From positions 1 through 64,000 of the forward strand of contig JAFDXL010000007.1 of NCBI GenBank assembly GCA_018267955.1: 64,000 nt of DNA, in the 5' to 3' direction. Under the pieces are notes generated by a model that was given only the letters and a program-made list of their open reading frames with translations, was not told where the DNA came from and ran no database searches. The DNA comes from Bacteroidota bacterium. GTDB taxonomy: Bacteria; Bacteroidota; Bacteroidia; Chitinophagales; Chitinophagaceae. Within the stretch, counting starts at the first letter, position 1. Each line of letters opens with the position of its first letter. Below are positions 1 through 64,000 of this stretch, in pieces. The position numbers were made by a program, and so were the translations under genes.

Positions 1-10
1 TTATTATCTA

Positions 11-41
11 AAGCCGTTGTCCAAAAGACAACGGCTTTTTT
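11..41 (+). terminator. Intrinsic terminator of a gene left of the window
   Basis: A perfect 11-bp stem (11-21 with 27-37) with a CAAAA loop is followed by a run of T. It has the form of a Rho-independent terminator. The gene it ends lies outside the window. From here to 138 I see only AT-rich leader sequence. Confidence 0.8.
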
Positions 42-138
42 GTGCTTAATACTGTACAGCTCGTAAACAAGATTATATTTTCCGTAACATTCTGGTTGTT
101 ATTTTAGAGTAAGTTTAAATCCAAGCCATCCTATATCG

Positions 139-750
139 ATGAAATATCTATTATTCCTCTGCGCCATTTTTACTTGTGCAAGCTGCCACACTTTTAATTT
201 AAGCAATGGCAGAAAAGAAAGGCAACTTTTCGCAGCAAAAGATCATATCGTTGCTCAACAATATGACACCAGCAAGTTTGTTATACTTCCCTTTGACTTA
301 CCTGATTTTGAAAAGAAAGTAGCATATAAAAATGATAGAAGAATTATCGAACCTTTGACCGGTTCAAACATCCGATCTCTTATTAATATCAAGGGCAAAT
401 ATTACCTATACTTTTGGAATCCTGTATGCCGCGGAACATTGCCGGATATACATAAACTAGACAGCATTTCAAGATCGGGAGTTCCTATCATGATTGTCTC
501 TTTACGCAGAGATTACGAGCAAATGGATAAGGTACTTCGTAACACAATTTTTGCGGATTATCCGTATTATGCAATTGAGGATGATCGCACAAAAATATTG
601 CTCGTACGTAAGATCAACTTTATACGCGAAGCGTGCGATACTTGCTATGAAAGATACAAAGATGATCTGGCTATAGCTGATTACCTATCTTTTGGAGATA
701 GTACAATTAAAGTTCTTTTCTTTCCAGAAAGCCCCTCGACAGCAAAGTAG
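139..750 (+). CDS. Thioredoxin-like lipoprotein, single-cysteine
   Basis: This 203-residue protein starts with a lipoprotein signal peptide: a hydrophobic run and a lipobox ending at Cys16 (TCASC). It is therefore probably anchored in an outer or inner membrane facing the periplasm. Residues near 91-100 (YLYFWNPVC) resemble the beta strand and active-site loop of thioredoxin-like proteins, where an aromatic-W-x-x-x-C-x-x-C pattern is usual. Here only the first cysteine is present, followed by RGTLPDI. It could be a degenerate TlpA/thioredoxin-fold protein without disulfide exchange activity. A Cys-x-x-Cys pair does occur later (ACDTCYE) but not in the usual position. The fold assignment is an inference from this short match only; function unknown. 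Confidence 0.6.
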   Translation: MKYLLFLCAIFTCASCHTFNLSNGRKERQLFAAKDHIVAQQYDTSKFVILPFDLPDFEKKVAYKNDRRIIEPLTGSNIRSLINIKGKYYLYFWNPVCRGTLPDIHKLDSISRSGVPIMIVSLRRDYEQMDKVLRNTIFADYPYYAIEDDRTKILLVRKINFIREACDTCYERYKDDLAIADYLSFGDSTIKVLFFPESPSTAK

Positions 751-773
751 TTGTTAGCCTTTCTAAATTGCTA

Positions 774-1436
774 CTACTGGCTATTAGTGTTGAATTTATT
801 CTTATTCCGGAAATCACCTCGCTTCCAGGCATCGAAGAATTCTGCCCAGGCAAGCGGGTTAAAGATATTCATAGGTTTTTGCTGTCCGTAATAAGTAGCA
901 GTTTGTGCCTGCAGATTTTGATACATGGCCTGGCTTTCCCTACCATCGCGCGGTAATGAATAAGCAAGTGCTCGAAGCATCAATGCATTGGTATTTCTAC
1001 GCGCTATCTCATATTTATCATCAGGTATGCTCCAGTGTTTGAAAGCATAATCAAATTGCTCGCGGGAAGGTAATGGACGAATGATAGTTTCAGGAAGGTA
1101 AAAAGTATCCTGCGTCATTAATTGTATCAGTGAAAAATAGTGCCCTGCAAGATTTTTTGGGATCACATAATCCTTTGAGCGAAAGCCAATTTGGGAAAAC
1201 TGTAAAGTATCGCCTTTATAGGCAACAATAGAAAACACACCCATATCACTGGATTCTACACCTCTGTTCTTGCCTTTTACCACAACAACTACATTTGGCA
1301 CAGCCCTTAAGCTATCAGCAGTCATCGTAACACCGTTGATCTGTATGATATTTTCATAAGGATCTTGCGCATGCGCTTTCAACAGCACAGCCATAAGGCA
1401 TAATAAGCAGGTAAGTTGTTTAAACCTTCTCGACAT
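774..1436 (-). CDS. Secreted protein with carboxypeptidase-regulatory-like domain
   Basis: The protein has an N-terminal signal peptide ending in AHAQ and then a beta-sandwich of the CarboxypepD_reg-like type: a short strand INGVTM, the turn LRAVPNVVVVVKGKNRG, then SSDMGVFSIVAYKGDTLQFSQ and IGFRSKDY. This is the usual domain of Bacteroidota surface proteins, also found at the N-terminus of TonB receptors. The C-terminal half is unassigned and ends in a basic, Asn-rich tail. I choose ATG at 1436; an in-frame TTG at 1445 overlaps the promoter element at 1443-1450, so the longer form is unlikely. The mRNA would be almost leaderless. Function beyond the domain is unknown. Confidence 0.7.
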   Translation of the reverse strand: MSRRFKQLTCLLCLMAVLLKAHAQDPYENIIQINGVTMTADSLRAVPNVVVVVKGKNRGVESSDMGVFSIVAYKGDTLQFSQIGFRSKDYVIPKNLAGHYFSLIQLMTQDTFYLPETIIRPLPSREQFDYAFKHWSIPDDKYEIARRNTNALMLRALAYSLPRDGRESQAMYQNLQAQTATYYGQQKPMNIFNPLAWAEFFDAWKRGDFRNKNKFNTNSQ

Positions 1437-1442
1437 GGTACC

Positions 1443-1450
1443 CAAATTTA
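1443..1450 (-). promoter_or_regulatory. -7 promoter element TAAATTTG, near-leaderless
   Basis: On the minus strand this is an exact match to the Bacteroidota -7 element TAnnTTTG. Only six bases separate it from the ATG at 1436, so transcription is expected to begin at or just before the start codon. Confidence 0.5.
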
Positions 1451-1529
1451 CGTTCTTTTAAACGTTTCATAAATATATTAATACGATGAATATACTATGT
1501 CGTTATTGATACGCCTATTGATGAATTAA

Positions 1530-1562
1530 TTGTACAAAGAAAGCTTCTGTGGCGTACTTTTG
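1530..1562 (+). promoter_or_regulatory. Promoter for apbC (TTG, 22 bp, TACTTTTG)
   Basis: TACTTTTG at 1555-1562 matches the Bacteroidota -7 consensus TAnnTTTG, and a TTG at 1530-1532 lies 22 bp upstream, within the range seen for the -33 element. It precedes the ATG at 1597 by 34 nt. Confidence 0.6.
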
Positions 1563-1596
1563 CATCACGGAAAAATCACTTTAACAAAGGTTTAGT

Positions 1597-2691
1597 ATGA
1601 TAAGTAAAGAGCAGGTTTTGAAGGCGTTAGGAACTGTGCAGGAGCCCGATCTGGGCAAAGACCTTGTAGCCCTGAATATGGTGCAGGATGTAGAGATTGA
1701 TGGGAACAATATCAGTTTCACAGTAGTGTTAACTACACCTGCCTGCCCCCTGAAAGAATTGATCGAAAGAGATTGTATCAAAGCCATACACGAACATGTA
1801 GATGCAGACGCAAATGTTATTGTGAAGATGACTTCGAATGTAAATACCAATCGTAAGGATAATATAGTGCTGCCGGGTGTCAAGAACATCATCATGGTGG
1901 CTTCCGGTAAAGGTGGCGTTGGTAAATCTACCGTATCTGTAAACCTGGCTCTCGGCTTGGCGCAGGAAGGTGCATCGGTTGGTTTGCTGGATGCGGATAT
2001 CTACGGTCCTTCTGTACCTATCATGTTAGGCATACGCGATGAGCGTCCTAAGATGATGGATGTTAATGGCAAGGGCATGATCGTACCTATCGAACGTTAC
2101 GGTATCAAAGCAATGTCCATCGGCTTGCTTGTAGATGAGAAGCAGGCTGTAATATGGCGTGGCCCGATGGCTAGTTCAGCATTGAAACAATTCATCAGTG
2201 ATGTGTACTGGGGCGAACTCGACTATTTGGTAATTGATCTGCCTCCGGGCACAGGTGATGTTCATCTTACCTTAGTACAGGCTGTACCTGTTACAGGTGC
2301 TGTTATCGTTTCAACACCCCAGGCAGTTGCCGCAGCAGATGCTAAGAAAGCGATCATGATGTTTAAGCAGCCGCAAATAAATGTACCTATACTCGGTATC
2401 GTTGAGAATATGGCATATTTCACTCCGGCAGAGCTACCTGAAAATAAATATTACATCTTCGGCAAGGGTGGGGCAGCGCAGATGGCGGATCAGTTTGACT
2501 TGCCGTTCTTAGGCGAGATTCCACTAGTGCAAAGTATACGCGAAGGTGGCGATAAGGGCATACCTGCTGTGTTGGATGATGAATCAATCACGCAGAATAT
2601 TTTCGAGCAACTGGCACAGAATGTAGCGCGGAATGTATCGTTGCGCAACGCAAACCTGCAGCCTACAAAGGTGGTGGAGATACAGTACTAG
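1597..2691 (+). CDS. apbC: Mrp/NBP35-family iron-sulfur carrier ATPase
   Basis: This 364-residue cytoplasmic P-loop ATPase has an N-terminal MIP18/DUF59 domain (about 1-85) and a C-terminal Mrp domain (about 95-350). The deviant Walker A GKGGVGKS is at 104-111. LDADIYGPS follows, and LVIDLPPGTGD gives the switch/Walker B region, as in ApbC/Mrp proteins that deliver Fe-S clusters to apoproteins. The loop after VENMAYF, where most homologs hold a CxxC that binds a bridging cluster, reads TPAELPENKYY and has no cysteine; I believe this form is common in Bacteroidota. Its own promoter precedes it. Family assignment is firm; the cluster-carrying role is inferred and weakened by the missing CxxC. 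Confidence 0.9.
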   Translation: MISKEQVLKALGTVQEPDLGKDLVALNMVQDVEIDGNNISFTVVLTTPACPLKELIERDCIKAIHEHVDADANVIVKMTSNVNTNRKDNIVLPGVKNIIMVASGKGGVGKSTVSVNLALGLAQEGASVGLLDADIYGPSVPIMLGIRDERPKMMDVNGKGMIVPIERYGIKAMSIGLLVDEKQAVIWRGPMASSALKQFISDVYWGELDYLVIDLPPGTGDVHLTLVQAVPVTGAVIVSTPQAVAAADAKKAIMMFKQPQINVPILGIVENMAYFTPAELPENKYYIFGKGGAAQMADQFDLPFLGEIPLVQSIREGGDKGIPAVLDDESITQNIFEQLAQNVARNVSLRNANLQPTKVVEIQY

Positions 2692-2727
2692 GAATAAAAT
2701 GATATTACATGATTTTTTTATCTTGTA

Positions 2728-3507
2728 ATGTCAAACCTAAATTCCATGTTTCGTAAGCAAGTTGCTAAAAAGAAATCCAAAGACCATATTGTATGGCGGG
2801 GGCAGGAGGTAACACGTATAGAGGCGTTTAGTGATGCCGTATTTGCATTTGCCGTAACGTTGCTCATCGTTTCTCTGGAGGTACCGCATGATTATGAAGA
2901 ACTGATGGATAACCTGAAGTTCTTTGTTCCTTTTGGCTTGTCTTTCCTGATCATGTTTACTATCTGGTACAGGCAGAATATTTTTTTCAGGAGATATGGC
3001 CTGCATGATATAAAAACAGTAGCGCTAAATGGAATTTTGCTGTTCCTGGTTTTGGTGTACATGTTTCCTTTGAAGTTCCTATTTGGCGCACTCTTCGGGC
3101 AGAAATTTCATTTCCAGAATACCGGACAGCTTTCAACAATATTTAGTTTGTATTGCGGCGGATTCGGAGCCTTTTATTTGCTATTTGGCTTTATGTATAT
3201 GAATGCATATGTACAAAGAGATCATATCAGGCTAAGCGAAGTTGAAGCTTTCCAGACCAAAACACATGCTTACACCAACATGATAGTAGCAGGAGTAAGT
3301 CTATTGGCTGTTGGTGTAGCATTTTCCGGCGGCTATGGCGCTTATTTTGCAGGGTGGACCTTTTTCCTGGTATGGCCTTTTACAGCGATAACAGAAACGA
3401 AAAGGAAAAAGATATTCAATCAGCGATTTGGCGATATAGCTGCACCTGAAGTAGTCCACCAGATGCATGCTCACCATATAGAACAAGATGCAGAAGCAAA
3501 GAATTAA
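2728..3507 (+). CDS. TMEM175-family potassium channel
   Basis: A 259-residue integral membrane protein with the hallmark of the bacterial TMEM175 (DUF1211) family, RxxAFSDAVFAFAVTLL, beginning near residue 31, at the start of the first transmembrane helix. Six hydrophobic segments can be seen. Bacterial TMEM175 proteins form tetrameric K+-selective channels, with pore-lining hydrophobic residues from helix 1. The N-terminus is basic (QVAKKKSK) and the C-terminus is His- and acid-rich (QMHAHHIEQDAEAKN). It starts 36 nt after apbC and may be read through from it. It ends convergently with the gene at 3504, overlapping by 4 bp, with no terminator between them. Confidence 0.85.
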   Translation: MSNLNSMFRKQVAKKKSKDHIVWRGQEVTRIEAFSDAVFAFAVTLLIVSLEVPHDYEELMDNLKFFVPFGLSFLIMFTIWYRQNIFFRRYGLHDIKTVALNGILLFLVLVYMFPLKFLFGALFGQKFHFQNTGQLSTIFSLYCGGFGAFYLLFGFMYMNAYVQRDHIRLSEVEAFQTKTHAYTNMIVAGVSLLAVGVAFSGGYGAYFAGWTFFLVWPFTAITETKRKKIFNQRFGDIAAPEVVHQMHAHHIEQDAEAKN

Positions 3508-3827
3508 TCAGGAAAGTTATAACCCACACCATTGTCCCCGATATATTTCCTGATATCTATTGTAGTGATATCGTTGCTGTCCTGCATTTTAGAAGCAATG
3601 ATTATTACATCATATTGATCTCCTGAATAACTATCTAATGCTGGCAAGATATTACCGGCCTCTCTGTATGATTGTATAAACAGTGCCTTGTCTGCCGTAG
3701 GGTAAGGCACCATAATAACGTGGTCTATATAGTGCTGTACGCCTTCGATAACAAGTTCTGTATCTACCAGGTCTTCAAAATCTTCACATATCTCCTCGGC
3801 TTGTTCGTAAGTAAATGGTTTATTCAT
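3504..3827 (-). CDS. Small acidic protein, unknown function
   Basis: This 107-residue soluble protein is rich in Asp and Glu and has no signal peptide or motif that I recognise. I choose ATG at 3827 rather than an upstream start at 3893, because the ATG overlaps the stop of the symporter gene in the pattern ATGAATAA (8 nt), a typical translational coupling. The extra upstream residues would only be a shadow of the symporter gene. It is the last gene of the operon 8076-3504, so its job may relate to the symporter or deacetylase, but nothing in the sequence shows this. Confidence 0.6.
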   Translation of the reverse strand: MNKPFTYEQAEEICEDFEDLVDTELVIEGVQHYIDHVIMVPYPTADKALFIQSYREAGNILPALDSYSGDQYDVIIIASKMQDSNDITTIDIRKYIGDNGVGYNFPD

Positions 3828-5514
3828 TAACTGGCATTTCTTTGCCTGCAAATATAGAACCTGCAAGGCAAAGTAACGGAACAGATAAAGCACCTATCAC
3901 ATTCAGCCACAGAAAAGAGATAACATCAATGTTGTATATGCCAACAATAAGGGCTTCTGTAATTATAGCCGCAGCAAAGACCATGGTACCTGTTGCGCGT
4001 TTTAAATAAAAAGCTGTCAGAAATATCCCCAGTATAGTGCCGTAAAACAGAGAACCAAGAATATTCACTGCTTCTATTAAAGAGCCCATACGTGTTGCAA
4101 ACATGGCGATGGCAATACAAAATACACCCCAGCCTAATGTATGCAGCCTGCCGAGCATCAATTGCTTTGTCTCGCCTATTGCCGGCTTGTTTAAAAGGTG
4201 TATATCTACCAGCGATGAAGAAGCAAGCGAATTGATGGCCGCTGATATAGAGCCCCAAGATGCAAGAAAGATGACTGCAAACAGAAGGCCCACCAATCCT
4301 TTAGGTAATGTATGTTTTACAAAATACAGAAAAATATAGTTGGTGTCATTTGTATCAGTAGTGTATTGATCATGGACGATCCTTGTCCTGATAGTATCAT
4401 GCAATGAGCTTATTTCTTTTTGTGTTGCAATGAATTCTTTCAATAAGTTAGCAGGAACAATATGGTCGCCTGCTTTTCTATACTGTGCTATAGTCTGCGC
4501 CTGGAGGGTATATTGATTTTGCAGGGCAGTATGTTGTAATTCTAGCTGACGAACGGCCTCATTGTTTTTGCTTTTGTACTCGTTATATGCACCTTCATTA
4601 AAGTATAATGGAGCGGGCTGAAAACTATAGAACGCAAACAACAAAGCGCCTATCAGCAGTATCAGGAACTGCATGGGTACTTTTACAAGGCCATTTATCA
4701 ATAAACCCATCCTGCTCTCCTGTAAGTCTTTACCGGATATATAGCGCCCTACCTGGCTTTGATCCGTACCGAAGTAAGAAAGGGCAAGAAAAAATCCACC
4801 GATGATACCGCTCCATATATTGTATTTATCCTTCCAGTTAAATCCTGTAGTGATCACATTGAGCTTCCCCGATTTACCCGCTATGTATAATGCATCGCTC
4901 ATGTCTACCCCATGCGGCAGATCAGCCACTACAAGGTATCCCGCAATTGCCATACTGGCCAATATGATAAGGAATTGAAGTTTCTGTGTATGTGCTATCG
5001 CTTTTGCACCGCCGGCATAGGTGTAGATAATCAGCAGCCCACCCATGATAACATTGGTTACATAAATATTCCATCCCATTATTGAGGATAAAATAATAGA
5101 TGGTGCATAGATACTGATACCGGTAGATAACCCTCGGGATAATAAGAACAAAATGCTGGTAAGTATTCGTGTCTTTCTGTCAAACCTGCTCTCCAGGTAT
5201 TCGTAAGCAGTATACACGTTCAACTTCCTGAAGATGGGTATGAACGTAATACTGATGACCACCATTGCTATCGGCAGACCGAAGTAATACTGTACAAAGC
5301 GCATACCATCTGTATACGCCTGCCCCGGTGCAGATAGAAATGTGATAGCACTGGCTTGAGTAGCCATAATCCCCAACAACACAATGTACCAGGGCATATT
5401 TTTACCTGCCAGCAGATAAGTGCTATTTCCATGCTGTCCACGGCTTTTGTACATGCCGTAGATGATCACAGCCGCAAGGGTGCCTAATAATATGATCCAG
5501 TCGAGTATGCTCAT
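3820..5514 (-). CDS. Sodium:solute symporter (SSS family)
   Basis: A 564-residue polytopic membrane protein of the SSS/SLC5 family with about 13 helices. Typical features are GTLAAVIIYG in helix 1, the unwound helix-1 region around MATQASAITFLSAPGQAYTDG (50-70), and FGTDQSQVGRYISG (248-261), which matches the conserved SSS signature around TM6-TM7. Residues about 300-392 form a long hydrophilic, Gln/Glu-rich, probably coiled-coil insert between two helices, much longer than the loop of most SSS carriers. The start ATG overlaps the stop of a 29-residue membrane peptide (ATGA). Context with a PIG-L deacetylase suggests uptake of a sugar, amino sugar or related solute, but the substrate cannot be read from the sequence. 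Confidence 0.88.
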   Translation of the reverse strand: MSILDWIILLGTLAAVIIYGMYKSRGQHGNSTYLLAGKNMPWYIVLLGIMATQASAITFLSAPGQAYTDGMRFVQYYFGLPIAMVVISITFIPIFRKLNVYTAYEYLESRFDRKTRILTSILFLLSRGLSTGISIYAPSIILSSIMGWNIYVTNVIMGGLLIIYTYAGGAKAIAHTQKLQFLIILASMAIAGYLVVADLPHGVDMSDALYIAGKSGKLNVITTGFNWKDKYNIWSGIIGGFFLALSYFGTDQSQVGRYISGKDLQESRMGLLINGLVKVPMQFLILLIGALLFAFYSFQPAPLYFNEGAYNEYKSKNNEAVRQLELQHTALQNQYTLQAQTIAQYRKAGDHIVPANLLKEFIATQKEISSLHDTIRTRIVHDQYTTDTNDTNYIFLYFVKHTLPKGLVGLLFAVIFLASWGSISAAINSLASSSLVDIHLLNKPAIGETKQLMLGRLHTLGWGVFCIAIAMFATRMGSLIEAVNILGSLFYGTILGIFLTAFYLKRATGTMVFAAAIITEALIVGIYNIDVISFLWLNVIGALSVPLLCLAGSIFAGKEMPVNE

Positions 5515-5600
5515 TGCCAGTGCTGGGTAAACAGGTAATAAAGAATTATCTGCGCTACCAGCACAGCAATCACGGCGATATACCAGGCGTTCAGTTTCAT
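5511..5600 (-). CDS. 29-residue single-helix peptide coupled to the symporter
   Basis: A small ORF starting with ATG at 5600 and ending with TGA at 5511 encodes MKLNAWYIAVIAVLVAQ followed by IILYYLFTQHWQ. This is one hydrophobic helix of about 20 residues with a Lys at the N-terminal side and a polar C-terminus. Its stop overlaps the symporter start (ATGA), and its start is 16 nt after the deacetylase stop, so it is embedded in the operon. Small single-helix accessory subunits are known for several sodium symporter families (for example MetS beside NSS carriers), which makes a helper role plausible. No other evidence for translation is available. Confidence 0.6.
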   Translation of the reverse strand: MKLNAWYIAVIAVLVAQIILYYLFTQHWQ

Positions 5601-5616
5601 CAAGGCCAATTGACTA

Positions 5617-8076
5617 TTACTTGCCCACAGACAGCATATTCAGCATTAAACGTATGGCACCTTTGTTACCCGCAGGTAATTGCCTGAAGAAGGATAACGT
5701 TGTATATATATAATTGCCCTTACCGTATTTAGCATACAGCGTGCAGCCATCTAATGGAGATTCACCGGTATCGTTCATACGGAACAGTGGTTGATATTTA
5801 GGATCCCATTTAGAAGCAAAATACAGACCACGTTCTTGTACCCATCCGTTAAAATCATCCTCAGTTATTTTGTTAGGGTAGTTAAGTACCTTGCTTTTAG
5901 GATCCAGGAAAGTTACCGGTGCATCCTCTTCTGTAACACGTTGTGTAGATAATGTAAAACCATAAGGGCCCATCTGTGTTGTCGAAAGATCCTGCAAGGT
6001 ATTGTATTGCATTACCAGGGTGCCTCCGTTTTGCACATAACGGTTTAGTACACGCATCCAGTTAGGCATATTCTTTTCTATGTTCACCAGCCTCACACCG
6101 GTTAATATTGCGTCATATTGCTTAAGCTTTTCTTCACGGATGTCCTCCGGTTTCAGTATGTCTACCTGTATGCCGGTCAGTTTCAGAATGTCAGCAACTT
6201 TATCGCCTGCGCCCGGGATGTAACCTATTTTCTTTGCAGTTACTTTCCAATTACTCCTCAGCACTTTCGCATAAGCCGGGGTGAAGTATTGCAGCGTAGG
6301 TATATGCTCATAGCGAATAAGGTGTTGTGTGCGAGGATAGATATGGTCGCCTACCATGAGATTGGTAAGCAGGTATAGATCATCTTTGCTGACAGAATTT
6401 AGTTCTGCTGCAGTAAATTTTGTTGTGATTGTTGTATCGATTCCTTTCTTCAGATTCAATCCTTTGAACTCGTGGCTCATAAGAAGGCTATAGATAACCA
6501 GGCTTCCGTTATTGATGTCTTTATTAGGATGAATCAGGACAGATGCTTCTACACTACCGTCAGGTTTAGTAGCTAATAAACCGGTAGTAAAATCTACGGA
6601 TGCGTCAGGCACTATGCGTAATTGCTCTATTACATCCCCATGTGTTGGATCCAGTTTTTTATAAGATAGCGGCACCGGCATATTCAGATCTGTTCCATTG
6701 ATATCCAACGTGACAATCGCATTGAGTGTATTAGGTGTTTCGGGATATCCAAGCAAGGTATCTTTCGGTATAATAAAGTGTGCATTGTCTTCGCTGGTTT
6801 TCGCTAGCCAGTATGGTTCTGTTATCATAGCGGTGTCAGGTATGGTCACTGTATGAGCAAACGATATCAGGCTGTCTTGTCCCAACCTTGCATTCAGTGT
6901 TGTATCAACGCCAATCCAGTTGATCGATTTTACAGTTACCCTCGTATTTGCACGGCTGATCAGTTTTAAGGTAAATGGTATTTGCTCACCTCTTGTAGCT
7001 TCCGCTTGTGAAGCATAAGCTTCTGCCATCAGGCCGCTGCAATGCAGGATGATCTGATCCAGCTCCTGTAGCTTTTGTGTACGCCAGTAACTGTTCTTTA
7101 CGGTTTGTATTTGTTTTCTGAGGTGCAGCAGGGCCGGCAGGGAAGCTTCAGGATGGTTGAAATCGTAAGTGGTCAATATATCGCTGATCTCATCGCCTAT
7201 TTCCGGCCTGTGTACGCGGTTCCATGTAATGTCAATGCCATCGAATAGCGAAGAAGAAATCGAATCTCCGTCTACCAGTTTGAAATATTCCGTTTGCACA
7301 CCCGGTACGCTAGGCGTGCCTGCACCCTGGCTGCGGTGTATGCTGCGGCTAATGCCTGCCAGCTCTCCATAACCCATGCCCAGTGCCGGGCTATATTGGC
7401 CTACAGGCAATTTAAACTGATCTTCTGAAGTAGTATTAGCACTACCAAAGCGGAAAGAATTGAATAGGATACGCTTCGGTTGCCAAGGTTTATAATACTG
7501 TAGCTGTTTAGGATATTTGGTTTTATCACCGCTTATCTTAAATGCCTCTTGCGCCAAAATTGCAGAAGCTGCGTGCTGCCCGTGGCCAGCCATTGAGTTG
7601 GGCGGGAAGCGGCATATTACCACGTCCGGGCGGTATTTGCGGTATATCCATACTACATCACCGGTCAGTAATTCTTTATTCCAATGCTTAAATGTTTCTT
7701 CATAATTCTTTGAGAAACCAAAGTCTATTGCTCTGGAAAAGTATTGTCCTGCACCATCCAGCTTGCGTGCTTCCATCAGCTCGTGGGTGCGTATATAGCC
7801 GAGTGCAGCGCCTTGTTCATTACCTAATATATTTTGGCCGCCATCCCCACGTGTAAGGGACAGATACGCAGTGCGTATGTTTTGGTCATTTACCAGCCAG
7901 GCTAGCAGGCGTGTATTCTCATCATCCGGATGCGCAGCCAGGTATAGTACGTTTACAAGATTATTTAGTTGTGCTATCTCGTGATGTATCTGTGCTGAGG
8001 TTGCCGGGCGAACCTGTTGTGCCAATGAAGTGCCGAACAGCGCAATGGCTGTTAATGAGGAAAATAGCTTTTTCAT
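5617..8076 (-). CDS. Large secreted PIG-L (LmbE) family deacetylase
   Basis: An 819-residue protein with a signal peptide (MKKLFSSLTAIALFGTSLA). Next comes a PIG-L/LmbE N-deacetylase domain, about residues 35-290. The zinc-binding AHPDDE motif is near residue 54, and GHGQHAAS further on probably supplies the metal-binding His. PIG-L enzymes remove N-acetyl groups from GlcNAc-containing substrates. The remaining ~500 residues are beta-rich, with an end region (DAILTGVRLVN, NGGTLVMQYNT) that resembles glutamine-amidotransferase-like folds seen in other long Bacteroidota PIG-L proteins. It heads the operon with the membrane peptide and symporter, suggesting periplasmic or extracellular processing of an acetylated sugar before uptake. 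The substrate is unknown. Confidence 0.85.
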   Translation of the reverse strand: MKKLFSSLTAIALFGTSLAQQVRPATSAQIHHEIAQLNNLVNVLYLAAHPDDENTRLLAWLVNDQNIRTAYLSLTRGDGGQNILGNEQGAALGYIRTHELMEARKLDGAGQYFSRAIDFGFSKNYEETFKHWNKELLTGDVVWIYRKYRPDVVICRFPPNSMAGHGQHAASAILAQEAFKISGDKTKYPKQLQYYKPWQPKRILFNSFRFGSANTTSEDQFKLPVGQYSPALGMGYGELAGISRSIHRSQGAGTPSVPGVQTEYFKLVDGDSISSSLFDGIDITWNRVHRPEIGDEISDILTTYDFNHPEASLPALLHLRKQIQTVKNSYWRTQKLQELDQIILHCSGLMAEAYASQAEATRGEQIPFTLKLISRANTRVTVKSINWIGVDTTLNARLGQDSLISFAHTVTIPDTAMITEPYWLAKTSEDNAHFIIPKDTLLGYPETPNTLNAIVTLDINGTDLNMPVPLSYKKLDPTHGDVIEQLRIVPDASVDFTTGLLATKPDGSVEASVLIHPNKDINNGSLVIYSLLMSHEFKGLNLKKGIDTTITTKFTAAELNSVSKDDLYLLTNLMVGDHIYPRTQHLIRYEHIPTLQYFTPAYAKVLRSNWKVTAKKIGYIPGAGDKVADILKLTGIQVDILKPEDIREEKLKQYDAILTGVRLVNIEKNMPNWMRVLNRYVQNGGTLVMQYNTLQDLSTTQMGPYGFTLSTQRVTEEDAPVTFLDPKSKVLNYPNKITEDDFNGWVQERGLYFASKWDPKYQPLFRMNDTGESPLDGCTLYAKYGKGNYIYTTLSFFRQLPAGNKGAIRLMLNMLSVGK

Positions 8077-8082
8077 ATAGTG

Positions 8083-8117
8083 CTCAAAAATAAACCCGCA
8101 ACGGGTAAGTTGCGGGT
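8083..8117 (-). terminator. Terminator of the DUF2911 gene
   Basis: A perfect 9-bp stem (8094-8102 with 8109-8117), loop GGGTAA, is followed on the minus strand by TTATTTTTG. It ends the DUF2911 transcript. The same T-tract contains the -7-like element of the next gene. Confidence 0.8.
8085..8092 (-). promoter_or_regulatory. Candidate -7 element TATTTTTG for the PIG-L operon
   Basis: TATTTTTG on the minus strand fits TAnnTTTG and ends 8 nt before the ATG at 8076. It lies inside the T-tract of the upstream terminator. The dual use makes either role less certain. Confidence 0.4.
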
Positions 8118-8152
8118 AAATAAAATTATTGAATTATCGACAGAATATATGG

Positions 8153-8995
8153 TTATGATTTTTTCATTTCTGCGATCAGCTTATTGCCTTTGTGGATGTA
8201 TTCTGATTCGAAAGCAGATCCTTTAGCAGTTTCCATTGATTTTTCTGCTGCTGCGATACCTTCTTCTTTCTTGCCCAGTTTTTGAGCAATGCGTGCTTTC
8301 AAGTTCCACATATAAAAAGCTTTTGGATTTGATTCCAGTGCTTTGTTTACATAGCTATATGCTTTATCCAGGTTTTGGCTAGTCTCAAAATAGTAGTTTG
8401 CTGCCTGGAAGTAAGGAATGTTCGGATTATTGATGGCTTTGTCAATAGCGGCATCCAGGCGTTCCTGGTTGTTGGCTTTAACCGGGATAACCAGTTTGGT
8501 CTTTTCCCATGCTATATCCAGGTTGCAGGAATTGTAAGTGATATTACCGATGCTGATGCTGAATGTTTGTACATTTTTATCAGACACCTTTGGCGTTACT
8601 TTAAAACGGGCTACATCTGAAGACGTTTCATAGCCTGCTGCTCCCCAGTTGCCGGTACCTTTATTCAGGATCACTGTCCATTCAGTTTGTCCGGGGATGG
8701 TGTACAAAGCATATTCTCCGGCTTTTACATCCTGTCCGCCGATAGTTACATCTTCACCAAATTTGATCTTGGTGGCAGAGTTAGCACCCGTACGCCATAC
8801 TTCGCCATAAGGCACCAGGTCGCCAAATACTTTACGGCCACGCATAGATGGGCGGCTGTAGCTGATGTCGATGCTGGAAGTAGAAAATTCCTGGCTGATC
8901 TTGGCTGTCGGGCTCAGAGCCGGCAGTTTCAGGTCCTGGGCAAAAATGTTTGCGTTAAATGCAAATGTGAGTGCGATTAATGATAAATATCTCAT
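8153..8995 (-). CDS. DUF2911 protein with C-terminal TPR
   Basis: A 280-residue exported protein (signal peptide ending NIFAQ) with a DUF2911 domain at about 25-170. Recognisable pieces are YSRPSMRGRKVFG, VPYGEVWRTGANSAT and GEYALYTIPG, all characteristic of this Bacteroidota family of unknown function. Residues about 180-275 form two or three TPR-like helical repeats (AANYYFETSQNLDKAYSYVNKAL, then NLKARIAQKLGKKEEGIAAAEKS), giving a possible protein-binding tail. It has its own promoter (9018-9046) and terminator (8083-8117), so it is a single-gene unit, independent of the PIG-L operon downstream. Confidence 0.85.
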   Translation of the reverse strand: MRYLSLIALTFAFNANIFAQDLKLPALSPTAKISQEFSTSSIDISYSRPSMRGRKVFGDLVPYGEVWRTGANSATKIKFGEDVTIGGQDVKAGEYALYTIPGQTEWTVILNKGTGNWGAAGYETSSDVARFKVTPKVSDKNVQTFSISIGNITYNSCNLDIAWEKTKLVIPVKANNQERLDAAIDKAINNPNIPYFQAANYYFETSQNLDKAYSYVNKALESNPKAFYMWNLKARIAQKLGKKEEGIAAAEKSMETAKGSAFESEYIHKGNKLIAEMKKS

Positions 8996-9017
8996 ATGTA
9001 ATGTGATTTTCGAATTG

Positions 9018-9046
9018 CAAATTTACGATATTAATATACCCGCAAA
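9018..9046 (-). promoter_or_regulatory. Promoter of the DUF2911 gene (TTTG, 17 bp, TAAATTTG)
   Basis: On the minus strand, TTTG at 9046-9043, a 17-bp spacer and TAAATTTG at 9025-9018 give both halves of the Bacteroidota promoter, 22 nt before the ATG at 8995. This is one of the two or three most complete promoters in the window. Confidence 0.65.
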
Positions 9047-9112
9047 AAAGATATTATCTATTGGCTATAGGCGCAATAAACGATGGCTATATTGCAGCCT
9101 CAAAATACTGTT

Positions 9113-9409
9113 ATGAGTTATAATGTAAATATGGCAATCCAGGTATTGCCGCTTCATTTACCACAGATAGAGGCTTATAGCGTTGTAGATGCTGCAATTG
9201 CCTGCATACAGGCATCTGGCTTGCATTATGTTGTTTGCCCTTTCGAAACTGTAATAGAAGGCCCTTATGGCAGGGTAATGCAATTGTTGACGGATATACA
9301 GGATGCATGCAATAAGGCTGGTGCCGATTCGGTGCTGATCAATATGAAACTGCAGCGCAGCTTTGTAAAAGATATAGCTATAGATGATAAGATAGGCAAG
9401 TATAAATAA
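9113..9409 (+). CDS. MTH1187-type thiamine-binding protein
   Basis: A 98-residue cytoplasmic protein of the MTH1187/YkoF-like (DUF77) family: NMAIQVLPL forms the first strand, then YSVVDAAIACIQASGL, YVVCPFETVIEG and a helix LTDIQDACNKAGAD. Members form tetramers of ferredoxin-like folds and several bind thiamine. I choose ATG 9113 (MSYNVNMAIQ) because homologs begin only a few residues before the first strand; ATG 9083 and ATG 9131 are alternatives. The region between this gene and the DUF2911 gene is a divergent promoter region. It is followed 31 nt later by pyrF with its own promoter. Confidence 0.75.
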   Translation: MSYNVNMAIQVLPLHLPQIEAYSVVDAAIACIQASGLHYVVCPFETVIEGPYGRVMQLLTDIQDACNKAGADSVLINMKLQRSFVKDIAIDDKIGKYK

Positions 9410-9415
9410 TGCCGT

Positions 9416-9423
9416 TAACTTTG
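9416..9423 (+). promoter_or_regulatory. -7 promoter element TAACTTTG for pyrF
   Basis: Exact TAnnTTTG match, 17 nt before the pyrF ATG at 9441. No clear -33 TTG is seen at the right distance. Confidence 0.5.
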
Positions 9424-9440
9424 CAGCCCAATCTTTTATT

Positions 9441-10241
9441 ATGAATCGCGAACAACTGGTAGCCGAAATAAAGAAGAAAAAATCTGTATTGTGTGTAGGT
9501 CTTGATACCGACCTGGAAAAAATACCGAAGCATCTTTTTTCTTCTGACGATCCTATGTTCGAGTTCAATAAGGCGATCATAGATGCTACTAAAGATTATA
9601 CAGTAGCTTATAAGATCAACACTGCGTTTTATGAAGCGCAGGGCGTAAAAGGTTGGGTAAGCCTTGGTAAGACGCTCGATTATATACCTAAAGATATTTT
9701 TACAATTGCTGATGCTAAAAGAGGGGATATAGGTAATACCGCAGAGCAATATGCCAATACCTTTTTTAAGACTTATCCTTTTGATAGCGTTACGGTAGCG
9801 CCGTATATGGGTAAGGATAGTGTACAACCCTTTCTGCAATATGCCGGCAACTGGGCTATTGTATTAGGGCTTACTTCTAACGCCGGTAGCGCTGATTTTC
9901 AGTTGCAGCAATGTGGCGAAGAACTGTTATACGAGAAAGTGTTAAAGACCGTTGCTTCATGGGGTAACACGGGTAATCTGATGTTTGTAATTGGTGCTAC
10001 ACGCAAGGAGCAATTGCAGCATATCAGGCAAATGTTACCGGATCATTTTTTCCTGGTGCCGGGCGTAGGCGCGCAGGGTGGGGACGTAGATACCGTATGC
10101 CAAAATGCGATGAACAGCGATGGTGGTATTCTTATAAATGTTTCCCGCGGTGTAATTTATGTAAGCTCCGGTACTGATTTTGCTGAGCGCGCCGGCGTGG
10201 CTGCTGCAGAATATCAAAAGCAAATGGCTGCTTATTTGTAA
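9441..10241 (+). CDS. pyrF: Orotidine 5'-phosphate decarboxylase (type 2)
   Basis: A 266-residue TIM-barrel enzyme that converts OMP to UMP, the last step of pyrimidine synthesis. It shows LCVGLDTDLEKIP at the N-terminus, and the catalytic DAKRGDIGNTA near residue 95, the Asp-Lys-Asp triad of this superfamily. The phosphate-binding end is VPGVGAQGGD. The length and the RGDIGNT form of the motif place it in the longer type 2 subfamily. It is followed 23 nt later by the DUF2851 gene, probably co-transcribed. Confidence 0.95.
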   Translation: MNREQLVAEIKKKKSVLCVGLDTDLEKIPKHLFSSDDPMFEFNKAIIDATKDYTVAYKINTAFYEAQGVKGWVSLGKTLDYIPKDIFTIADAKRGDIGNTAEQYANTFFKTYPFDSVTVAPYMGKDSVQPFLQYAGNWAIVLGLTSNAGSADFQLQQCGEELLYEKVLKTVASWGNTGNLMFVIGATRKEQLQHIRQMLPDHFFLVPGVGAQGGDVDTVCQNAMNSDGGILINVSRGVIYVSSGTDFAERAGVAAAEYQKQMAAYL

Positions 10242-10264
10242 TTTAACCGGCATAAACCAATGCC

Positions 10265-11542
10265 ATGCAGGAAAGATTATTGCAGTTTATCTGGCAATAC
10301 AGCCTATACAATCCCACAGGACTTGTTACTAATGACGGAGAGCAACTAACCATCGTTCATCCCGGGGTTTATAATACTAATTCAGGTCCTGACTTTTTGC
10401 AGGGCCGTATCAAAGTAGGGGATACTATTCTTGCCGGCAATATCGAATTGCATATCAATAGCAGCGATTGGGATAAACATGGACATCAGCACGATGATGC
10501 ATATAAAAATATCGTCCTGCACGTGGTATATAACGATGATGCAGCTACTACGCTTGAAAATGTTCCTGTTCTGATTATCGCGCCATATATAGCGCCCGCA
10601 TTACTGGGTAGATATGAAACCATGATGCAGGATGTGAAGCCGATTGCATGTTCCGGGCAACTTGGTGTTGTAAAGGATATTACTAAAGAGAGCTGGTTAA
10701 CAAGGCTGCTGGCTGAGCGATGGGAAGAAAAGCACCTGAGCTGGAAGGAATTGCTGGACAAGTCTGCCGGTGACTGGCGCAATCTTCTTTATTGGCGAAT
10801 GGCTGCCAATTTTGGTTTTAAGGTGAATGCAGATCCGTTTCTACAATTGGCTTTGTCCATTCCACTAAATGTATTTACCAAAGGTGGCAGCTTGTTGCAG
10901 GTAGAGGCCATCCTTTTTGGGCAGGCAAGTATGTTGAATGAGGATTTTAAGGATGACTATCCCAGTAAGCTAAAGCAGGAGTATAACTACCTGCGCCAAA
11001 AGTACAGGCTGGAACCAATGCCTGTGCATCTTTGGAAGTTCTTGAGAATGCGGCCTGCTAATTTCCCTACCATACGCATTGCCCAGTTTGCTGCATTAAT
11101 ACATCAATCATTTCATTTGTTTTCTCAAATAATAGAGAAGCATGAAGTAAAGGACATCCTGCCTTTACTGGATGTGACTGCGAATGAATATTGGGATGAT
11201 CATTATCGCTTTGATGAATTGTCTGATACTGTTTCGAAAAAGCACTTGGGTAAAGCGTCCATCCAGAATATCATTATTAATACTATTGCGCCTATACAAT
11301 TCCTTTACGCATCGTCCATAGGAGATGATGCTTTACAGGAAAAAGCGCTCCGTTTACTGGAAGTAGTAAATGCGGAGCGCAATAATATTATAGATCTGTG
11401 GCAGGATGTTGCCTGGAAGCCTGCAAACGCAGCCCAGTCACAAGCTTTGATACAACTGTATAACAACTACTGCTCAAAAAAGCGATGCCTTGAGTGTGCG
11501 GTGGGGCTTAGCCTGCTCAAATCAAGGCCAAACGAACGTTAA
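10265..11542 (+). CDS. DUF2851 family protein
   Basis: A 425-residue soluble protein that begins MQERLLQFIWQYSLYN and contains VHPGVYNTNSGPDFLQGRI and GNIELHINSSDWDKHGHQHD. These are the conserved block of DUF2851, common in Bacteroidota and of unknown function. The invariant acidic and His residues in this block recall a nuclease-type active site (GPDF, ELH, SDW-HGH), but that is my inference only. It lies just downstream of pyrF. Its last 21 bp overlap the end of the convergent osmC-like gene, so neither has room for a separate terminator. Confidence 0.85.
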   Translation: MQERLLQFIWQYSLYNPTGLVTNDGEQLTIVHPGVYNTNSGPDFLQGRIKVGDTILAGNIELHINSSDWDKHGHQHDDAYKNIVLHVVYNDDAATTLENVPVLIIAPYIAPALLGRYETMMQDVKPIACSGQLGVVKDITKESWLTRLLAERWEEKHLSWKELLDKSAGDWRNLLYWRMAANFGFKVNADPFLQLALSIPLNVFTKGGSLLQVEAILFGQASMLNEDFKDDYPSKLKQEYNYLRQKYRLEPMPVHLWKFLRMRPANFPTIRIAQFAALIHQSFHLFSQIIEKHEVKDILPLLDVTANEYWDDHYRFDELSDTVSKKHLGKASIQNIIINTIAPIQFLYASSIGDDALQEKALRLLEVVNAERNNIIDLWQDVAWKPANAAQSQALIQLYNNYCSKKRCLECAVGLSLLKSRPNER

Positions 11543-11929
11543 AGTCTGCTTCAGGTCAGGATGCAGGCTCCGGGCTACCGGGCAGGTATTAGCCACATTT
11601 TCCAGCAGCATCTTCTCCCTGTCTGTATATTGTTTGTCTTTAGGGAAAGTAAGCTTGATCCTGATCTCACCTATTTTCCGCGGATTAGAATCCATGATCT
11701 TTTCCACTTCACATTCAGTGCCTGTAATGTCTATATCACGGGTATCTGACGCAATACCTATCGTAGTAACGATACACGTAGCTAATGCTACAGAAACAAG
11801 GTCTGTTGGCGAAAAACGCTCACCCTTACCTTGATTATCTACCGGCGCATCTGTTTCTATGACAGTTCCTGAACGCAAATGTGTGGCTTCTGTACGAAGG
11901 CCTCCTTTATAAATTACCTTGGCTAACAC
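11522..11929 (-). CDS. OsmC family peroxiredoxin-like protein
   Basis: A 135-residue OsmC/Ohr-fold protein. The two redox cysteines are visible in LATCI and NTCPV, and SPTDLVSVALATC is the conserved helix region. Members reduce organic hydroperoxides or related substrates using the Cys pair. Its length and spacing match the OsmC (YhfA-like) branch, not Ohr. The coding region overlaps the 3' end of the DUF2851 gene by 21 bp on the opposite strand. No clear promoter element is seen in the short gap to 11982. Confidence 0.9.
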   Translation of the reverse strand: MLAKVIYKGGLRTEATHLRSGTVIETDAPVDNQGKGERFSPTDLVSVALATCIVTTIGIASDTRDIDITGTECEVEKIMDSNPRKIGEIRIKLTFPKDKQYTDREKMLLENVANTCPVARSLHPDLKQTLTFVWP

Positions 11930-11981
11930 TTAATTTGAATTTTTGTTAAATTTACGATGTATCATTTATACATCTACCTAT

Positions 11982-12803
11982 ATGAAGGTATTTACACACA
12001 TATGTCTTGCCCTTTTGTTACTGGGGACTACCACCCAGGCGCAAACGAAAAATGACAGTAATTCTTTGAGAAAAGTACCTGTAAAGCAACCCGTTAAGCA
12101 TGTTGTACTTAAAAAACCTAAACCACTCCATACAGAGTTAAGCTTTGGGCTGAGGCTAAATACAGACGGCTGGGGCATATTTGTAGATAAAGGCTGGGTA
12201 AAAAGCGAAGACCGCTATCGCGACTTTTTCTATGATGTGAAATTGCTGCAAATAGAACTTGATGAAAAAAAGGTACCTGCCGAAATTAAAAGGTCCAATA
12301 CCTCCTCCAGCTACAATAACGAAAAGCCTAAGCCATTCATATATGGTAAAATAAATAATTTCTATACCTTCAAAATCGGATATGGTGGTCGTAAAATGTT
12401 GGCAGGTAAACCTGAACCGGGTGCTATATCCATGCATTTTGTTTATGTAGGTGGTTTATCGCTGGGGTTGTTAAAACCATATTATTTAAGCGTTTCCGCG
12501 CCAACTACCGAGCCTGATATTACCTATTCAGACTCAACAAAACAGTATTTCCTGGATAAAAGATATATCCTGGGCAGTTCTGGTTTTGGTAAAGGGCTTG
12601 GCGAAACCAAGATCATACCTGGTGTGCACCTGAAAGCTGCGATGCACTTTGATTTCGCGGCAAACAAAGCACGTGTTTTGGCCTTAGAAACAGGGGTGAA
12701 TTTTGAAGTTTATAGTAAAGCCATCGAAATAATGGCAAATAAAGACGCTAAAGCATATTTCTTAAATGCTTATTTGTCTTTGCAATTTGGCAAACGTTGG
12801 TGA
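11982..12803 (+). CDS. Outer-membrane beta-barrel protein next to lipA
   Basis: A 273-residue protein with a signal peptide (MKVFTHICLALLLLGTTTQA), a basic Lys/Pro linker, then alternating amphipathic strands, ending with an aromatic residue in LNAYLSLQFGKRW, as in outer-membrane barrels. I start it at ATG 11982, not at the TTG at 11943, because only the ATG gives a proper signal peptide. It lies 21 nt before lipA and is likely co-transcribed with it. I do not recognise a specific function. Confidence 0.7.
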   Translation: MKVFTHICLALLLLGTTTQAQTKNDSNSLRKVPVKQPVKHVVLKKPKPLHTELSFGLRLNTDGWGIFVDKGWVKSEDRYRDFFYDVKLLQIELDEKKVPAEIKRSNTSSSYNNEKPKPFIYGKINNFYTFKIGYGGRKMLAGKPEPGAISMHFVYVGGLSLGLLKPYYLSVSAPTTEPDITYSDSTKQYFLDKRYILGSSGFGKGLGETKIIPGVHLKAAMHFDFAANKARVLALETGVNFEVYSKAIEIMANKDAKAYFLNAYLSLQFGKRW

Positions 12804-12824
12804 TGATTGTAATTTGCATCTATT

Positions 12825-13754
12825 ATGCAGGAATTACCGGTGATCAGTAGTACAGCAAACAGTACAGAGACAAGGGTTAAAAAGCCGGATTGGCTTAGGG
12901 TGAAATTGCCGATTGGTGAGAGCTATCGCAATGTTCGCAACCTCGTTGATACACACAAGCTACATACAATATGTGAGAGTGGTAACTGCCCAAACATGGG
13001 TGAGTGCTGGGGCGAAGGCACAGCAACGTTCATGATTTTGGGTAATATATGTACCCGGTCATGCGGTTTTTGTGCGGTGGCTACCGGCCGCCCCGAGCCC
13101 GTTGATTGGGACGAACCACAGCGTGTTGCCGAGGCCATACACCTGATGCATGTGAAGCATGCGGTGATCACATCTGTAGACCGTGATGAACTGAAGGATG
13201 GCGGATCTATAATATGGGCAAATACGATCAAAGCTGTGCGTGCGCTGAATCCGGAGACAACGCTCGAAACACTCATACCGGATTTTAAGGGTGAATGGGA
13301 AAACCTGGAGCGCATTATTGAAGTAGCGCCAGAGGTAGTGTCTCATAACCTGGAAACAGTAGAGCGCATGACACGCAAGGTGCGTATTCAAGCCAAATAC
13401 CACAGAAGCCTGGAAGTGATACGCCGCCTTAAAGATGGAGGTATGCGTACCAAAAGTGGTGTAATGCTGGGTATTGGTGAAGAAAAAGAAGAAGTATTGC
13501 AAACCATGCATGATCTTGTTGAGAATGGCTGCGATGTTCTTACTTTGGGGCAGTATTTGCAGCCTACGCAAAAACATCTTCCTGTAATACGTTTTGTACA
13601 TCCTGATGAGTTTGCCTTCTATCGCGAAGAGGGTTATAAAATGGGCTTTGATTATGTAGAGAGCGGCCCGCTAGTACGTTCTTCTTATCATAGCGAACGC
13701 CATGTGATCAAAGGAGAGGGAAGAAGAGTATGGGAAGCTTCTAAGAATATTTGA
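12825..13754 (+). CDS. lipA: Lipoyl synthase
   Basis: A 309-residue radical-SAM enzyme that inserts two sulfurs into the octanoyl group on lipoyl domains. Both Fe-S sites are complete: the auxiliary cluster C50, C55, C61 ([12 protein letters not shown]) and the radical-SAM cluster C76, C80, C83 (CTRSCGFC). The conserved C-terminal RSSYHSER is also present, which supplies the Ser ligand to the auxiliary cluster. Length and motif spacing are standard. A strong hairpin terminator follows immediately. Confidence 0.97.
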
Positions 13755-13760
13755 TAAATA

Positions 13761-13787
13761 AAAAGAGCACCTATTGGTGCTCTTTTT
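13761..13787. terminator. Bidirectional terminator after lipA
   Basis: An 11-bp perfect stem (13761-13771 with 13776-13786), loop TATT, with A-run on the left and T-run on the right, between lipA (+) and the convergent gene at 13796 (-). Confidence 0.9.
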
Positions 13788-13795
13788 ATTTATAG

Positions 13796-14497
13796 CTAAA
13801 ACAATTTGTAGCCGATTGCTACACCTGCGTATCTTGATTTGAGGGACGTCGTTGCATCATCGCCAATTGTGGCCCGCATATCATACATCCCATGCTCATA
13901 GTAAGCCATGAAGGTGTATCGCTTCCAAACATATCGGGCTTGTACCCGCAGTGTAACGTCCAGCCCGTTTACATCATAGCTGTGTGGTGTCTGTCCGTAT
14001 TTTGAAGGAGTAAAACGCCCTATCACACGGTAGGTATATCTATCGTGCCTGGTTCTCTGTCCATTGTCATAAACGCTGAAATCATAAGCTGTTGTACCGG
14101 CAAGGAACAGGTTGTAACACATGCCGCCATCTAACCAGAACTGTCTGTCATTATGGTCTGTTATTTTATAGGATAGAAGCAATGGAAGAGATAGTAAGTG
14201 CAGATTAGTAGTAGTAACAAACACCGATTTGGTATAGCCCAGGTCCTGTGTCTGATTAGTATGATAACCTTTGGCCGTATAGCCCATGCCCAGTTGAATG
14301 GCTATCCGTGATGTAATGGGGAATGTTGTAATGAAAGAAGCATTTGGCCTGATAATAGGCATGAATGACGTATTCAGGTTTTTGGCAGTTACATAAGAAG
14401 TTCCTGCACCTACATAACTATTCAATTGCACCTGTGCAAATAACCCTGCAGGAAAAATTAAGGCAAAAAATAAAAACGTCACATACCCTTTCATCAT
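13796..14497 (-). CDS. Outer-membrane beta-barrel protein (porin family)
   Basis: A 233-residue protein with a signal peptide ending GLFAQ, followed by repeated amphipathic strands (SYVGAGTSYVTAKNL, IAIQLGMGYTAKGY, LLSLPLLLSYKIT) and a C-terminus SRYAGVAIGYKLF ending in Phe. This is the pattern of the Bacteroidota outer-membrane beta-barrel family (PF13568-like). The middle holds a stretch with many Tyr and Arg residues (RHDRYTYRVIGRF). Function unknown. It is separated from lipA by a bidirectional terminator. Confidence 0.75.
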   Translation of the reverse strand: MMKGYVTFLFFALIFPAGLFAQVQLNSYVGAGTSYVTAKNLNTSFMPIIRPNASFITTFPITSRIAIQLGMGYTAKGYHTNQTQDLGYTKSVFVTTTNLHLLSLPLLLSYKITDHNDRQFWLDGGMCYNLFLAGTTAYDFSVYDNGQRTRHDRYTYRVIGRFTPSKYGQTPHSYDVNGLDVTLRVQARYVWKRYTFMAYYEHGMYDMRATIGDDATTSLKSRYAGVAIGYKLF

Positions 14498-14576
14498 AGC
14501 TGTTTGTTTATCAACAGCATTGTAAAACTATGCCATAAACAAAAGCCAATTTTCATGTAGTAATTATTTAACAATT

Positions 14577-15131
14577 TCAAGACAATAGAGATAAGTGAGT
14601 AGGCAATCCGTCTATACTTTGCTGATTTTTCTCCTTTTGGTAAGTTTCAAGGCCTTCCGGGCCCTTCTTCGCAGCCCATTTATGTGCATGGTCTCTTTCT
14701 CCCTCGTAAGTATATAACGGAACGCTGTAACCGCAGGACGTTTGCACCTTATGGATATCGGCGACAATAATTTGCCGTGTGCCGGGGATGATCGTAAAAT
14801 GATCGGCAAGCGCGGCCCATTCAGAAGACTGTGGGAGAATTACAGATCCGGAACCATATAACCGTAGAATATTAGGAGGACCATCGTACGAGCAGAACAT
14901 AAAAGTTATCCTGCTGTTCTCTAATATGTGCGCGGAAGTTTCGTTGCCGCTTCCAATAAGATCCATATACGCAACTTTTGTGGGCGATAACACCCGGAAA
15001 CTATCGGATCCCTTTGGTGATAAATTGACATGTCCATCGACCGCTAATGGCGCGGTAGCCACAAAGAACATCTTTTGTGCTTCAATAAACTCCCGGTGGG
15101 TATTTTGAATACTATCACTGAACTTGGCCAT
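14577..15131 (-). CDS. Pyridoxamine 5'-phosphate oxidase-like flavoprotein
   Basis: A 184-residue protein of the PNPOx-like FMN-binding split-barrel family. Characteristic parts are FVATAPLAVDGHVNLSPKGSDSFRV, YMDLIGSGNETSAHILENSRITFMF and LRLYGSGSVI. This subgroup includes uncharacterised flavin-dependent oxidoreductases often annotated pyridoxamine 5'-phosphate oxidase family protein; it is not the vitamin B6 enzyme PdxH. It stands alone between two unrelated genes, with 79 bp to the gene at 13796. Confidence 0.85.
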   Translation of the reverse strand: MAKFSDSIQNTHREFIEAQKMFFVATAPLAVDGHVNLSPKGSDSFRVLSPTKVAYMDLIGSGNETSAHILENSRITFMFCSYDGPPNILRLYGSGSVILPQSSEWAALADHFTIIPGTRQIIVADIHKVQTSCGYSVPLYTYEGERDHAHKWAAKKGPEGLETYQKEKNQQSIDGLPTHLSLLS

Positions 15132-15280
15132 ATCCTAAAATTATGAGAAACGAGGGATATTAAAATATTTGGCCTTGTACCTGGGGCTATACTTTCTAAA
15201 CAAGACGATTCGCAGAGAATTATATGAGCTCACACAATGTGCCTTTAAGAATTTGCATAAAATGTATTTAATTTGACTCT

Positions 15281-16540
15281 ATGAAATCTGTAAAACAGAC
15301 GACGGAAGTTCAGCCGAAGAGCAAAGGGTACATTTCTTACTTGATGAACGTGTGGGTTCTCCTGCCCGCTTTATTGTTGTTTAAGGTAATAAATGAATAT
15401 TCTGTAAATATTCCCTATGTAGATGATTATCCCTCAATACTTGGTTTTCTTTCACGATATAAAAATGCATCTTTCAGAGATAAGATAGCTCTTTTTTGGG
15501 AGCAGACTAATGAGCATAGGACGGTGTACTCTAAGATGGTATATCTTATCTACTATAAATTGTATGGCGACGTTAACTTCTTTGATCTGATTATCCTCAA
15601 CAATCTGCATTGGGTGGCTGCATTCGTCATGATGGTTGTTTTCATCAGGAAAATGTTGCCTGCCAGGTGGAATATTGCGGCATTTGTTACTGCAGTTGCC
15701 ATGTTTGATATCAATAACTATGAAAATTCCAACGCTGCGATGTTTGGCATGGTCAATTATGCGCAGGTATTCTTCTTTTTGCTGAGCTTATATTTTTATG
15801 ATAAAGAGAATAAGAAGTTTTTATGGCTGGCCGTCCTGTTTCAGGCTGTTTGCATTTTCTCGAGTGGCGCCGGACTGATCATTTCTGTATCGCTTTTGGC
15901 ATTTAATATTTTACGTAGGAATAAGTTAAATGTTATTACATGCTTGGCGACTTCGATAATATTCGGTGCTTTATATTTTGTAAACTATATCAAACCTGCA
16001 CCTCAGGGATCTTCTGACTGGGGTGTGCGGATAGAATTCTTTTTGCACGAGCTGGGAGCCCATTTCGGTTATATTTATGGTGTTTATTTTGGTGTGCTGG
16101 TTGCTATCGCATTAGTACTCGTGCTTCCAATAAAAAAATGGAAAACCCCATCTGAAGCGCAGCCTTTTATCGCTATATTGATATTCTGCCTGGCGTCATT
16201 GGCTGCAACCGCTGTGCTTCGCAGCGGATTTAAAATGTTGGATTCGTATTCCAGCAGGTATTTTATATATCCTCATCTTATTGTTAGCATTATTTTCATT
16301 TTTATGCTCGCCAGGGTAGAAGGCAAAAAATATCAGTGGCAACTAACCATTGGTTTTATATTGCTGATGTTGTATACCTATCGCGAGAATTATGATTACG
16401 GTGTCGCTGGCTTTGAGCGTGCGCAATACAGGTTGCAGTACGAGGAGTATTACTGGCCATTCCCCGATAAAGACACGCCCAGAAAAATTGCCGAACAAGC
16501 CTGTAAAGAAGATATTTACTGCATACAAAATGAACGATAG
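15281..16540 (+). CDS. Polytopic membrane protein, possible GT-C-like glycosyltransferase
   Basis: A 419-residue protein with about 10 hydrophobic segments and no signal peptide cleavage site. The short first extracytoplasmic loop holds PYVDDYPS, and a later one ends NEHRTVYSKM; acidic residues in this loop are typical of GT-C glycosyltransferases (membrane enzymes using lipid-linked sugars). That resemblance is an inference. The C-terminal 50 residues are soluble and contain many Tyr and Glu residues. It has its own terminator and no obvious partner gene nearby. Confidence 0.6.
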   Translation: MKSVKQTTEVQPKSKGYISYLMNVWVLLPALLLFKVINEYSVNIPYVDDYPSILGFLSRYKNASFRDKIALFWEQTNEHRTVYSKMVYLIYYKLYGDVNFFDLIILNNLHWVAAFVMMVVFIRKMLPARWNIAAFVTAVAMFDINNYENSNAAMFGMVNYAQVFFFLLSLYFYDKENKKFLWLAVLFQAVCIFSSGAGLIISVSLLAFNILRRNKLNVITCLATSIIFGALYFVNYIKPAPQGSSDWGVRIEFFLHELGAHFGYIYGVYFGVLVAIALVLVLPIKKWKTPSEAQPFIAILIFCLASLAATAVLRSGFKMLDSYSSRYFIYPHLIVSIIFIFMLARVEGKKYQWQLTIGFILLMLYTYRENYDYGVAGFERAQYRLQYEEYYWPFPDKDTPRKIAEQACKEDIYCIQNER

Positions 16541-16565
16541 AAAGGGTGCCATTTGCACCCTTTCT
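16539..16565 (+). terminator. Terminator hairpin after the membrane protein gene
   Basis: An 11-bp perfect stem (16539-16549 with 16555-16565) begins in the stop codon; the T-tract is poor. Downstream, 16566-16846 contains no gene I can support, only a weak hairpin (about 16650-16690, followed by eight T) and the promoter of the next gene. Confidence 0.6.
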
Positions 16566-16821
16566 ATATTACCTGTACTATTATTACTTATCCGGTAGCA
16601 GCAGGACTACTTACATCTCAAATAACGTGCGAGAGTAGTGTCTGGTAACCACACAACAGAAAAGATAACATAGAAAATGTGGTGTTTTTTTTCATAACTA
16701 TTGCCGGTAAAGGATTACAAAGCACAGCAACTTTGGCGTGTTAAAGATTAAGTAACATTAACTTAATATAGGGGAAACATTTTCATAACATTGACTGAAC
16801 GCTAGATTTTAAGGCTCGGGG

Positions 16822-16829
16822 TACTTTTG
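16822..16829 (+). promoter_or_regulatory. -7 promoter element TACTTTTG for the TonB receptor
   Basis: Exact TAnnTTTG match, 17 nt before the ATG at 16847, with the same context GTACTTTTGCA as the apbC promoter. Confidence 0.55.
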
Positions 16830-16846
16830 CACCACAATAAAAATTT

Positions 16847-19702
16847 ATGCGTAAACAGCTATTTATTACTATTATTTTATCTGCGTTTTGCCTGTTTTCT
16901 TCGTTCGATTTGTTAGCGGCGAAGATATCCGGTACTGTTGTAGATGAGAAAAATGAACCCCTTGCCGGTGTAACTGTTGTGATCAAAAGCCTGCAAAAAG
17001 GTACACAAACAGATGCAGATGGTAAATATGAGATCGATGGTGTGGATGATGGTACCTATGAAGTGCTGTTTAGCCTTATAACATTCAAGAAATCATTGCA
17101 AACGGTTACTATCATCAAGGGTAAGGACGAAGAATTAAACGCCACGTTGAAGGAAGAAGGCCGCAACCTTTCTGAGGTAACTGTAAAATCAACTAAACTC
17201 AGTAACACGGAAAATGCCGTGATCATGGAAATGCGAAAAAGCAATTCTATGGTAAGTGCTATCAGTGCCCAGCAGATCAGTAAAACAATGGACCGGAATG
17301 CTGCGGATGTAGTAAAGCGCGTGCCCGGTGTTACTATTATGGATGATAAATTCATTATGGTACGCGGTTTATACGACAGGTATAATAGTGTTTGGCTGAA
17401 TGATGTAGGTGCGCCAAGTAGTGAGGTAGATAAAAAGGCTTTTTCGTTTGATGTTATACCAAGTGGTCAGATAGACAGGATAGTAGTTGCAAAAACTCCT
17501 GCACCGGATTTGCCTGGTGATTTTGCAGGTGGAATGGTTAAGATATATACTACGTCTATACCTTCAAAGAATTCTTATACTGCAGGCTTACAGGTTTCAA
17601 AACGTGAGTTCTCTACGGGTAGCTCTTTTAATTATAATCAACCTTCAAAGACAGACTGGTTAGGATATGACAATGGTTCCCGTGCCATGCCTTCAAATCT
17701 TCCTAACATGTTTGATAAGACAGATCCTAATATCGAATCAATAAGTAAATCCTTCAAGAATAACTGGGGAATAAACACCAAGAGTGCGTCCCCTGATCTA
17801 AGGTTTAATTTTTCCGCAGCAAATGTATTCAAAGCGTCTAAGAAAGTACAGATGGGTAATGTATTTGCTGTAAATTATACAAACACCAATACAAACTATA
17901 ATATCCTTAGGAATGACTACGATTCTGCATCTTTGGGAGAAGCCTATAAAGACAAAGCCTCTGTAAATAATGTCAACGCTGCAGTAATGGAAAACCTGGC
18001 TGCAAGATGGGGTAATAACAAAATTGAATTCAAAAACTTGTTGAATCAGATAGGTCGGTCAGCGTTGGTGGACAGGTATAATATTCCGGATACTGCAAAA
18101 CAGGAAGGTTCAGAGCATGACTATATTATGAGTTACGAAAGCAGAAGGATATTTACTTCTCAATTAACAGGTACTCATAAAAGCAATGACGACAGGCGTT
18201 CTTATACATGGGCTTTAGGATATACCAACTTATATAAGAATCTTCCGGATCTGCGCAGGATAAGGTACACAAAGCAGTATGGCCAGGAAGATAGCTTTTA
18301 TACTGCTGCGGTTCCTGTAGGTGCAGTGGACCCTGTTTACGGCGGCGCAAGGGTTTATCAGCAATTACATGAGAATGCATACGTTTTTAATCATCAGTTT
18401 TCGCAAAAAATAAGAATTAAAAAATATGAATTTGAAGCTTTTGCAGGTAATTATATTGAGTATAAGGAGCGCAAGTATGAATTAAGGCAGTTCGGATATA
18501 CCATAACAAACAAAATAGGTGGTAAAACAAATCCATATTATGGTAGCTATAGACGCTTACCAATCGGCCAGATATTCGAAGAAGATAATCTTGGTGGTCT
18601 CGGACAGTTTAAGATGGAAGAAAGTACAAGTCCTTATGATAAATACGACGCAAATAATACGTTAGTGGCTAGTTACCTTGCTGTAAAGCTGCCTGTTGGC
18701 GACCATTTGTCCATATACGGTGGAGCGCGGGATGAGTATAACAAATATGTTATCAATTCTTACACAAATCTGAATCTTGTCTCGACACCAATAACAACTA
18801 ATTTTATTTTACCTTCTGTTAATATTTCTTATAACCTGACAGATAAACAACTTGTGAGGCTGGCCTACGGTAAAACATTGAACCGTCCCGAGTTTAGAGA
18901 AAATTCTCCATCTTATTTTTATGATCTGGAAAGCAGGTGGGGTATCTATGGTGCCATGTATCCATCAAATACAAATGGAAGTGGTGATACCCTAAAAGTG
19001 GCCCAAATCCAAAATTTCGATGCTCGTTGGGAATGGTATCCGTCTAACAGTGAAGTGATACAGGTGGGAGTTTTCTATAAGGATCTTAAAGATCCTATAC
19101 AACAGGTTATTGATAAATCTGGTGGCGATAGCAGGGCTATCACTTTCACAAACATGGACAAGGCTTATTCATACGGTGCTGAGTTAGATATCCGCAAAAA
19201 TTTTGAGTTTATCGATAACTGGGCTAATACCGATGTGTTTAAAGACTTTGCTTTTGTTGGTAATGCTGCAATCATTAAAAGCCAGATGACTCCATCTCCC
19301 AGGGTAGATACAAGAGTTTCACCTATACAGGGGCAATCGCCTTATATGTATAACGCTGGATTGTATTATCAGGGTGATTCTCTCGGTTTGCAGGCATCAA
19401 TACTATATAATGTGTTTGGTCCAAGGATTTATGCGCTAGGTAAAGTTGGCGATAAAGTAGGCAACGTTTGGGAACTACCATTCAACTCTTTAGATTTTAC
19501 GGTATCAAAAACATTTTTCAAATACGTAACGATTTCTGCCGGTATACAAAACCTCCTGAATCAAAGTGTGCGAACCGCACAGGATGCCAACTACGATAAT
19601 AAAATAGACAAAGACGTTAACAATCCTGATAGTATTGATAAATTAATTACCTCTTATAAACCAGGTAGATATTATACCGTAGGTGTAAGGGTAAAAATAT
19701 AG
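16847..19702 (+). CDS. TonB-dependent outer-membrane receptor
   Basis: A 951-residue receptor: signal peptide (1-25, ending LLAA), a carboxypeptidase-regulatory-like domain (26-105, with SGTVVDEKNEPLAGVTVV), a plug domain (about 125-240, containing AADVVKRVPGVTIMD and VRGLYDRYNSVWLND) and a 22-strand barrel ending in GRYYTVGVRVKI. Such receptors import large substrates with energy from TonB-ExbBD. It is not a SusC type, since there is no SusD partner. The next gene encodes a T9SS-secreted beta-helix protein, a pair seen repeatedly in Bacteroidota. The substrate cannot be told. Confidence 0.92.
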   Translation: MRKQLFITIILSAFCLFSSFDLLAAKISGTVVDEKNEPLAGVTVVIKSLQKGTQTDADGKYEIDGVDDGTYEVLFSLITFKKSLQTVTIIKGKDEELNATLKEEGRNLSEVTVKSTKLSNTENAVIMEMRKSNSMVSAISAQQISKTMDRNAADVVKRVPGVTIMDDKFIMVRGLYDRYNSVWLNDVGAPSSEVDKKAFSFDVIPSGQIDRIVVAKTPAPDLPGDFAGGMVKIYTTSIPSKNSYTAGLQVSKREFSTGSSFNYNQPSKTDWLGYDNGSRAMPSNLPNMFDKTDPNIESISKSFKNNWGINTKSASPDLRFNFSAANVFKASKKVQMGNVFAVNYTNTNTNYNILRNDYDSASLGEAYKDKASVNNVNAAVMENLAARWGNNKIEFKNLLNQIGRSALVDRYNIPDTAKQEGSEHDYIMSYESRRIFTSQLTGTHKSNDDRRSYTWALGYTNLYKNLPDLRRIRYTKQYGQEDSFYTAAVPVGAVDPVYGGARVYQQLHENAYVFNHQFSQKIRIKKYEFEAFAGNYIEYKERKYELRQFGYTITNKIGGKTNPYYGSYRRLPIGQIFEEDNLGGLGQFKMEESTSPYDKYDANNTLVASYLAVKLPVGDHLSIYGGARDEYNKYVINSYTNLNLVSTPITTNFILPSVNISYNLTDKQLVRLAYGKTLNRPEFRENSPSYFYDLESRWGIYGAMYPSNTNGSGDTLKVAQIQNFDARWEWYPSNSEVIQVGVFYKDLKDPIQQVIDKSGGDSRAITFTNMDKAYSYGAELDIRKNFEFIDNWANTDVFKDFAFVGNAAIIKSQMTPSPRVDTRVSPIQGQSPYMYNAGLYYQGDSLGLQASILYNVFGPRIYALGKVGDKVGNVWELPFNSLDFTVSKTFFKYVTISAGIQNLLNQSVRTAQDANYDNKIDKDVNNPDSIDKLITSYKPGRYYTVGVRVKI

Positions 19703-19754
19703 CAGTTAACATTGGGGTAACATTCTGCTAATCTTATGGTAATATACACGTAAC

Positions 19755-19783
19755 ATGCCGGTAACCCCGGCATTTTACTTTTG
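19755..19783 (+). terminator. Terminator of the TonB receptor overlapping the next promoter
   Basis: A 7-bp stem (19755-19761 with 19767-19773), loop TAACC, is followed by TTTACTTTTG. The T-tract contains the -7 element TACTTTTG at 19776-19783 of the gene starting at 19800, so the two signals overlap. Confidence 0.55.
19776..19783 (+). promoter_or_regulatory. -7 promoter element TACTTTTG for the T9SS protein
   Basis: Exact TAnnTTTG match 16 nt before the ATG at 19800, lying in the T-tract of the preceding terminator-like hairpin. Confidence 0.55.
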
Positions 19784-19799
19784 CGACAAATTATAAAAC

Positions 19800-21668
19800 A
19801 TGAAAAAACTTTTCTTCACAAGCATTTTATCCTTCGCTTTAGCAAGCATAGCTAATGCGCAAAGTTTTACTACAGTTACGGTTAAAGACAGTATTAGCAC
19901 TAACACTACATGGACTAGTAACCAACAGTATTTGCTGAAGGGTTATGTATATGTTACAAATGGTACAACGCTTACCATTGAGCCGGGCACTATCATTCGC
20001 GGCGATAAAAGTACTAAGGGTGCGCTGATCGTAGAACGCGGTGCGAAGATCATGGCCAACGGTACTAAGGAGCATCCAATTATTTTCACGTCAGCGCAAA
20101 AAGAAGGTAACCGTTCTTATGGAGACTGGGGTGGTGTTATCCTTTGCGGTAAAGCGCCTGTTAACTGGTCAACTGGCGAAGGCCAGGTAGAAGGTGGCCC
20201 TCGTTCATTCTACGGTGGTACAGACGCTGCTGATAATAGTGGTAAGCTGAGCTACGTGCGTATCGAATTCGGAGGCGTAGCTTTTTCTCCAAACAACGAG
20301 GTAAACGGTTTAACGCTTTGCGGTGTTGGTAACCAAACTCAAATTGACCACATACAGATAGCTTATAGCGGTGATGATGCCATCGAATTTTTTGGTGGTA
20401 CAGTAAATGCAAAATATTTGGTAGCACAGGCTTCTTGGGATGATGATTTTGATACAGATAATGGTTATAGCGGCATGGTTCAATATGGTGTAGTTGTAAG
20501 AGATGAAAGCGCAGCTGACGTAAGTGGCTCTAAAGCGTTCGAATCTGATAGCTATCAGTCGGGTACTGTTGATGGTAAATCAAGCACATCCCAGGCTACA
20601 CAACCTATTTTCTCAAACATGACCATTGTTGGTCCTATTGCTAACCCCGCTTCTACTACATACAATCCATACTATGTAGCTGGCGCACACATCCGTCGTG
20701 GTAGTGCATTAAGCTTGGTTAATTCAGTATTGGTAGGTTTCCCTTGCGGTATCCTGTTAGATGAATCTTCTTCTTCTTATGGGTCTACAACAGCTAACAT
20801 TGGCGCGAACCTGCTGCAGATACGTTCAAACGTTATTGCCGGTATGTCTAATAACTCTACTCCTGCTAATAAAAGCATAGTTTATGTAAAAGACGGCGCA
20901 CGTAGCCTTACTTCTACAACTGCAATGGCTGATTCTGCAACCTCTGGTAATACAAATTTCAGTCCTTACTCAGGTCCATGGAATATGCTAAAAGATCCTG
21001 CAAACCTGAATGTACTTTTTAACCTGGCTCAAGATGTGAAACTAACTAACCCGTTCCCTTCATCAACTCCTACGCCGGATCTGATTCCACTTTCTGCTTC
21101 TCCAATACTATATAATAGCGGCAAAAACTATCTGGGGCAAACAATTTCAGGTTTGAAAGCATTTGATGTTACTAAGCCAATCAATCTGGATACAACCGGC
21201 AACTATGCTAATTATAACGCTCCACAAGTAGTACCTGATTTTGGTGCTAATTCAAGGGCTAATAATGCTTTCTTTGATAAAACCAATTATGTGGGTGCAT
21301 TCACAAACACAAGCTCTTCATCTGACAATTGGATGGATAGCTGGACTAACTTTGATCCTAACAACACTTTCTACGAATATGTATTGGCTGTAAACGATGT
21401 TAAAACTAACATTGAATCTGCTAAAGTATTCCCTAACCCTGCTACTAACAACGCTGTAGTTAATGTAACACTGACTGAATCTTCTGACCTGACTATCTCT
21501 ATCGTAGATATGACTGGTAAGAAAATTAAAGAAGTGTACACTGGTTCTAATGTTATCGGTGCTCACAGCTACAATGTTGATCTGACTGATCTGACTACAG
21601 GTCTGTACCTGGTGTCTATCACTTCAGGTAGTGCTCACCAAAGCATTAAACTTTCTGTTATTAAATAA
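19800..21668 (+). CDS. T9SS-secreted right-handed beta-helix protein
   Basis: A 622-residue secreted protein with a signal peptide (ends ANAQ), a long parallel beta-helix (residues about 30-480, with LTIEPGTIIRGDKSTKGALIV as a clear start) and a C-terminal type IX secretion sorting domain (about 540-622: VFPNPATNNAVVNVTL, then DLTTGLYLVSI and IKLSVIK). It should be exported across the outer membrane by T9SS and attached to the cell surface or released. Relatives are often wrongly named multidrug transporter. Its place after the TonB receptor suggests a shared substrate, probably surface capture. The beta-helix could be carbohydrate-binding; no catalytic residues are recognised. Confidence 0.88.
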   Translation: MKKLFFTSILSFALASIANAQSFTTVTVKDSISTNTTWTSNQQYLLKGYVYVTNGTTLTIEPGTIIRGDKSTKGALIVERGAKIMANGTKEHPIIFTSAQKEGNRSYGDWGGVILCGKAPVNWSTGEGQVEGGPRSFYGGTDAADNSGKLSYVRIEFGGVAFSPNNEVNGLTLCGVGNQTQIDHIQIAYSGDDAIEFFGGTVNAKYLVAQASWDDDFDTDNGYSGMVQYGVVVRDESAADVSGSKAFESDSYQSGTVDGKSSTSQATQPIFSNMTIVGPIANPASTTYNPYYVAGAHIRRGSALSLVNSVLVGFPCGILLDESSSSYGSTTANIGANLLQIRSNVIAGMSNNSTPANKSIVYVKDGARSLTSTTAMADSATSGNTNFSPYSGPWNMLKDPANLNVLFNLAQDVKLTNPFPSSTPTPDLIPLSASPILYNSGKNYLGQTISGLKAFDVTKPINLDTTGNYANYNAPQVVPDFGANSRANNAFFDKTNYVGAFTNTSSSSDNWMDSWTNFDPNNTFYEYVLAVNDVKTNIESAKVFPNPATNNAVVNVTLTESSDLTISIVDMTGKKIKEVYTGSNVIGAHSYNVDLTDLTTGLYLVSITSGSAHQSIKLSVIK

Positions 21669-21690
21669 TAACGGTTAAGTATAGATCGTA

Positions 21691-21721
21691 AAAAGGGATG
21701 GCTTTATGCCATCCCTTTTTT
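21691..21721. terminator. Bidirectional terminator
   Basis: A 12-bp perfect stem (21691-21702 with 21708-21719), loop TTTAT, with A and T tracts on either side, between the T9SS gene and the convergent LOG gene. Confidence 0.9.
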
Positions 21722-22499
21722 ACTTTATGCCCTTCTTTTCTCCCAATAATGGTATGGGTTTCATATACCTTATTGGTTTTAATCCAAAACCTTCAATGGC
21801 ATACTTTCTTATGTGGGCGATGGCTTCCTGTACAGAATCGGTAAAAAGAAATAGTTGCGGGTCTGTTTCTGCAATCGCTTTATTTTTTACCATACCCTGT
21901 ATGTGCTCATACAGGTCTTTATGGTACTCTGTACCCATCAGCACCACAGGAAATTTCTGAAACTTGCCTGTTTGTATCAAAGTTATTGACTCGAAAAACT
22001 CATCCAGCGTGCCATATCCGCCTGGTAATACTACAAATGCATAAGAGTATTTGCACAACAACACTTTTCTTACGAAGAAGTAATCAAAATCTACCCAATG
22101 ATCCAGGTAGGGATTAGGCTTTTGTTCATGCGGTAAAATAATGTTGCAACCTATAGATCTTCCATCCACATCCTTAGCCCCCCTGTTGGCTGCCTCCATA
22201 ATGCCGGGCCCGCCGCCTGTCATTACGGTAAAGCCAAGGTTGGCTATCTCGCTGCCCATTTCACGTGCCAGCTTATAATAGGGATGATCTTCTGTAAAAC
22301 GCGCCGAGCCAAACACCGTAACACATGGCCCCAGAAAATGTAGTTTTCTAAAACCATACACAAACTCTTTCATCACATTCATTACAAAGGTCAGCTCCTT
22401 CCACCTGGAGTGCGGGCCATCTAAAAACACCCGCTCTTTCTCTGATCCTTTTGGGGTAAAATCCTTGTTTGTATCGTCCGCTGGTTGAATTGTATCCAT
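21720..22499 (-). CDS. LOG family (TIGR00730) Rossmann-fold protein
   Basis: A 259-residue LOG-family protein with the hallmark motifs GGGPGIMEAANRGA and PGGYGTLDE, which form the phosphoribohydrolase active site that cleaves N6-modified adenosine monophosphates to release the base. In bacteria the physiological role is mostly unclear (nucleotide salvage or cytokinin-type signalling). I start it at ATG 22499 (MDTIQPAD); the longer form from a TTG at 22508 would begin inside a 14-bp inverted repeat. The N-terminal 30 residues are polar and variable. It lies downstream of a lipoprotein gene on the same strand, separated by 87 bp. Confidence 0.88.
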   Translation of the reverse strand: MDTIQPADDTNKDFTPKGSEKERVFLDGPHSRWKELTFVMNVMKEFVYGFRKLHFLGPCVTVFGSARFTEDHPYYKLAREMGSEIANLGFTVMTGGGPGIMEAANRGAKDVDGRSIGCNIILPHEQKPNPYLDHWVDFDYFFVRKVLLCKYSYAFVVLPGGYGTLDEFFESITLIQTGKFQKFPVVLMGTEYHKDLYEHIQGMVKNKAIAETDPQLFLFTDSVQEAIAHIRKYAIEGFGLKPIRYMKPIPLLGEKKGIK

Positions 22500-22504
22500 A
22501 AATC

Positions 22505-22537
22505 GCAAATCCTTGTAACTAAATTACAAGGATTTGC
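22505..22537. repeat. Perfect 14-bp inverted repeat before the LOG gene
   Basis: GCAAATCCTTGTAA at 22505-22518 and its exact reverse complement at 22524-22537, loop CTAAA. There is no T-tract directly after it on either strand, and it sits 5 nt before the LOG ATG. It could be a terminator of the upstream lipoprotein gene, or a 5' UTR control element or protein operator for LOG. Confidence 0.7.
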
Positions 22538-22586
22538 TTATTGTAAAACATATATATAAAATGGGCAACCACCCGTATCTCCCCGC

Positions 22587-23219
22587 TTACCATTGTACTG
22601 TCAGGTAATCAGCATAGCCTGTTGTATTCTCGGGTACTATAAAACCTATTTTAGAACCGTATAACGGCTGTGCCTGTATCTCAAAAACTTTTGTGCCGTT
22701 AATGTAACCGTCCCAGTAGTTACCTACCTGTTCCAGCTCTACAGTATTCCAGCCTTGTTTAATGGCGTTGCTTTGCTGCCAGTTGAGCAGGGCTTTATAC
22801 GGAGTATTGGCGCTACCTTCTTTATATACTGCAAAATAACCCTGATCGTCTATGAAGAATGAATAACCATAATCGCTGTTGGATACGCCAAAAACGAGCC
22901 CCATGGAATTGTTGGATTGTATACTGGTTTGCAGCAGAAAATCGTGATACATATTAGCTCCGGTATTGATGGCGACGGTATTGGTGCCTTTTACGGCGGG
23001 CATATACACATATTTCAATGTGCCATTGGTAACGGTTACGTATGCATTATTGCCGGGGTCGCTGAAAGACCAGTTATGGGTATCGTAGTTGAAATCATCG
23101 TTAAAAATGTTTTGGTATCCTACCGGCTGTGGTTGAGTATTATAATATTCTTGTTTAACGCAGGAAGTAAACAGCATGGCAGAGGTAAGAAATAACAATA
23201 ATATTTTAAGCGGTTTCAT
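22587..23219 (-). CDS. Lipoprotein with LamG/concanavalin-like domain
   Basis: A 210-residue lipoprotein: ATG 23219 gives a hydrophobic signal and a lipobox ending at SCVKQ. The mature part (from about 40) looks like a concanavalin A/laminin-G type beta-sandwich, with FNDDFNYDTHNWSFSDPG at the start and a late WDGYINGTKVFEI. This fold often binds carbohydrate, and similar domains occur in Bacteroidota glycan proteins. I reject the upstream start at 23258. No catalytic residues are seen. Function is unknown. Confidence 0.7.
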   Translation of the reverse strand: MKPLKILLLFLTSAMLFTSCVKQEYYNTQPQPVGYQNIFNDDFNYDTHNWSFSDPGNNAYVTVTNGTLKYVYMPAVKGTNTVAINTGANMYHDFLLQTSIQSNNSMGLVFGVSNSDYGYSFFIDDQGYFAVYKEGSANTPYKALLNWQQSNAIKQGWNTVELEQVGNYWDGYINGTKVFEIQAQPLYGSKIGFIVPENTTGYADYLTVQW

Positions 23220-23365
23220 AAATATCAATTCTGTTATTGGTATAAAATCAACAAACATGCCACACGGAAATCCAACCCTCTATTTAACACTGTTCTAACA
23301 TAACTACTACGGCGTTAATTACAGCGGTGGCATAGTTGTTTTACTTCTTATCAAAAACAATTTTT

Positions 23366-23554
23366 ATGGATAAGCTGGATCTAAAAGGAAAATGGAACGA
23401 AATGAAGGGTAAAGCCAAGCAATCTTATGCAAACCTTACTGACGATGATCTGAAGTATGAAGAAGGAAAAGATGATGAACTGGTAGGACGCTTACAACAG
23501 AAGTTGGGCAAAACACGCGAAGATGTTATCGATTGGCTGAAATCATTAGGCTGA
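23366..23554 (+). CDS. CsbD family stress protein
   Basis: A 62-residue highly charged protein of the CsbD type: [17 protein letters not shown] at the N-terminus, then [31 protein letters not shown]. CsbD-like proteins are general-stress proteins of unknown mechanism. I start at ATG 23366 (MDKLDLKG), because a longer start at 23336 adds residues unlike the family. It is probably mono-cistronic, with a terminator hairpin at 23571-23606. Confidence 0.9.
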
Positions 23555-23570
23555 TTTTGAGAAGCACTAA

Positions 23571-23606
23571 ATGGGGCGGGCACATATCATTATGTGCCCC
23601 ATTTTT
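23571..23606 (+). terminator. Terminator of the CsbD gene
   Basis: A 9-bp core stem GGGCACATA/TATGTGCCC (23578-23586 with 23591-23599), loop TCAT, followed by CATTTTTATT. It lies between csbD and the convergent gene ending at 23605. Confidence 0.8.
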
Positions 23607-24150
23607 ATTCTTTACCCCCCATCCCTTTAAATTGATGATGTGTTTCTTTAAACAGTACATTGAATGTGGTAAGAGAGCCATACACCGCAGTAATATATTG
23701 TTGCAGGTCTATCTTCTCTTCATCGGTAAGCACCTTATGCGCATTAATTTTTTGCTCTATCAATCTTAGTCTATCTCTCACCATCACTATTTTATGGAAG
23801 AAGGTTTCTATCGGTATTTCTTTGGGCTGCAGAGTGGCGTCTGCAGGCTTTAATATTAGCAGGCCATTATTCCATCGGTTACCCATAGGTACTATCTGCA
23901 TCTCATGCAGGCGTCGCTCCAGGATATTGTCTAGTGCCTGTTCCACATCAGATAAACTAATATTTACTGCCGAGGCCTCACCTGCGTCCTTTGCCTCGAA
24001 TACTTTCAGGTCATAATCTTTACCGATGGTTTTAGCCATACTCTGAGACTTAAACCAAATCGAATACGCTTCGCTGGATACATCTACGATTACGCCTTTC
24101 CCAAAATGTGCATGCTCCACACGGGAGCCGATACCTAAATTCGTTTCCAT
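23605..24150 (-). CDS. Unknown cytoplasmic protein with SH3-like N-terminus
   Basis: A 181-residue protein starting METNLGIGSRVEHAHFGKGVIVDV, a pattern like the small SH3/tudor-like domain that other proteins (for example the UvrD/PcrA C-terminus) place around the words V-H-FG-G. The rest is helical, with a charged C-terminal half. No active site is visible. I choose ATG 24150 over a longer start at 24168. Found in Bacteroidota, function unknown. Confidence 0.6.
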   Translation of the reverse strand: METNLGIGSRVEHAHFGKGVIVDVSSEAYSIWFKSQSMAKTIGKDYDLKVFEAKDAGEASAVNISLSDVEQALDNILERRLHEMQIVPMGNRWNNGLLILKPADATLQPKEIPIETFFHKIVMVRDRLRLIEQKINAHKVLTDEEKIDLQQYITAVYGSLTTFNVLFKETHHQFKGMGGKE

Positions 24151-24328
24151 AGCTGCAATATATAGCATCGAAACATTTTAAAGTATTTTATAACTGAAGG
24201 TTAAACGGTTTGTTTTTGGCAAAAAATTTGTTCTATATTGTTGTGAATGAATTGTTAATGAGCGTGAAGATGTATTAGATAAATTGAAATTGATTACATA
24301 TTTACCCTTGCACAAGCCCTTAGGATAA

Positions 24329-24514
24329 ATGAAGAAGTATATTTTAACTACAATATTATTAGTGTCAGCATCCCTTGCTGCCAACGCACAAAGCCATAAC
24401 GAGCCGAAACTTAATTTCGGACTAACACTGGGCATTGCAATAGTAATAGCCCTATATAGCGCCAAGCTGGTGTCAGACAGGCAGAAGGGTCCGGGCAAGA
24501 AAGCGGAAGGTTAA
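24329..24514 (+). CDS. Small exported or membrane protein
   Basis: A 61-residue protein with a signal peptide (MKKYILTTILLVSASLAANAQ) and, a few residues later, one more hydrophobic segment (FGLTLGIAIVIALYSAKLV), then a basic tail. It may remain anchored by the second segment. It ends one base before the convergent YjbR gene at 24516. Function unknown. The 160 bp before it contain no other gene I can support. Confidence 0.5.
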   Translation: MKKYILTTILLVSASLAANAQSHNEPKLNFGLTLGIAIVIALYSAKLVSDRQKGPGKKAEG

Positions 24515-24515
24515 C

Positions 24516-24848
24516 CTAGCTTTTTTTCTTTTTAGGTGCCACCAGGTCATATGAATGTTGCACCATTTCCTTTAATTGTTTATTGGTTAGCGTGCCATCA
24601 ACTATTATGGTGTTCCAATGCTTCTTATTCATATGGTAACCCGGGCGCACACTTTCATATTCTTCTCTCAGTTCCATAGCTCTATCAGGGTCGCATTTTA
24701 CATTAAATTGTAAAGGATCGCTGTCCAGGCTTACAAGCAGGAATATTTTATTATTGGTTTTGCAAACCAGTGTTTCTTCTCCAAAAGGAAAGCCTTCCGT
24801 TACATCAGGCAGGCTTATGGCAAAGTCTCTCAGGTCTTCAACATTCAT
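24516..24848 (-). CDS. MmcQ/YjbR family DNA-binding protein
   Basis: A 110-residue protein of the YjbR/MmcQ family (CyaY-like fold): MNVEDLRDFAISLPDVTEGFPFGEET at the N-terminus, then LVCKTNNKIFLLV and YHMNKKHWNTIIVD. The family is often described as DNA-binding, with little direct evidence. The C-terminal tail is Lys-rich (APKKKKS). It has its own -7 element at 24878-24885. Confidence 0.88.
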   Translation of the reverse strand: MNVEDLRDFAISLPDVTEGFPFGEETLVCKTNNKIFLLVSLDSDPLQFNVKCDPDRAMELREEYESVRPGYHMNKKHWNTIIVDGTLTNKQLKEMVQHSYDLVAPKKKKS

Positions 24849-24877
24849 GGCTTAGTTATATTTATGATGATACTTCA

Positions 24878-24885
24878 CAAAGATA
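24878..24885 (-). promoter_or_regulatory. -7 promoter element TATCTTTG for yjbR
   Basis: Exact TAnnTTTG match on the minus strand, 29 nt upstream of the ATG at 24848, with no well-placed -33 element. Confidence 0.45.
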
Positions 24886-24955
24886 TATACCTCCACCAAA
24901 ATGTTTGCAGATGGCTGCCGCAACTGGCTTAGTATGACAGGATAAAGAGTTATAA

Positions 24956-24980
24956 TAGAAAATGCCGGCTTAGCCGGCAT
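24956..24980 (-). terminator. Terminator overlapping the Arc-like stop codon
   Basis: ATGCCGGC at 24962-24969 and GCCGGCAT at 24973-24980 pair, with the loop being the stop codon TAA itself. On the minus strand it is followed by TTTTCTATTATA. It ends the SPFH-Arc operon. Confidence 0.8.
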
Positions 24981-25158
24981 CTTTATTAGTATTGTTACTT
25001 TTTTTCTTATCAGGATTTTTTCGTCCGGCATCTTTCAGAGCCTTATCCAATATCCATTCTATTTGCCCGTTTGCACTGCGAAACTCATCCGCAGCCCATT
25101 TCTCAATGGCCTTGAATGTGTCTTCATCAATTCTCAGTACAAAACTTTTTTTAGGCAT
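24970..25158 (-). CDS. Arc-like ribbon-helix-helix DNA-binding protein
   Basis: A 62-residue protein with a ribbon-helix-helix fold: strand KSFVLRIDEDTFKAI, helix EKWAADEFRSANGQIEWILDKAL, then a Lys/Asn-rich tail. This is the Arc/CopG family; its DNA target is unknown. It lies 17 nt downstream of the SPFH gene and is surely co-transcribed with it; the two together are a recurring pair in many bacteria, where the small protein may regulate or assist the SPFH protein. The pairing is established by recurrence, not by mechanism. Confidence 0.82.
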   Translation of the reverse strand: MPKKSFVLRIDEDTFKAIEKWAADEFRSANGQIEWILDKALKDAGRKNPDKKKSNNTNKDAG

Positions 25159-25175
25159 TTCTTCTTATTGTATCA

Positions 25176-26039
25176 TTATTGATAGATAGTACCAGTGTTC
25201 AATACTGGTTGCGCACCACGTTCGCCACATAATACCACCATCAGGTTGCTCACCATGGTTGCCTTTTTTTCTTCATCAAGCTCTACTATGTTTTTCTTGC
25301 TCAGGTGTTCCAGCGCCATTTCTACCATGCCCACCGCGCCTTCTACTATCTTATAGCGGGCTGCAACAATAGCTGTTGCCTGTTGGCGTTGCAGCATAGC
25401 ACCTGCTATCTCCTGCGCATATGCCAGGTGGCTGATGCGGGCTTCAATGATGCTAATACCTGCAGTTGCTAACCTATCAGTTAGTTCCTTTTCTAAGATC
25501 TCATTCACTTTAGCACCACCTTCGCGCAGGGTAATAGTTGCAGTTTCATCTTCTATGTTATCATAAGCAAAGCCCATAGCCAATGTGCGGAGTGCGGCTT
25601 CACTTTGTGTTTTTACATACGCTACATAGTCCGATACTTCGTACGCAGCCTTATATGTATCTGATATCTGCCAAACCATTACAGATGCTATTTCTATAGG
25701 GTTGCCCATCTTATCGTTCACTTTCAGGGTAGGGGTAGCCTGGTTTTGTGCACGCTGAGATATGCGTTGTGTCGCATATAATGGGTTCACGAAAAACATA
25801 CCGTTTTCTTTTACACTGCCAACATATTTACCAAAGAAGTTAAGTACGCGTGCATGATTAGGCTGTACGATCATCAATCCCTTTAGCAAGAAAATAGCAA
25901 TAGCAAATGATAGAAATCCGGGTATGGCTATTGCCGGCATTCCCGGTGTCATGCTGAAAAGATAGATTGACAATAATATTAGCACTAAGGCAATCACCAA
26001 TGCCAGGTAACCGTTCATGGGCCTGATTACTTTTTCCAT
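25176..26039 (-). CDS. SPFH domain membrane protein (slipin-like)
   Basis: A 287-residue protein: two hydrophobic segments near the N-terminus (10-55), then an SPFH/band-7 domain (about 55-240) with [17 protein letters not shown], the central [19 protein letters not shown] and [34 protein letters not shown] proteins build membrane microdomain scaffolds and often control proteases. The arrangement of paired N-terminal helices resembles the prokaryotic group usually linked to an Arc-type gene, as here. Its promoter lies at 26087-26119. Confidence 0.88.
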
Positions 26040-26086
26040 ATTACGTGATTTTTTGGTTGAATTATTATGATATTATTTTGATATCA

Positions 26087-26119
26087 CAAAGATATAACGG
26101 TTTCTATGGTGTTTCCAAA
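26087..26119 (-). promoter_or_regulatory. Promoter of the SPFH-Arc operon
   Basis: TATCTTTG at 26094-26087 on the minus strand, with a TTTG 21 bp upstream (26119-26116). The start codon is at 26039, giving a leader of about 45 nt. Confidence 0.5.
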
Positions 26120-26123
26120 ACAT

Positions 26124-26149
26124 TAACAAAAAATCCCCCTTTCGGGGGA
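26124..26149 (-). terminator. Terminator of the NAD(P)H-binding gene
   Basis: On the minus strand TCCCCC pairs with GGGGGA (26134-26139 with 26144-26149), with a TTTC/GAAA loop and a run of six T after the stem. Confidence 0.85.
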
Positions 26150-26180
26150 CTGTTGCCATGGATATATCTTGCAGTCGCGG

Positions 26181-26834
26181 TTACGGAACTAATGCTTTCA
26201 ATTCTTCATTATCTAAAACGCGCTTATCGCAACCTTTTATTGCCAGTTGTAATAATGCCTTTGCTAAAAGATCAGATTTAATCACTTTGCTGGGCAATAT
26301 CCTGGATAGTAAAGGAAATAATGGCGCTACAAGCTTATTCATAAATGCCATATTGGGATTCTTATGCACGGGCCATATACCTCCGGGTCTTGCGAAGTAT
26401 AGTTGTTTGAACTCAAGACTGGAAAGTGCCTTTTCCGTTCTGCCTTTTATTCGTGCAAATATTGTTCGGCTCTTTTCTTCAGGATCAGCGCCATCGCCGC
26501 TGAGAAAGACAAATTTTATGTTATGGTTTGCATGTAGCATTGCCTGCGCTGCCTTCATCGTATACAGGTAGGTAATTATTTCGTACTGTTCTTTGCTTAC
26601 CTGTGTTTGAGAGACACCCAGGCACCAGATACATGCATCATGACTCTGGAAAATGCTATCAAGGCCTGTATAGTCCAGGAAGTCCTTATGAATAATGGTA
26701 TTAAGTTTAGGATGTTGTATATCCAAAGGCCTGCGTACTATAGCTGTTATAGAAGTTATAGTATCATCTGCTATAGCCTGCCTTATTACTTCCGATCCCG
26801 CGGTGCCGGTTGCACCTGTCACTATGATCTTCAT
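26181..26834 (-). CDS. Atypical SDR NAD(P)H-binding protein
   Basis: A 217-residue Rossmann-fold protein of the atypical short-chain dehydrogenase type. It has TGATGTAGSEVIRQA (GxxGxxG at 7-12), AIVRRPLD, then ACIWCLGVSQ and FVFLSGDGAD. Relatives (NmrA-like, HTATIP2-like) act as NAD(P)H sensors or reductases; no substrate can be named. No catalytic Tyr-x-x-x-Lys motif is seen. It is a single-gene unit that ends in a strong terminator. Confidence 0.82.
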   Translation of the reverse strand: MKIIVTGATGTAGSEVIRQAIADDTITSITAIVRRPLDIQHPKLNTIIHKDFLDYTGLDSIFQSHDACIWCLGVSQTQVSKEQYEIITYLYTMKAAQAMLHANHNIKFVFLSGDGADPEEKSRTIFARIKGRTEKALSSLEFKQLYFARPGGIWPVHKNPNMAFMNKLVAPLFPLLSRILPSKVIKSDLLAKALLQLAIKGCDKRVLDNEELKALVP

Positions 26835-26914
26835 ACTTCTAAGTTCGGCAATACGTTTAGTAAATAATATACTCTGAAGGCTTATTTTGCGTTTTTATTG
26901 CCAAATCTATCTTC

Positions 26915-27427
26915 ATGTCCATTAATGCCATGCTACATTATCGTGCCGCCAATGAAGCAGATATTGATAAACTTATTCCTTTAGGTGTACTGGCGTATGG
27001 GCAATACCGATCGTTTATGTCCGAAGAGGAGTGGCAGACAATGCTTCATTCTTTACAGAGCAGGGATATGTATAGGAGTTTGCTTGATACAGGTAAAGGA
27101 TTTGTTTGCCTGGGTAAGGACGGGATTATTGGTATGGCGTTTTTAATATATCATGGCAATCCCTGGACGTTTTATCCGGCTGAATGGAGTTATGTAAGAA
27201 TGGTGGGCGCTGATCCTGCATATAAAGGTGCAGGCATTGGCAGGCAGCTCATGCAATTGTGTATCGACGAAGCTATTAAATCAGGTGAGCAGGTAATAGC
27301 CTTGCATACTTCTGAGCAAATGCACGCTGCCCGGCATATTTATGAATCTTTAGGCTTTAAGGTAGAGCAAGAACTACCTGTAAGATATGGTATGAAGTAC
27401 TGGTTGTATAAAATGCCCTTGCAGTAA
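26915..27427 (+). CDS. GNAT family N-acetyltransferase
   Basis: A 170-residue acetyltransferase: YRAANEADIDKLIPLGVLAYG at the start, then YVRMVGADPAYKGAGIGRQLMQLCIDEA, the acetyl-CoA pyrophosphate-binding motif (Q/RxxGxG/A as KGAGIG), and the last HAARHIYESLGFKVEQELPV. The substrate is unknown. A second in-frame ATG six codons later is a possible alternative start. Confidence 0.9.
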   Translation: MSINAMLHYRAANEADIDKLIPLGVLAYGQYRSFMSEEEWQTMLHSLQSRDMYRSLLDTGKGFVCLGKDGIIGMAFLIYHGNPWTFYPAEWSYVRMVGADPAYKGAGIGRQLMQLCIDEAIKSGEQVIALHTSEQMHAARHIYESLGFKVEQELPVRYGMKYWLYKMPLQ

Positions 27428-27489
27428 GGCATAATTTTTATGCATAGTTATTATCGTCAGACTCGATATAGTTTGATATTAAACAGTAG

Positions 27490-27497
27490 TAGCTTTG
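27490..27497 (+). promoter_or_regulatory. -7 promoter element TAGCTTTG for ndh
   Basis: Exact TAnnTTTG match, 23 nt before the ATG at 27521. A TTTG at 27472-27475 is 14 bp upstream, slightly short for a -33 element. Confidence 0.5.
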
Positions 27498-27520
27498 CAT
27501 CACTTTAAAACAACACTCCT

Positions 27521-28813
27521 ATGGCACAGCAGAAATTAGTAATACTCGGTGCCGGTTTCGCAGGCCTTAGCCTCGCTAAAAAACTGCGAAAAACTGATCT
27601 TGAGATCACCTTGATCGACCAATACAATTTTCACCAGTTTCAGCCTTTATTTTACCAGGTAGCTACAGCAAGGCTCGAGCCAAGCTCTATATCTTTTCCG
27701 CTCAGAAAAGTATTTCAGCGTTGCAAAAACGTACATATACGCGTTACCAAAGTAGAGGAGGTAGATACTTTAAATAATATTGTGCATACAGAAGATGGCG
27801 ATTTCCCCTATGATCACCTGGTGATAGCCACCGGATGTACCACCAACTTCTTCGGCAACAAGAATGTAGAAAAGTATGGTTATACGATGAAGTCTACACC
27901 GGAGGCAATTACACTCCGTAACCGGATACTGCTGAATTTTGAAGAGGCATTAAAGGCAACTCCCGAAGAGCTGGAGCGCATTATGAACATTGTAGTTGTG
28001 GGCGGCGGGCCAACAGGTGTAGAGCTTTGTGGCGCACTTGCCGAAATGCGCAAAAATGTATTGCCACGGGATTATCCTGACATGGATTTTTCAAAATTGA
28101 AAATATACCTGCTCGAGGGAACCGATAAAACATTGGCTGCCATGAGCCCTGTTTCACAAAGAAAATCGCAGCAATATTTGGAGCAGTTAGGTGTGCAGGT
28201 GTGGACCGGGGCTTTAATGCAGGACTACGATGGCAAAACCGTAACAATTAAAGATGGCAGAAGCATACCCACCCAAAACCTGATATGGACAGCCGGGGTA
28301 ATGGGGAACGTACCTGCAGGGATCAGTAAAGATGTAATAGTACGCGGCAACCGCATCAAGGTAGATGAAACACATCACGTTGCCGGTTCTTCAAATGTAT
28401 ATGCTATTGGCGATGTGTCTTATATGGAAACCGCCGAATGGCCTAAAGGACACCCGCAACTGGCTAATGTTGCTAATCACCAGGCGGCTAACCTCGCTTC
28501 CAATTTTAAGGCGTTGTTAAAGGGAAGGGCACCTAAACCTTTTAAATATAAATCTCCGGGTACTATGGCTACGGTAGGTAAAAGAAAGGCGGTTTGCGAT
28601 CTTCCTTTTATCAGCTACCAGGGCGTGCTGGCATGGCTTACCTGGATGTTCCTGCACCTGATGCTGATACTCAATACTAAGAACAAGCTGTTTATCTTCA
28701 TCAATTGGGCCATCAGCTATTTTACCAACGATACCACATTGAGGTTAATCTTGCTACCTACACGTAAACAGGTAGAGCTGGGTAAGGAACATCATACCTT
28801 AGATGCAGCCTGA
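27521..28813 (+). CDS. ndh: NADH dehydrogenase type II (NDH-2)
   Basis: A 430-residue flavoprotein that passes electrons from NADH to menaquinone without proton pumping. The FAD-binding GAGFAGLSLAKKL (about 9-21) and second nucleotide-binding VVVGGGPTGVELCGALAEM (near 157) are clear, as is the FAD-contacting YAIGDVS. The C-terminus carries a hydrophobic/amphipathic segment (LAWLTWMFLHLMLIL) for membrane attachment, as in other NDH-2 enzymes. It is transcribed from its own promoter and ends just before the convergent gene at 28817. Confidence 0.92.
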   Translation: MAQQKLVILGAGFAGLSLAKKLRKTDLEITLIDQYNFHQFQPLFYQVATARLEPSSISFPLRKVFQRCKNVHIRVTKVEEVDTLNNIVHTEDGDFPYDHLVIATGCTTNFFGNKNVEKYGYTMKSTPEAITLRNRILLNFEEALKATPEELERIMNIVVVGGGPTGVELCGALAEMRKNVLPRDYPDMDFSKLKIYLLEGTDKTLAAMSPVSQRKSQQYLEQLGVQVWTGALMQDYDGKTVTIKDGRSIPTQNLIWTAGVMGNVPAGISKDVIVRGNRIKVDETHHVAGSSNVYAIGDVSYMETAEWPKGHPQLANVANHQAANLASNFKALLKGRAPKPFKYKSPGTMATVGKRKAVCDLPFISYQGVLAWLTWMFLHLMLILNTKNKLFIFINWAISYFTNDTTLRLILLPTRKQVELGKEHHTLDAA

Positions 28814-28816
28814 CGG

Positions 28817-29536
28817 CTAAGCAGCCCTGTCTACGCTTACTTGTTTTGCAAGCATTCGTTTGGCAATCGGTAGCAGGGTTTCGTCCAGTGGTACAGTGAG
28901 GGAGCTTTCCAGCGCATATACTGCGGGGTTGGGTAGTGTGCGTATCTTTTGAATGATATCTTTTTTGATGTTCTGATAAGTATTGATGAGGTTCTTTGTC
29001 CAGCTATCAATATATTCTACCCGTATGCCTTTGTACATTGCTTCCCGGTGCTCAAAAAGGGTTACGTTATAGAAATAAGCTCGTACTTCCTGGTATTGAT
29101 CATAGCGTATCAGGAGGTATCCTTCATTTTTATACAAGGGTAATATACCAACCGGTTGTATCACTATGTTATTCTCGATCAGGTCATACAGTTGGGCTCC
29201 GCTTTCTATAGTGCCTTTCATTTCTTCTGCCGCATATGTCGTGATCTCTTCCAGTTCTTTCATAATATCATCATCCTTCAATATCTGCTCATACACCAGC
29301 TCCAGCTTTTTCATGTTAATGCTATTGAGCTGTTTAGGGAAGTTATCCTGCAATAATTTCTTGTTTTCCCGAAACGATACCAGGTTATTGTAGTGAAAGA
29401 TCACATCTGCGAGTTTCGGATAGAGCTTATTCTCATTAAAGTAGCTGTTCACTTCTTTCAGGTATGCAAGCAGTTTATATTTCTGCAGCTCAAAATCTAT
29501 ATAGCCTTCCATAAACCATGTTTCACTAAGTGTCAT
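28817..29536 (-). CDS. Unknown protein with a strong ribosome-binding site
   Basis: A 239-residue soluble protein, mostly helical in its first half (VNSYFNENKLYPKLADVIFHYNNL) and mixed in the second. I do not recognise a domain; homologs appear to occur in Bacteroidota. The start ATG at 29536 is preceded by AAGGAGA, a rare good Shine-Dalgarno in this window. It does not share a promoter with the convergent ndh gene. Confidence 0.6.
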   Translation of the reverse strand: MTLSETWFMEGYIDFELQKYKLLAYLKEVNSYFNENKLYPKLADVIFHYNNLVSFRENKKLLQDNFPKQLNSINMKKLELVYEQILKDDDIMKELEEITTYAAEEMKGTIESGAQLYDLIENNIVIQPVGILPLYKNEGYLLIRYDQYQEVRAYFYNVTLFEHREAMYKGIRVEYIDSWTKNLINTYQNIKKDIIQKIRTLPNPAVYALESSLTVPLDETLLPIAKRMLAKQVSVDRAA

Positions 29537-29540
29537 ATGA

Positions 29541-29550
29541 TCTCCTTTTT
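29541..29550 (-). promoter_or_regulatory. Shine-Dalgarno AAGGAGA, unusual here
   Basis: On the minus strand, AAAAAGGAGA lies 4 nt before the ATG at 29536. Few genes in this window have such a match, since Bacteroidota usually do without Shine-Dalgarno sequences. Confidence 0.6.
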
Positions 29551-29672
29551 ATCTATTCTAATTTAATGAAAATCAAATTCAATGCCATCATGCATTTTAT
29601 TGACACATGTGCGTAAAAAATGGATGTTAAAAAAATGAGCGCTGCCCAAAGCTTCGGGCATGAGGCTTTTTA

Positions 29673-29680
29673 TATCTTTG
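29673..29680 (+). promoter_or_regulatory. -7 promoter element TATCTTTG, leaderless holB
   Basis: Exact TAnnTTTG match, with only CCAC between it and the ATG at 29685. Transcription would start at or within a few bases of the start codon. Confidence 0.5.
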
Positions 29681-29684
29681 CCAC

Positions 29685-30818
29685 ATGCAGTTCAGCCAGG
29701 TAGTAGATCAGCAATTAGCGAAGCAGGGATTGATCCATATGTTCAATAGCGGGCATTTTCCACATGCGTTGCTGCTGGTGGGTAACGAGGGCACAGGTGG
29801 GCTGCCGCTGGCGCTGGCATTAACTCAATATATTTTTTGTGAGAACAGAAGCGCTACAGATTCCTGTGGTGTATGTGCCAACTGTAATAAAGTAAGCAAG
29901 CTGGAGCATGCAGATCTGCATATCAGCTATCCCAGCATTCCGCCTAAGCCCGGTACTAAGGCTATGAGCCGATATTATATCAACGACTTCCGGGAGTTTG
30001 TTCATCAAACACCTTATGGCAGCACTTACGACTGGTTGCAGTTTATCAATGCAGAAAACAAGCAGGGAAATATTACAGCGGAGGAGTGCAGGGATATCAT
30101 TGATACACTGAACCTTAAATCTTACGAAGGAAGCAAAAAGGTGCTGGTGATGTGGCGCCCTGAATACCTTGGTAAGGAAGGCAATATCCTGCTGAAGCTG
30201 ATAGAAGAACCACCTGCCGATACATTTATGATCTTCATTGCCGAAGACACGGAAGATATCCTGCCTACCATACTATCACGTACACAATTGGTTCGCCTGG
30301 CACCTTTGTCGCCTGTGGCCATAGCAAATGTTTTGATGCAGCGCAATGGCATAGACGAACGCCGTGCCATGCAGGTAGGGCAGATGGCAAATGGCAGTTT
30401 TTCCGAAGCGCTCAGGCTAATGCAGCACGCAGAAAACGATCTGTTCCCTGATGTGCGAAACTGGTTCAATGCCTTATTTACTAATAACGGTATTGCTATT
30501 GCCAAGTTTGCTGAAGATTGGAGTAAAGCCGGTCGCGAACAGCAAAAAAACTTCCTGCACTATGTGGTGCAGCTTTTAGAAAATGCTATCCGTTACAGGT
30601 ATATGCCGCAAATGCCGCCTGCATTGCCTGCCGAGGAAACTCAGTTTGCCCAAAGACTAGCCGGCATGAAGCTGGGTACGGAAGCATTGCAATCCATGGC
30701 AGAGGCCATTTCTAAGACAATCTATTTTATTGAGCGCAATGCGCATGGCAAAACGCAATTGCATTCACTGTCAATAAGGTTGGTGTACATTATCCAGGGT
30801 AGGAAGGTTCCTGCATGA
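29685..30818 (+). CDS. holB: DNA polymerase III delta' subunit (clamp loader)
   Basis: A 377-residue AAA+ clamp-loader protein. The P-loop region reads LLVGNEGTGGLP (about 31-41), without the Lys of Walker A, as expected of delta', which does not hydrolyse ATP. A zinc site is complete at Cys52, Cys61, Cys64 and Cys67 (CENRSATDSCGVCANC). The segment EEPPADTFMIFIAEDTEDILPTILSRTQ is the conserved Walker-B/SRC-like region (here SRT). It works with delta and tau to load the beta clamp during replication. It ends exactly where the convergent gene at 30819 begins its stop codon, without a terminator. Confidence 0.9.
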   Translation: MQFSQVVDQQLAKQGLIHMFNSGHFPHALLLVGNEGTGGLPLALALTQYIFCENRSATDSCGVCANCNKVSKLEHADLHISYPSIPPKPGTKAMSRYYINDFREFVHQTPYGSTYDWLQFINAENKQGNITAEECRDIIDTLNLKSYEGSKKVLVMWRPEYLGKEGNILLKLIEEPPADTFMIFIAEDTEDILPTILSRTQLVRLAPLSPVAIANVLMQRNGIDERRAMQVGQMANGSFSEALRLMQHAENDLFPDVRNWFNALFTNNGIAIAKFAEDWSKAGREQQKNFLHYVVQLLENAIRYRYMPQMPPALPAEETQFAQRLAGMKLGTEALQSMAEAISKTIYFIERNAHGKTQLHSLSIRLVYIIQGRKVPA

Positions 30819-31424
30819 TCAGGCGGTCTTCAGGTCAGATTTCAGTGATAATATTTCCTTTACCAGGTTCTGCAGCAATACCTGCCCGCTTCGTTTCGAT
30901 CGGTATTGTTGATTGTGCTCATTACACTCAAATCCACCCTTAATAGATATACCGCTGCGGCTGTCGGTTAGTATCCAGTATTGCAATTTGGTTTCGGCCA
31001 TGTAGGCTAGGTGGTTATCATCAATAAAGCAACTATTCACCCTCAGGTAGCCATTGGGCCTACTTTCAGTTTTGAATTCAAACATGAACTCCCCGTTGTT
31101 TTCAAAAACTAAAGTAATGCGATCTCCCTTGCTTAGCTTGAAAGACCTGATAGATGAATAAAATTCCACATAATTAACATTGGTATACGATGTGGCGCTG
31201 ATGCCCAGGAATCCTTTCGTCGCTCCGGGTTCCAGTTCTTCACGCAATGCTCTTACGGCGTTCATATTTGCCTTATCAGTCAGTAATACGCAGGTTTTCA
31301 CAAAGAAGCCCCCATCATTAGGCAAGGAAATAATCCTGGCGGCCAATCGCTCCACCGATGTCTTGCTTTCATTCACAATAGCAGCCTTTATTTTCTTCCT
31401 GTCAGTCATATTTATATCTTTCAT
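30819..31424 (-). CDS. Unknown basic protein, two-domain
   Basis: A 201-residue protein with no signal peptide. The N-terminal third (KKIKAAIVNESKTSVERLAARIISLPN) is helical; the rest is a beta-rich region (RITLVFENNGEFMFEFKTESRPNGYLRVNSCF, and YWILTDSRSGISIKGGFE) that I cannot place. ATG 31424 and ATG 31409 are both possible. Its stop abuts that of holB. Function unknown. Confidence 0.55.
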   Translation of the reverse strand: MKDINMTDRKKIKAAIVNESKTSVERLAARIISLPNDGGFFVKTCVLLTDKANMNAVRALREELEPGATKGFLGISATSYTNVNYVEFYSSIRSFKLSKGDRITLVFENNGEFMFEFKTESRPNGYLRVNSCFIDDNHLAYMAETKLQYWILTDSRSGISIKGGFECNEHNQQYRSKRSGQVLLQNLVKEILSLKSDLKTA

Positions 31425-31644
31425 TGCATGTAATTAAATTCTATGCCAATGTTTCTTTAAGCGTGGGAAGGGTACTTAAATTTTAATGGAATACTAATGG
31501 TGATTTTTTAGATATTAATTGAATAACCGTTAAAAACACTATTTTCGCAACTATCACGCAGGAGGCAGGTACCGGGGATCTGGTATTTTTTCAAACGATA
31601 GATGTACCTCGTTCAACTGCTGTCAATATAAATACATATATATA

Positions 31645-33162
31645 ATGGGATGTGGCAACTGTGGGACAGGTGCTAACGGTAAACCTAATGGTTGTAAAGG
31701 AAACGGTGGATGTAGTTCTGGTGGTTGCAACCGAATGAATGTTTTTGACTGGCTTAGCGCATTGCCCCTATATGATACTGCAAAACCTTACCCGGTAATA
31801 GAGGTAAGTTTTAATAAAGGAAGCAGGAAAGATTTTTATCGCAATAATACCGGCAACATCTACGAGAAGGGTGATTTTATCACCGTTGAAGGTGTTGGCG
31901 GCTTCGATGTGGGGCAGGTAAGCCTCACGGGTGAGCTGGTAAAATTGCAGATGAAAAAATACAACGTATCGGAAAGCGACGAAATGAAGCGTGTATTGCG
32001 CAGAGCTACCGATGACGACCTGGCAATTTACAATAAGAACAAGGAACGCGAACCTGAGTTGTTGACCAATAGCCGTGCTATTGCGCGTCGTCTGAACCTG
32101 GAAATGAAGCTTTGCGAGGTGGAGTTACAGGCGGATGGTAAAAAGGCTACCTTCTTCTATACTGCCGATGCACGTGTCGATTTCCGTGAACTGATCAAGG
32201 TATATGCCGGCGACTTTAAGGTGCGGGTAGAGATGAAGCAGATTGGTGCACGCCAGGAAAGCGGCAAAGTAGGTGGTATTGGTAGCTGTGGACGCGAATT
32301 GTGTTGCAGTACCTGGCTTACTGATTTTAAAAGCGTCAATACTACGGCAGCACGTTACCAGAACTTATCTATCAACCAGGCGAAGCTCAGTGGCCAGTGC
32401 GGCAGGCTTAAATGCTGCCTGAACTACGAGCTGGATACTTACATGGATGCGTTGCGCGTATTCCCCGAACACGCGGAAACGATCGAAACTATAAAAGGTA
32501 CAGCTACACTTCAGAAACGGGATATATTTAAGAATCTGATGTGGTATAGCTTTAGCGATAGCAATAAGCAATACCCGTTGAGCATCGTTCGCGTTAAAGA
32601 AATTCAGCAGCAAAACAGGCAGGGCATCAAGCCGGAAGAATTGCAGCCGGTAGAACTAGAAGCGGCCCATCCGGATAAACCTAAGGTTAAAGTGGATATT
32701 GGTTTCGTAAATGACGTGGGCCAGATAAGTCTGAAATCGCTGGAAAAAAATAGTAATAATAAAAAGCGCAAAGGCGGGCAGAAGCCGGAAGGCGGAAGGC
32801 CACAAGGCCAGCGCCCCGATAGAGGGCCGCGTCCTGAAGGCAGGCCACAGCAGAATACTGGTGGCAATCAGCCAAGGCCACAGCAAGGCCAGCGCCCGCA
32901 ACAGGGTCAGCCACGTCCTGCACCTCAGCAGCAAAGCAGGCCACAGCAGGCAGGGGCTCCAAGACCTCCGCGCCCGCAGCAGCAGCAGCAAGGGCAGCAG
33001 GGTGGTGCTAAGCCACAGCAGCAGCAGGGCGGGCCGCAAAGCAGGCCACAGCCCCAGGGGCAGGGCCAATCTCGTCCTCCGCAGCAACCAAGGCCTAAAC
33101 CTCAGGGTAACAGGCCGCCGCAAAAGCCAAAACCGCCGCAGCAAGGCGAGCAACCTTCATAA
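31645..33162 (+). CDS. ricT: PSP1/RicT family protein with disordered tail
   Basis: A 505-residue protein with three parts: a Gly/Cys-rich N-terminus (1-33) holding six Cys, a PSP1 C-terminal type domain (about 45-290), and a tail of ~120 residues rich in Pro, Gln, Arg, Gly and Lys. The PSP1 region contains GSCGRELCCSTWL and GQCGRLKCCLNYE, the paired-Cys motifs of RicT (YaaT). In Bacillus, RicT forms a complex with RicA and RicF that carries [4Fe-4S] clusters and promotes RNase Y activity. The tail is encoded by CAG/CCA-rich DNA (32760-33160). A -7-like TATTTTCG lies upstream with one mismatch. The role in this phylum is an inference. Confidence 0.85.
   Translation: MGCGNCGTGANGKPNGCKGNGGCSSGGCNRMNVFDWLSALPLYDTAKPYPVIEVSFNKGSRKDFYRNNTGNIYEKGDFITVEGVGGFDVGQVSLTGELVKLQMKKYNVSESDEMKRVLRRATDDDLAIYNKNKEREPELLTNSRAIARRLNLEMKLCEVELQADGKKATFFYTADARVDFRELIKVYAGDFKVRVEMKQIGARQESGKVGGIGSCGRELCCSTWLTDFKSVNTTAARYQNLSINQAKLSGQCGRLKCCLNYELDTYMDALRVFPEHAETIETIKGTATLQKRDIFKNLMWYSFSDSNKQYPLSIVRVKEIQQQNRQGIKPEELQPVELEAAHPDKPKVKVDIGFVNDVGQISLKSLEKNSNNKKRKGGQKPEGGRPQGQRPDRGPRPEGRPQQNTGGNQPRPQQGQRPQQGQPRPAPQQQSRPQQAGAPRPPRPQQQQQGQQGGAKPQQQQGGPQSRPQPQGQGQSRPPQQPRPKPQGNRPPQKPKPPQQGEQPS
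32860..33160 (+). repeat. Low-complexity CAG/CCA-rich coding repeat
   Basis: This part of the PSP1 gene encodes repeated Q-P-R-G residues with runs such as CAGCAGCAGCAGCAA. It is internally repetitive and may vary in length between strains. It generates many spurious ORFs in other frames. Confidence 0.8.
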
Positions 33163-33203
33163 AAAGAATAAGGCATTACTTTCCAGGTAATGCCTTATTC
33201 TTT
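33163..33203. terminator. Strong bidirectional terminator
   Basis: A 17-bp perfect stem (33163-33179 with 33187-33203), loop about 7 nt, between the PSP1 gene and the convergent porin gene. The stem starts just after the stop codon. Confidence 0.92.
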
Positions 33204-33218
33204 ATTAAGTATTTTATA

Positions 33219-34607
33219 TTACAGTTCTACATGCACACGTACGGAAAAAATGCTCACAGGTCCCCTGTCTGCATTATAGCCAGGGTTCATGCAATATTGA
33301 TAATCGCCACTCAGCCAGATGCCTGATTTTATAGGTTTGAAATTGTAGTAAATTTCTCCAACTGCTTCCGGCGCATAATTCAGTTTACCGTCGCCCAGCA
33401 TAAAACCGCTGCCACCGCTGGCCAGGTAATTGCGGTGATCTTTGGAAATACCATTTACTACTATTGCTACGCCACAATTATCATTCGGGCGTTTCCATTT
33501 AGCGCCATTTGCCGATAATCCCAGCGATGCTGTCTGATCAATTTCTGTAAAACACCAGGTTTCATTTTTGCCATCGTTCCAACCGATGCGCGCAAACAAG
33601 CCAAATGTATTGCTCAGTTCCTGGTCCATGTTCAACCCAAAGCCCAGTTTGGTGCGGCCCGGCGCTTGTGTAGCGTCGATATCAGGTTTAGGCAGGTATG
33701 TAGCTATAGCATAGCTACCCAGTGTGGTGCGATTATAATAACCTAGCAAACGGATGTTACCATTCCTTTTATGAATTTTAATGCTGCGGCTGATCTCCGC
33801 ATTTAAAGAAATAGCTTCCGAAAAGTCAGTATTGAGATCTGGCCCGTTAGCAACTTTTGGCAAGGCCGCAGCACCTGCTTTATAGTTCATTTTGCCCAAT
33901 TGCAATTCTGTAACAAAAGAAAGTGTATAGCCGCGTGTGTTAGCCGCATAATCCCAGGCGCCGTTATTCATAAGCGACCAGTTCATGAATTGCATACGTG
34001 GCGTATTGCTATACTCATTGTTGTCAAAAAGATCGCCAAGGCATAGCTTGCCTGCATAAAAACGCAGGTATTCCTTTGGGTCGTACCCTGCAAGCTGATC
34101 TTGCCCGCTTTCTACGGCTTCTGAGTTTACCACACCTATTTTTCTTGCATGCTTATTACGCAGGCTGAAGGTCTGTTTATAATAGGCTCGTGCCAGGTAA
34201 AGGGTTGGAGAAGGGTTACCTACACGAAATGTTTCCCCGTTTGAGGATCCTGCCATGCCTAATGCGCCGGTAAGGCCACTGCCGCCTGCCAATTCCGGGT
34301 TTACATATAGTTCTGCACCCTTCCAGAGGCGCACGCCAGCAAACAGGGTAGCGGTCAATGAATTTTGATGTTCTTCATCCGTACTAAGGCTATTAGTGCC
34401 CGAATATTTCGCGTTAAAAGACGGTTTGTATTGGTAGATATAAGTGGTTTGGAAATGCAAGCCGAAACGTTCAATGCCGCTTTGGTCGGCATTATCGTTT
34501 TGCTCCATCACACGATCTTCTTTTCTCTGAAAATCGTATTGCTGCGCATGTCCCACGGTTGCCTGGATTAATAATGCTGGTGCAAGAATGAGTATGTTTT
34601 TGTTCAT
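33219..34607 (-). CDS. OprB family carbohydrate porin
   Basis: A 462-residue outer-membrane barrel with a signal peptide (ending GHAQQ). The pattern FGLHFQTTYIYQYKPSFNAKYSGTNSL, AGVRLWKGAELYVNPELAGGSGL and ARAYYKQTFSL is that of the OprB/AlgE-like carbohydrate porins, which pass sugars selectively. The C-terminus ends in FSVRVHVEL, a typical last strand. It stands alone between two terminators (33163-33203 and 34665-34710) and near the recQ gene. The substrate is not known. Confidence 0.85.
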   Translation of the reverse strand: MNKNILILAPALLIQATVGHAQQYDFQRKEDRVMEQNDNADQSGIERFGLHFQTTYIYQYKPSFNAKYSGTNSLSTDEEHQNSLTATLFAGVRLWKGAELYVNPELAGGSGLTGALGMAGSSNGETFRVGNPSPTLYLARAYYKQTFSLRNKHARKIGVVNSEAVESGQDQLAGYDPKEYLRFYAGKLCLGDLFDNNEYSNTPRMQFMNWSLMNNGAWDYAANTRGYTLSFVTELQLGKMNYKAGAAALPKVANGPDLNTDFSEAISLNAEISRSIKIHKRNGNIRLLGYYNRTTLGSYAIATYLPKPDIDATQAPGRTKLGFGLNMDQELSNTFGLFARIGWNDGKNETWCFTEIDQTASLGLSANGAKWKRPNDNCGVAIVVNGISKDHRNYLASGGSGFMLGDGKLNYAPEAVGEIYYNFKPIKSGIWLSGDYQYCMNPGYNADRGPVSIFSVRVHVEL

Positions 34608-34664
34608 TAGCTATAAAATAATGCAGTAAAGGTAAATTTTTTAGATTAACCTAAAAATAAATTT

Positions 34665-34710
34665 AGTTAACCCATAAAAAATAAACCGTAGCGGTTGCTG
34701 CGGTTTATTT
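34665..34710 (-). terminator. Terminator of recQ
   Basis: A 10-bp perfect stem AAATAAACCG/CGGTTTATTT (34679-34688 with 34701-34710) with a 12-nt loop. On the minus strand it is followed by TTTTATGGG. It separates recQ from the porin gene. Confidence 0.8.
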
Positions 34711-34730
34711 ATAGTAGTTTTTAACAGTTA

Positions 34731-36950
34731 TTAGTTAGCATATTCACTCATGAATTTAATGCGCATCATCTGCAACTGTTCTATCGTCACATCGCGGTCT
34801 TTAAATTCTTCATACGCACTGTCTAATGTATCATCGTGGCTGGATCGGAAGAAGTCAAAAATATCTTCCTGTTCATATTCATCCAGTTCCTGCTCCAGGC
34901 AATAGTCAAGGTTCAGCCTGGTACCACTTGCCACGATGGTTTCCATTTCTATCAGCAGATCTTGCAGCGTCAGGTCCTTATTACGTGCTATGGTCTCCAG
35001 CGGTATTTTTTTATCAATATTCTGGATGATAAAGACTTTCATGCCGCTTTTATTTACCACGCTTTTCATCACAAAATCATCCGGCTTGGTAATGTCATTC
35101 TCCTCTACGTATTTGGCTATCAGGTCTATGAACTTCCTGCCGTAACGCACCGCTTTACCCTTACTTACGCCTTGTATCTTTTCCAGCTCTTCCATCGTTG
35201 TAGGATAGTTGATGGACATATCTTCCAGCGAATTTTCCAGGAATATTACAAAAGGCGGCAGGCCTTTTTCTTTCGCTACCTGTTTGCGCAGGCTTTTCAG
35301 CATTTCAAACAGCTGCATATCTACTGCTGCCGGGCCGCCACCGCCCGATACTTCTTCATCATCACCATCCGCATCTTCATAATTATGGTTCAATACTACC
35401 ATAATAGAGAATGGCTTTTTCAGGAACTTATGTCCTTTTTCGGTGATCTTCAACAGTCCATACTCTTCAATGTCTTTACGCACCAGGCCTTCCAGCATCA
35501 TCTGGCGTATCAGCGAGAACCAGAAGTTATCTTCCATGTTCATGATACGGCCCGAACCGAAAGACTTCAGCTTATCATGACGGAATGTTTTGATCTGCGG
35601 GTTGCTCTTACCTTGTATGATGTTTACAACGTAGTCTATATTAAAGCGTTCATCCAGTTCATTGATAGTGTCCAGTACTATCTTCGAACTGTCGCGCACT
35701 TCCAGTTTTTCTTTAGGGTTCAGGCAGTTGTCGCAGTTACCGCAGTTGTCTTGTTTCAGCTCTTCTCCAAAATAGTAGAGCAGCAGTTTTCTGCGGCATA
35801 CGCCACTCTCTGCATACGCAACTGTTTCAGATATCAGCTGTGCGCCCATTTCGCGTTCGCTCAATGGCTTATCGCGCATCAGGTGCTCCAGCTTTTGCAC
35901 ATCTTTATGAGAGTAGTAGAGAATGCATTTGCCTTCCAGCCCATCGCGTCCTGCACGTCCTGTTTCCTGGTAATAATTTTCCAGAGATTTAGGTATGTTA
36001 TAATGTATTACAAAACGCACATCCGGTTTGTCAATGCCCATACCAAAGGCTATCGTTGCCACGATCACATCTACATCTTCCATCAAAAACTGATCCTGCC
36101 TCTGCGCACGCACACCTGCATCCAGGCCTGCATGGTAAGCAACTGCAGATATGCCGTTTGCCTGCAATGTGCTGGCCAGCTCTTCCGTGGTTTTGCGGTT
36201 CAGTGTATAGATGATACCACTCTTACCCTTCATGCTGTGTATGAACTTCACGATGCTTTTCAGTACACTTTCCTTCTTGCCTTTGGGCATTATTTCATAA
36301 TACAGGTTAGGCCTGTTGAAGGAATCTATGAATATCTCCGGTTTGCGAAGCGATAAGTTCTTCACTATATCATCCTGCACTTTAGGGGTAGCTGTCGCTG
36401 TCAATGCAATGATAGGGAGGTTGGGGTTGATCTCATCTATCATATCGCGCAGCTTGCGATATTCAGGACGAAAATCGTGTCCCCATTCAGATATACAGTG
36501 TGCCTCGTCTACAGCAATAAAAGATATATTGATGTCTGAGAAGAAAGCAATATTTTCCTGTTTGGTAAGTGTTTCCGGTGCCACGTACAGCATCTTGGTA
36601 TGCCCGTCCACAAGGTCGGCTTTTACCTTTTTTTGCTGTGCTTTTGTCAGGGTCGAGTTCAGGAAGTGTGCGATATGGTCCTTCGAGCTATAGCCACGTA
36701 TCAGGTCCACCTGGTTTTTCATCAGGGCTATCAGCGGAGATACGATGATAGCTACGCCTTCACTCAGTAATGCGGGTAATTGATAGCAAAGTGATTTACC
36801 ACCGCCTGTAGGCATGATTACGAACGTATCCTTGCCCGATAATATGCTTGAAATTATTTTTTCCTGTTGTCCTTTGAAATTTTCAAATCCAAAATGCTCC
36901 TGTAGCGCACTCTTTAAGTTCACTTTCGTCTTAGATGTAACGGCAGCCAT
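34731..36950 (-). CDS. recQ: RecQ family ATP-dependent DNA helicase
   Basis: A 739-residue 3'-5' DNA helicase. Motif I is GGGKSLCYQLPA, motif II is DEAHCISEWGHDFRPEYR, and motif VI is ETGRAGRDG. The zinc-binding domain contains CRRKLLLYYFGE and CGNCDNC. A winged-helix region follows, then an HRDC domain (about 560-635, with PPFVIFLENSLEDM and LEKIQGVSKGKA), and a C-terminal extension of ~100 acidic residues. RecQ unwinds recombination intermediates and stalled forks. It has a long shadow ORF on the opposite strand. About 165 bp precede it without another gene. Confidence 0.96.
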   Translation of the reverse strand: MAAVTSKTKVNLKSALQEHFGFENFKGQQEKIISSILSGKDTFVIMPTGGGKSLCYQLPALLSEGVAIIVSPLIALMKNQVDLIRGYSSKDHIAHFLNSTLTKAQQKKVKADLVDGHTKMLYVAPETLTKQENIAFFSDINISFIAVDEAHCISEWGHDFRPEYRKLRDMIDEINPNLPIIALTATATPKVQDDIVKNLSLRKPEIFIDSFNRPNLYYEIMPKGKKESVLKSIVKFIHSMKGKSGIIYTLNRKTTEELASTLQANGISAVAYHAGLDAGVRAQRQDQFLMEDVDVIVATIAFGMGIDKPDVRFVIHYNIPKSLENYYQETGRAGRDGLEGKCILYYSHKDVQKLEHLMRDKPLSEREMGAQLISETVAYAESGVCRRKLLLYYFGEELKQDNCGNCDNCLNPKEKLEVRDSSKIVLDTINELDERFNIDYVVNIIQGKSNPQIKTFRHDKLKSFGSGRIMNMEDNFWFSLIRQMMLEGLVRKDIEEYGLLKITEKGHKFLKKPFSIMVVLNHNYEDADGDDEEVSGGGGPAAVDMQLFEMLKSLRKQVAKEKGLPPFVIFLENSLEDMSINYPTTMEELEKIQGVSKGKAVRYGRKFIDLIAKYVEENDITKPDDFVMKSVVNKSGMKVFIIQNIDKKIPLETIARNKDLTLQDLLIEMETIVASGTRLNLDYCLEQELDEYEQEDIFDFFRSSHDDTLDSAYEEFKDRDVTIEQLQMMRIKFMSEYAN

Positions 36951-37115
36951 AAATCACTATTTTGTCCTGGTAAAGGTCAAATCATCCGCATGTATTGAAA
37001 ATTATTTTAATGCAACGACCTCAACGGTGCGCGAATTTAACGATAATCAAGTTAATAATAATTAAATTATTATACAAGACAATTTTTTAATTCGATAGCT
37101 GCAACAACGTGATTT

Positions 37116-37610
37116 TCACAGTTGTAAGTCTTTCAGTTTTGTAACAGGCAATGGATCAGTGCATTCTGCTAAAAGTGCACTGATGTCTTTTTTTATTTTG
37201 GGGTGTATTAACTTAGGGTTAATATCGCTTAACGGCTGCAAAACAAATCGCCGCTCCTGCAGATAAGGGTGGGGAATCACAAGATTTGGGCTATTAACGA
37301 TAGCGTCACCATAGAAAAGGATGTCAATATCTATTGTTCTCTGGCCCCATTTTTCTGTTCGGTGCCGTCCAAGTTCCTGCTCCGTTTCCAGTATGGCATT
37401 TAATAATTGCTCAGCCGGTAAGCCGGTATTGATCTCTGCCGCTATATTGTAAAAGTCGGGTTGGTCAGTTTTACCCCATGCTGCTGTTTGGTAAATGGGT
37501 GAAACTTTTTCTACTATGCCAGCTTTCTGCGCCAGTATCGTTAAAGCCCTGTTTAAATATTCCGTTCTGTCTCCCTTGTTACTGCCAAGAGAAAGGTATG
37601 CTGTTGTCAT
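37116..37610 (-). CDS. folK: 2-amino-4-hydroxy-6-hydroxymethyldihydropteridine pyrophosphokinase
   Basis: A 164-residue HPPK enzyme for folate synthesis, transferring pyrophosphate from ATP to 6-hydroxymethyl-dihydropterin. Clear motifs are SLGSNKGDR at the start and RTIDIDILFYGD, holding the magnesium-binding Asp pair, then VIPHPYLQERRFVLQPL. It starts 2 bp after the methyltransferase stop, so it is the last gene of a three-gene operon. Other folate genes are not in the window. Confidence 0.96.
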   Translation of the reverse strand: MTTAYLSLGSNKGDRTEYLNRALTILAQKAGIVEKVSPIYQTAAWGKTDQPDFYNIAAEINTGLPAEQLLNAILETEQELGRHRTEKWGQRTIDIDILFYGDAIVNSPNLVIPHPYLQERRFVLQPLSDINPKLIHPKIKKDISALLAECTDPLPVTKLKDLQL

Positions 37611-37612
37611 GC

Positions 37613-38398
37613 TTATTTCGTCGCTATATAAAACAGGTAATCGCCAAGGTCGTTCTGATATTTGCGCATAATATCGTTTATACTTCCGGTATCTATATCA
37701 TGCTCCAGCATTGCAAGCCCGGCCGATACTTCTTCCGGCGTGGAAAATGCAGTAAAAGAGGAAATACCTTGTCTTAAAGATGCATCCAGGTATGCCGTCG
37801 GGTTGTATTTATTGGAATAAAGGAAATGATCCTCCAGTCCCTCATGTACGAAGTATTTTTCAGTATTAACCAAACTAAATCCCGCGGTTGTACACATGCT
37901 TACCATTTCCTGCTGCGTGGGTATAATTTCTCCGGAACGTTTGATCATTTTAGGGAAGTAATGCGCCAGCCAGTAGCCATCCATTTGTTCTGCGGTAAAG
38001 CTAAGGAATACGGCTCTTGATCCGGGTTTCAGTACACGGTATAGTTCATTAAGCCCTCGCTGTTGATCATTCCAGTGGTGCATGGTAAACATAGCCGTTG
38101 CGCCATTAAAGCTATTATCTTCAAAAGGGAGCTTTTCAGCAGTAGCCTTCACTATAACGGCGTTAGGGCATTTTTCTTTAGCCGTGTTTAGCATTATGTC
38201 TGATGGGTCTGCACCATAAAACCTGTAGCCTGCTTTAGTGAATGCCTGCATGTAATTTCCTGTGCCACAACCCAGGTCCAGGTATATGCCGTTTGGGTCT
38301 GGTTCCAGGTTAGCCAGCATGCGGCCGGTAATATAAGGATCGGCGCTGCGGGTGGTATTGTATCCCAGGCCTATTGTATTATAGATCGGTTCTGTCAT
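37613..38398 (-). CDS. Class I SAM-dependent methyltransferase
   Basis: A 261-residue methyltransferase. Motif I is YLDLGCGTGNYMQAFTKAG (about 34-52), followed by YGADPSD and KATAEKLPFEDNSFNGATAMFTMHHW, a typical UbiE/COQ5-like order. The substrate is unknown; nearby folK and a small periplasmic protein do not suggest one. It starts 8 bp after its upstream neighbour and ends 2 bp before folK. Confidence 0.88.
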   Translation of the reverse strand: MTEPIYNTIGLGYNTTRSADPYITGRMLANLEPDPNGIYLDLGCGTGNYMQAFTKAGYRFYGADPSDIMLNTAKEKCPNAVIVKATAEKLPFEDNSFNGATAMFTMHHWNDQQRGLNELYRVLKPGSRAVFLSFTAEQMDGYWLAHYFPKMIKRSGEIIPTQQEMVSMCTTAGFSLVNTEKYFVHEGLEDHFLYSNKYNPTAYLDASLRQGISSFTAFSTPEEVSAGLAMLEHDIDTGSINDIMRKYQNDLGDYLFYIATK

Positions 38399-38406
38399 AA
38401 AAACTA

Positions 38407-38988
38407 TTAATGCGATTGTCCTTTCGCTCTCACCAACCTGCCCGATATATTATAAGCGCCAATATCCTGCAGGTTTTTGATTAGGTCTTTATATAAAGAA
38501 CAAAGTGGATTTTGCTCTACATCGGCAAGGTAGCTCACGGTTGGGGCTATTTCCTTCTTCTTTAGTAGATATATTTCGTTCACGAAAGATTCCGGGTGGC
38601 TTGCGCCTATTTCCAATATTGCTTGCTGCAGGTCTTCAGATGGACCGGTGGCCCATTTCATTTGTTTGCTAATGCCCAGTCCTATCCTTAGTACGCTGTC
38701 CGGAAAATTGGATGCGATCTCTTTAAAGGCTTCTATATACTGATGGCTGACCTTATGTAGTTGTTTGCCATCGTCGGGGTCAAATATGGCTATGAAATCG
38801 TCTTTGGTTTTTGGAAACCGTTGCAGGTATAGCAGTTGCGAATTGGTAGCCAGTTTGTTTTTCATCAATACTTCATATGCCAGGCTCAGCCTTTCCGCAT
38901 CGGTACGCAGGGGCTCCGGTGTGATATGCTGGGCATATATACCTATAGAACTGATGAATAGAAAGAAAAACAGGTATATTTTCTTCAT
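38407..38988 (-). CDS. Exported protein, unknown function
   Basis: A 193-residue protein with a signal peptide (KKIYLFFFLFISSIGIYAQ). The rest is mainly helical, with repeated KxLxxxFP and Asp-rich stretches. I recognise no domain. It starts the folK operon. An imperfect -7-like TAACTTTA lies just before the start. Confidence 0.55.
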   Translation of the reverse strand: MKKIYLFFFLFISSIGIYAQHITPEPLRTDAERLSLAYEVLMKNKLATNSQLLYLQRFPKTKDDFIAIFDPDDGKQLHKVSHQYIEAFKEIASNFPDSVLRIGLGISKQMKWATGPSEDLQQAILEIGASHPESFVNEIYLLKKKEIAPTVSYLADVEQNPLCSLYKDLIKNLQDIGAYNISGRLVRAKGQSH

Positions 38989-39128
38989 GCAATAAAGTTA
39001 TAACGTTCTTTGGGTTTTTACCCCCGCAATTCACCCGCTGCCGGTGTATATCCGCCACGCGCTATGGATATATCATCTTATATTTGTCATGTTATTGATA
39101 TAACGCTGAAAAACAAAACTTTAAACTA

Positions 39129-40919
39129 ATGAAACAGTTTTTTAAGATGTTCTTCGCCTCTATGCTGGCGATGATCGTCACCGGGGTGATCGTTGTGGCT
39201 GTGTTTATCGGCCTGATAGTGGCGGCGATATCCAAATCCATGAAAACCGAAAAGCAGGTTACCATTGCACAGAACACTGTTTTGGTAGTAGATCTGGATA
39301 AGAAGTTCCATGAAGTAGGAGAGAAAAATTCTTTTGCAGCTTTCGCTAACGGCGATGCCTATAATGCCGGTTTATATGATGCATTGAAAGCCATAGATGA
39401 TGCGGCTGACGATAATAATATTAAGGGCATACTAATAAAGCTGAATGGCAATGCCAATGGCTGGGCTACATCACAGCAATTAAGGAAGTCGCTTATTGAT
39501 TTCAGGAAAAGTCGCAAGTTCGTTTATGCCTACGGAGAGGATATCAGCCAGGGCGCATACTATGTAGCTACAGCGGCAGATAGCATTTACCTCAACCCGG
39601 TAGGTGGTATGGAATTAAAGGGTTTTGCAACCGTAATACCTTTCTTTAAAGGTACGTTAGATAAGCTGGAGGTTCAGCCGGAGATATTCTATGCAGGCCG
39701 CTTTAAAAGTGCTACAGAACCATTCCGTACCGATAAGATGAGCGATGCTAACCGCGAACAGGTTACCGAGTTTCAAAAAGATTTTTGGAATGAGTTTGTA
39801 AAGGCTGTTACGGAACATACGGCTTTGAGTGCCGACCAGGTACAGCAGTTGACTAACAGTGGCGCTATTCAGTTTCCTCAGGATGCCTTGAATAATAAAC
39901 TGGTGGATGGGCTAATGTATTGGGACCAGGTAGAGTCGCGCATTAAGGCAAAAACCGGAACTGCCGAAGATAAGGGCATAAAATATGTAACACTGGATGA
40001 TTATGCAGAAAACAACAGGGATGCAATTGTCACCGGCGACAATCGTGTAGCGATACTCTTTGCCGAAGGCGAAATTAAAGATGGTGAAAGCAATGACGAT
40101 TACCAGATAGCATCTCAATCTATCATCAAACAGATACGCAAACTGCGCAATAATGATAAGATAAAGGCGGTAGTGCTGCGCGTTAATTCTCCGGGTGGTA
40201 GCGCATTGGCGTCTGAAGTAATACTGCGTGAATTGCAACTGCTAAAAGCTAAAAAGCCATTGGTGGTATCTATGGGCGATCTTGCTGCTTCGGGTGGTTA
40301 TTACATTTCCTGCCAGGCCGATAGTATTTTTGCGCTGCCTAATACCATCACCGGCAGTATAGGTGTATTTGGTATGATGTTCAATTTCGAAAATACACTG
40401 AAAAATAAACTGGGTGTTACTTTTGACGGTGTAAAAACAGCGCCCTATGCCGACTTCCCGAATGCAACACGTGCCATGACACCCGATGAAGCAGCACGTA
40501 TGCAACGTTCTGTTGACAATATTTATTCCATCTTCAAATCTCGTGTTGCAGCTGGCCGGAAAATAGACCCGGTAATGGTGGATAGCATTGCGCAAGGCCG
40601 CGTATGGACTGGCACGGACGCATTACAGATACACCTGGTGGATGCGTTGGGCGATTTGCCAAGAGCGGTAAAGAGTGCTGCCAGTATTGCTAAGCTGAGC
40701 GACTACAAGATCGTCACTTACCCGGCGCCTGTTGATAAATTTGAAACGCTGCTAAAACGTATCAACGGCAATGCAGACGAAGCGGCGGTAAAAGCAATGC
40801 AATCTGCAATGAAGAGCGAGATGGGTGAAGAATACCAATGGTATAAGCGCCTGAAGAACTTAAAAGATATGAGTGGCAAGGCCATGATGTTGCTGCCGTT
40901 TGAATGGGAGACAAAATAA
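39129..40919 (+). CDS. sppA: Signal peptide peptidase SppA (67K type)
   Basis: A 596-residue S49 family protease with one N-terminal transmembrane segment (about 12-34) and two tandem S49 domains. The catalytic Lys is K193 (YAGRFKSATEPF) and the catalytic Ser is S388 (DLAASGGYYIS), each in one half as in the E. coli 67K form. It degrades cleaved signal peptides in the membrane. VNSPGGSALASE and TGSIGVFG are further conserved parts. It ends in a strong terminator. Confidence 0.95.
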   Translation: MKQFFKMFFASMLAMIVTGVIVVAVFIGLIVAAISKSMKTEKQVTIAQNTVLVVDLDKKFHEVGEKNSFAAFANGDAYNAGLYDALKAIDDAADDNNIKGILIKLNGNANGWATSQQLRKSLIDFRKSRKFVYAYGEDISQGAYYVATAADSIYLNPVGGMELKGFATVIPFFKGTLDKLEVQPEIFYAGRFKSATEPFRTDKMSDANREQVTEFQKDFWNEFVKAVTEHTALSADQVQQLTNSGAIQFPQDALNNKLVDGLMYWDQVESRIKAKTGTAEDKGIKYVTLDDYAENNRDAIVTGDNRVAILFAEGEIKDGESNDDYQIASQSIIKQIRKLRNNDKIKAVVLRVNSPGGSALASEVILRELQLLKAKKPLVVSMGDLAASGGYYISCQADSIFALPNTITGSIGVFGMMFNFENTLKNKLGVTFDGVKTAPYADFPNATRAMTPDEAARMQRSVDNIYSIFKSRVAAGRKIDPVMVDSIAQGRVWTGTDALQIHLVDALGDLPRAVKSAASIAKLSDYKIVTYPAPVDKFETLLKRINGNADEAAVKAMQSAMKSEMGEEYQWYKRLKNLKDMSGKAMMLLPFEWETK

Positions 40920-40939
40920 GATAATTCATAAAGCTATTT

Positions 40940-40980
40940 GAAGCCCGCCGAACTTGTTTCGGCGGGCTTCATTTTTTTTT
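40940..40980 (+). terminator. Terminator of sppA
   Basis: A 13-bp perfect stem (40940-40952 with 40958-40970), 5-nt loop, followed by nine T in a row. Confidence 0.95.
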
Positions 40981-41059
40981 GCTATTCAAAAATCCAAAAT
41001 CATCGGGTTACCGTATTTGTATCTGTAAAACGATTTTCAAAACCAAAACTTCAACTTTT

Positions 41060-41617
41060 ATGAAACGTATCTTTTTAATTCCAGTACTGGCAGCCGCTGT
41101 ATTTGCCGCTGCTCCGCAAACAACATTCGCAAAAGAGAAAACGGTAATGGTAGGTGGTGCGCCGATGTACCCTACTAAAAATATTGTGCAGAATGCTGTT
41201 AACTCTAAAGACCACACCACACTCGTAGCTGCTGTAAAGGCCGCTGGCCTGGTGGAAACTTTGGAAGGTCCCGGTCCGTTTACTGTATTTGCGCCAACAA
41301 ATGAAGCATTCAATATGCTGCCAAAAGGTGCGGTAGACAACCTGCTGAAGCCGGAAAATAAATCAAAACTTACTGCGGTGCTCACTTATCATGTTGTTGC
41401 CGGCAGGATGAGCGCTAAAGACCTGATGGATAAGGTAAAAGCAGGCAATGGTATGGCTATGCTTAAAACAGTACAAGGCGAAGACCTGACTGTTATGTGG
41501 AAGGATAAAAGCCTTTGGATCAAGGATGCAAAAGGTGGTGTAGCTAAAATAACAATCAAGGATGTAAACCAGAGTAACGGCGTTATTCATGTAATAGATC
41601 ATGTGCTGATGCCATAA
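41060..41617 (+). CDS. Fasciclin (FAS1) domain protein
   Basis: A 185-residue secreted protein. ATG 41060 gives the signal peptide MKRIFLIPVLAAAVFAAA; a longer frame from 40979 would not. The FAS1 domain (about 45-185) shows KDHTTLVAAVKAAGLVETLEGPGPFTVFAPTNEAFN, LTYHVVAGRM and NGVIHVIDHVLMP, all typical. FAS1 proteins mediate adhesion or matrix binding. It is mono-cistronic, flanked by terminators. Confidence 0.92.
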   Translation: MKRIFLIPVLAAAVFAAAPQTTFAKEKTVMVGGAPMYPTKNIVQNAVNSKDHTTLVAAVKAAGLVETLEGPGPFTVFAPTNEAFNMLPKGAVDNLLKPENKSKLTAVLTYHVVAGRMSAKDLMDKVKAGNGMAMLKTVQGEDLTVMWKDKSLWIKDAKGGVAKITIKDVNQSNGVIHVIDHVLMP

Positions 41618-41662
41618 TCATCAGGTTTTATGAAATCTTTTGTAAGCTTCATAGTATCTTTA

Positions 41663-41688
41663 GGGGGAATTTTTATTCTCCCTTTTTT
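41663..41688 (+). terminator. Terminator of the fasciclin gene
   Basis: An 8-bp stem (41663-41670 with 41675-41682) with one G-T pair and loop TTTT, followed by six T. The sdaA GTG starts 28 nt later. Confidence 0.8.
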
Positions 41689-41716
41689 ATTATAATATAT
41701 TTAGATATTTCATACG

Positions 41717-43141
41717 GTGAAAAAAGAGTGCATATCGGTATTCGATATATTTAAGATAGGAGTAGGTCCCAGTAGTTCTCATACATTAGGCCCATGGCGC
41801 GCTGCATTACGTTTTTTAGAAACAGTCAAACAGAAAGGTATTGATAAAGTAACCTCTGCGCGTGTGTTATTGTATGGCTCGCTTGCCAAAACGGGTAAAG
41901 GACACGGTACCGATGTGGCGGTGATACTTGGCTTATGCGGCGAAGACCCCGTAACCTTTGATGTAAATGAGATCACGCCACGTATTCAGCAGATCACCAA
42001 TCACAAGAAAATGTTGCTGGGCGGCATTGCGGAGATAGATTTTGACCCGGCTGAGGATGTGGTGTTTCTAATGGATGAAAGTCTGCCGTATCATCCTAAT
42101 GCAGTTACATTCCTGTGTTCGTTTGAGGGTGGAGAAGAAATTGCCGAAACCTATTACTCTATTGGCGGTGGTTTTGTAGTGAAGGAAGGTGAAGAAAATG
42201 CAGGCGGTGCTGATGTTGATCTTCCATTCCCGATACAGAAAGCAGATGACCTGCTGCACTGGTGCCGCAAAACAGGTTTGCATATACACGAAGTAGTAAT
42301 GGAGAACGAACACGCCTGGCGCAGCGAACCTGCTACGCGCGCAGGAGTGTTGAAGATATGGGAAGTGATGCGCGATTGCATGTATCGCGGTGCGCATATA
42401 GGCGGCGAACTGCCCGGTGGGCTGCATGTAATGCGTCGCGCAGCAGCGCTTAATAAAAAAATGCTCAACGGTAAAACCTATAATAACTATACGGAGTGGG
42501 TGGATGCTATCCGTTTCGGTGGTGCTGACTTCCGTTATATCCTCGATTGGGTAAGTTGTTTTGCCCTTGCTGTTAACGAAGAAAATGCTTCCTTTAGCAG
42601 GGTAGTAACGGCGCCAACAAACGGAGCTGCGGGTGTAGTTCCTGCTGTATTGCAATACTTTGTTACCTTCTGCGATGGCCTGCATGAAGATAAGATCATA
42701 CAATTCCTGCTTACTGCATCAGAGATCGGTAGCATCTTCAAAAAAGGCGCTACATTATCAGCAGCCATGGGGGGCTGCCAGGCCGAGATCGGTGTATCAT
42801 CGTCAATGGCGGCGGCGGCGCTTACAGAAAGTTTGGGTGGCAATGCACGCCAGTGTATGATGGCTGCCGAGATAGCTATGGAGCACCACCTGGGCCTTAC
42901 CTGCGATCCTGTTGGCGGGCTGGTACAGGTGCCTTGCATCGAGCGCAATACTATGGGCGCTATCAAAGCTATTACAGCATCACAGTTAGCGCTGCAAAGC
43001 AATCCGGACAATGCAAAAGTTTCCCTGGATCACGTAGTAAGCACAATGTGGCATACTGCAAAAGATATGAATCACAAATACAAAGAAACTGCTGAAGGAG
43101 GGCTTGCATTGCATATACCGATCAGTTTGCCGGAGTGTTAG
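41717..43141 (+). CDS. sdaA: L-serine ammonia-lyase, single-chain Fe-S type
   Basis: A 474-residue serine dehydratase that converts L-serine to pyruvate and ammonia, using a [4Fe-4S] cluster. The N-terminal half has the conserved [24 protein letters not shown]; the C-terminal half has [30 protein letters not shown] and QVPCIERNT, the cluster Cys region. The start is GTG (41717); no ATG in the vicinity gives the full SVFDIF motif. No promoter match to TAnnTTTG is seen. Confidence 0.95.
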
Positions 43142-43209
43142 TGGCAATTTTTCGATTTAATTATTAATTTGGCGCCCTAACAAACACCCGGTAATAAAAT
43201 CTTTACCCT

Positions 43210-45234
43210 ATGAAACTTAAAAAGGCATTTGCTTTCGGGCTATTGCTATTGTTATTTCTTTCCTTACAATCACGTGCTCAGGATAGGTTTTCTGTAGTTA
43301 ACGATGCATATATCCTAAAACACCTCAATACGCAAATCTACCCCCTCGATTCTGAGGCCAAAGCTGTAGTGCTGTACGAGAAGATGTCGATTGCCGTTGA
43401 TATTTTTAGCTCCTATTACCGGGAGGTGAAAACGATGCATCGAATAGTGAAGATATTGGATGAAGATGCGCTGGATGAAGCCGATGTAGAGGATTATTAC
43501 TATACAAAAGGAGCTATCGGTAGCGGTACAGGTAAGATATTTGGTACAACGTACACACTAGGTAATGACGGCACTGTTATAAAAACACCATTAGATAAGT
43601 CGGCAATATTCATCACCAAATACAACGATGTGGTGAATGGAATGAAGTTTACAATGCCCGCCGTAAAGGTCGGCTCTGTGATCGATTATACCTACGAGAT
43701 AATTTCTCCCCTGACGCAGAAATTGCCAAAGTGGTACTTCCAGGATGAATACCCGGCGCTGCAAACAGAGTACGAGATCAATCTTCCTGGCCAGCTTGGC
43801 TTTGTATATATCACCCAGGGTAAAACAACTTTTAAACAGTACGATACAAGGGGCCATGCCGAAGAAGATAGTTCCGAAGCTTATTATGTATTGAAGAAAG
43901 ACCACACATCTTCCGAAAATTACGGTATCTGGTGCCGCAAGAATGTTACTCCTCTAAAGTTTGAGCCATTCTCAGGTAATATACATAATTATGCGGAACG
44001 CCTGGAAATACAGATTCAGGATCCGGAGCATTCTTATGGCACTTTAGATAGTCAGAATATAAGAAAGGCATGGAAGGATTTTACTGATGGCGTTTGGGAT
44101 CATAAAATGTTTGGCCGTCAGGTAGTGGGGGACAATGCATATCTCAAAAAGACAGTGGACTCGCTTACCGCCGGCTATAAGGGCGACAGGGATAAGGCCT
44201 GGTCGATATTCAATTATGTAAGGAACAATATCTACTGTAATGATACAATTGCTTTACAGGCAGATAAAGACATAAAAAAGACATTTTTAGGTCATGAAGG
44301 CAACGCGGCAGAAATTAATCTTTTACTGGTGGCGATGCTGCAAAAAGCAGGGCTGAATGCATCCCCGTTGATATTAAATACCATAGGCCAGTTAGTTAGT
44401 GATGATAATTACCCGGTAATAGATCGTTACAACAATACAGTTGCCATTATCAGGCAGCCACAGGGCGATCCTATTTTATTAGATGCTTCCTGCAAGTACA
44501 ATGCTTTTGGCAAATTGCCATTTTATTGCTTCAACAGCACCGCGCGTGTAATAGATGGAAAGGGGGGCGCGCAAATAAATCTTGATCCGCATCAAAATCG
44601 TGAGAAAACAGTCAATGTTGTAAAGGTGGTAACATTTAATGATACTGCATTGGTTGCAAACCTCACAGAAACAATGGGCGCAAATGCTTCCCGTATCTTT
44701 CGCGAAAAATTCGCGGCGGACTCCGGGAAAATATTAAGTTACCTGTATAATTCATTAAGCGAACGTGCACGGGACGGAGGTATTGTGTCTGGTTTGACCT
44801 GTGAAAACCTTCAGAATCCTGATACGGAGGTTATTGTACATTATACCCTAAGCAAAAAGATTAGTAAAGGAACTCTTTACTTTGCCACTGATATCCTGAG
44901 GCTTTTTAACGAAAACCCGTATAAGCCCATGAAACGTACCATGCCTGTGGAGCTGCCCTGGCAAACAGAATATATATATTCACTCACGGCTGCATTGCCT
45001 CAAAATGTAAAGCCCGAAGAAGTATATAAGCCTGTATTGCTGAGCTACGATGACGGCCGCATCCGGTTTAAGCATTTTCTCAACTACGATCCGGATATGC
45101 ACTTTTTCTCGGTTACCACTCAATACAAGTCCGTAGAAACGTTTTTCCCTTCAACAGAGTATGAAGTATTCAGGGCTTTTCATAACAATGTGCTCGATGA
45201 GGTCAATAAAATAGTAGTGTTTAAAATAGAGTAA
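43210..45234 (+). CDS. DUF3857 protein with degenerate transglutaminase domain
   Basis: A 674-residue periplasmic or surface protein: signal peptide (ending SRAQ), an N-terminal DUF3857 domain (about 50-260), a transglutaminase-like domain (about 300-430) and a C-terminal beta domain. Where the active-site Cys is expected, near residue 365, the sequence reads GHEGNAAEINLLL, and the usual FNH His is replaced in RYNNTVAII. So the catalytic Cys and His are missing and it is probably not a working enzyme. A paralog with a complete site follows 7 nt downstream. Role unknown. Confidence 0.85.
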   Translation: MKLKKAFAFGLLLLLFLSLQSRAQDRFSVVNDAYILKHLNTQIYPLDSEAKAVVLYEKMSIAVDIFSSYYREVKTMHRIVKILDEDALDEADVEDYYYTKGAIGSGTGKIFGTTYTLGNDGTVIKTPLDKSAIFITKYNDVVNGMKFTMPAVKVGSVIDYTYEIISPLTQKLPKWYFQDEYPALQTEYEINLPGQLGFVYITQGKTTFKQYDTRGHAEEDSSEAYYVLKKDHTSSENYGIWCRKNVTPLKFEPFSGNIHNYAERLEIQIQDPEHSYGTLDSQNIRKAWKDFTDGVWDHKMFGRQVVGDNAYLKKTVDSLTAGYKGDRDKAWSIFNYVRNNIYCNDTIALQADKDIKKTFLGHEGNAAEINLLLVAMLQKAGLNASPLILNTIGQLVSDDNYPVIDRYNNTVAIIRQPQGDPILLDASCKYNAFGKLPFYCFNSTARVIDGKGGAQINLDPHQNREKTVNVVKVVTFNDTALVANLTETMGANASRIFREKFAADSGKILSYLYNSLSERARDGGIVSGLTCENLQNPDTEVIVHYTLSKKISKGTLYFATDILRLFNENPYKPMKRTMPVELPWQTEYIYSLTAALPQNVKPEEVYKPVLLSYDDGRIRFKHFLNYDPDMHFFSVTTQYKSVETFFPSTEYEVFRAFHNNVLDEVNKIVVFKIE

Positions 45235-45241
45235 TAGTGCA

Positions 45242-47158
45242 ATGGTAAAGCCTGTATTTATTTTGTTTTTTCTTTTGTCAGCCTTCAGTGTATGGGGGGC
45301 AGATAATAAATATGCTTATGCCGATATTAATCCGTCCTTGCTGATGAATGCTGATGCTGTAGTGCGCGATTATAAATGCAGTATAGAAATATTAGCCAAC
45401 GATAAGATCGTTCGAAAAGAACACGTTGTAGTTACCGTGCTAAATGAAAAAGGATATGAGAACGCTGTATTGGATAGGTTGGAAGACGAGTTCGTTAAGC
45501 TGGATGATGCGTCCGGGTATTTATATGATGCATCGGGAAGGGAATTGAAAAAGATGAAGCAGCGGGATATCGTTAAGACCCATATTGCCAGCTACAATGT
45601 TTTTGATAAGGATTTCCAATTGTCTTACGATTTCCATTATGCTATCTATCCTTTCACGGTAGAATATGAGACCACAGAAAAAATAGCATCATTTCTTTTT
45701 GTGAGCGATTGTTCTTTGCTGCCCGGTTTTAGATGCGCTGCGGAAAATATTAATTGCAGCATGGTGTATCCGCAAACTATGGATATAAGATATGAGCTCT
45801 TTCATATTTCTGAAAAACCTGTGGAGTCTGTTACAGATAATAGCAGGACATGGAATTTATCTCTGCATAATATAAACGCTTATGTGCGCGATAGGTTGGC
45901 GCCACGCCAGGTGTTTGATATTCCTGCCGTAGTTTTTGCCGCCAATACAGTGCAAATGGGGCCACTTACCGGCAATATGGATACCTGGCAGCATTTCGGC
46001 AAATTTTTCTATGATCTCAATATAGGCCGGGATGTTTTACCCGATGATGTAAAGCACGCGGTGCATCAGCTCACAGATACCTGCAAAACGCAAGATCAAA
46101 AGATAGGCCTTCTATATGATTATCTAAAAGCTAATACCCGGTATGTAAGCATACAATTGGGTATCGGCGGTTTCCAGGCATTTCCTGCAGAGTACGTGAT
46201 GAAGAATGGTTACGGAGATTGCAAGGCGCTTAGCAATTGTATGATGGCTTTGCTAAAGGAAGCAGGTGTAACCTCATATACTGCCTTGGTATATGGTGGT
46301 GCTGACTATCGTAATCACTTTATTCAGTCAGATATACCTTCTGATGTTTTTAATCATGAAATACTTTGTGCCGTAGATCGAAAAGACACTACCTGGATAG
46401 AATGTACTTCGCATGATCTGCCGGCAGGATATCTGTCACATTTTACCGGCAACCGGAAAGCCCTGTTGTTAACGCCCGGCGGTGGTGTTGTTGTTAATAC
46501 ACCGGCTTATAAGATCAAAGAGAATGTTGCCGCGACAACAGTAATGGTGAATATGGATGGCAAAGGGGGGCTTTCCGGTACCATGCATACTTCAGAATCA
46601 GGTAGGTTTTATGATCTGGATTATCAGCACCTGTACGCTTTTACAAAAAAGGATAGGGATCTTACAGTAAGTAAGAATATCTCTGTGCAGGACCTTAGCA
46701 TGGGTTCCTGTAGTGTTGCTCTTAAGGGAACCTCTAAATTGCCAAGCCTGGTGGTAGATGTGGATTTTACAGGTAAGGCTACATTCAATAGTGGTGGTAA
46801 GCGCATATTCTTTGTTCCTGTTTTTTCGCATGTTGGCAAAATCGAAACTTTGGCTGAGGCAGTTCGAAACACCGACTTTTATATAGCCAGCTCATTTGAT
46901 GTCAGGGACACAACTATCGTAAACCTCGATAGTAATTATAAAGTTGAGTTCTTGCCAAAGGATATTGATATAGTTTACGCCTTTGGTTCCTATTCGCGCT
47001 CAATGGTCGTTAAAGAGAATGTGCTTACGATCATTCGGGCGTACAAACAGCAGGAAGGGGAATATAGTGCGGCTTTATACCCGGATTACATAAAATTTCA
47101 CGCAGCAATTCCTGCAGACGGGTTAGCCGGGCAGGTGGTCTTTGCTAAAAAGGATTGA
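45242..47158 (+). CDS. DUF3857 protein with transglutaminase domain
   Basis: A 638-residue paralog of the previous gene with the same order: signal peptide, DUF3857 (about 40-240) and transglutaminase-like domain. Here the triad is intact: Cys327 in NGYGDCKALSNCM, His in VFNHEILCAV and the acidic residue in TTWIECTS. The probable activity is peptide or isopeptide cleavage or cross-linking outside the cytoplasm. The two form one transcription unit. The pair may be a working subunit with an inactive partner. Confidence 0.88.
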   Translation: MVKPVFILFFLLSAFSVWGADNKYAYADINPSLLMNADAVVRDYKCSIEILANDKIVRKEHVVVTVLNEKGYENAVLDRLEDEFVKLDDASGYLYDASGRELKKMKQRDIVKTHIASYNVFDKDFQLSYDFHYAIYPFTVEYETTEKIASFLFVSDCSLLPGFRCAAENINCSMVYPQTMDIRYELFHISEKPVESVTDNSRTWNLSLHNINAYVRDRLAPRQVFDIPAVVFAANTVQMGPLTGNMDTWQHFGKFFYDLNIGRDVLPDDVKHAVHQLTDTCKTQDQKIGLLYDYLKANTRYVSIQLGIGGFQAFPAEYVMKNGYGDCKALSNCMMALLKEAGVTSYTALVYGGADYRNHFIQSDIPSDVFNHEILCAVDRKDTTWIECTSHDLPAGYLSHFTGNRKALLLTPGGGVVVNTPAYKIKENVAATTVMVNMDGKGGLSGTMHTSESGRFYDLDYQHLYAFTKKDRDLTVSKNISVQDLSMGSCSVALKGTSKLPSLVVDVDFTGKATFNSGGKRIFFVPVFSHVGKIETLAEAVRNTDFYIASSFDVRDTTIVNLDSNYKVEFLPKDIDIVYAFGSYSRSMVVKENVLTIIRAYKQQEGEYSAALYPDYIKFHAAIPADGLAGQVVFAKKD

Positions 47159-47168
47159 CCTATTTTTG
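47142..47168 (+). promoter_or_regulatory. Promoter of waaA (TTG, 16 bp, TATTTTTG)
   Basis: TATTTTTG at 47161-47168 with TTG at 47142-47144, 16 bp upstream. The -33 element lies inside the end of the preceding gene. The leader to the GTG at 47189 is about 20 nt. Confidence 0.55.
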
Positions 47169-47188
47169 CCCCGGACTAATAAATAATT

Positions 47189-48439
47189 GTGCAGCTTTTC
47201 TTTTATAACATATTTCTCGCTCTATACACGTTTGGCATCCGTGTCACCGCCTTGTTCAATAAAAAAGCAAAGCAGTGGCTGGCTGGCAGAAAGAATATCC
47301 TGCGCATAGCAAAAGAAAAGCTGGGAGATAGTAAAGAGCAGCGGATATGGGTTCATTGTTCTTCTTTGGGTGAGTTCGAGCAGGGGCGGCCTTTGATCGA
47401 AGCCATCAAAAAGCAATATCCCGCTTATAAGATCGTGCTTACTTTCTTCTCTCCCTCCGGCTATGAGGTCCGTAAGGATTATAAGTACGCTGATTATGTC
47501 TTTTACCTGCCAATGGATGGCCGCAAAACTGCCGAAGAATTTATAGGCATGGTCAATCCTAAGCTGGCCATATTCGTTAAGTACGAGTTTTGGCATTATT
47601 ATCTCGATCAGCTCCGTAAAAGGGATATACCAACCGTACTGGTCTCCGCAGCTTTCCGCCCGTCCCAGGCATTCTTTAAATGGCATGGAGGGCTTTTCCG
47701 CAATATGCTGCAATGTTTCACACTCATTTTTGTGCAGGATGTAGAATCAAAAAGGTTGTTGCAAACAATAGGCATAGATGACAACGTATTGCTTTCAGGA
47801 GATACCCGTTACGATCGCGTTTCTGAAATAGCCGAGATAGCTAAGAAGTTTCCTTTAATAGAAAAGTTTAAAGGCAAAGATTGCTTGCTGATAGCCGGTA
47901 GTACCTGGCCCGATGACGAGAAATTGCTGAAAAAGATACTACCCACACTCCCCGATGATTGGGGGCTTATTATAGCGCCGCACGAGATCAATCGCAACCA
48001 CATAGAATATCTGCAGAATCTTTTTGAGAGCCACTGTGTGTTATATTCAGAGCTTTCTACGGAACCCACAGGTTTTAGAGTTCTGATTATAGACAATATC
48101 GGGATGCTTTCAAGCCTATACAGTTATGGTGAAATTGCATATATAGGGGGTGGTTTTCAGAAAGGAGGCATCCATAACGTGCTGGAACCTGCTGTTTTTG
48201 GTTTGCCGGTATTTTTTGGCCCGCGGTACGATAAGTTTATTGAGGCCAAAGCCCTTGTTTCTCACCAATTCGCATTCCCGGTATCAAATGTTACGGAATT
48301 TAACAATTTGTTGCAGCAGCTCATTCATGATGAGATTCACCTGGAAGCATTGCAAAAGTCAATACGAGCCTACGTTTCATCGCAGGTAGGGGCCGCCGAT
48401 AAAATAATGCAGGAGCTATCCGCCCGGTGGCTCCGCTAG
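47189..48439 (+). CDS. waaA: Kdo transferase WaaA
   Basis: A 416-residue membrane-anchored glycosyltransferase (GT30) that attaches Kdo, or here probably Kdo8N, from its CMP form to lipid A. The N-terminus has one hydrophobic segment (FFYNIFLALYTFGIRVTALF). WVHCSSLGEFEQGRPLIE includes the catalytic Glu region. GSTWPDDEKLL and YIGGGFQKGGIHNVLEPAVFGLPVFFGP are the nucleotide-binding and C-terminal Kdo motifs. The start is GTG (47189). It is the first gene of the Kdo/Kdo8N operon. Confidence 0.95.
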   Translation: MQLFFYNIFLALYTFGIRVTALFNKKAKQWLAGRKNILRIAKEKLGDSKEQRIWVHCSSLGEFEQGRPLIEAIKKQYPAYKIVLTFFSPSGYEVRKDYKYADYVFYLPMDGRKTAEEFIGMVNPKLAIFVKYEFWHYYLDQLRKRDIPTVLVSAAFRPSQAFFKWHGGLFRNMLQCFTLIFVQDVESKRLLQTIGIDDNVLLSGDTRYDRVSEIAEIAKKFPLIEKFKGKDCLLIAGSTWPDDEKLLKKILPTLPDDWGLIIAPHEINRNHIEYLQNLFESHCVLYSELSTEPTGFRVLIIDNIGMLSSLYSYGEIAYIGGGFQKGGIHNVLEPAVFGLPVFFGPRYDKFIEAKALVSHQFAFPVSNVTEFNNLLQQLIHDEIHLEALQKSIRAYVSSQVGAADKIMQELSARWLR

Positions 48440-48474
48440 CTATATCCTTTCTTCAGGCTGTCGGGCTAAATGCT

Positions 48475-48482
48475 TACTTTTG
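48475..48482 (+). promoter_or_regulatory. -7 promoter element TACTTTTG for kdnA
   Basis: Exact TAnnTTTG match, 18 nt before the ATG at 48501. So kdnA and the genes after it can be transcribed separately from waaA. No clear -33 TTG is seen. Confidence 0.5.
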
Positions 48483-48500
48483 CCATCTAAATTTTAAGAT

Positions 48501-49709
48501 ATGCCAGGTACAGAACTATTTGGTGCAGAAGAGAGGAAAGAGGTGAATGATGTATTGGAGACAGGTATCCTGTTTCGTTACGGCCATGACGCACAGCGCA
48601 ATGGCCATTGGAAGGCCCGCGAATTCGAGGAAGAAGTTAAGAAAATAACAGGCGCTAAATATGCACATGCCATGAGCAGTGGTTCTACAGCAGTAGCTAC
48701 CGCATTGGCTGCTGCAGGCATCGGTACCGGCGACGAGGTGATCGTTCCGCCTTTTACCTTCATCGCCACTATAGAAGCTGTACTTTTTGTAGGTGCTTTA
48801 CCTGTATTTGCAGAGGTAGATGAAACACTTTGCCTCAGTGCGGAGGGTATTAAAAAAGCGATCACTCCAAAGACCAAAGGTGTATGCCTGGTGCACATGT
48901 GCGGCGGTATGGCAGAGATGGATAGCATCATGCAGGTAGTAAAAGAGCATAACCTTATTTTGGTAGAGGACGCGGGCCAGGCTTTCGCATCTTCTTATAA
49001 AGGTGTTTCAACAGGCTTGTTTGGTAAGGCAGGTAGCTACTCTTTCGACTTCTTTAAGATAGCAACTGCCGGCGAAGGCGGTGTACTGGTTACCAATGAT
49101 GAAGAAACTTATAACAAAGCTGATTATTATTCCGACCACGGCCACAGCCATATTGGCGCTAAACGCGGTATGGAGCAGCACCCTATATTAGGCTTCAACT
49201 ATCGTATCGGTGAGCTCAACGCTGCGGTAGGCCTGGCGCAGACAAGGCGTGTTCCGCATATCCGGGAGGTAAACAGGAAGTATAAAAAAATGCTGACTGA
49301 ATTGTTGTCACAAACGCCGGGTATTGGCTTTGCAACAATCGCTGACCCCGATGGTGATTCTGCTACCTTCCTGAATATATTGATGGAAACCCCCGAAGCT
49401 GCACAACGCACAGTAGATGAAATGAACAATGCAGGTGTTGCCGGCTTCGACTATTGGTATAAGAACATGTATCACTTCATCAATCAGTGGGATCATATCA
49501 AAGAGATGCGCACAGCATCTAAGCTGGCTGTGGAAGTGCTCGGTACACCGCAGGATTATGCAAACCTGCAGCTGCCTGTAACGCAGAACGTCATTGGCCG
49601 CCTGATATCTTTCGGCATCCGCTGCACATGGACAGAAGAGCAAGTGCGCGACCTGGCTGCTAAGATCTCTGATTGTGTAAAAAAAGCATTAGCAACTGCA
49701 CATGCATAA
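48501..49709 (+). CDS. kdnA: 8-amino-3,8-dideoxy-octulosonate transaminase KdnA
   Basis: A 402-residue DegT/DnrJ-type PLP aminotransferase. It starts with MPGTELFGAEE and has the FRYGHD, GDEVIVPPFTFIATIEA, DETLCLSAEGI, VHMCGGMAEMD and DHGHSHIG features of KdnA, which I recognise from Shewanella. It aminates the C8 aldehyde made by KdnB using glutamate. The PLP Lys is K186 (SFDFFKIATAGEGG) and D157 (VEDAGQ) binds the PLP nitrogen. The His that usually follows in sugar aminotransferases is Gln here. The start of kdnB overlaps its end by 8 nt. A generic sugar aminotransferase is the alternative, but the context rules strongly for KdnA. Confidence 0.9.
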   Translation: MPGTELFGAEERKEVNDVLETGILFRYGHDAQRNGHWKAREFEEEVKKITGAKYAHAMSSGSTAVATALAAAGIGTGDEVIVPPFTFIATIEAVLFVGALPVFAEVDETLCLSAEGIKKAITPKTKGVCLVHMCGGMAEMDSIMQVVKEHNLILVEDAGQAFASSYKGVSTGLFGKAGSYSFDFFKIATAGEGGVLVTNDEETYNKADYYSDHGHSHIGAKRGMEQHPILGFNYRIGELNAAVGLAQTRRVPHIREVNRKYKKMLTELLSQTPGIGFATIADPDGDSATFLNILMETPEAAQRTVDEMNNAGVAGFDYWYKNMYHFINQWDHIKEMRTASKLAVEVLGTPQDYANLQLPVTQNVIGRLISFGIRCTWTEEQVRDLAAKISDCVKKALATAHA

Positions 49710-50781
49710 GAATTTTAAGAACATAGAAAAAGTAGTGTACGGACGCGGAGCGTTCAGCACTATGGAGAGCATATTAGAGCCGGTAAGGAAGGAAAACGAT
49801 CACTTTATAGTTTATCTTATCGATAACTATTTTATAGATAGTGATCTTTCAAAGCGCTTAAATGCCCAACCCGGTGACGTAATTAAGTTCATTGATGTAG
49901 AGCCTTCTGAGCCAACTACGGATCAGATCGACAATCTCCGTGATGAGATACTGGGCGATAAGGGTTTGCCTTCAGGCGTGGTAGGTATCGGTGGTGGCAG
50001 CATCATGGATATTGCCAAAGCCTTATCCCTGATGTTTACTAACGAGGGTTCGTCTACTTTGTACCAGGGGCTTAATCTTATTAAAAAGCCGGGTATTTAT
50101 CACCTTGGCGTTCCTACCATTTCAGGTACAGGGGCAGAGGTGTCTATGACTGCTGTGCTTACCGGGCCTGAGAAGAAGCTGGGACTTAAATGCGACTGGA
50201 CGGTTTTCAACCAGGTGATCCTTGATCCCGAACTGATTGCATCTGTGCCAAGAGACAAATGGTTCTACACCGGTATGGATACCTATATCCATTGTATAGA
50301 ATCTGAAAATGGTATCCTCAACAATGCGTTTAGTCATGCGTATGCCGAGCAGTCATTAAAGCTTTGTCGCGATATATTCTTGGGCGATGTTGCTGGTCAA
50401 ACTGCAGAGAATGATGATAAGCTGATGGTGGCTTCCCTGATGGGCGGTCTTAGCCTCACTTATTCAGAAGTAGGTGTTTGCCATGCGTTGTCTTATGGGC
50501 TTTCGAAGATACTCGGCGAAAAGCATTGCTATGCAAACTGTGTAGCCTTCCAGCACCTGGAAGATTATTATCCGCAAGGCGTTGCAGAATTTAAGACAAT
50601 GCTGAAGAAGCATGATGTAACCCTTCCGCAGGGCCTTAGCAAAGATTGGAGCGATGCAACGGTAACCGCAATGGCACAGGTGGCGTACAATCTCACGCAC
50701 ATGTGGAACCACGCTATTGGTACCGATTGGAAAGACAAAATAACTTTAGATACAATAAAAGCGCTGTATAGGCGCATGTAA
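49702..50781 (+). CDS. kdnB: 3-deoxy-octulosonate 8-oxidase KdnB
   Basis: A 359-residue iron-type (group III) alcohol dehydrogenase family protein that oxidises Kdo at C8 to the aldehyde used by KdnA. GIGGGSIMDIAKALS (about 94-108) is the nucleotide-binding region. Metal ligands are visible in TGMDTYIHCIES, VGVCHALSYGLSK and GEKHCYANC. The start overlaps the kdnA stop (ATGCATAA, 8 nt), a translational coupling that supports a joint function. It starts the part of the operon with kdsA, which begins 2 nt after its stop. Confidence 0.9.
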   Translation: MHKNFKNIEKVVYGRGAFSTMESILEPVRKENDHFIVYLIDNYFIDSDLSKRLNAQPGDVIKFIDVEPSEPTTDQIDNLRDEILGDKGLPSGVVGIGGGSIMDIAKALSLMFTNEGSSTLYQGLNLIKKPGIYHLGVPTISGTGAEVSMTAVLTGPEKKLGLKCDWTVFNQVILDPELIASVPRDKWFYTGMDTYIHCIESENGILNNAFSHAYAEQSLKLCRDIFLGDVAGQTAENDDKLMVASLMGGLSLTYSEVGVCHALSYGLSKILGEKHCYANCVAFQHLEDYYPQGVAEFKTMLKKHDVTLPQGLSKDWSDATVTAMAQVAYNLTHMWNHAIGTDWKDKITLDTIKALYRRM

Positions 50782-50783
50782 TT

Positions 50784-51617
50784 ATGAGCGCAAAAAAAAT
50801 AGCAGTAGGTAATATTAGCTGCGGTGCCGACGAATTGTTCCTCATCTCCGGCCCTTGTGTTATAGAGGACGAAACTGTGATGATGAAGACGGCTGAAATG
50901 CTGAAAGAGGTCAGCAGTCGCCTGAATATTCCTGTGATCTACAAATCTTCTTTTTCTAAAGATAACCGCAGCAGTCTTAAGTATTATGATGGCCCGGGTC
51001 TTGATAAAGGAGTAAAAATGCTGGCTAAGGTCAAGGAACAATTTGGTTTCCCGGTACTTACAGATATTCATTATCCAGACCAGGCAGCGCCTGCAGCTGA
51101 GGTCTGCGATGTGTTGCAGATACCTGCGTATCTATGTATGCAATCCGGCTTGTTAAAAGCTGCTGCTGCAACAGGCAAAGTGATCAACATAAAACATGGC
51201 CAGTTCCTTGCTCCTGAGAATATGAAGCACCCCGTGGGCAAATGTGTGGATGCTGGCAATGACAAGATCATACTTACAGAGCGTGGTTATACGATGGGCT
51301 ATAACGACCTTGTGGTGGATCCTCGTAGTTTTTATCATATGAACCAGCTGGGTTATCCTGTTGTGTTCGATATCACGCATTCCATCCGTAAATATGGCAT
51401 CCCAAGTGCAGATGCAAAGGGTGGTGCCCGCGAGTTCCTTCCGGTATTAGGTAGGGCAGGGGTTGCAGCCGGCGTAGATGGTGTATTTATAGAAACACAC
51501 CCTGAGCCAGAAAAAGCGCTCTGCGATGCCGCCAGCCAGCTTTGTGTATACGACCTGGAAGAATATTTAAAACCATTGATCGAGATACATAATTTGGAAG
51601 TCAAATACCGTAATTAA
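50784..51617 (+). CDS. kdsA: 3-deoxy-8-phosphooctulonate synthase, metal-dependent type
   Basis: A 277-residue KdsA that condenses arabinose 5-phosphate and PEP into Kdo 8-phosphate. The motif ISGPCVIEDE has Cys at residue 25, the ligand of metal-dependent class II enzymes, where E. coli-type enzymes have Asn. KSSFSKDNRSS, TDIHYPDQA and the metal-binding HPE (ETHPEPEKA) and D residues also fit. It needs arabinose 5-phosphate, whose usual maker KdsD is not in the operon. It starts 2 nt after kdnB. Confidence 0.95.
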   Translation: MSAKKIAVGNISCGADELFLISGPCVIEDETVMMKTAEMLKEVSSRLNIPVIYKSSFSKDNRSSLKYYDGPGLDKGVKMLAKVKEQFGFPVLTDIHYPDQAAPAAEVCDVLQIPAYLCMQSGLLKAAAATGKVINIKHGQFLAPENMKHPVGKCVDAGNDKIILTERGYTMGYNDLVVDPRSFYHMNQLGYPVVFDITHSIRKYGIPSADAKGGAREFLPVLGRAGVAAGVDGVFIETHPEPEKALCDAASQLCVYDLEEYLKPLIEIHNLEVKYRN

Positions 51618-51633
51618 ATTCCAATCCCTAATT

Positions 51634-52104
51634 TCTAAATCCTAATTGATGGAAAATAAGGTTTATGATTTAGAGAAAAGGACATGGTTGTTTGCTCTTA
51701 ATGTCAGGCAGTTTGTAAAGAAACTGCAGCTTACAATTCCTAACAGGGAAGATATAAAGCAAGTGGTTCGGAGTTCAGGATCAATTGGCGCAAATTATAT
51801 CGAAGCCAATGAATCTTTAGGGGATAAGGATTTTTTGATGAAGATTAAGATATGCCGAAAAGAAGCAAAAGAAACCGCATATTGGTTGTCTCTGATAGAT
51901 ATGGAAGAAGCTTTAGCTAATGAAAGGAATGGGTTGACTCAGGAAGCGACAGAATTAAGGAAGATATTCGGTGCAATTTTGACTAAATCACAGGCAAAAT
52001 TGAACTTAGACAAATAAAAATTACTCTATTTCAGATTTTGTTTAGAATTTAGCGTCGAATTTCAAAATACAGGGATTTTAAAAATTCTGATATTAGGATT
52101 TAGA
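51634..52104. repeat. 13-bp inverted repeats bracketing the four-helix gene
   Basis: TCTAAATCCTAAT at 51634-51646 and its exact reverse complement ATTAGGATTTAGA at 52092-52104. They lie on both sides of the gene at 51649 in an AT-rich region that does not look like the rest of the operon. The two copies can pair in RNA to put the gene on a loop. Similar flanks surround other genes of this family inserted in operons, so the unit may be a mobile cassette. The region 52018-52133 has no gene but repeats variants of the motif. Confidence 0.75.
51649..52017 (+). CDS. Four-helix bundle (S23/IVS) protein
   Basis: A 122-residue all-helical protein of the 23S rRNA intervening-sequence (PF05635) family: LEKRTWLFALNVRQFVKKLQ, VRSSGSIGANYIEANESL and KICRKEAKETAYWLSLID are typical. 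In Leptospira and others such ORFs sit in 23S rRNA insertions. In Bacteroidota, copies are scattered in chromosomes. I use ATG 51649; the TTG at 51646 overlaps the repeat. It splits kdsA from the transaldolase gene and is bordered by inverted repeats, so I think it is an insertion, not part of the Kdo pathway. Function unknown. Confidence 0.85.
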   Translation: MENKVYDLEKRTWLFALNVRQFVKKLQLTIPNREDIKQVVRSSGSIGANYIEANESLGDKDFLMKIKICRKEAKETAYWLSLIDMEEALANERNGLTQEATELRKIFGAILTKSQAKLNLDK

Positions 52105-52133
52105 TATTAGAATTTTGGATTTAAAATTATAAC

Positions 52134-53144
52134 ATGGAATTATACTTGGATTCTGCCAATCTCAAAGAGATTGAAGAAGGATTTAAACTGGGTTTCCTGG
52201 ATGGTCTTACCACCACACCCACTTTTATGCAACGCGAAGGCATTACCGATATAGATGGCACTATCGTGCAATTGTCTAAAATGGTGCCAGTATTGCAGAT
52301 TGAAGCATTGGGCAATACTGCCGAAGATGTATTAAAAGAAGCACACCGCCAGCTAAACCTGGGTCTTGATCCTAAAAGGACAGTATTTAAAATACCTGTT
52401 TCGCTGGAAGGTGTTCGCGCTTGTAACCTGTTGCGCAAAGAAGGTTTGCTGGTGAATGTACACCTGGTGTACACACTGCAACAGGCTTATATGGCTATGC
52501 ACGCCGGTGCTACTTATGTATGCCCGCTGGTTGGCCGCCTGCAGGATCAGGGACACGATGCCCTGGCGCTGGTAGAGCAGTGTGTAGATGCTGTTGAAAC
52601 TTACGGTTACGATACCAAAATAATGTTCAGTTCTGTGCGTCATGCAGAGCACGTACGTAATGCCATTAACATAGGCGTACACACTATTACCGTACCGCTG
52701 AAAGTATTGAAAGGACTTACTGAAAATAACTTTACCACTGTAGGTACAGATCAGTTCCTTGCTGATACACGCTTAATGACCGTAAGGGTTAGAGAAGCAG
52801 CAAACGGCGTTAACCCGGTGGTAAATGCAGACGATACCCTGCAAAATGCATTAGTAAAAATGACCGGTTATGGCTTCGGCGCCGTAACGGTTGTGAACGG
52901 TGATGGCTCTGTAAAAGGTGTGTTTACGGATGGCGATATCCGCAGGCTGCTGCAAAAAGACGGCGAGCATATCCTGGGCAAGAAAATGGGCGAAATGGAA
53001 TATAAAACGCCTATCACGGTAGATGCAAATGCACTGCTGAATGATGCAGCGGTTATCTTCAAGAAAACAAGTGTAGATACCATCCTGATTACGGAAGACG
53101 GCAAACCGGTAGGTATGCTGGATATCCAGGATATTAAAGGTTAA
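52134..53144 (+). CDS. Transaldolase/FSA-type domain fused to a CBS pair, KdsD substitute
   Basis: A 336-residue fusion of a fructose-6-phosphate-aldolase/transaldolase-type TIM barrel (about 1-215) and two CBS domains (about 220-336). The Schiff-base Lys is K86 (VFKIPVS), and Asp6 (LYLDS) is kept. The usual GVTTNPS is GLTTTPT, so the Asn is Thr, and the Tyr and Asn of FSA's YVNR are replaced (PLVGR). The CBS part contains GVFTDGDIRRLLQ, the same as in KdsD. KdsD is a SIS domain plus two CBS domains; here the SIS domain is swapped. I infer a role in making arabinose 5-phosphate, for example by aldol addition of glycolaldehyde to glyceraldehyde 3-phosphate, which FSA enzymes can do, or a regulatory variant. 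Other substrates are possible. No SIS-type kdsD is found in the window. Confidence 0.85.
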   Translation: MELYLDSANLKEIEEGFKLGFLDGLTTTPTFMQREGITDIDGTIVQLSKMVPVLQIEALGNTAEDVLKEAHRQLNLGLDPKRTVFKIPVSLEGVRACNLLRKEGLLVNVHLVYTLQQAYMAMHAGATYVCPLVGRLQDQGHDALALVEQCVDAVETYGYDTKIMFSSVRHAEHVRNAINIGVHTITVPLKVLKGLTENNFTTVGTDQFLADTRLMTVRVREAANGVNPVVNADDTLQNALVKMTGYGFGAVTVVNGDGSVKGVFTDGDIRRLLQKDGEHILGKKMGEMEYKTPITVDANALLNDAAVIFKKTSVDTILITEDGKPVGMLDIQDIKG

Positions 53145-53148
53145 TACC

Positions 53149-53838
53149 ATGACTGAAATTATCAGCCATTTTAAAGGAATATTTGTGACAGAGCCTTTGC
53201 AATTACAGCAGAGGCTCTCGCATATTAAAGCATACGTGTTCGACTGGGATGGTGTGTTCAATAACGGTATGAAGGACGAGCATGGTTCCAGTCCTTTCAG
53301 CGAAGTAGACTCGATGGGCACTAACTTGTTGCGCTATAATTTCTACTTGCAGCAGAAAAACATACCTGTAGTAGCAGTTATTTCGGGCGAGCAGAACAAA
53401 GCGGCGAATGCACTCGCTACCCGTGAGCGGTTTCATTCTGTGTACGGAGGTGTTAAGTACAAAGCAGATGCGCTTGCGCATTTATGTAGCACTTTCGATC
53501 TTCATCCGTCAGAGGTAGCTTTCGTATTTGATGATGTGCTCGATTTTTCCATTGCATCACAATGTGGGGTACGCATCATGGTGCCGCGCGCCTGCAATCC
53601 TTTACTTATTGAGTTTGCGATACAGCGCAATATGGTAGATTATCTCACTGCCTGCGAAGGCGGTAATGGTGCCGTGCGCGAAGCTACAGAACTCATATGC
53701 GGCCTTTCCGGTATGTACTCCGAGGCGTTGCGCAATCGTATGGACTATACAGATTCATACAAAGAATACTTGTCTGTAAGGCAGCAATGCGTTACTCATT
53801 TTTACACCGCGAGAGACGGTAAAATCACCCAGTTATAA
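53149..53838 (+). CDS. kdsC: KdsC-like HAD phosphatase, extended
   Basis: A 229-residue HAD phosphatase. The nucleophile and acid are D32 and D34 (FDWDGVFNNG), S79 is in ISGE, K105 is in VKYKADAL, and D128/D129 are in FVFDDVLDFSI. GGNGAVREATELI is the KdsC signature. KdsC hydrolyses Kdo 8-phosphate to Kdo. It is longer than usual (about 170-190 residues), with an extra N-terminal ~25 residues and a C-terminal ~40, and the usual GDD reads FDD. Context makes Kdo-8-P the obvious substrate. It starts 4 nt after the fusion gene and 4 nt before kdsB. Confidence 0.85.
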   Translation: MTEIISHFKGIFVTEPLQLQQRLSHIKAYVFDWDGVFNNGMKDEHGSSPFSEVDSMGTNLLRYNFYLQQKNIPVVAVISGEQNKAANALATRERFHSVYGGVKYKADALAHLCSTFDLHPSEVAFVFDDVLDFSIASQCGVRIMVPRACNPLLIEFAIQRNMVDYLTACEGGNGAVREATELICGLSGMYSEALRNRMDYTDSYKEYLSVRQQCVTHFYTARDGKITQL

Positions 53839-53842
53839 ATTT

Positions 53843-54586
53843 ATGATAGTTGGTATTATACCTGCACGTTATGCTTCCACCCGTTTTCCGGGTAAGCCAT
53901 TGATTGAGATTCGTGGTAAGTCGATGATACAGCGTGTGTACGAACAAGCATCTAAATCTTCGTCGCTCGGTAAAGTGGTGGTGGCAACAGATGATGAGCG
54001 CATCAAAGAACACGTGCTGGCTTTTGGTGGTCATGTGGTGATGACTGCAGAAGAGCATCCAAGCGGCACCGACCGTTGCTGGGATGCGCTGCAGCAAATA
54101 GAAGGCAAATACGATTACGTGATCAATATACAGGGCGATGAACCTTTTATCGATCCATCACAGATAGATACCCTGGCTGCTGTTCTTAAAGATGGTACAA
54201 CAGAACTGGCCACACTGATCATTCCTGTTGATAATCACGAAGTATTGTTTGACATGGGCGAAGTAAAGGTGGTGCTAAACGACAATATGGAAGGGATGTA
54301 TTTCAGTCGTATGGTCATCCCATACATCAAAGGTGTGCCGCAGGAAAGCTGGCATCAGCACCACGATTATTATCGACATGTAGGTATGTATGCTTATCGT
54401 ACCGATGTGCTCGAAAAGCTCACTTCATTACCTGTTTCCTCTCTTGAAAAAGCAGAATCCTTAGAGCAACTTCGCTGGCTGCAAAAGGGCTTTAAGATCA
54501 AATGTGCGATCACTCAGTTTGATAGCCACTGTATTGATACACCTGAAGATGTAGAAAAGGTGCTGCGACTAATGAATATCGGGTAG
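53843..54586 (+). CDS. kdsB: CMP-Kdo (or CMP-Kdo8N) synthetase
   Basis: A 247-residue cytidylyltransferase that activates Kdo or Kdo8N with CTP. Start IIPARYASTRFPGKPL, then HPSGTDRCWDAL and INIQGDEPFIDP are the CTP and Kdo binding motifs. In Shewanella the KdsB paired with KdnAB prefers Kdo8N, so the same may apply here. It is the last gene of the operon, and its end overlaps the convergent gene at 54569 by 18 bp. No terminator is visible. Confidence 0.95.
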   Translation: MIVGIIPARYASTRFPGKPLIEIRGKSMIQRVYEQASKSSSLGKVVVATDDERIKEHVLAFGGHVVMTAEEHPSGTDRCWDALQQIEGKYDYVINIQGDEPFIDPSQIDTLAAVLKDGTTELATLIIPVDNHEVLFDMGEVKVVLNDNMEGMYFSRMVIPYIKGVPQESWHQHHDYYRHVGMYAYRTDVLEKLTSLPVSSLEKAESLEQLRWLQKGFKIKCAITQFDSHCIDTPEDVEKVLRLMNIG

Positions 54587-55639
54587 TATATCCCAGCCTA
54601 TATGTTTATAGCTTGTCGGTCTGTATAACCGCTTGTCCTGCAGGTTCACGTCTGCTCCATGCAGCAAAGCACTATAATGTCGGATGGCTTCTACCTTTGC
54701 CGGTGCCCTGCCGGGTATAGATAAAAAATTACTGTGGTCGCGGTCACATAGCATGTTGAAGTTAATATAGATAATATCTTTACACGTTTTTCTTAGCGGT
54801 CTTTGTCCCAGTTGCATTCGCTTACTTACCAGGTAAGCTCCTCCCAACGTATAGTCTCCGGTGTTATAGTGCACATAGATATGATGTGCGTAATGAATAT
54901 CGTTCAGCCATTTGCCTGTGCCTCTTCTTGGTACACAAGGGGCATTCAATACCAGGTTATCTATCCACACTTCGTTATTCAATGTCCCTAATTTGTGATG
55001 CAATACCATATCCCGCTGCAGGTTATTACCCATGCTATGATAAAACAGCGATATCTTTCCGCTACCCATTTTATGCTCATCTCTCAACTGCTTAATATGC
55101 TCCATTGCCGGGGAGAAATCTTTGTAATTAGTGCGCGCATTTTTCATCGCAAAGAAATAATTACCCAGGCTTCTTTTGGTTGTGCTGATGCTTGGGTAAT
55201 CAAGCAATATCACATTCACTTTGTATTCGCCTGCCATACCTATTCCGCGCGCAATATCTGATGTAAAGAGCTTACCCATCCCTTCTGTATATACCACCCA
55301 GTCATCATTTTTCTTTGGCTCTAAAGCTATCGCTTGCTCCAATGTTGCTACAGGATGTACATGCCAGGTACCTCCATGTGTAAATACAAAGAAATAATGC
55401 AGTTCCTGCCCGTCTCGTTCCTCTGTCATGTAGCGCAGGCTGTCATAGCTGGTTTTGCGGTTGCTGATAACAATGATCGTTGTATCCTTTTCCGTTATCG
55501 GTGTGTTGGGCAGCTCTTTTTCTAATCTTAGTTTTTTCCAGGATGCTTCAGAGTTAAAATCGCCTATTGGATTATAAGCAGGCCCTGCATAGTCAACTAC
55601 CGGTAATAAAAACAATAATATCAGGATAAAGTAGCGCAT
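54569..55639 (-). CDS. Secreted alpha/beta hydrolase (DUF900-like)
   Basis: A 356-residue protein with a signal peptide (MRYFILILLFLLPVVDYAG). The alpha/beta hydrolase core is seen as VNVILLDYPS (like the DUF900 strand), FYHSMGNNLQRDM (the Gly-x-Ser-x-Gly region as HSMGN) and a later Asp in GDYTLGG and His in RDHSNF. The overall shape recalls DUF900 hydrolases of unknown substrate, but the oxyanion-type GHSMG reads YHSMG. It is convergent with kdsB with an 18-bp overlap. Confidence 0.7.
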   Translation of the reverse strand: MRYFILILLFLLPVVDYAGPAYNPIGDFNSEASWKKLRLEKELPNTPITEKDTTIIVISNRKTSYDSLRYMTEERDGQELHYFFVFTHGGTWHVHPVATLEQAIALEPKKNDDWVVYTEGMGKLFTSDIARGIGMAGEYKVNVILLDYPSISTTKRSLGNYFFAMKNARTNYKDFSPAMEHIKQLRDEHKMGSGKISLFYHSMGNNLQRDMVLHHKLGTLNNEVWIDNLVLNAPCVPRRGTGKWLNDIHYAHHIYVHYNTGDYTLGGAYLVSKRMQLGQRPLRKTCKDIIYINFNMLCDRDHSNFLSIPGRAPAKVEAIRHYSALLHGADVNLQDKRLYRPTSYKHIGWDILPDIH

Positions 55640-55755
55640 AATGTATTAACGAACTTAAGGATAAAAAGGTTCAAAATCCTGGCTAACCCCATTAGGGTTA
55701 TAGGTATTTGGCCAATTTATCAATATTTTGAGGCACATTTTAATATTACGGTTTT

Positions 55756-57894
55756 ATGAATCATGCAAAATACCTTGCCATTACAGGCGCGGTACTGATC
55801 TCGTGCAGCACGTACGCCCAGAAGAAGCAATTCACTATGGCAGAAGCTACCAACGGGATGGCTACAACTTTAGCTACTAAAGGTATCAAGGATGCCAGTT
55901 GGGAGCCGTGTACCAACAAATTATATTTTATGGCCAACGATGCCTGGGTGTCTATGCACTTCCCTGATATGCGTACAGACACGGTAATGCGATTGGCAGA
56001 ATTTAATAAGGCGGCGAATAAGAATGGTAAAAAGCTTCCTTCTTTTAAATGGATCGGTAAGGATGAGGTCTATTACCAGGAAGGTGAGGAGATATACAGG
56101 GGGATGCATGTAAAAGATGGCTTCCTATGGGAGCACTGGACAACCTTGCCTTCAAATGCAGATAATGTTACAGTAGATAAAAGCAAGAATATTGCGTACA
56201 CGGTTGATAACAACCTGTACATGATCACTGCAGATAAAAAGACTTTCGCTGTTACCGACGAACGTAATAAAAATATTATCAGTGGCCATTCCGTGCATCG
56301 TGATGAATTTGGTATCAATGGTGGCATCTTCTTTTCTCCCGAGGGTAACTATCTCGCTTATTATTATATGGATCAGTCTATGGTAAAGGACTATCCTGTG
56401 ATGCATTGGATGGATATGCCTGCAACAGATAGCCTGATCAAATACCCGATGGCTGGCGGTACTTCCCACCAGGTACAGGTGCGCGTATTCAATCCGCGGA
56501 CAGATAAATCCGTTACATTGGATGTCAGCGGCCCCAAAGATCAATACCTCACCTGCGTTAGCTGGAGCCCTGATGAACGCTATGTATTCGTAGCTGTTCT
56601 TAATCGCGACCAGGATCATCTGTCGCTGAATAAATACAATGCTGAAACTGGTGCATTCATCAGCACTCTATTCGAAGAAAAGAGTAAGAAGTATGTAGAG
56701 CCACAGCATCCGCTTACTTTCATCAAGGGTAGTAAGGATCAGTTTCTTTGGTGGAGCCAGCGCGATGGCTATATGCATTTATACCTATATAATACCAATG
56801 GCAAACTCATCAGGCAGCTTACCAAAGGCAACTGGGTAGTGAACGAGATCGTGGGTATGAATGAGGATAAGCAACAGGTGCTGATAACAACATCCAAAGA
56901 GTCTGCTATGGAAAAACATAGCTATAGCGTAAACTGGAATACCGGTAAGATGCACCGTATAGATGCAGAACCGGGTGTACATAGCGCGCTACCAAATGAA
57001 AACGGCGAATATGTTTATGATGTGTTTAGCGCGGCAGGTGTTCCTAAACGTACACAGGTATTGTCTGCTTCAGGTAGCTTCAGCCATGTATTGTTAGAAG
57101 CTGCTAATCCATTGTACGATTATGACAGGCCGGAGATTAAAAATGTTACACTTTACGCAGAAGATGGAACTCCTTTGTATGGTAAGCTGATACTGCCAAC
57201 CAACTTCAACGCCAAAAAGAAATATCCGGTTATTGTGTACCTCTACAATGGTCCGCATGTGCAGCTGATCAGAAATACATTCCCTGAAAGTGGCAACCTG
57301 TGGTATGAGTATATGGCGCAGCATGGTTATGTAGTATTCACGATGGATGGCAGGGGTAGCGGTAATCGTGGCCTGAAGTTCGAGAACGCTACATTCGGCA
57401 AGCTGGGAACGGTAGAGATGGAAGATCAGTTGCGCGGTGTCGCTTATCTGAAATCATTGCCTTATGTAGATAGTAATCGTATGGGTGTGCATGGCTGGAG
57501 CTTTGGTGGCTTTATGACTACATCACTGATGCTGCGCCACCCCGGTGTGTTTAAATGCGCAGTAGCGGGCGGCCCTGTTATGGACTGGAAAATGTACGAG
57601 GTGATGTACACAGAGCGTTATATGAATACGCCGGAACAAAACCCGCAGGGATATGCTGATGCCTGCCTGTTCGATAAAGTGAAGAACCTGAAAGGTAAAC
57701 TTTTATTGATACATGGTACAGATGATATCACTGTTGTATGGCAGCAATCTGTTCTGTTCCTCAAGAAGGCTATTGATGCCAATGTACAGTTAGATTATTT
57801 TATCTACCCCGGCTATGAGCACAATGTGCGTGGTAAAGACCGCGTACACCTGATGCAGAAGATCACAGATTATTTCGATACTTACCTGAAATAA
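55756..57894 (+). CDS. S9 family peptidase (DPP-IV-like)
   Basis: A 712-residue secreted serine peptidase. After a signal peptide (ending TYAQ) comes a DPPIV_N beta-propeller (about 100-480) and an S9 catalytic domain (about 500-712). The catalytic Ser is S582 (HGWSFGGFM); the Asp is in IHGTDDITV and the His in GYEHNV. It would release dipeptides from proteins in the periplasm or at the cell surface. It ends with a bidirectional terminator at 57901. Confidence 0.94.
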   Translation: MNHAKYLAITGAVLISCSTYAQKKQFTMAEATNGMATTLATKGIKDASWEPCTNKLYFMANDAWVSMHFPDMRTDTVMRLAEFNKAANKNGKKLPSFKWIGKDEVYYQEGEEIYRGMHVKDGFLWEHWTTLPSNADNVTVDKSKNIAYTVDNNLYMITADKKTFAVTDERNKNIISGHSVHRDEFGINGGIFFSPEGNYLAYYYMDQSMVKDYPVMHWMDMPATDSLIKYPMAGGTSHQVQVRVFNPRTDKSVTLDVSGPKDQYLTCVSWSPDERYVFVAVLNRDQDHLSLNKYNAETGAFISTLFEEKSKKYVEPQHPLTFIKGSKDQFLWWSQRDGYMHLYLYNTNGKLIRQLTKGNWVVNEIVGMNEDKQQVLITTSKESAMEKHSYSVNWNTGKMHRIDAEPGVHSALPNENGEYVYDVFSAAGVPKRTQVLSASGSFSHVLLEAANPLYDYDRPEIKNVTLYAEDGTPLYGKLILPTNFNAKKKYPVIVYLYNGPHVQLIRNTFPESGNLWYEYMAQHGYVVFTMDGRGSGNRGLKFENATFGKLGTVEMEDQLRGVAYLKSLPYVDSNRMGVHGWSFGGFMTTSLMLRHPGVFKCAVAGGPVMDWKMYEVMYTERYMNTPEQNPQGYADACLFDKVKNLKGKLLLIHGTDDITVVWQQSVLFLKKAIDANVQLDYFIYPGYEHNVRGKDRVHLMQKITDYFDTYLK

Positions 57895-57900
57895 AATAAG

Positions 57901-57930
57901 AAACCCGCTCATTGAGCGGGTTTTTATTTT
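57901..57930. terminator. Bidirectional terminator
   Basis: A 10-bp perfect stem (57901-57910 with 57914-57923), loop ATT, with T on the right and A on the left, between the S9 peptidase and the convergent operon ending at 57929. Confidence 0.9.
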
Positions 57931-58393
57931 ACAAAGTGTCTCTACCTACAAATTGCTTTATCTGACTTTTATATTGGGCTGTCTGTATCCAGTAAGCTAT
58001 CCAAAATGCAACGCCGGTCAATGCATTTAAGCCGGTGAGTAATTGAAATACCGGATTCTGTTTGAGGTCGTCATTAATAAGTTTTGAAATACTAAAAAGT
58101 GTATTCAACAAAATACTTATGGCATAAACTATTCCTGTTGTGTATGTCGGTTTTTGAGGTATCTCTATATTTCTATCCTGATATTCAGCATATATAGATT
58201 CTGATATTTTAGTTACAACAACAAAAAGCCAAAAGAGATTGTAAATAGGTATTAATATTCTCCAAACCCGCATAGGATCAATTTTTTGATTCTTCGGTTG
58301 GATGTACCGGACCGTATCAACCAGGTTTGAAATGAACATTATGCAGATGGCGACGGCAACTGCTAAGAAAAATAGTGTTAGTAGGATTATCAT
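57929..58393 (-). CDS. DUF4328-like membrane protein
   Basis: A 154-residue protein with four hydrophobic segments (starting LLTLFFLAVAVAICIMF). The order MRVWRILIPIYNLFWLFVVVTKIS recalls DUF4328 and similar small four-helix membrane proteins of unknown function. It is the last gene of the operon DUF1573-UbiA-dapB and starts 9 nt after dapB. Confidence 0.6.
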   Translation of the reverse strand: MIILLTLFFLAVAVAICIMFISNLVDTVRYIQPKNQKIDPMRVWRILIPIYNLFWLFVVVTKISESIYAEYQDRNIEIPQKPTYTTGIVYAISILLNTLFSISKLINDDLKQNPVFQLLTGLNALTGVAFWIAYWIQTAQYKSQIKQFVGRDTL

Positions 58394-58402
58394 GAAATAA
58401 AA

Positions 58403-59134
58403 CTACAAAACCGTTTTCTTTATTCCCAGTACATCCCGCATTTCATACACACCCTTCTTTCCGTTGATGAACTCGGCAGCCAATACAGCGCCTAATGCAA
58501 ATCCCTTACGGTTATGTGCAGTATGGATGATCTCTATATCGTCTATGCCAGACGTGTATTTTACATTATGCGTGCCGGGCACATTTTCTATCCTGTGTGC
58601 TATAATAGGGAATGCTTCGGGGTTATCCGTTTCTTCTTTGGCCCAGTGTTTCTTGCGTGGCATGTTCTCGAGTATCTGCTCTGCAAGTGTTATGGCAGTG
58701 CCGCTTGGTGCGTCTTTCTTTTGCGTATGGTGTGTTTCTTCAATGCTCACATCATAAGATGGCTGGTCATTCATGAGTGTTGCCAGTATCTTATTTACTT
58801 CAAAGAATATGTTTACACCAATGCTAAAGTTGGATGCCTGCAGAAAAGCTACGCCTTCTTCCACCGCCTTCATCTTGGCAAGTGATACGCCTTCGTTCCA
58901 TCCGGTGGAACCGCACACTACAGATAAGCCTGCCTCCATACATTTATGCACGTTCTCTCGTGCTGCTTCCGGGTTGGTGAATTCGATGGCTACATCTGCC
59001 ATACTCAGGTTTTCTGGCGTCATTTCATGCGCATTCGACGAGCTGATGCGCAACGTAATACTATGCCCGCGTTCCACGGCTACTTCTTCAATGGCTTTAC
59101 CCATTTTACCATAGCCTATCAGTGCAATATTCAT
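58403..59134 (-). CDS. dapB: 4-hydroxy-tetrahydrodipicolinate reductase
   Basis: A 243-residue NAD(P)H-dependent enzyme of lysine and diaminopimelate synthesis. Start IALIGYGKMGKAIEEVA binds the nucleotide, and EETHHTQKKDAPSGTA holds the catalytic His and Lys. The length matches the short Bacteroidota form. It starts 3 nt after the UbiA stop, so it is co-transcribed. Confidence 0.95.
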   Translation of the reverse strand: MNIALIGYGKMGKAIEEVAVERGHSITLRISSSNAHEMTPENLSMADVAIEFTNPEAARENVHKCMEAGLSVVCGSTGWNEGVSLAKMKAVEEGVAFLQASNFSIGVNIFFEVNKILATLMNDQPSYDVSIEETHHTQKKDAPSGTAITLAEQILENMPRKKHWAKEETDNPEAFPIIAHRIENVPGTHNVKYTSGIDDIEIIHTAHNRKGFALGAVLAAEFINGKKGVYEMRDVLGIKKTVL

Positions 59135-59137
59135 TCT

Positions 59138-60022
59138 TTATAAAGTAAACAGTGAGATAATTGTAAAAACAGCGAATATTACGCTGGCGATGCCATTGGT
59201 GTTACCGAATGCAATGCCCACTTTGCTCAGGTCGTTTGGCTTTACCAGCATATGCTGGTAAATAAGAAGCCCTATATAAAAAGCGCATCCTATCCAGTAT
59301 ATCCAGTTAAAGCCTCCTTCTACGCCCGCCCATATTACAAAGCTTGCTGATAATACATGCAGGATGTTAGATACCCACAATGCTCGCCTGGTGCCTAACG
59401 CAGCAGGTATGGAATGTAGTTTCTGGCTCTTGTCAAAGTCCTCATCCTGCAGTGCATAGATAATGTCAAAGCCCGATACCCATGTCACCACAGCAAACGA
59501 GAATAGCAAAGGCAACAGTTTGAAATAACCGGTAACGGCCAGGTAAGCCCCTATTGGCGATAAAGACAAGCCAATGCCCAATACTATATGGCAAAGCGCG
59601 GTAATGCGCTTTGTATAGCTATAGAACAGTATCACAAACAACGCGACCACCGACAAATAGAATACCATCATATTGATGAATAGGGTAGTGATGATAAATA
59701 GCGCCGAGTTGATGATGGTAAACAACAAAGCATGTTCGGGTTTTATGATGCCTGCCGGTATCTCCCTTTTTGCAGTGCGTGGGTTCAGTGCATCAAATCT
59801 CCTGTCCAGGTAGCGGTTAAAGGCCATGGCTGCTGTCCGGGCAAACACCATGCATAGCAATACCTTTACAAACAGGCTCCATTCAAAATTGTGATGCTCA
59901 TATAACACTGCCAGCGTAAAGCCGATCATGGCAAATGGTAGCGCAAACACCGTATGGCTGAATTTTATCAGCGACAGGTAGTTCTTTATATGTTGTCCTA
60001 TACTCAAGTTGGCTGTTGTCAT
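59138..60022 (-). CDS. UbiA-family prenyltransferase (MqnP-like)
   Basis: A 294-residue membrane prenyltransferase with 7-9 helices. The first Asp-rich site is NRYLDRRFDALNPRTAKREIP (Mg-prenyl diphosphate binding) and the second is DIIYALQDEDFD. This subtype is usually named 4-hydroxybenzoate octaprenyltransferase; in Bacteroidota that lack ubiquinone, it is probably the futalosine-pathway MqnP enzyme. Its ATG overlaps the DUF1573 stop (ATGA). Confidence 0.9.
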   Translation of the reverse strand: MTTANLSIGQHIKNYLSLIKFSHTVFALPFAMIGFTLAVLYEHHNFEWSLFVKVLLCMVFARTAAMAFNRYLDRRFDALNPRTAKREIPAGIIKPEHALLFTIINSALFIITTLFINMMVFYLSVVALFVILFYSYTKRITALCHIVLGIGLSLSPIGAYLAVTGYFKLLPLLFSFAVVTWVSGFDIIYALQDEDFDKSQKLHSIPAALGTRRALWVSNILHVLSASFVIWAGVEGGFNWIYWIGCAFYIGLLIYQHMLVKPNDLSKVGIAFGNTNGIASVIFAVFTIISLFTL

Positions 60023-60519
60023 TTCTTTACTACATCTGCGTCAAAACCAATAGACATTGCTTCCTGCTGGGCGTTAGAATAGATCATGATATTCTTTTGC
60101 TGATGCCCTTCTTTATTATGGCTGTTGAATTGTACGGTAATATCTCCTTCGCCTCCCGGTGCTACAGGCTCTTTAGGGTAGGAGGGTACTGTACATCCGC
60201 AGGATGCTACGGCATTATTTATCAGCAAAGGATTAGTTCCCGTGTTCTTAAAATGATAAACATGTTTTACAACATCACCTTCTTTGATGGTGCCAAAACT
60301 ATATTTAGTTTCAGTAAACTCTATAGTTGTTTTTGGCATAGCCTTTAGTTCCTGCTCTTTCTTTTGCATAGCGTTCAGCTCAGGATCAATTGTTTTGGTA
60401 TTACTGCCATACTTGTTTACAAAGGCAGTAGTACTTACACCGCTTAGCTCTACCAATGCAATGGTAAATGCAGAAAGCGTCAATATAGTTAGTAGTATCG
60501 TTTTTAATTGAGCGTTCAT
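60019..60519 (-). CDS. DUF1573 protein
   Basis: A 166-residue protein with a hydrophobic N-terminal segment (12-30) and a DUF1573 domain (about 66-166): FGTIKEGDVVKHVYHFKNTGTNPLLI, then VASCGCTVPSYPKEP. The domain is an immunoglobulin-like fold common in Bacteroidota exported proteins, with a paired Cys near CGC. Its role is unknown. It begins the operon with UbiA and dapB; no TAnnTTTG is seen in front. Confidence 0.88.
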   Translation of the reverse strand: MNAQLKTILLTILTLSAFTIALVELSGVSTTAFVNKYGSNTKTIDPELNAMQKKEQELKAMPKTTIEFTETKYSFGTIKEGDVVKHVYHFKNTGTNPLLINNAVASCGCTVPSYPKEPVAPGGEGDITVQFNSHNKEGHQQKNIMIYSNAQQEAMSIGFDADVVKK

Positions 60520-60554
60520 TGACTGTTTATTTAATAATTAACGGGTAAAACCAA

Positions 60555-61805
60555 TTATGCATTCTCTTCCCAAATCTGTGCCAGGTGCACCAGCATTTCC
60601 ACTGCTTTCTCCATGTCCTGTACGCTCACATACTCTTGCTTGGAGTGTATACCCATTTCACCGGTAAACAGGTTTGGACATGGTAACCCCATAAAAGACA
60701 GTCTTGATCCATCTGTGCCGCCGCGTATGCTCATGCGTTTTGCCTGCATGCCCGCGCGCGTATAGGCTTCCTCTGCATAGTCCATCACTTGGGGTTGATT
60801 ATCCAGTACTTCTTTCATGTTCCTGTACTGCTCCTTTACCATAAATACAGTAGTTATTCCGGGGAACTCCCTTACGGTTTCATCAACCAGCGACCTAAGC
60901 CTTTCCTCATGTTGTGCCAGCTTTGCCGTATCAAAATCACGAACAATGAACTGAACCTTTGCTTGTTCCAACACACCTTCTATAGATACGGGGTGCACAA
61001 AACCTTCCATGCCTTCAGTAGCTTCCGGGCACCATTCGTGCCTTGGCAGTTTACTTACAAATGCAGATGCTGCCTTAATAGCACTTACCATCTTTCCTTT
61101 GGCATAGCCGGGGTGGGCGCTAACACCGTTAAAAACTACCGTAACACCATCGGCAGAGAAAGTTTCTCCTTCCAGGTGAGCGCGTTCGCCGCCATCCAGC
61201 GTATAGCCATAAGAGGCGCCTAGTTTTTTCATGTCCACTTTAGCCACGCCGCGTCCTACCTCTTCATCCGGGGTAAACAGGATGCGTATAGCACCATGTT
61301 TTATTTCGGGGTGCTGTACCAGGTAGGCTGCCAGGTCCATAATAATGGCAACACCGGCTTTATCGTCTGCGCCCAGCAGGGTAGTGCCCGATGCTGTGAT
61401 AATATCGTCACCTATCCTTTCTGCCAGGTAGGGGTGCTCTTTAGTGGTAATTACCACCGTCGGGTCGTCGGGTAATACGATGTCCTTACCATCATAGTTT
61501 TTATGGAGTATGGGTTTTACGCCCGCGCCACTGCAATCGGGTGCTGTGTCTACGTGCGAGCAATAGCACAATACAGGTACATTTTTATCCGTCGTAGCCG
61601 GTATGGTTGCATACACGTAGCCATATTCGTCCAATTCAGCATCCTGTACGCCTATAGCCTTCAGTTCCTGCACCAGTATGCGGCTCAGGTCCTTTTGCTT
61701 TTCTGTAGATGGTTGGCTTTCTGAGGTTGGATCACTTTGTGTGTCAACCTGTACATAACGCATAAAGCGTTCCGCTGCTGTATGGGTATAATTGCTGATG
61801 GACAT
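60555..61805 (-). CDS. pepT: Peptidase T (tripeptide aminopeptidase)
   Basis: A 416-residue M20B metalloaminopeptidase that removes the first residue of tripeptides in the cytoplasm. The zinc and catalytic motifs are SHVDTAPDCSG, GADDKAGVAI and TPDEEVGRG, followed by EFSADG-like GETFSADGVTV, and IRGGTDGSRLSFMGLPCPNLFTG near the end. Length and order are standard. It is a single gene, separated by 35 bp from the DUF1573 gene. Confidence 0.95.
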   Translation of the reverse strand: MSISNYTHTAAERFMRYVQVDTQSDPTSESQPSTEKQKDLSRILVQELKAIGVQDAELDEYGYVYATIPATTDKNVPVLCYCSHVDTAPDCSGAGVKPILHKNYDGKDIVLPDDPTVVITTKEHPYLAERIGDDIITASGTTLLGADDKAGVAIIMDLAAYLVQHPEIKHGAIRILFTPDEEVGRGVAKVDMKKLGASYGYTLDGGERAHLEGETFSADGVTVVFNGVSAHPGYAKGKMVSAIKAASAFVSKLPRHEWCPEATEGMEGFVHPVSIEGVLEQAKVQFIVRDFDTAKLAQHEERLRSLVDETVREFPGITTVFMVKEQYRNMKEVLDNQPQVMDYAEEAYTRAGMQAKRMSIRGGTDGSRLSFMGLPCPNLFTGEMGIHSKQEYVSVQDMEKAVEMLVHLAQIWEENA

Positions 61806-61860
61806 AGTTTTATTTATGGGCGTAAAAATAAGGATAATGCACGCTTCTTTTTAACTATTG

Positions 61861-61868
61861 TAACTTTG
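61861..61868 (+). promoter_or_regulatory. -7 promoter element TAACTTTG, leaderless MarC gene
   Basis: Exact TAnnTTTG match with only CCCC before the ATG at 61873, indicating a leaderless or near-leaderless mRNA. Confidence 0.5.
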
Positions 61869-61872
61869 CCCC

Positions 61873-62454
61873 ATGTTAGGTTTAAACAGCTCAGATATTT
61901 CAGAAATATTTACTGTGTCTTTTGCCCTTTTTGCGGTGATAGATATGCTGGGTTCTATTCCGGTGCTGCTGTCGCTAAAGAAACGTATGGGCGAGATCAG
62001 TGCCGTTCAGGCTACGTTGGTTTCGGGTATCCTGATGCTGCTGTTCTTCTTCATTGGGGAGCAGGTGCTCAATTTCATGGGGCTCGATATACATTCCTTT
62101 GCCATCGCAGGTTCTATCGTTGTATTTATCCTGGGGCTCGAAATGGTGCTGGGGCTCGAAATATTCAGGGCAGAAAAGGATAATAAATCAGGTAATGTAG
62201 TGCCCATAGCCTTTCCGTTAATAGCAGGTTCGGGTACTTTAACCACTGTAATGTCTCTAAAGGCTACTTACCACGCCTATAATATACTCATAGCTATTTT
62301 TATAAATCTCATATTTGTATATATCACTTTGCGTTCCCTCAATCTGCTGGAGCGCGCACTGGGGCCGTCCGGCATCCTGGTAGTCCGCAAGTTTTTTGGG
62401 GTGATATTGTTGGCTATCGCTGTTAAAATGTTTCGGGGCAATATCGGCTTCTAA
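61873..62454 (+). CDS. MarC family integral membrane protein
   Basis: A 193-residue membrane protein with six helices of the MarC (UPF0056) family. FALFAVIDMLGSIPVLLSL, the middle VVPIAFPLIAGSGTLTTVM and a last LERALGPSGILVVRKFFGVILLAIAVKMF are typical. The function of MarC proteins is unknown; a transporter role is only supposed. Confidence 0.9.
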   Translation: MLGLNSSDISEIFTVSFALFAVIDMLGSIPVLLSLKKRMGEISAVQATLVSGILMLLFFFIGEQVLNFMGLDIHSFAIAGSIVVFILGLEMVLGLEIFRAEKDNKSGNVVPIAFPLIAGSGTLTTVMSLKATYHAYNILIAIFINLIFVYITLRSLNLLERALGPSGILVVRKFFGVILLAIAVKMFRGNIGF

Positions 62455-62463
62455 TGCCGATAT
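62441..62463 (+). terminator. Hairpin overlapping the MarC gene stop
   Basis: An 8-bp perfect stem ATATCGGC/GCCGATAT (62441-62448 with 62456-62463) with a 7-nt loop that contains the stop codon. There is almost no T-tract. Confidence 0.45.
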
Positions 62464-62509
62464 ATGATACATTCCGCTGTTTTGATTAAATTCGCACCTT
62501 CATTCCTGT

Positions 62510-63256
62510 ATGATTAATAATAAAAAGCTGGTCATCGTACTGCCGGCATACAAAGCTGCCCTTACACTCGAAAGGACTTATAATGAGATCCCTTTTGACA
62601 TCGTTGATGATGTGGTGCTGGTAGACGACAACAGTCCTGATAATACAGTTGAAGTCGCTAAACAAATAGGTATCAGGCATATTATTAAGCATGAAGCAAA
62701 CAAAGGCTACGGAGGCAACCAGAAAAGCTGCTATCGCAAGGCAATGGAGCTCAACGCTGATATCGTAGTAATGCTGCATCCGGATTATCAGTACACTCCT
62801 AAGCTCATTCATACGCTCGCGTCCATGATCGCTTACGATGTTTATCCTGTTTCTTTTGGTTCACGCATATTGGGAAAGGGTGCATTAAAGGGCGGGATGC
62901 CCATGTACAAATACGTTGCAAATAGGTTCCTTACCTTGTTTCAGAATATCATGCTGGGTCAAAAGCTTAGCGAATATCATACAGGCTACAGGGCATTTTC
63001 TGCTGATGTGATAAAGTCTATCGACTTCAGTCATAATAGCGATGATTTCGTTTTCGATAACGAAATGATTTCGCAAATATTTATGAATGGTTTCGAAATA
63101 GGGGAGGCTACTTGTCCTACCAAATATTTCGAAGAGGCCTCCAGCATCAACTTTAGTCGTAGTATGAAGTATGGCAGGGGGGTGCTCAGAGTTTCAATAG
63201 TGCACCGCCTGCACAAATGGGGGCTGGTAAAGAGTAAACTTTATAACAGGCCATAG
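62510..63256 (+). CDS. Family 2 glycosyltransferase
   Basis: A 248-residue GT-A fold enzyme related to dolichol-phosphate mannose synthases. VIVLPAYKAALTLERTYNEIP is the start, then VVLVDDNSPDNTVEVAKQIG (the DD-containing motif) and later HPDYQYTP (DXD-like). TGYRAFSADV and the C-terminal part RVSIVHRLHKW are also seen. It would add a sugar from a nucleotide sugar to a lipid or glycan. A -7-like TAAATTCG with one mismatch precedes it. Confidence 0.9.
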   Translation: MINNKKLVIVLPAYKAALTLERTYNEIPFDIVDDVVLVDDNSPDNTVEVAKQIGIRHIIKHEANKGYGGNQKSCYRKAMELNADIVVMLHPDYQYTPKLIHTLASMIAYDVYPVSFGSRILGKGALKGGMPMYKYVANRFLTLFQNIMLGQKLSEYHTGYRAFSADVIKSIDFSHNSDDFVFDNEMISQIFMNGFEIGEATCPTKYFEEASSINFSRSMKYGRGVLRVSIVHRLHKWGLVKSKLYNRP

Positions 63257-63286
63257 TACAAACCCTTCCTCTCTTTTAAGTATAGC

Positions 63287-63631
63287 TTAGTGTCCAACAG
63301 GCACGGGCTTTGTTTTGGGGTATAACGTTATGTCAAACGGTATGTCTCTATCTGCGGCTATTGTTATTCCGGGGTAGAACCTTCCATTATGGTCAAGACT
63401 CCGGGCTTTTAGCTCGTATCGCCCAACGGGTACGTTTTTGATGATATAATAACCCGTACTGTCAGTAGTTGTGCCATATTTAGGCATCGTATGGTCCATT
63501 AAAGATACAATGGCTCCCTGCACAGGCTGTTTCTTATCATCTGTTATCTTTCCCGATATGCTTCCTGTTTGTGCCCTCAATTCACCTGCAAGGCTGGTGG
63601 TTAACAGCAATGTTGCAATAATGTATTTCAT
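63287..63631 (-). CDS. Small secreted carboxypeptidase-regulatory-like protein
   Basis: A 114-residue protein with a signal peptide (ending LRAQ) and a single CarboxypepD_reg-like domain: GSISGKITDDKKQPVQGAIV, SLMDHT, YYIIKNVPVGRYELKARSLDHNGR. It may be a surface-bound beta-sandwich, with a short tail rich in Pro. Function unknown. Confidence 0.8.
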   Translation of the reverse strand: MKYIIATLLLTTSLAGELRAQTGSISGKITDDKKQPVQGAIVSLMDHTMPKYGTTTDSTGYYIIKNVPVGRYELKARSLDHNGRFYPGITIAADRDIPFDITLYPKTKPVPVGH

Positions 63632-63690
63632 AAAACTGCGTAGTAGTAATAGTCCTGGTTGTAATTTAACAACTGTTACCCAATTATACG

Positions 63691-63720
63691 AAAATAGCCC
63701 GGCATCGCCGGGCTATTTTT
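63691..63720 (-). terminator. Terminator of the M13 peptidase gene
   Basis: A 13-bp perfect stem (63691-63703 with 63707-63719), loop ATC. It follows the stop codon of the gene at 63740 on the minus strand and has T or A tracts on either side. Confidence 0.85.
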
Positions 63721-63739
63721 ATCGGAATATTAACTTGTT

Positions 63740-64000
63740 TTACCAAACCTTAGCACGTGTTGCATCATCACGATACATTTTGTCACCCGGCTTGATGTCG
63801 AATGCTTTATAGAACTCAGGCATATTGCTCAGCGGACTGTTGCAACGCCAGATGTTTGGAGAGTGTGGATCAGTTTTGATGCGTGAAGCCAGTTCTTCAG
63901 GAGTAGTATTGGCCCTCCATACTTGTGCCCAGCTCAGGAAGAAACGTTGATCAGGAGTAAAGCCATCGATCTTCTCATTGCTTTGTCCTTGTTTTGTTTT
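63740..64000 (-). CDS. M13 family metallopeptidase, C-terminal part
   Basis: 86 codons of a gene whose start lies beyond the window end, with stop TAA at 63740-63742. The visible part reads GFTPDQRFFLSWAQVWR, then SNMPEFYKAFDIKPGDKMY and a last KVW. These match the C-terminal end of neprilysin/PepO family M13 peptidases, where GFTxxQRFFLxxA and a final Trp are conserved. The HExxH zinc site must be upstream, outside the window. It would be a secreted or membrane-attached endopeptidase. Confidence 0.85.
   Translation of the reverse strand, partial: KTKQGQSNEKIDGFTPDQRFFLSWAQVWRANTTPEELASRIKTDPHSPNIWRCNSPLSNMPEFYKAFDIKPGDKMYRDDATRAKVW

Follow-up and report, generated by a model that had tools for sequence, protein, structure and literature searches.

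Most Gram-negative bacteria require Kdo. Among the enzyme steps that lead from ribulose 5-phosphate to Kdo transfer, the formation of arabinose 5-phosphate (A5P) is attributed to SIS-type isomerases (KdsD, GutQ, and KpsF). As reported in PMC10448790, E. coli lacking both kdsD and gutQ is not viable. Bacteria that carry kdsA but lack kdsD should therefore have a replacement, if Kdo is equally important to them. E. coli FSA enzymes are reported to make A5P from glycolaldehyde and glyceraldehyde 3-phosphate (PMC6298115, PMC9947464); since PMC9947464 describes this for both FsaA and FsaB, the transaldolase/FSA fold is capable of making A5P. In the literature that we searched (most subscription papers lay outside the search), we found no paper joining a transaldolase, a CBS domain, and A5P, and none joining CMP-Kdo with a CBS domain.

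A transaldolase-CBS fusion in a Kdo operon

We analysed a 64,000-nucleotide stretch of contig JAFDXL010000007.1, hereafter the window, from a Bacteroidota bacterium of the family Chitinophagaceae. Its forward strand carries an operon with the order waaA-kdnA-kdnB-kdsA-[small ORF]-fusion-kdsC-kdsB. Pfam and NCBIfam profiles identify the Kdo transferase gene waaA (kdtA; 47189-48439, +), while kdsA (50784-51617, +), encoding Kdo-8-phosphate synthase, the consumer of A5P, scores above the TIGR01362 equivalog cut-off. A profile match also identifies kdsB (53843-54586, +), for a CMP-Kdo (or CMP-8-amino-Kdo) synthetase; the kdsC-like HAD phosphatase gene (53149-53838, +; E 2.3e-17) falls below its equivalog cut-off. 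Since kdnA (48501-49709, +; a DegT aminotransferase) and kdnB (49702-50781, +; an iron alcohol dehydrogenase) match the 8-amino-3,8-dideoxy-Kdo transaminase 5k8b (E 7.8e-129) and the Kdo 8-oxidase 5k8c (E 4.3e-121), respectively, we read this as a Kdo operon with an 8-amino-Kdo branch. From ribulose 5-phosphate to Kdo transfer, KdsD is the sole enzyme missing from the window's operon.

The fusion gene (52134-53144, +) is open over 336 aa, with zero internal stops. Pfam assigns aa 3-201 to TAL_FSA (E 2.9e-34), with two CBS stretches behind it (E 1.5e-16), and finds no SIS domain in the protein, bearing out the initial annotation of a KdsD-type CBS pair on a transaldolase barrel in place of the SIS domain. 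The TalC-type (beta/alpha)8 barrel spans aa 1-213 (52134-52772, +), and the CBS pair, a putative feedback sensor akin to the one in KdsD, spans aa 228-334 (52815-53135, +). Among solved structures, the barrel is closest in sequence to TalC-type transaldolases (1vpx, 3r8r). An AlphaFold2 model built with 62 aligned sequences (mean pLDDT 91.8, pTM 0.71) likewise retrieves TalC-type transaldolases as the top Foldseek matches in the PDB, with TM-scores by target of 0.87-0.93 for the 1vpx chains. Relatives comprise 84 full-length loci at 70-100% identity, two of which are one record, and one further locus at 60%. Differences at codon positions 1, 2, and 3 (0.17/0.08/0.53) indicate purifying selection. 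This confirms that the fusion is real and not a chance arrangement.

The fusion had been placed between kdsA and kdsC. It is followed immediately by kdsC, but a small ORF (51646-52017, +) intervenes on the kdsA side. Profile matches assign this ORF to the four-helix-bundle family of 23S rRNA intervening sequences, and it is probably a passenger. The gap takes passengers elsewhere too: 3 loci have the four-helix ORF, and 11 have a putatively PIN-like ORF of 137 aa immediately ahead of the fusion (e.g. L081:9563-9976).

We compared the window's proteins by blastp with the best 80 fusion loci from a collection of named organisms (78-100% identity). Matches were found to kdsC in 61 loci, kdsB in 57, kdsA in 50, kdnA and kdnB in 43 each, waaA in 23, and the four-helix ORF in 3; for the Kdo genes these counts are lower bounds, as some loci end at contig ends. 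KpsF was found by blastp in none of the 80. The initial annotation had suggested mapping the neighbours of transaldolase-CBS proteins across Bacteroidota. At least one of kdsA, kdsB, and kdsC accompanies the fusion in 71 of the 80 loci. The remaining nine (L111, L112, L118, L133, L134, L135, L140, L145, and L147) show no recognised Kdo gene; the L112 locus is 3.2 kb long. The gene after the fusion is kdsC in 58 of 79 parsed loci, and the commonest non-Kdo neighbour family occurs in 13 of the 79.

Several features of these loci merit separate mention. The kdsC-like gene diverges fast, with a mean distance of 0.51 over 60 loci in which the fusion stands at 0.20; the mean for kdsA is 0.15 over 48 loci. 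A putative phosphoglycerate kinase gene lies directly ahead of the fusion at L134 (8712-9905), L135, and L140, which are among the loci without recognised Kdo genes. Titles assign 78 of the 80 loci to Bacteroidota groups, the others being labelled 'bacterium' (L142) and Azovibrio (L077). L077 comes from a MAG labelled Azovibrio restrictus. It has the same Kdo operon (63-96% identity) and probably reflects the misbinning of a contig from Bacteroidota. Lineages with kdnA and kdnB probably make 8-amino-Kdo. A strict tie between the fusion and 8-amino-Kdo synthesis is disfavoured, as kdnAB was recognised in only 43 of the 80 loci.

KdsD is missing from the window's genome

The assembly (4.18 Mb in 10 contigs, 98.15% complete) was searched for a full-length SIS-type kdsD, the discovery of which would have spoken against the initial annotation; none was found. 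The KpsF/KdsD profile TIGR00393 gave three matches genome-wide, all to its CBS half and all under the cut-off. Three proteins have a SIS domain (PF01380), one with a score under the Pfam cut-off. NCBIfam identifies two of the SIS proteins, above cut-off, as GlmS and a bifunctional phosphoglucose/phosphomannose isomerase, and the third is nearest to sedoheptulose 7-phosphate isomerase (GmhA; TIGR00441, 202.9 bits, below the cut-off of 209.45). On these identities, and with no KpsF match to the GmhA-like protein, we reject the idea that kdsD is hidden as another SIS gene. In the window, tblastn with KdsD at E 1e-3 found no kdsD remnant besides the CBS part of the fusion itself. The genome also encodes an ordinary TalC (C10:928699-929313; 255.6 bits, above the TIGR00875 cut-off).

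The fusion and KpsF rarely occur together

We scored KpsF and KdsA (E <= 1e-40) in a draw of 345 genomes from the phylum. KpsF was present in 243 and KdsA in 251, and the full-length fusion in five (G000, G091, G146, G190, and G292; 70-100% identity); the further matches listed are at most 39% identical and all end by residue 250. Among kdsA-bearing genomes, KpsF was found in none of the 5 carriers of the fusion versus 242 of the 246 non-carriers (Fisher p 1.6e-8, for genomes that are not independent of one another). The same contrast was seen in 22 chosen genomes, comprising the five carriers, further genomes of the phylum draw that belong to the same family or order, and three of the class (0/5 versus 17/17). 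One genome (G114) has KpsF without KdsA.

Besides the five carriers, four genomes with KdsA lack KpsF (G023, G200, G268, and G284). Since these lack the fusion as well, a missing kdsD does not require it, and a further source of A5P may exist. G023 is listed as 100% complete.

Genome-wide searches of 50 of the 80 named carriers, picked mainly for longer contigs, extend this pattern. KpsF (E <= 1e-30) is missing from 48 of the 50, although single absences may be assembly gaps, and KdsA is above its cut-off in 49. The KpsF-less carriers include a complete chromosome, that of Chitinophagaceae bacterium LGM1 (CP075895.1; L070/G346). One carrier (L136/G386) is G091 again, with the same fusion DNA, and another (L069/G345) is closely similar to the genome of the window. 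In two carriers, G359 and G372, a gene confirmed as KpsF was found alongside the fusion. In G359 (L089; L149), a MAG, the sole KpsF found lies on a 17-kb contig of differing composition (GC 44.2 versus 51.1%; tetranucleotide r 0.75, compared with 0.95 inside the fusion locus), and this contig may have been misbinned. The KpsF contig of G372 is native in composition (r 0.96), so this genome seems to hold both.

A recQ locus without kdsD

Of 17 KpsF-bearing relatives, 15 have kdsD next to recQ in divergent orientation, and 9 show the order recQ-kdsD-manC whole within the short loci compared; manC is mannose-1-phosphate guanylyltransferase-like, with TIGR01479 as its best match, under the cut-off. 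recQ is kept in all six fusion genomes searched, including the window's (34731-36950, -), where no kdsD lies beside it. In three of the six (G091, G146, and G292) recQ and manC are direct neighbours without kdsD, and in the other three recQ has different neighbours, folK being that in the window. No kdsD remnant was detected by tblastn (E 1e-3) at the six recQ loci, nor at the tatC loci of five fusion genomes. We suggest that kdsD once stood beside recQ and was then lost. The window's folK (37116-37610, -; above the TIGR01498 cut-off) lies upstream of recQ, at the place that kdsD takes in relatives. Folate synthesis releases glycolaldehyde, but any link to the fusion would be conjecture.

The fusion is present in 9 of 298 genomes of the order, and fusion-less genomes exist within the same genus as carriers (G575 versus G000; G518 and G534 versus G091; G508 versus G597). 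The fusion of G146, from outside the order, is nearer to the window's (77% identity) than is that of G292 from the same family (73%), which suggests horizontal transfer. Its divergence tracks that of kdsA, kdsB, kdsC, kdnA, kdnB, and waaA (r 0.59-0.88 over 22-60 loci), as expected from common descent of the operon.

The barrel keeps its catalytic set and rebuilds its sugar pocket

To define which barrel residues are particular to the fusion, we aligned it with ordinary TalC proteins from across the phylum (26 loci taken, namely the best fusion matches plus the genome's own, of which 25 were parsed). D6, T26, T27, T28, E57, K86, N108, H110, C130, L132, R135, S166, S167, and R169 are invariant across 84 fusion loci (80 plus four), and the most distant fusion (G528, 60% identity) has identical active-site residues, bringing the count to 85 of 85. 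Ordinary TalC has the same D6, T26, T27, E57, K86, N108, R135, S167, and R169 in 25 of 25, but N28, S55, T110, S130, F132, and A166, each likewise in 25 of 25. The changes fixed in the fusions are thus N28 to T, T110 to H, S130 to C, and F132 to L, plus Q55 and S166. K86 (codon 52389-52391, +) aligns with Lys86 of the Thermoplasma acidophilum transaldolase, the residue named in the title of 3s1w (Lys86Ala) and the position of the Schiff-base lysine. The title of 4xz9 gives Glu60 and Phe132 of the same enzyme as altered for mechanistic work; these align with E57 and L132 of the fusion. At position 110 (codon 52461-52463, +), all 85 fusion loci have His and all 25 TalC have Thr.

Retention of the catalytic Lys and alteration of the Asn of GVTTNP, both stated in the initial annotation, hold in all 85 loci. 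Of the Tyr and Asn changes that it read in YVNR, the first corresponds to the real F132 to L exchange, but the second falls away: G134 is normal, being Gly in 25 of 25 TalC. As the nearest relatives are TalC and not FSA, the Asn is not a change of this lineage. The exchanges at T110 and S130, along with Q55 and S166, had gone unlisted.

Together, the invariant Lys, Glu, and Arg and the fixed changes at positions 28, 110, 130, and 132 point to kept Schiff-base and phosphate-binding machinery around a rebuilt sugar pocket. In transaldolases the Asn28/Ser130 pair holds the C1-hydroxyl of the ketose; pocket roles are also assigned to TalB Asn35, Ser176, and Thr156. FSA Ala129, which going by the title of Castillo 2010 (cited in PMC6298115) reportedly influences dihydroxyacetone affinity, presumably occupies the column of C130.

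Proposed role and reaction

The initial annotation proposed an alternative source of A5P in place of the missing KdsD, and the distribution of KpsF, the position in the operon, and the kdsD-less recQ locus strongly support it. We consider A5P very probably the product of the fusion, and it is probable, if a little less firmly so, that the protein is a non-orthologous replacement of KdsD that supplies A5P to KdsA.

Under the mechanism that we propose, a TalC-type barrel would have been remodelled and joined to a KdsD-related CBS pair. The phosphate of the substrate would sit at the kept Arg135/Arg169 site, and the carbon bound by Lys86 as a Schiff base would be C1 of an aldopentose 5-phosphate, not C2 of a ketose. 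Chain length is consistent with this, since with the phosphate held as in fructose 6-phosphate the lysine would reach C1 of a pentose 5-phosphate, and loss of Asn28 and Ser130 fits an aldose instead of a ketose. Glu57 and the new His110 would serve as acid-base groups, and the net reaction would be the aldol addition of glycolaldehyde to glyceraldehyde 3-phosphate, giving A5P, which the initial annotation had offered as its example. Such an aldolase is the single most likely chemistry, though we favour it tentatively. Against it, Leu132, in 85 of 85 fusion loci, takes the place of FSA Tyr131, which we take to be catalytic and to share its column. Its weak point is the supply of glycolaldehyde, for which we recognised no source among the genes of the operon.

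Isomerisation and 2-epimerisation are close seconds, each unlikely when taken singly. An isomerase would interconvert ribulose 5-phosphate and A5P without a Schiff base, with Glu57 as the base and His110 and Lys86 as electrophiles, a mechanism like that of triose-phosphate isomerase. Substrate and product would be those of the missing KdsD, so that no new metabolite is needed, and a pocket His is indeed invariant beside Glu and Lys in all 85 fusion loci while present in none of the 25 TalC. However, the whole Schiff-base set (Lys86, Glu57, Asp6, and Asn108) is kept although it would be superfluous to an isomerase, which is the weak point of this reading, and we know of no isomerase in the transaldolase barrel family.

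A ribose 5-phosphate 2-epimerase would instead use the Lys86 Schiff base at C1, with Glu57 and His110 working on opposite faces of C2 to yield A5P. We know of no natural enzyme of this kind, but the proposal accounts together for the kept Lys and Glu, the new His, and the lost contacts to the ketose C1-hydroxyl. The engineered relative TalB F178Y is reported in PMC9947464 to yield both A5P and ribose 5-phosphate, suggesting that the scaffold tolerates both configurations at C2.

It is improbable that the fusion makes some other aldose or regulates the pathway, with KdsA and the later enzymes, together with KdnA/KdnB, using a modified substrate. The kdnA and kdnB genes of 8-amino-Kdo synthesis accompany the fusion in 43 of 80 loci and would fit this idea, but 37 of the 80 show no kdnAB, some of them ending at contig ends. 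Furthermore, 49 of the 50 fusion genomes have a KdsA that scores above the cut-off for Kdo-8-phosphate synthase, and the KDNRSS motif, which we take to mark users of A5P, is found in 46 of 50 related KdsA and was not found in 4. Least probable of all is an ordinary CBS-regulated transaldolase with A5P coming from an unrecognised enzyme elsewhere. In its favour, the barrel is clearly of the TalC fold, and four kdsA-bearing genomes have neither KpsF nor the fusion. Against it, four pocket residues that are constant in 25 of 25 TalC are changed and fixed, the genome already has a plain TalC above the TIGR00875 cut-off, and the fusion goes with Kdo genes and a missing kdsD. For the first two of these reasons, a transaldolase with a stray domain is likewise disfavoured.

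The CBS pair is akin to that of KdsD

Among solved structures, the CBS part of the fusion is best matched by 4o9k, which is named arabinose 5-phosphate isomerase. By blastp, the pair matches the best KpsF at 3e-17 and the best other CBS protein at 6e-7. Phylogenetic analysis of 46 CBS pairs places the 19 rows from fusions with the 17 from KpsF and separates both from the remaining 10 (95/76), in a tree whose bootstrap is unsettled and which holds one very long row. Since the KpsF rows form a group of their own (91/53), this indicates kinship with the fusion's CBS pair and not descent of that pair from KdsD. Residues at positions 268 and 271 of the fusion are variable across 84 loci. Two KdsD CBS structures, 4o9k and 3k2v, are reported to have been solved with CMP-Kdo. 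The ligand is probably CMP-Kdo or CMP-8-amino-Kdo, and by sensing it the CBS pair would throttle the enzyme.

Comparison with known systems

We incline, if only slightly, to the full statement that a natural A5P aldolase or Schiff-base ribose-5-phosphate 2-epimerase, built on a transaldolase barrel and under CBS feedback, has displaced KdsD across several Bacteroidota families. If true, a second and unrelated route to A5P would fill a gap in annotation, with Kdo made without a SIS-type isomerase, and an enzyme would have been replaced while its type of regulatory domain was kept on a new catalytic domain. The T28/H110/C130/L132 pattern would let databases separate the fusion proteins from plain transaldolases. 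An A5P aldolase would also be a natural catalyst of the kind sought by pathway engineers; in its discussion, PMC9947464 describes the glycolaldehyde affinity of FsaA as insufficient and an alternative Ara5P aldolase as wanted.

TalC-type transaldolases (TIGR00875; 1vpx, 3r8r, 3s0c) have the same barrel as the fusion, which is 31-39% identical to 13 TalC of the phylum, and share with it Lys86, Glu57 (60 in T. acidophilum), Asp6, Asn108, Arg135, Ser167, and Arg169. The fusion differs in its Thr, His, Cys, and Leu at positions 28, 110, 130, and 132, in its extra CBS pair, and in its usual company of Kdo genes, and it scores 162.6 bits on TIGR00875, under the equivalog cut-off of 245.95. E. coli FSA (fructose-6-phosphate aldolase, 1l6w) also has this fold. 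However, its Tyr131, Gln59, and Ala129 presumably correspond to Leu, Glu, and Cys in the fusion, and A5P formation is, to our knowledge, no natural role of FSA.

KdsD, KpsF, and GutQ (TIGR00393) have a CBS pair related to that of the fusion, and among kdsA-bearing genomes their distribution and that of the fusion are nearly mutually exclusive. Unlike them, the fusion has no SIS domain; it matches TIGR00393 over positions 133-267 only, at 48.2 bits against a cut-off of 203.7. KdnA and KdnB (5k8b and 5k8c, which we take to be from Shewanella) have relatives in the fusion operon, here together with the fusion and without kdsD. The fusion also occurs where kdnAB was not recognised.
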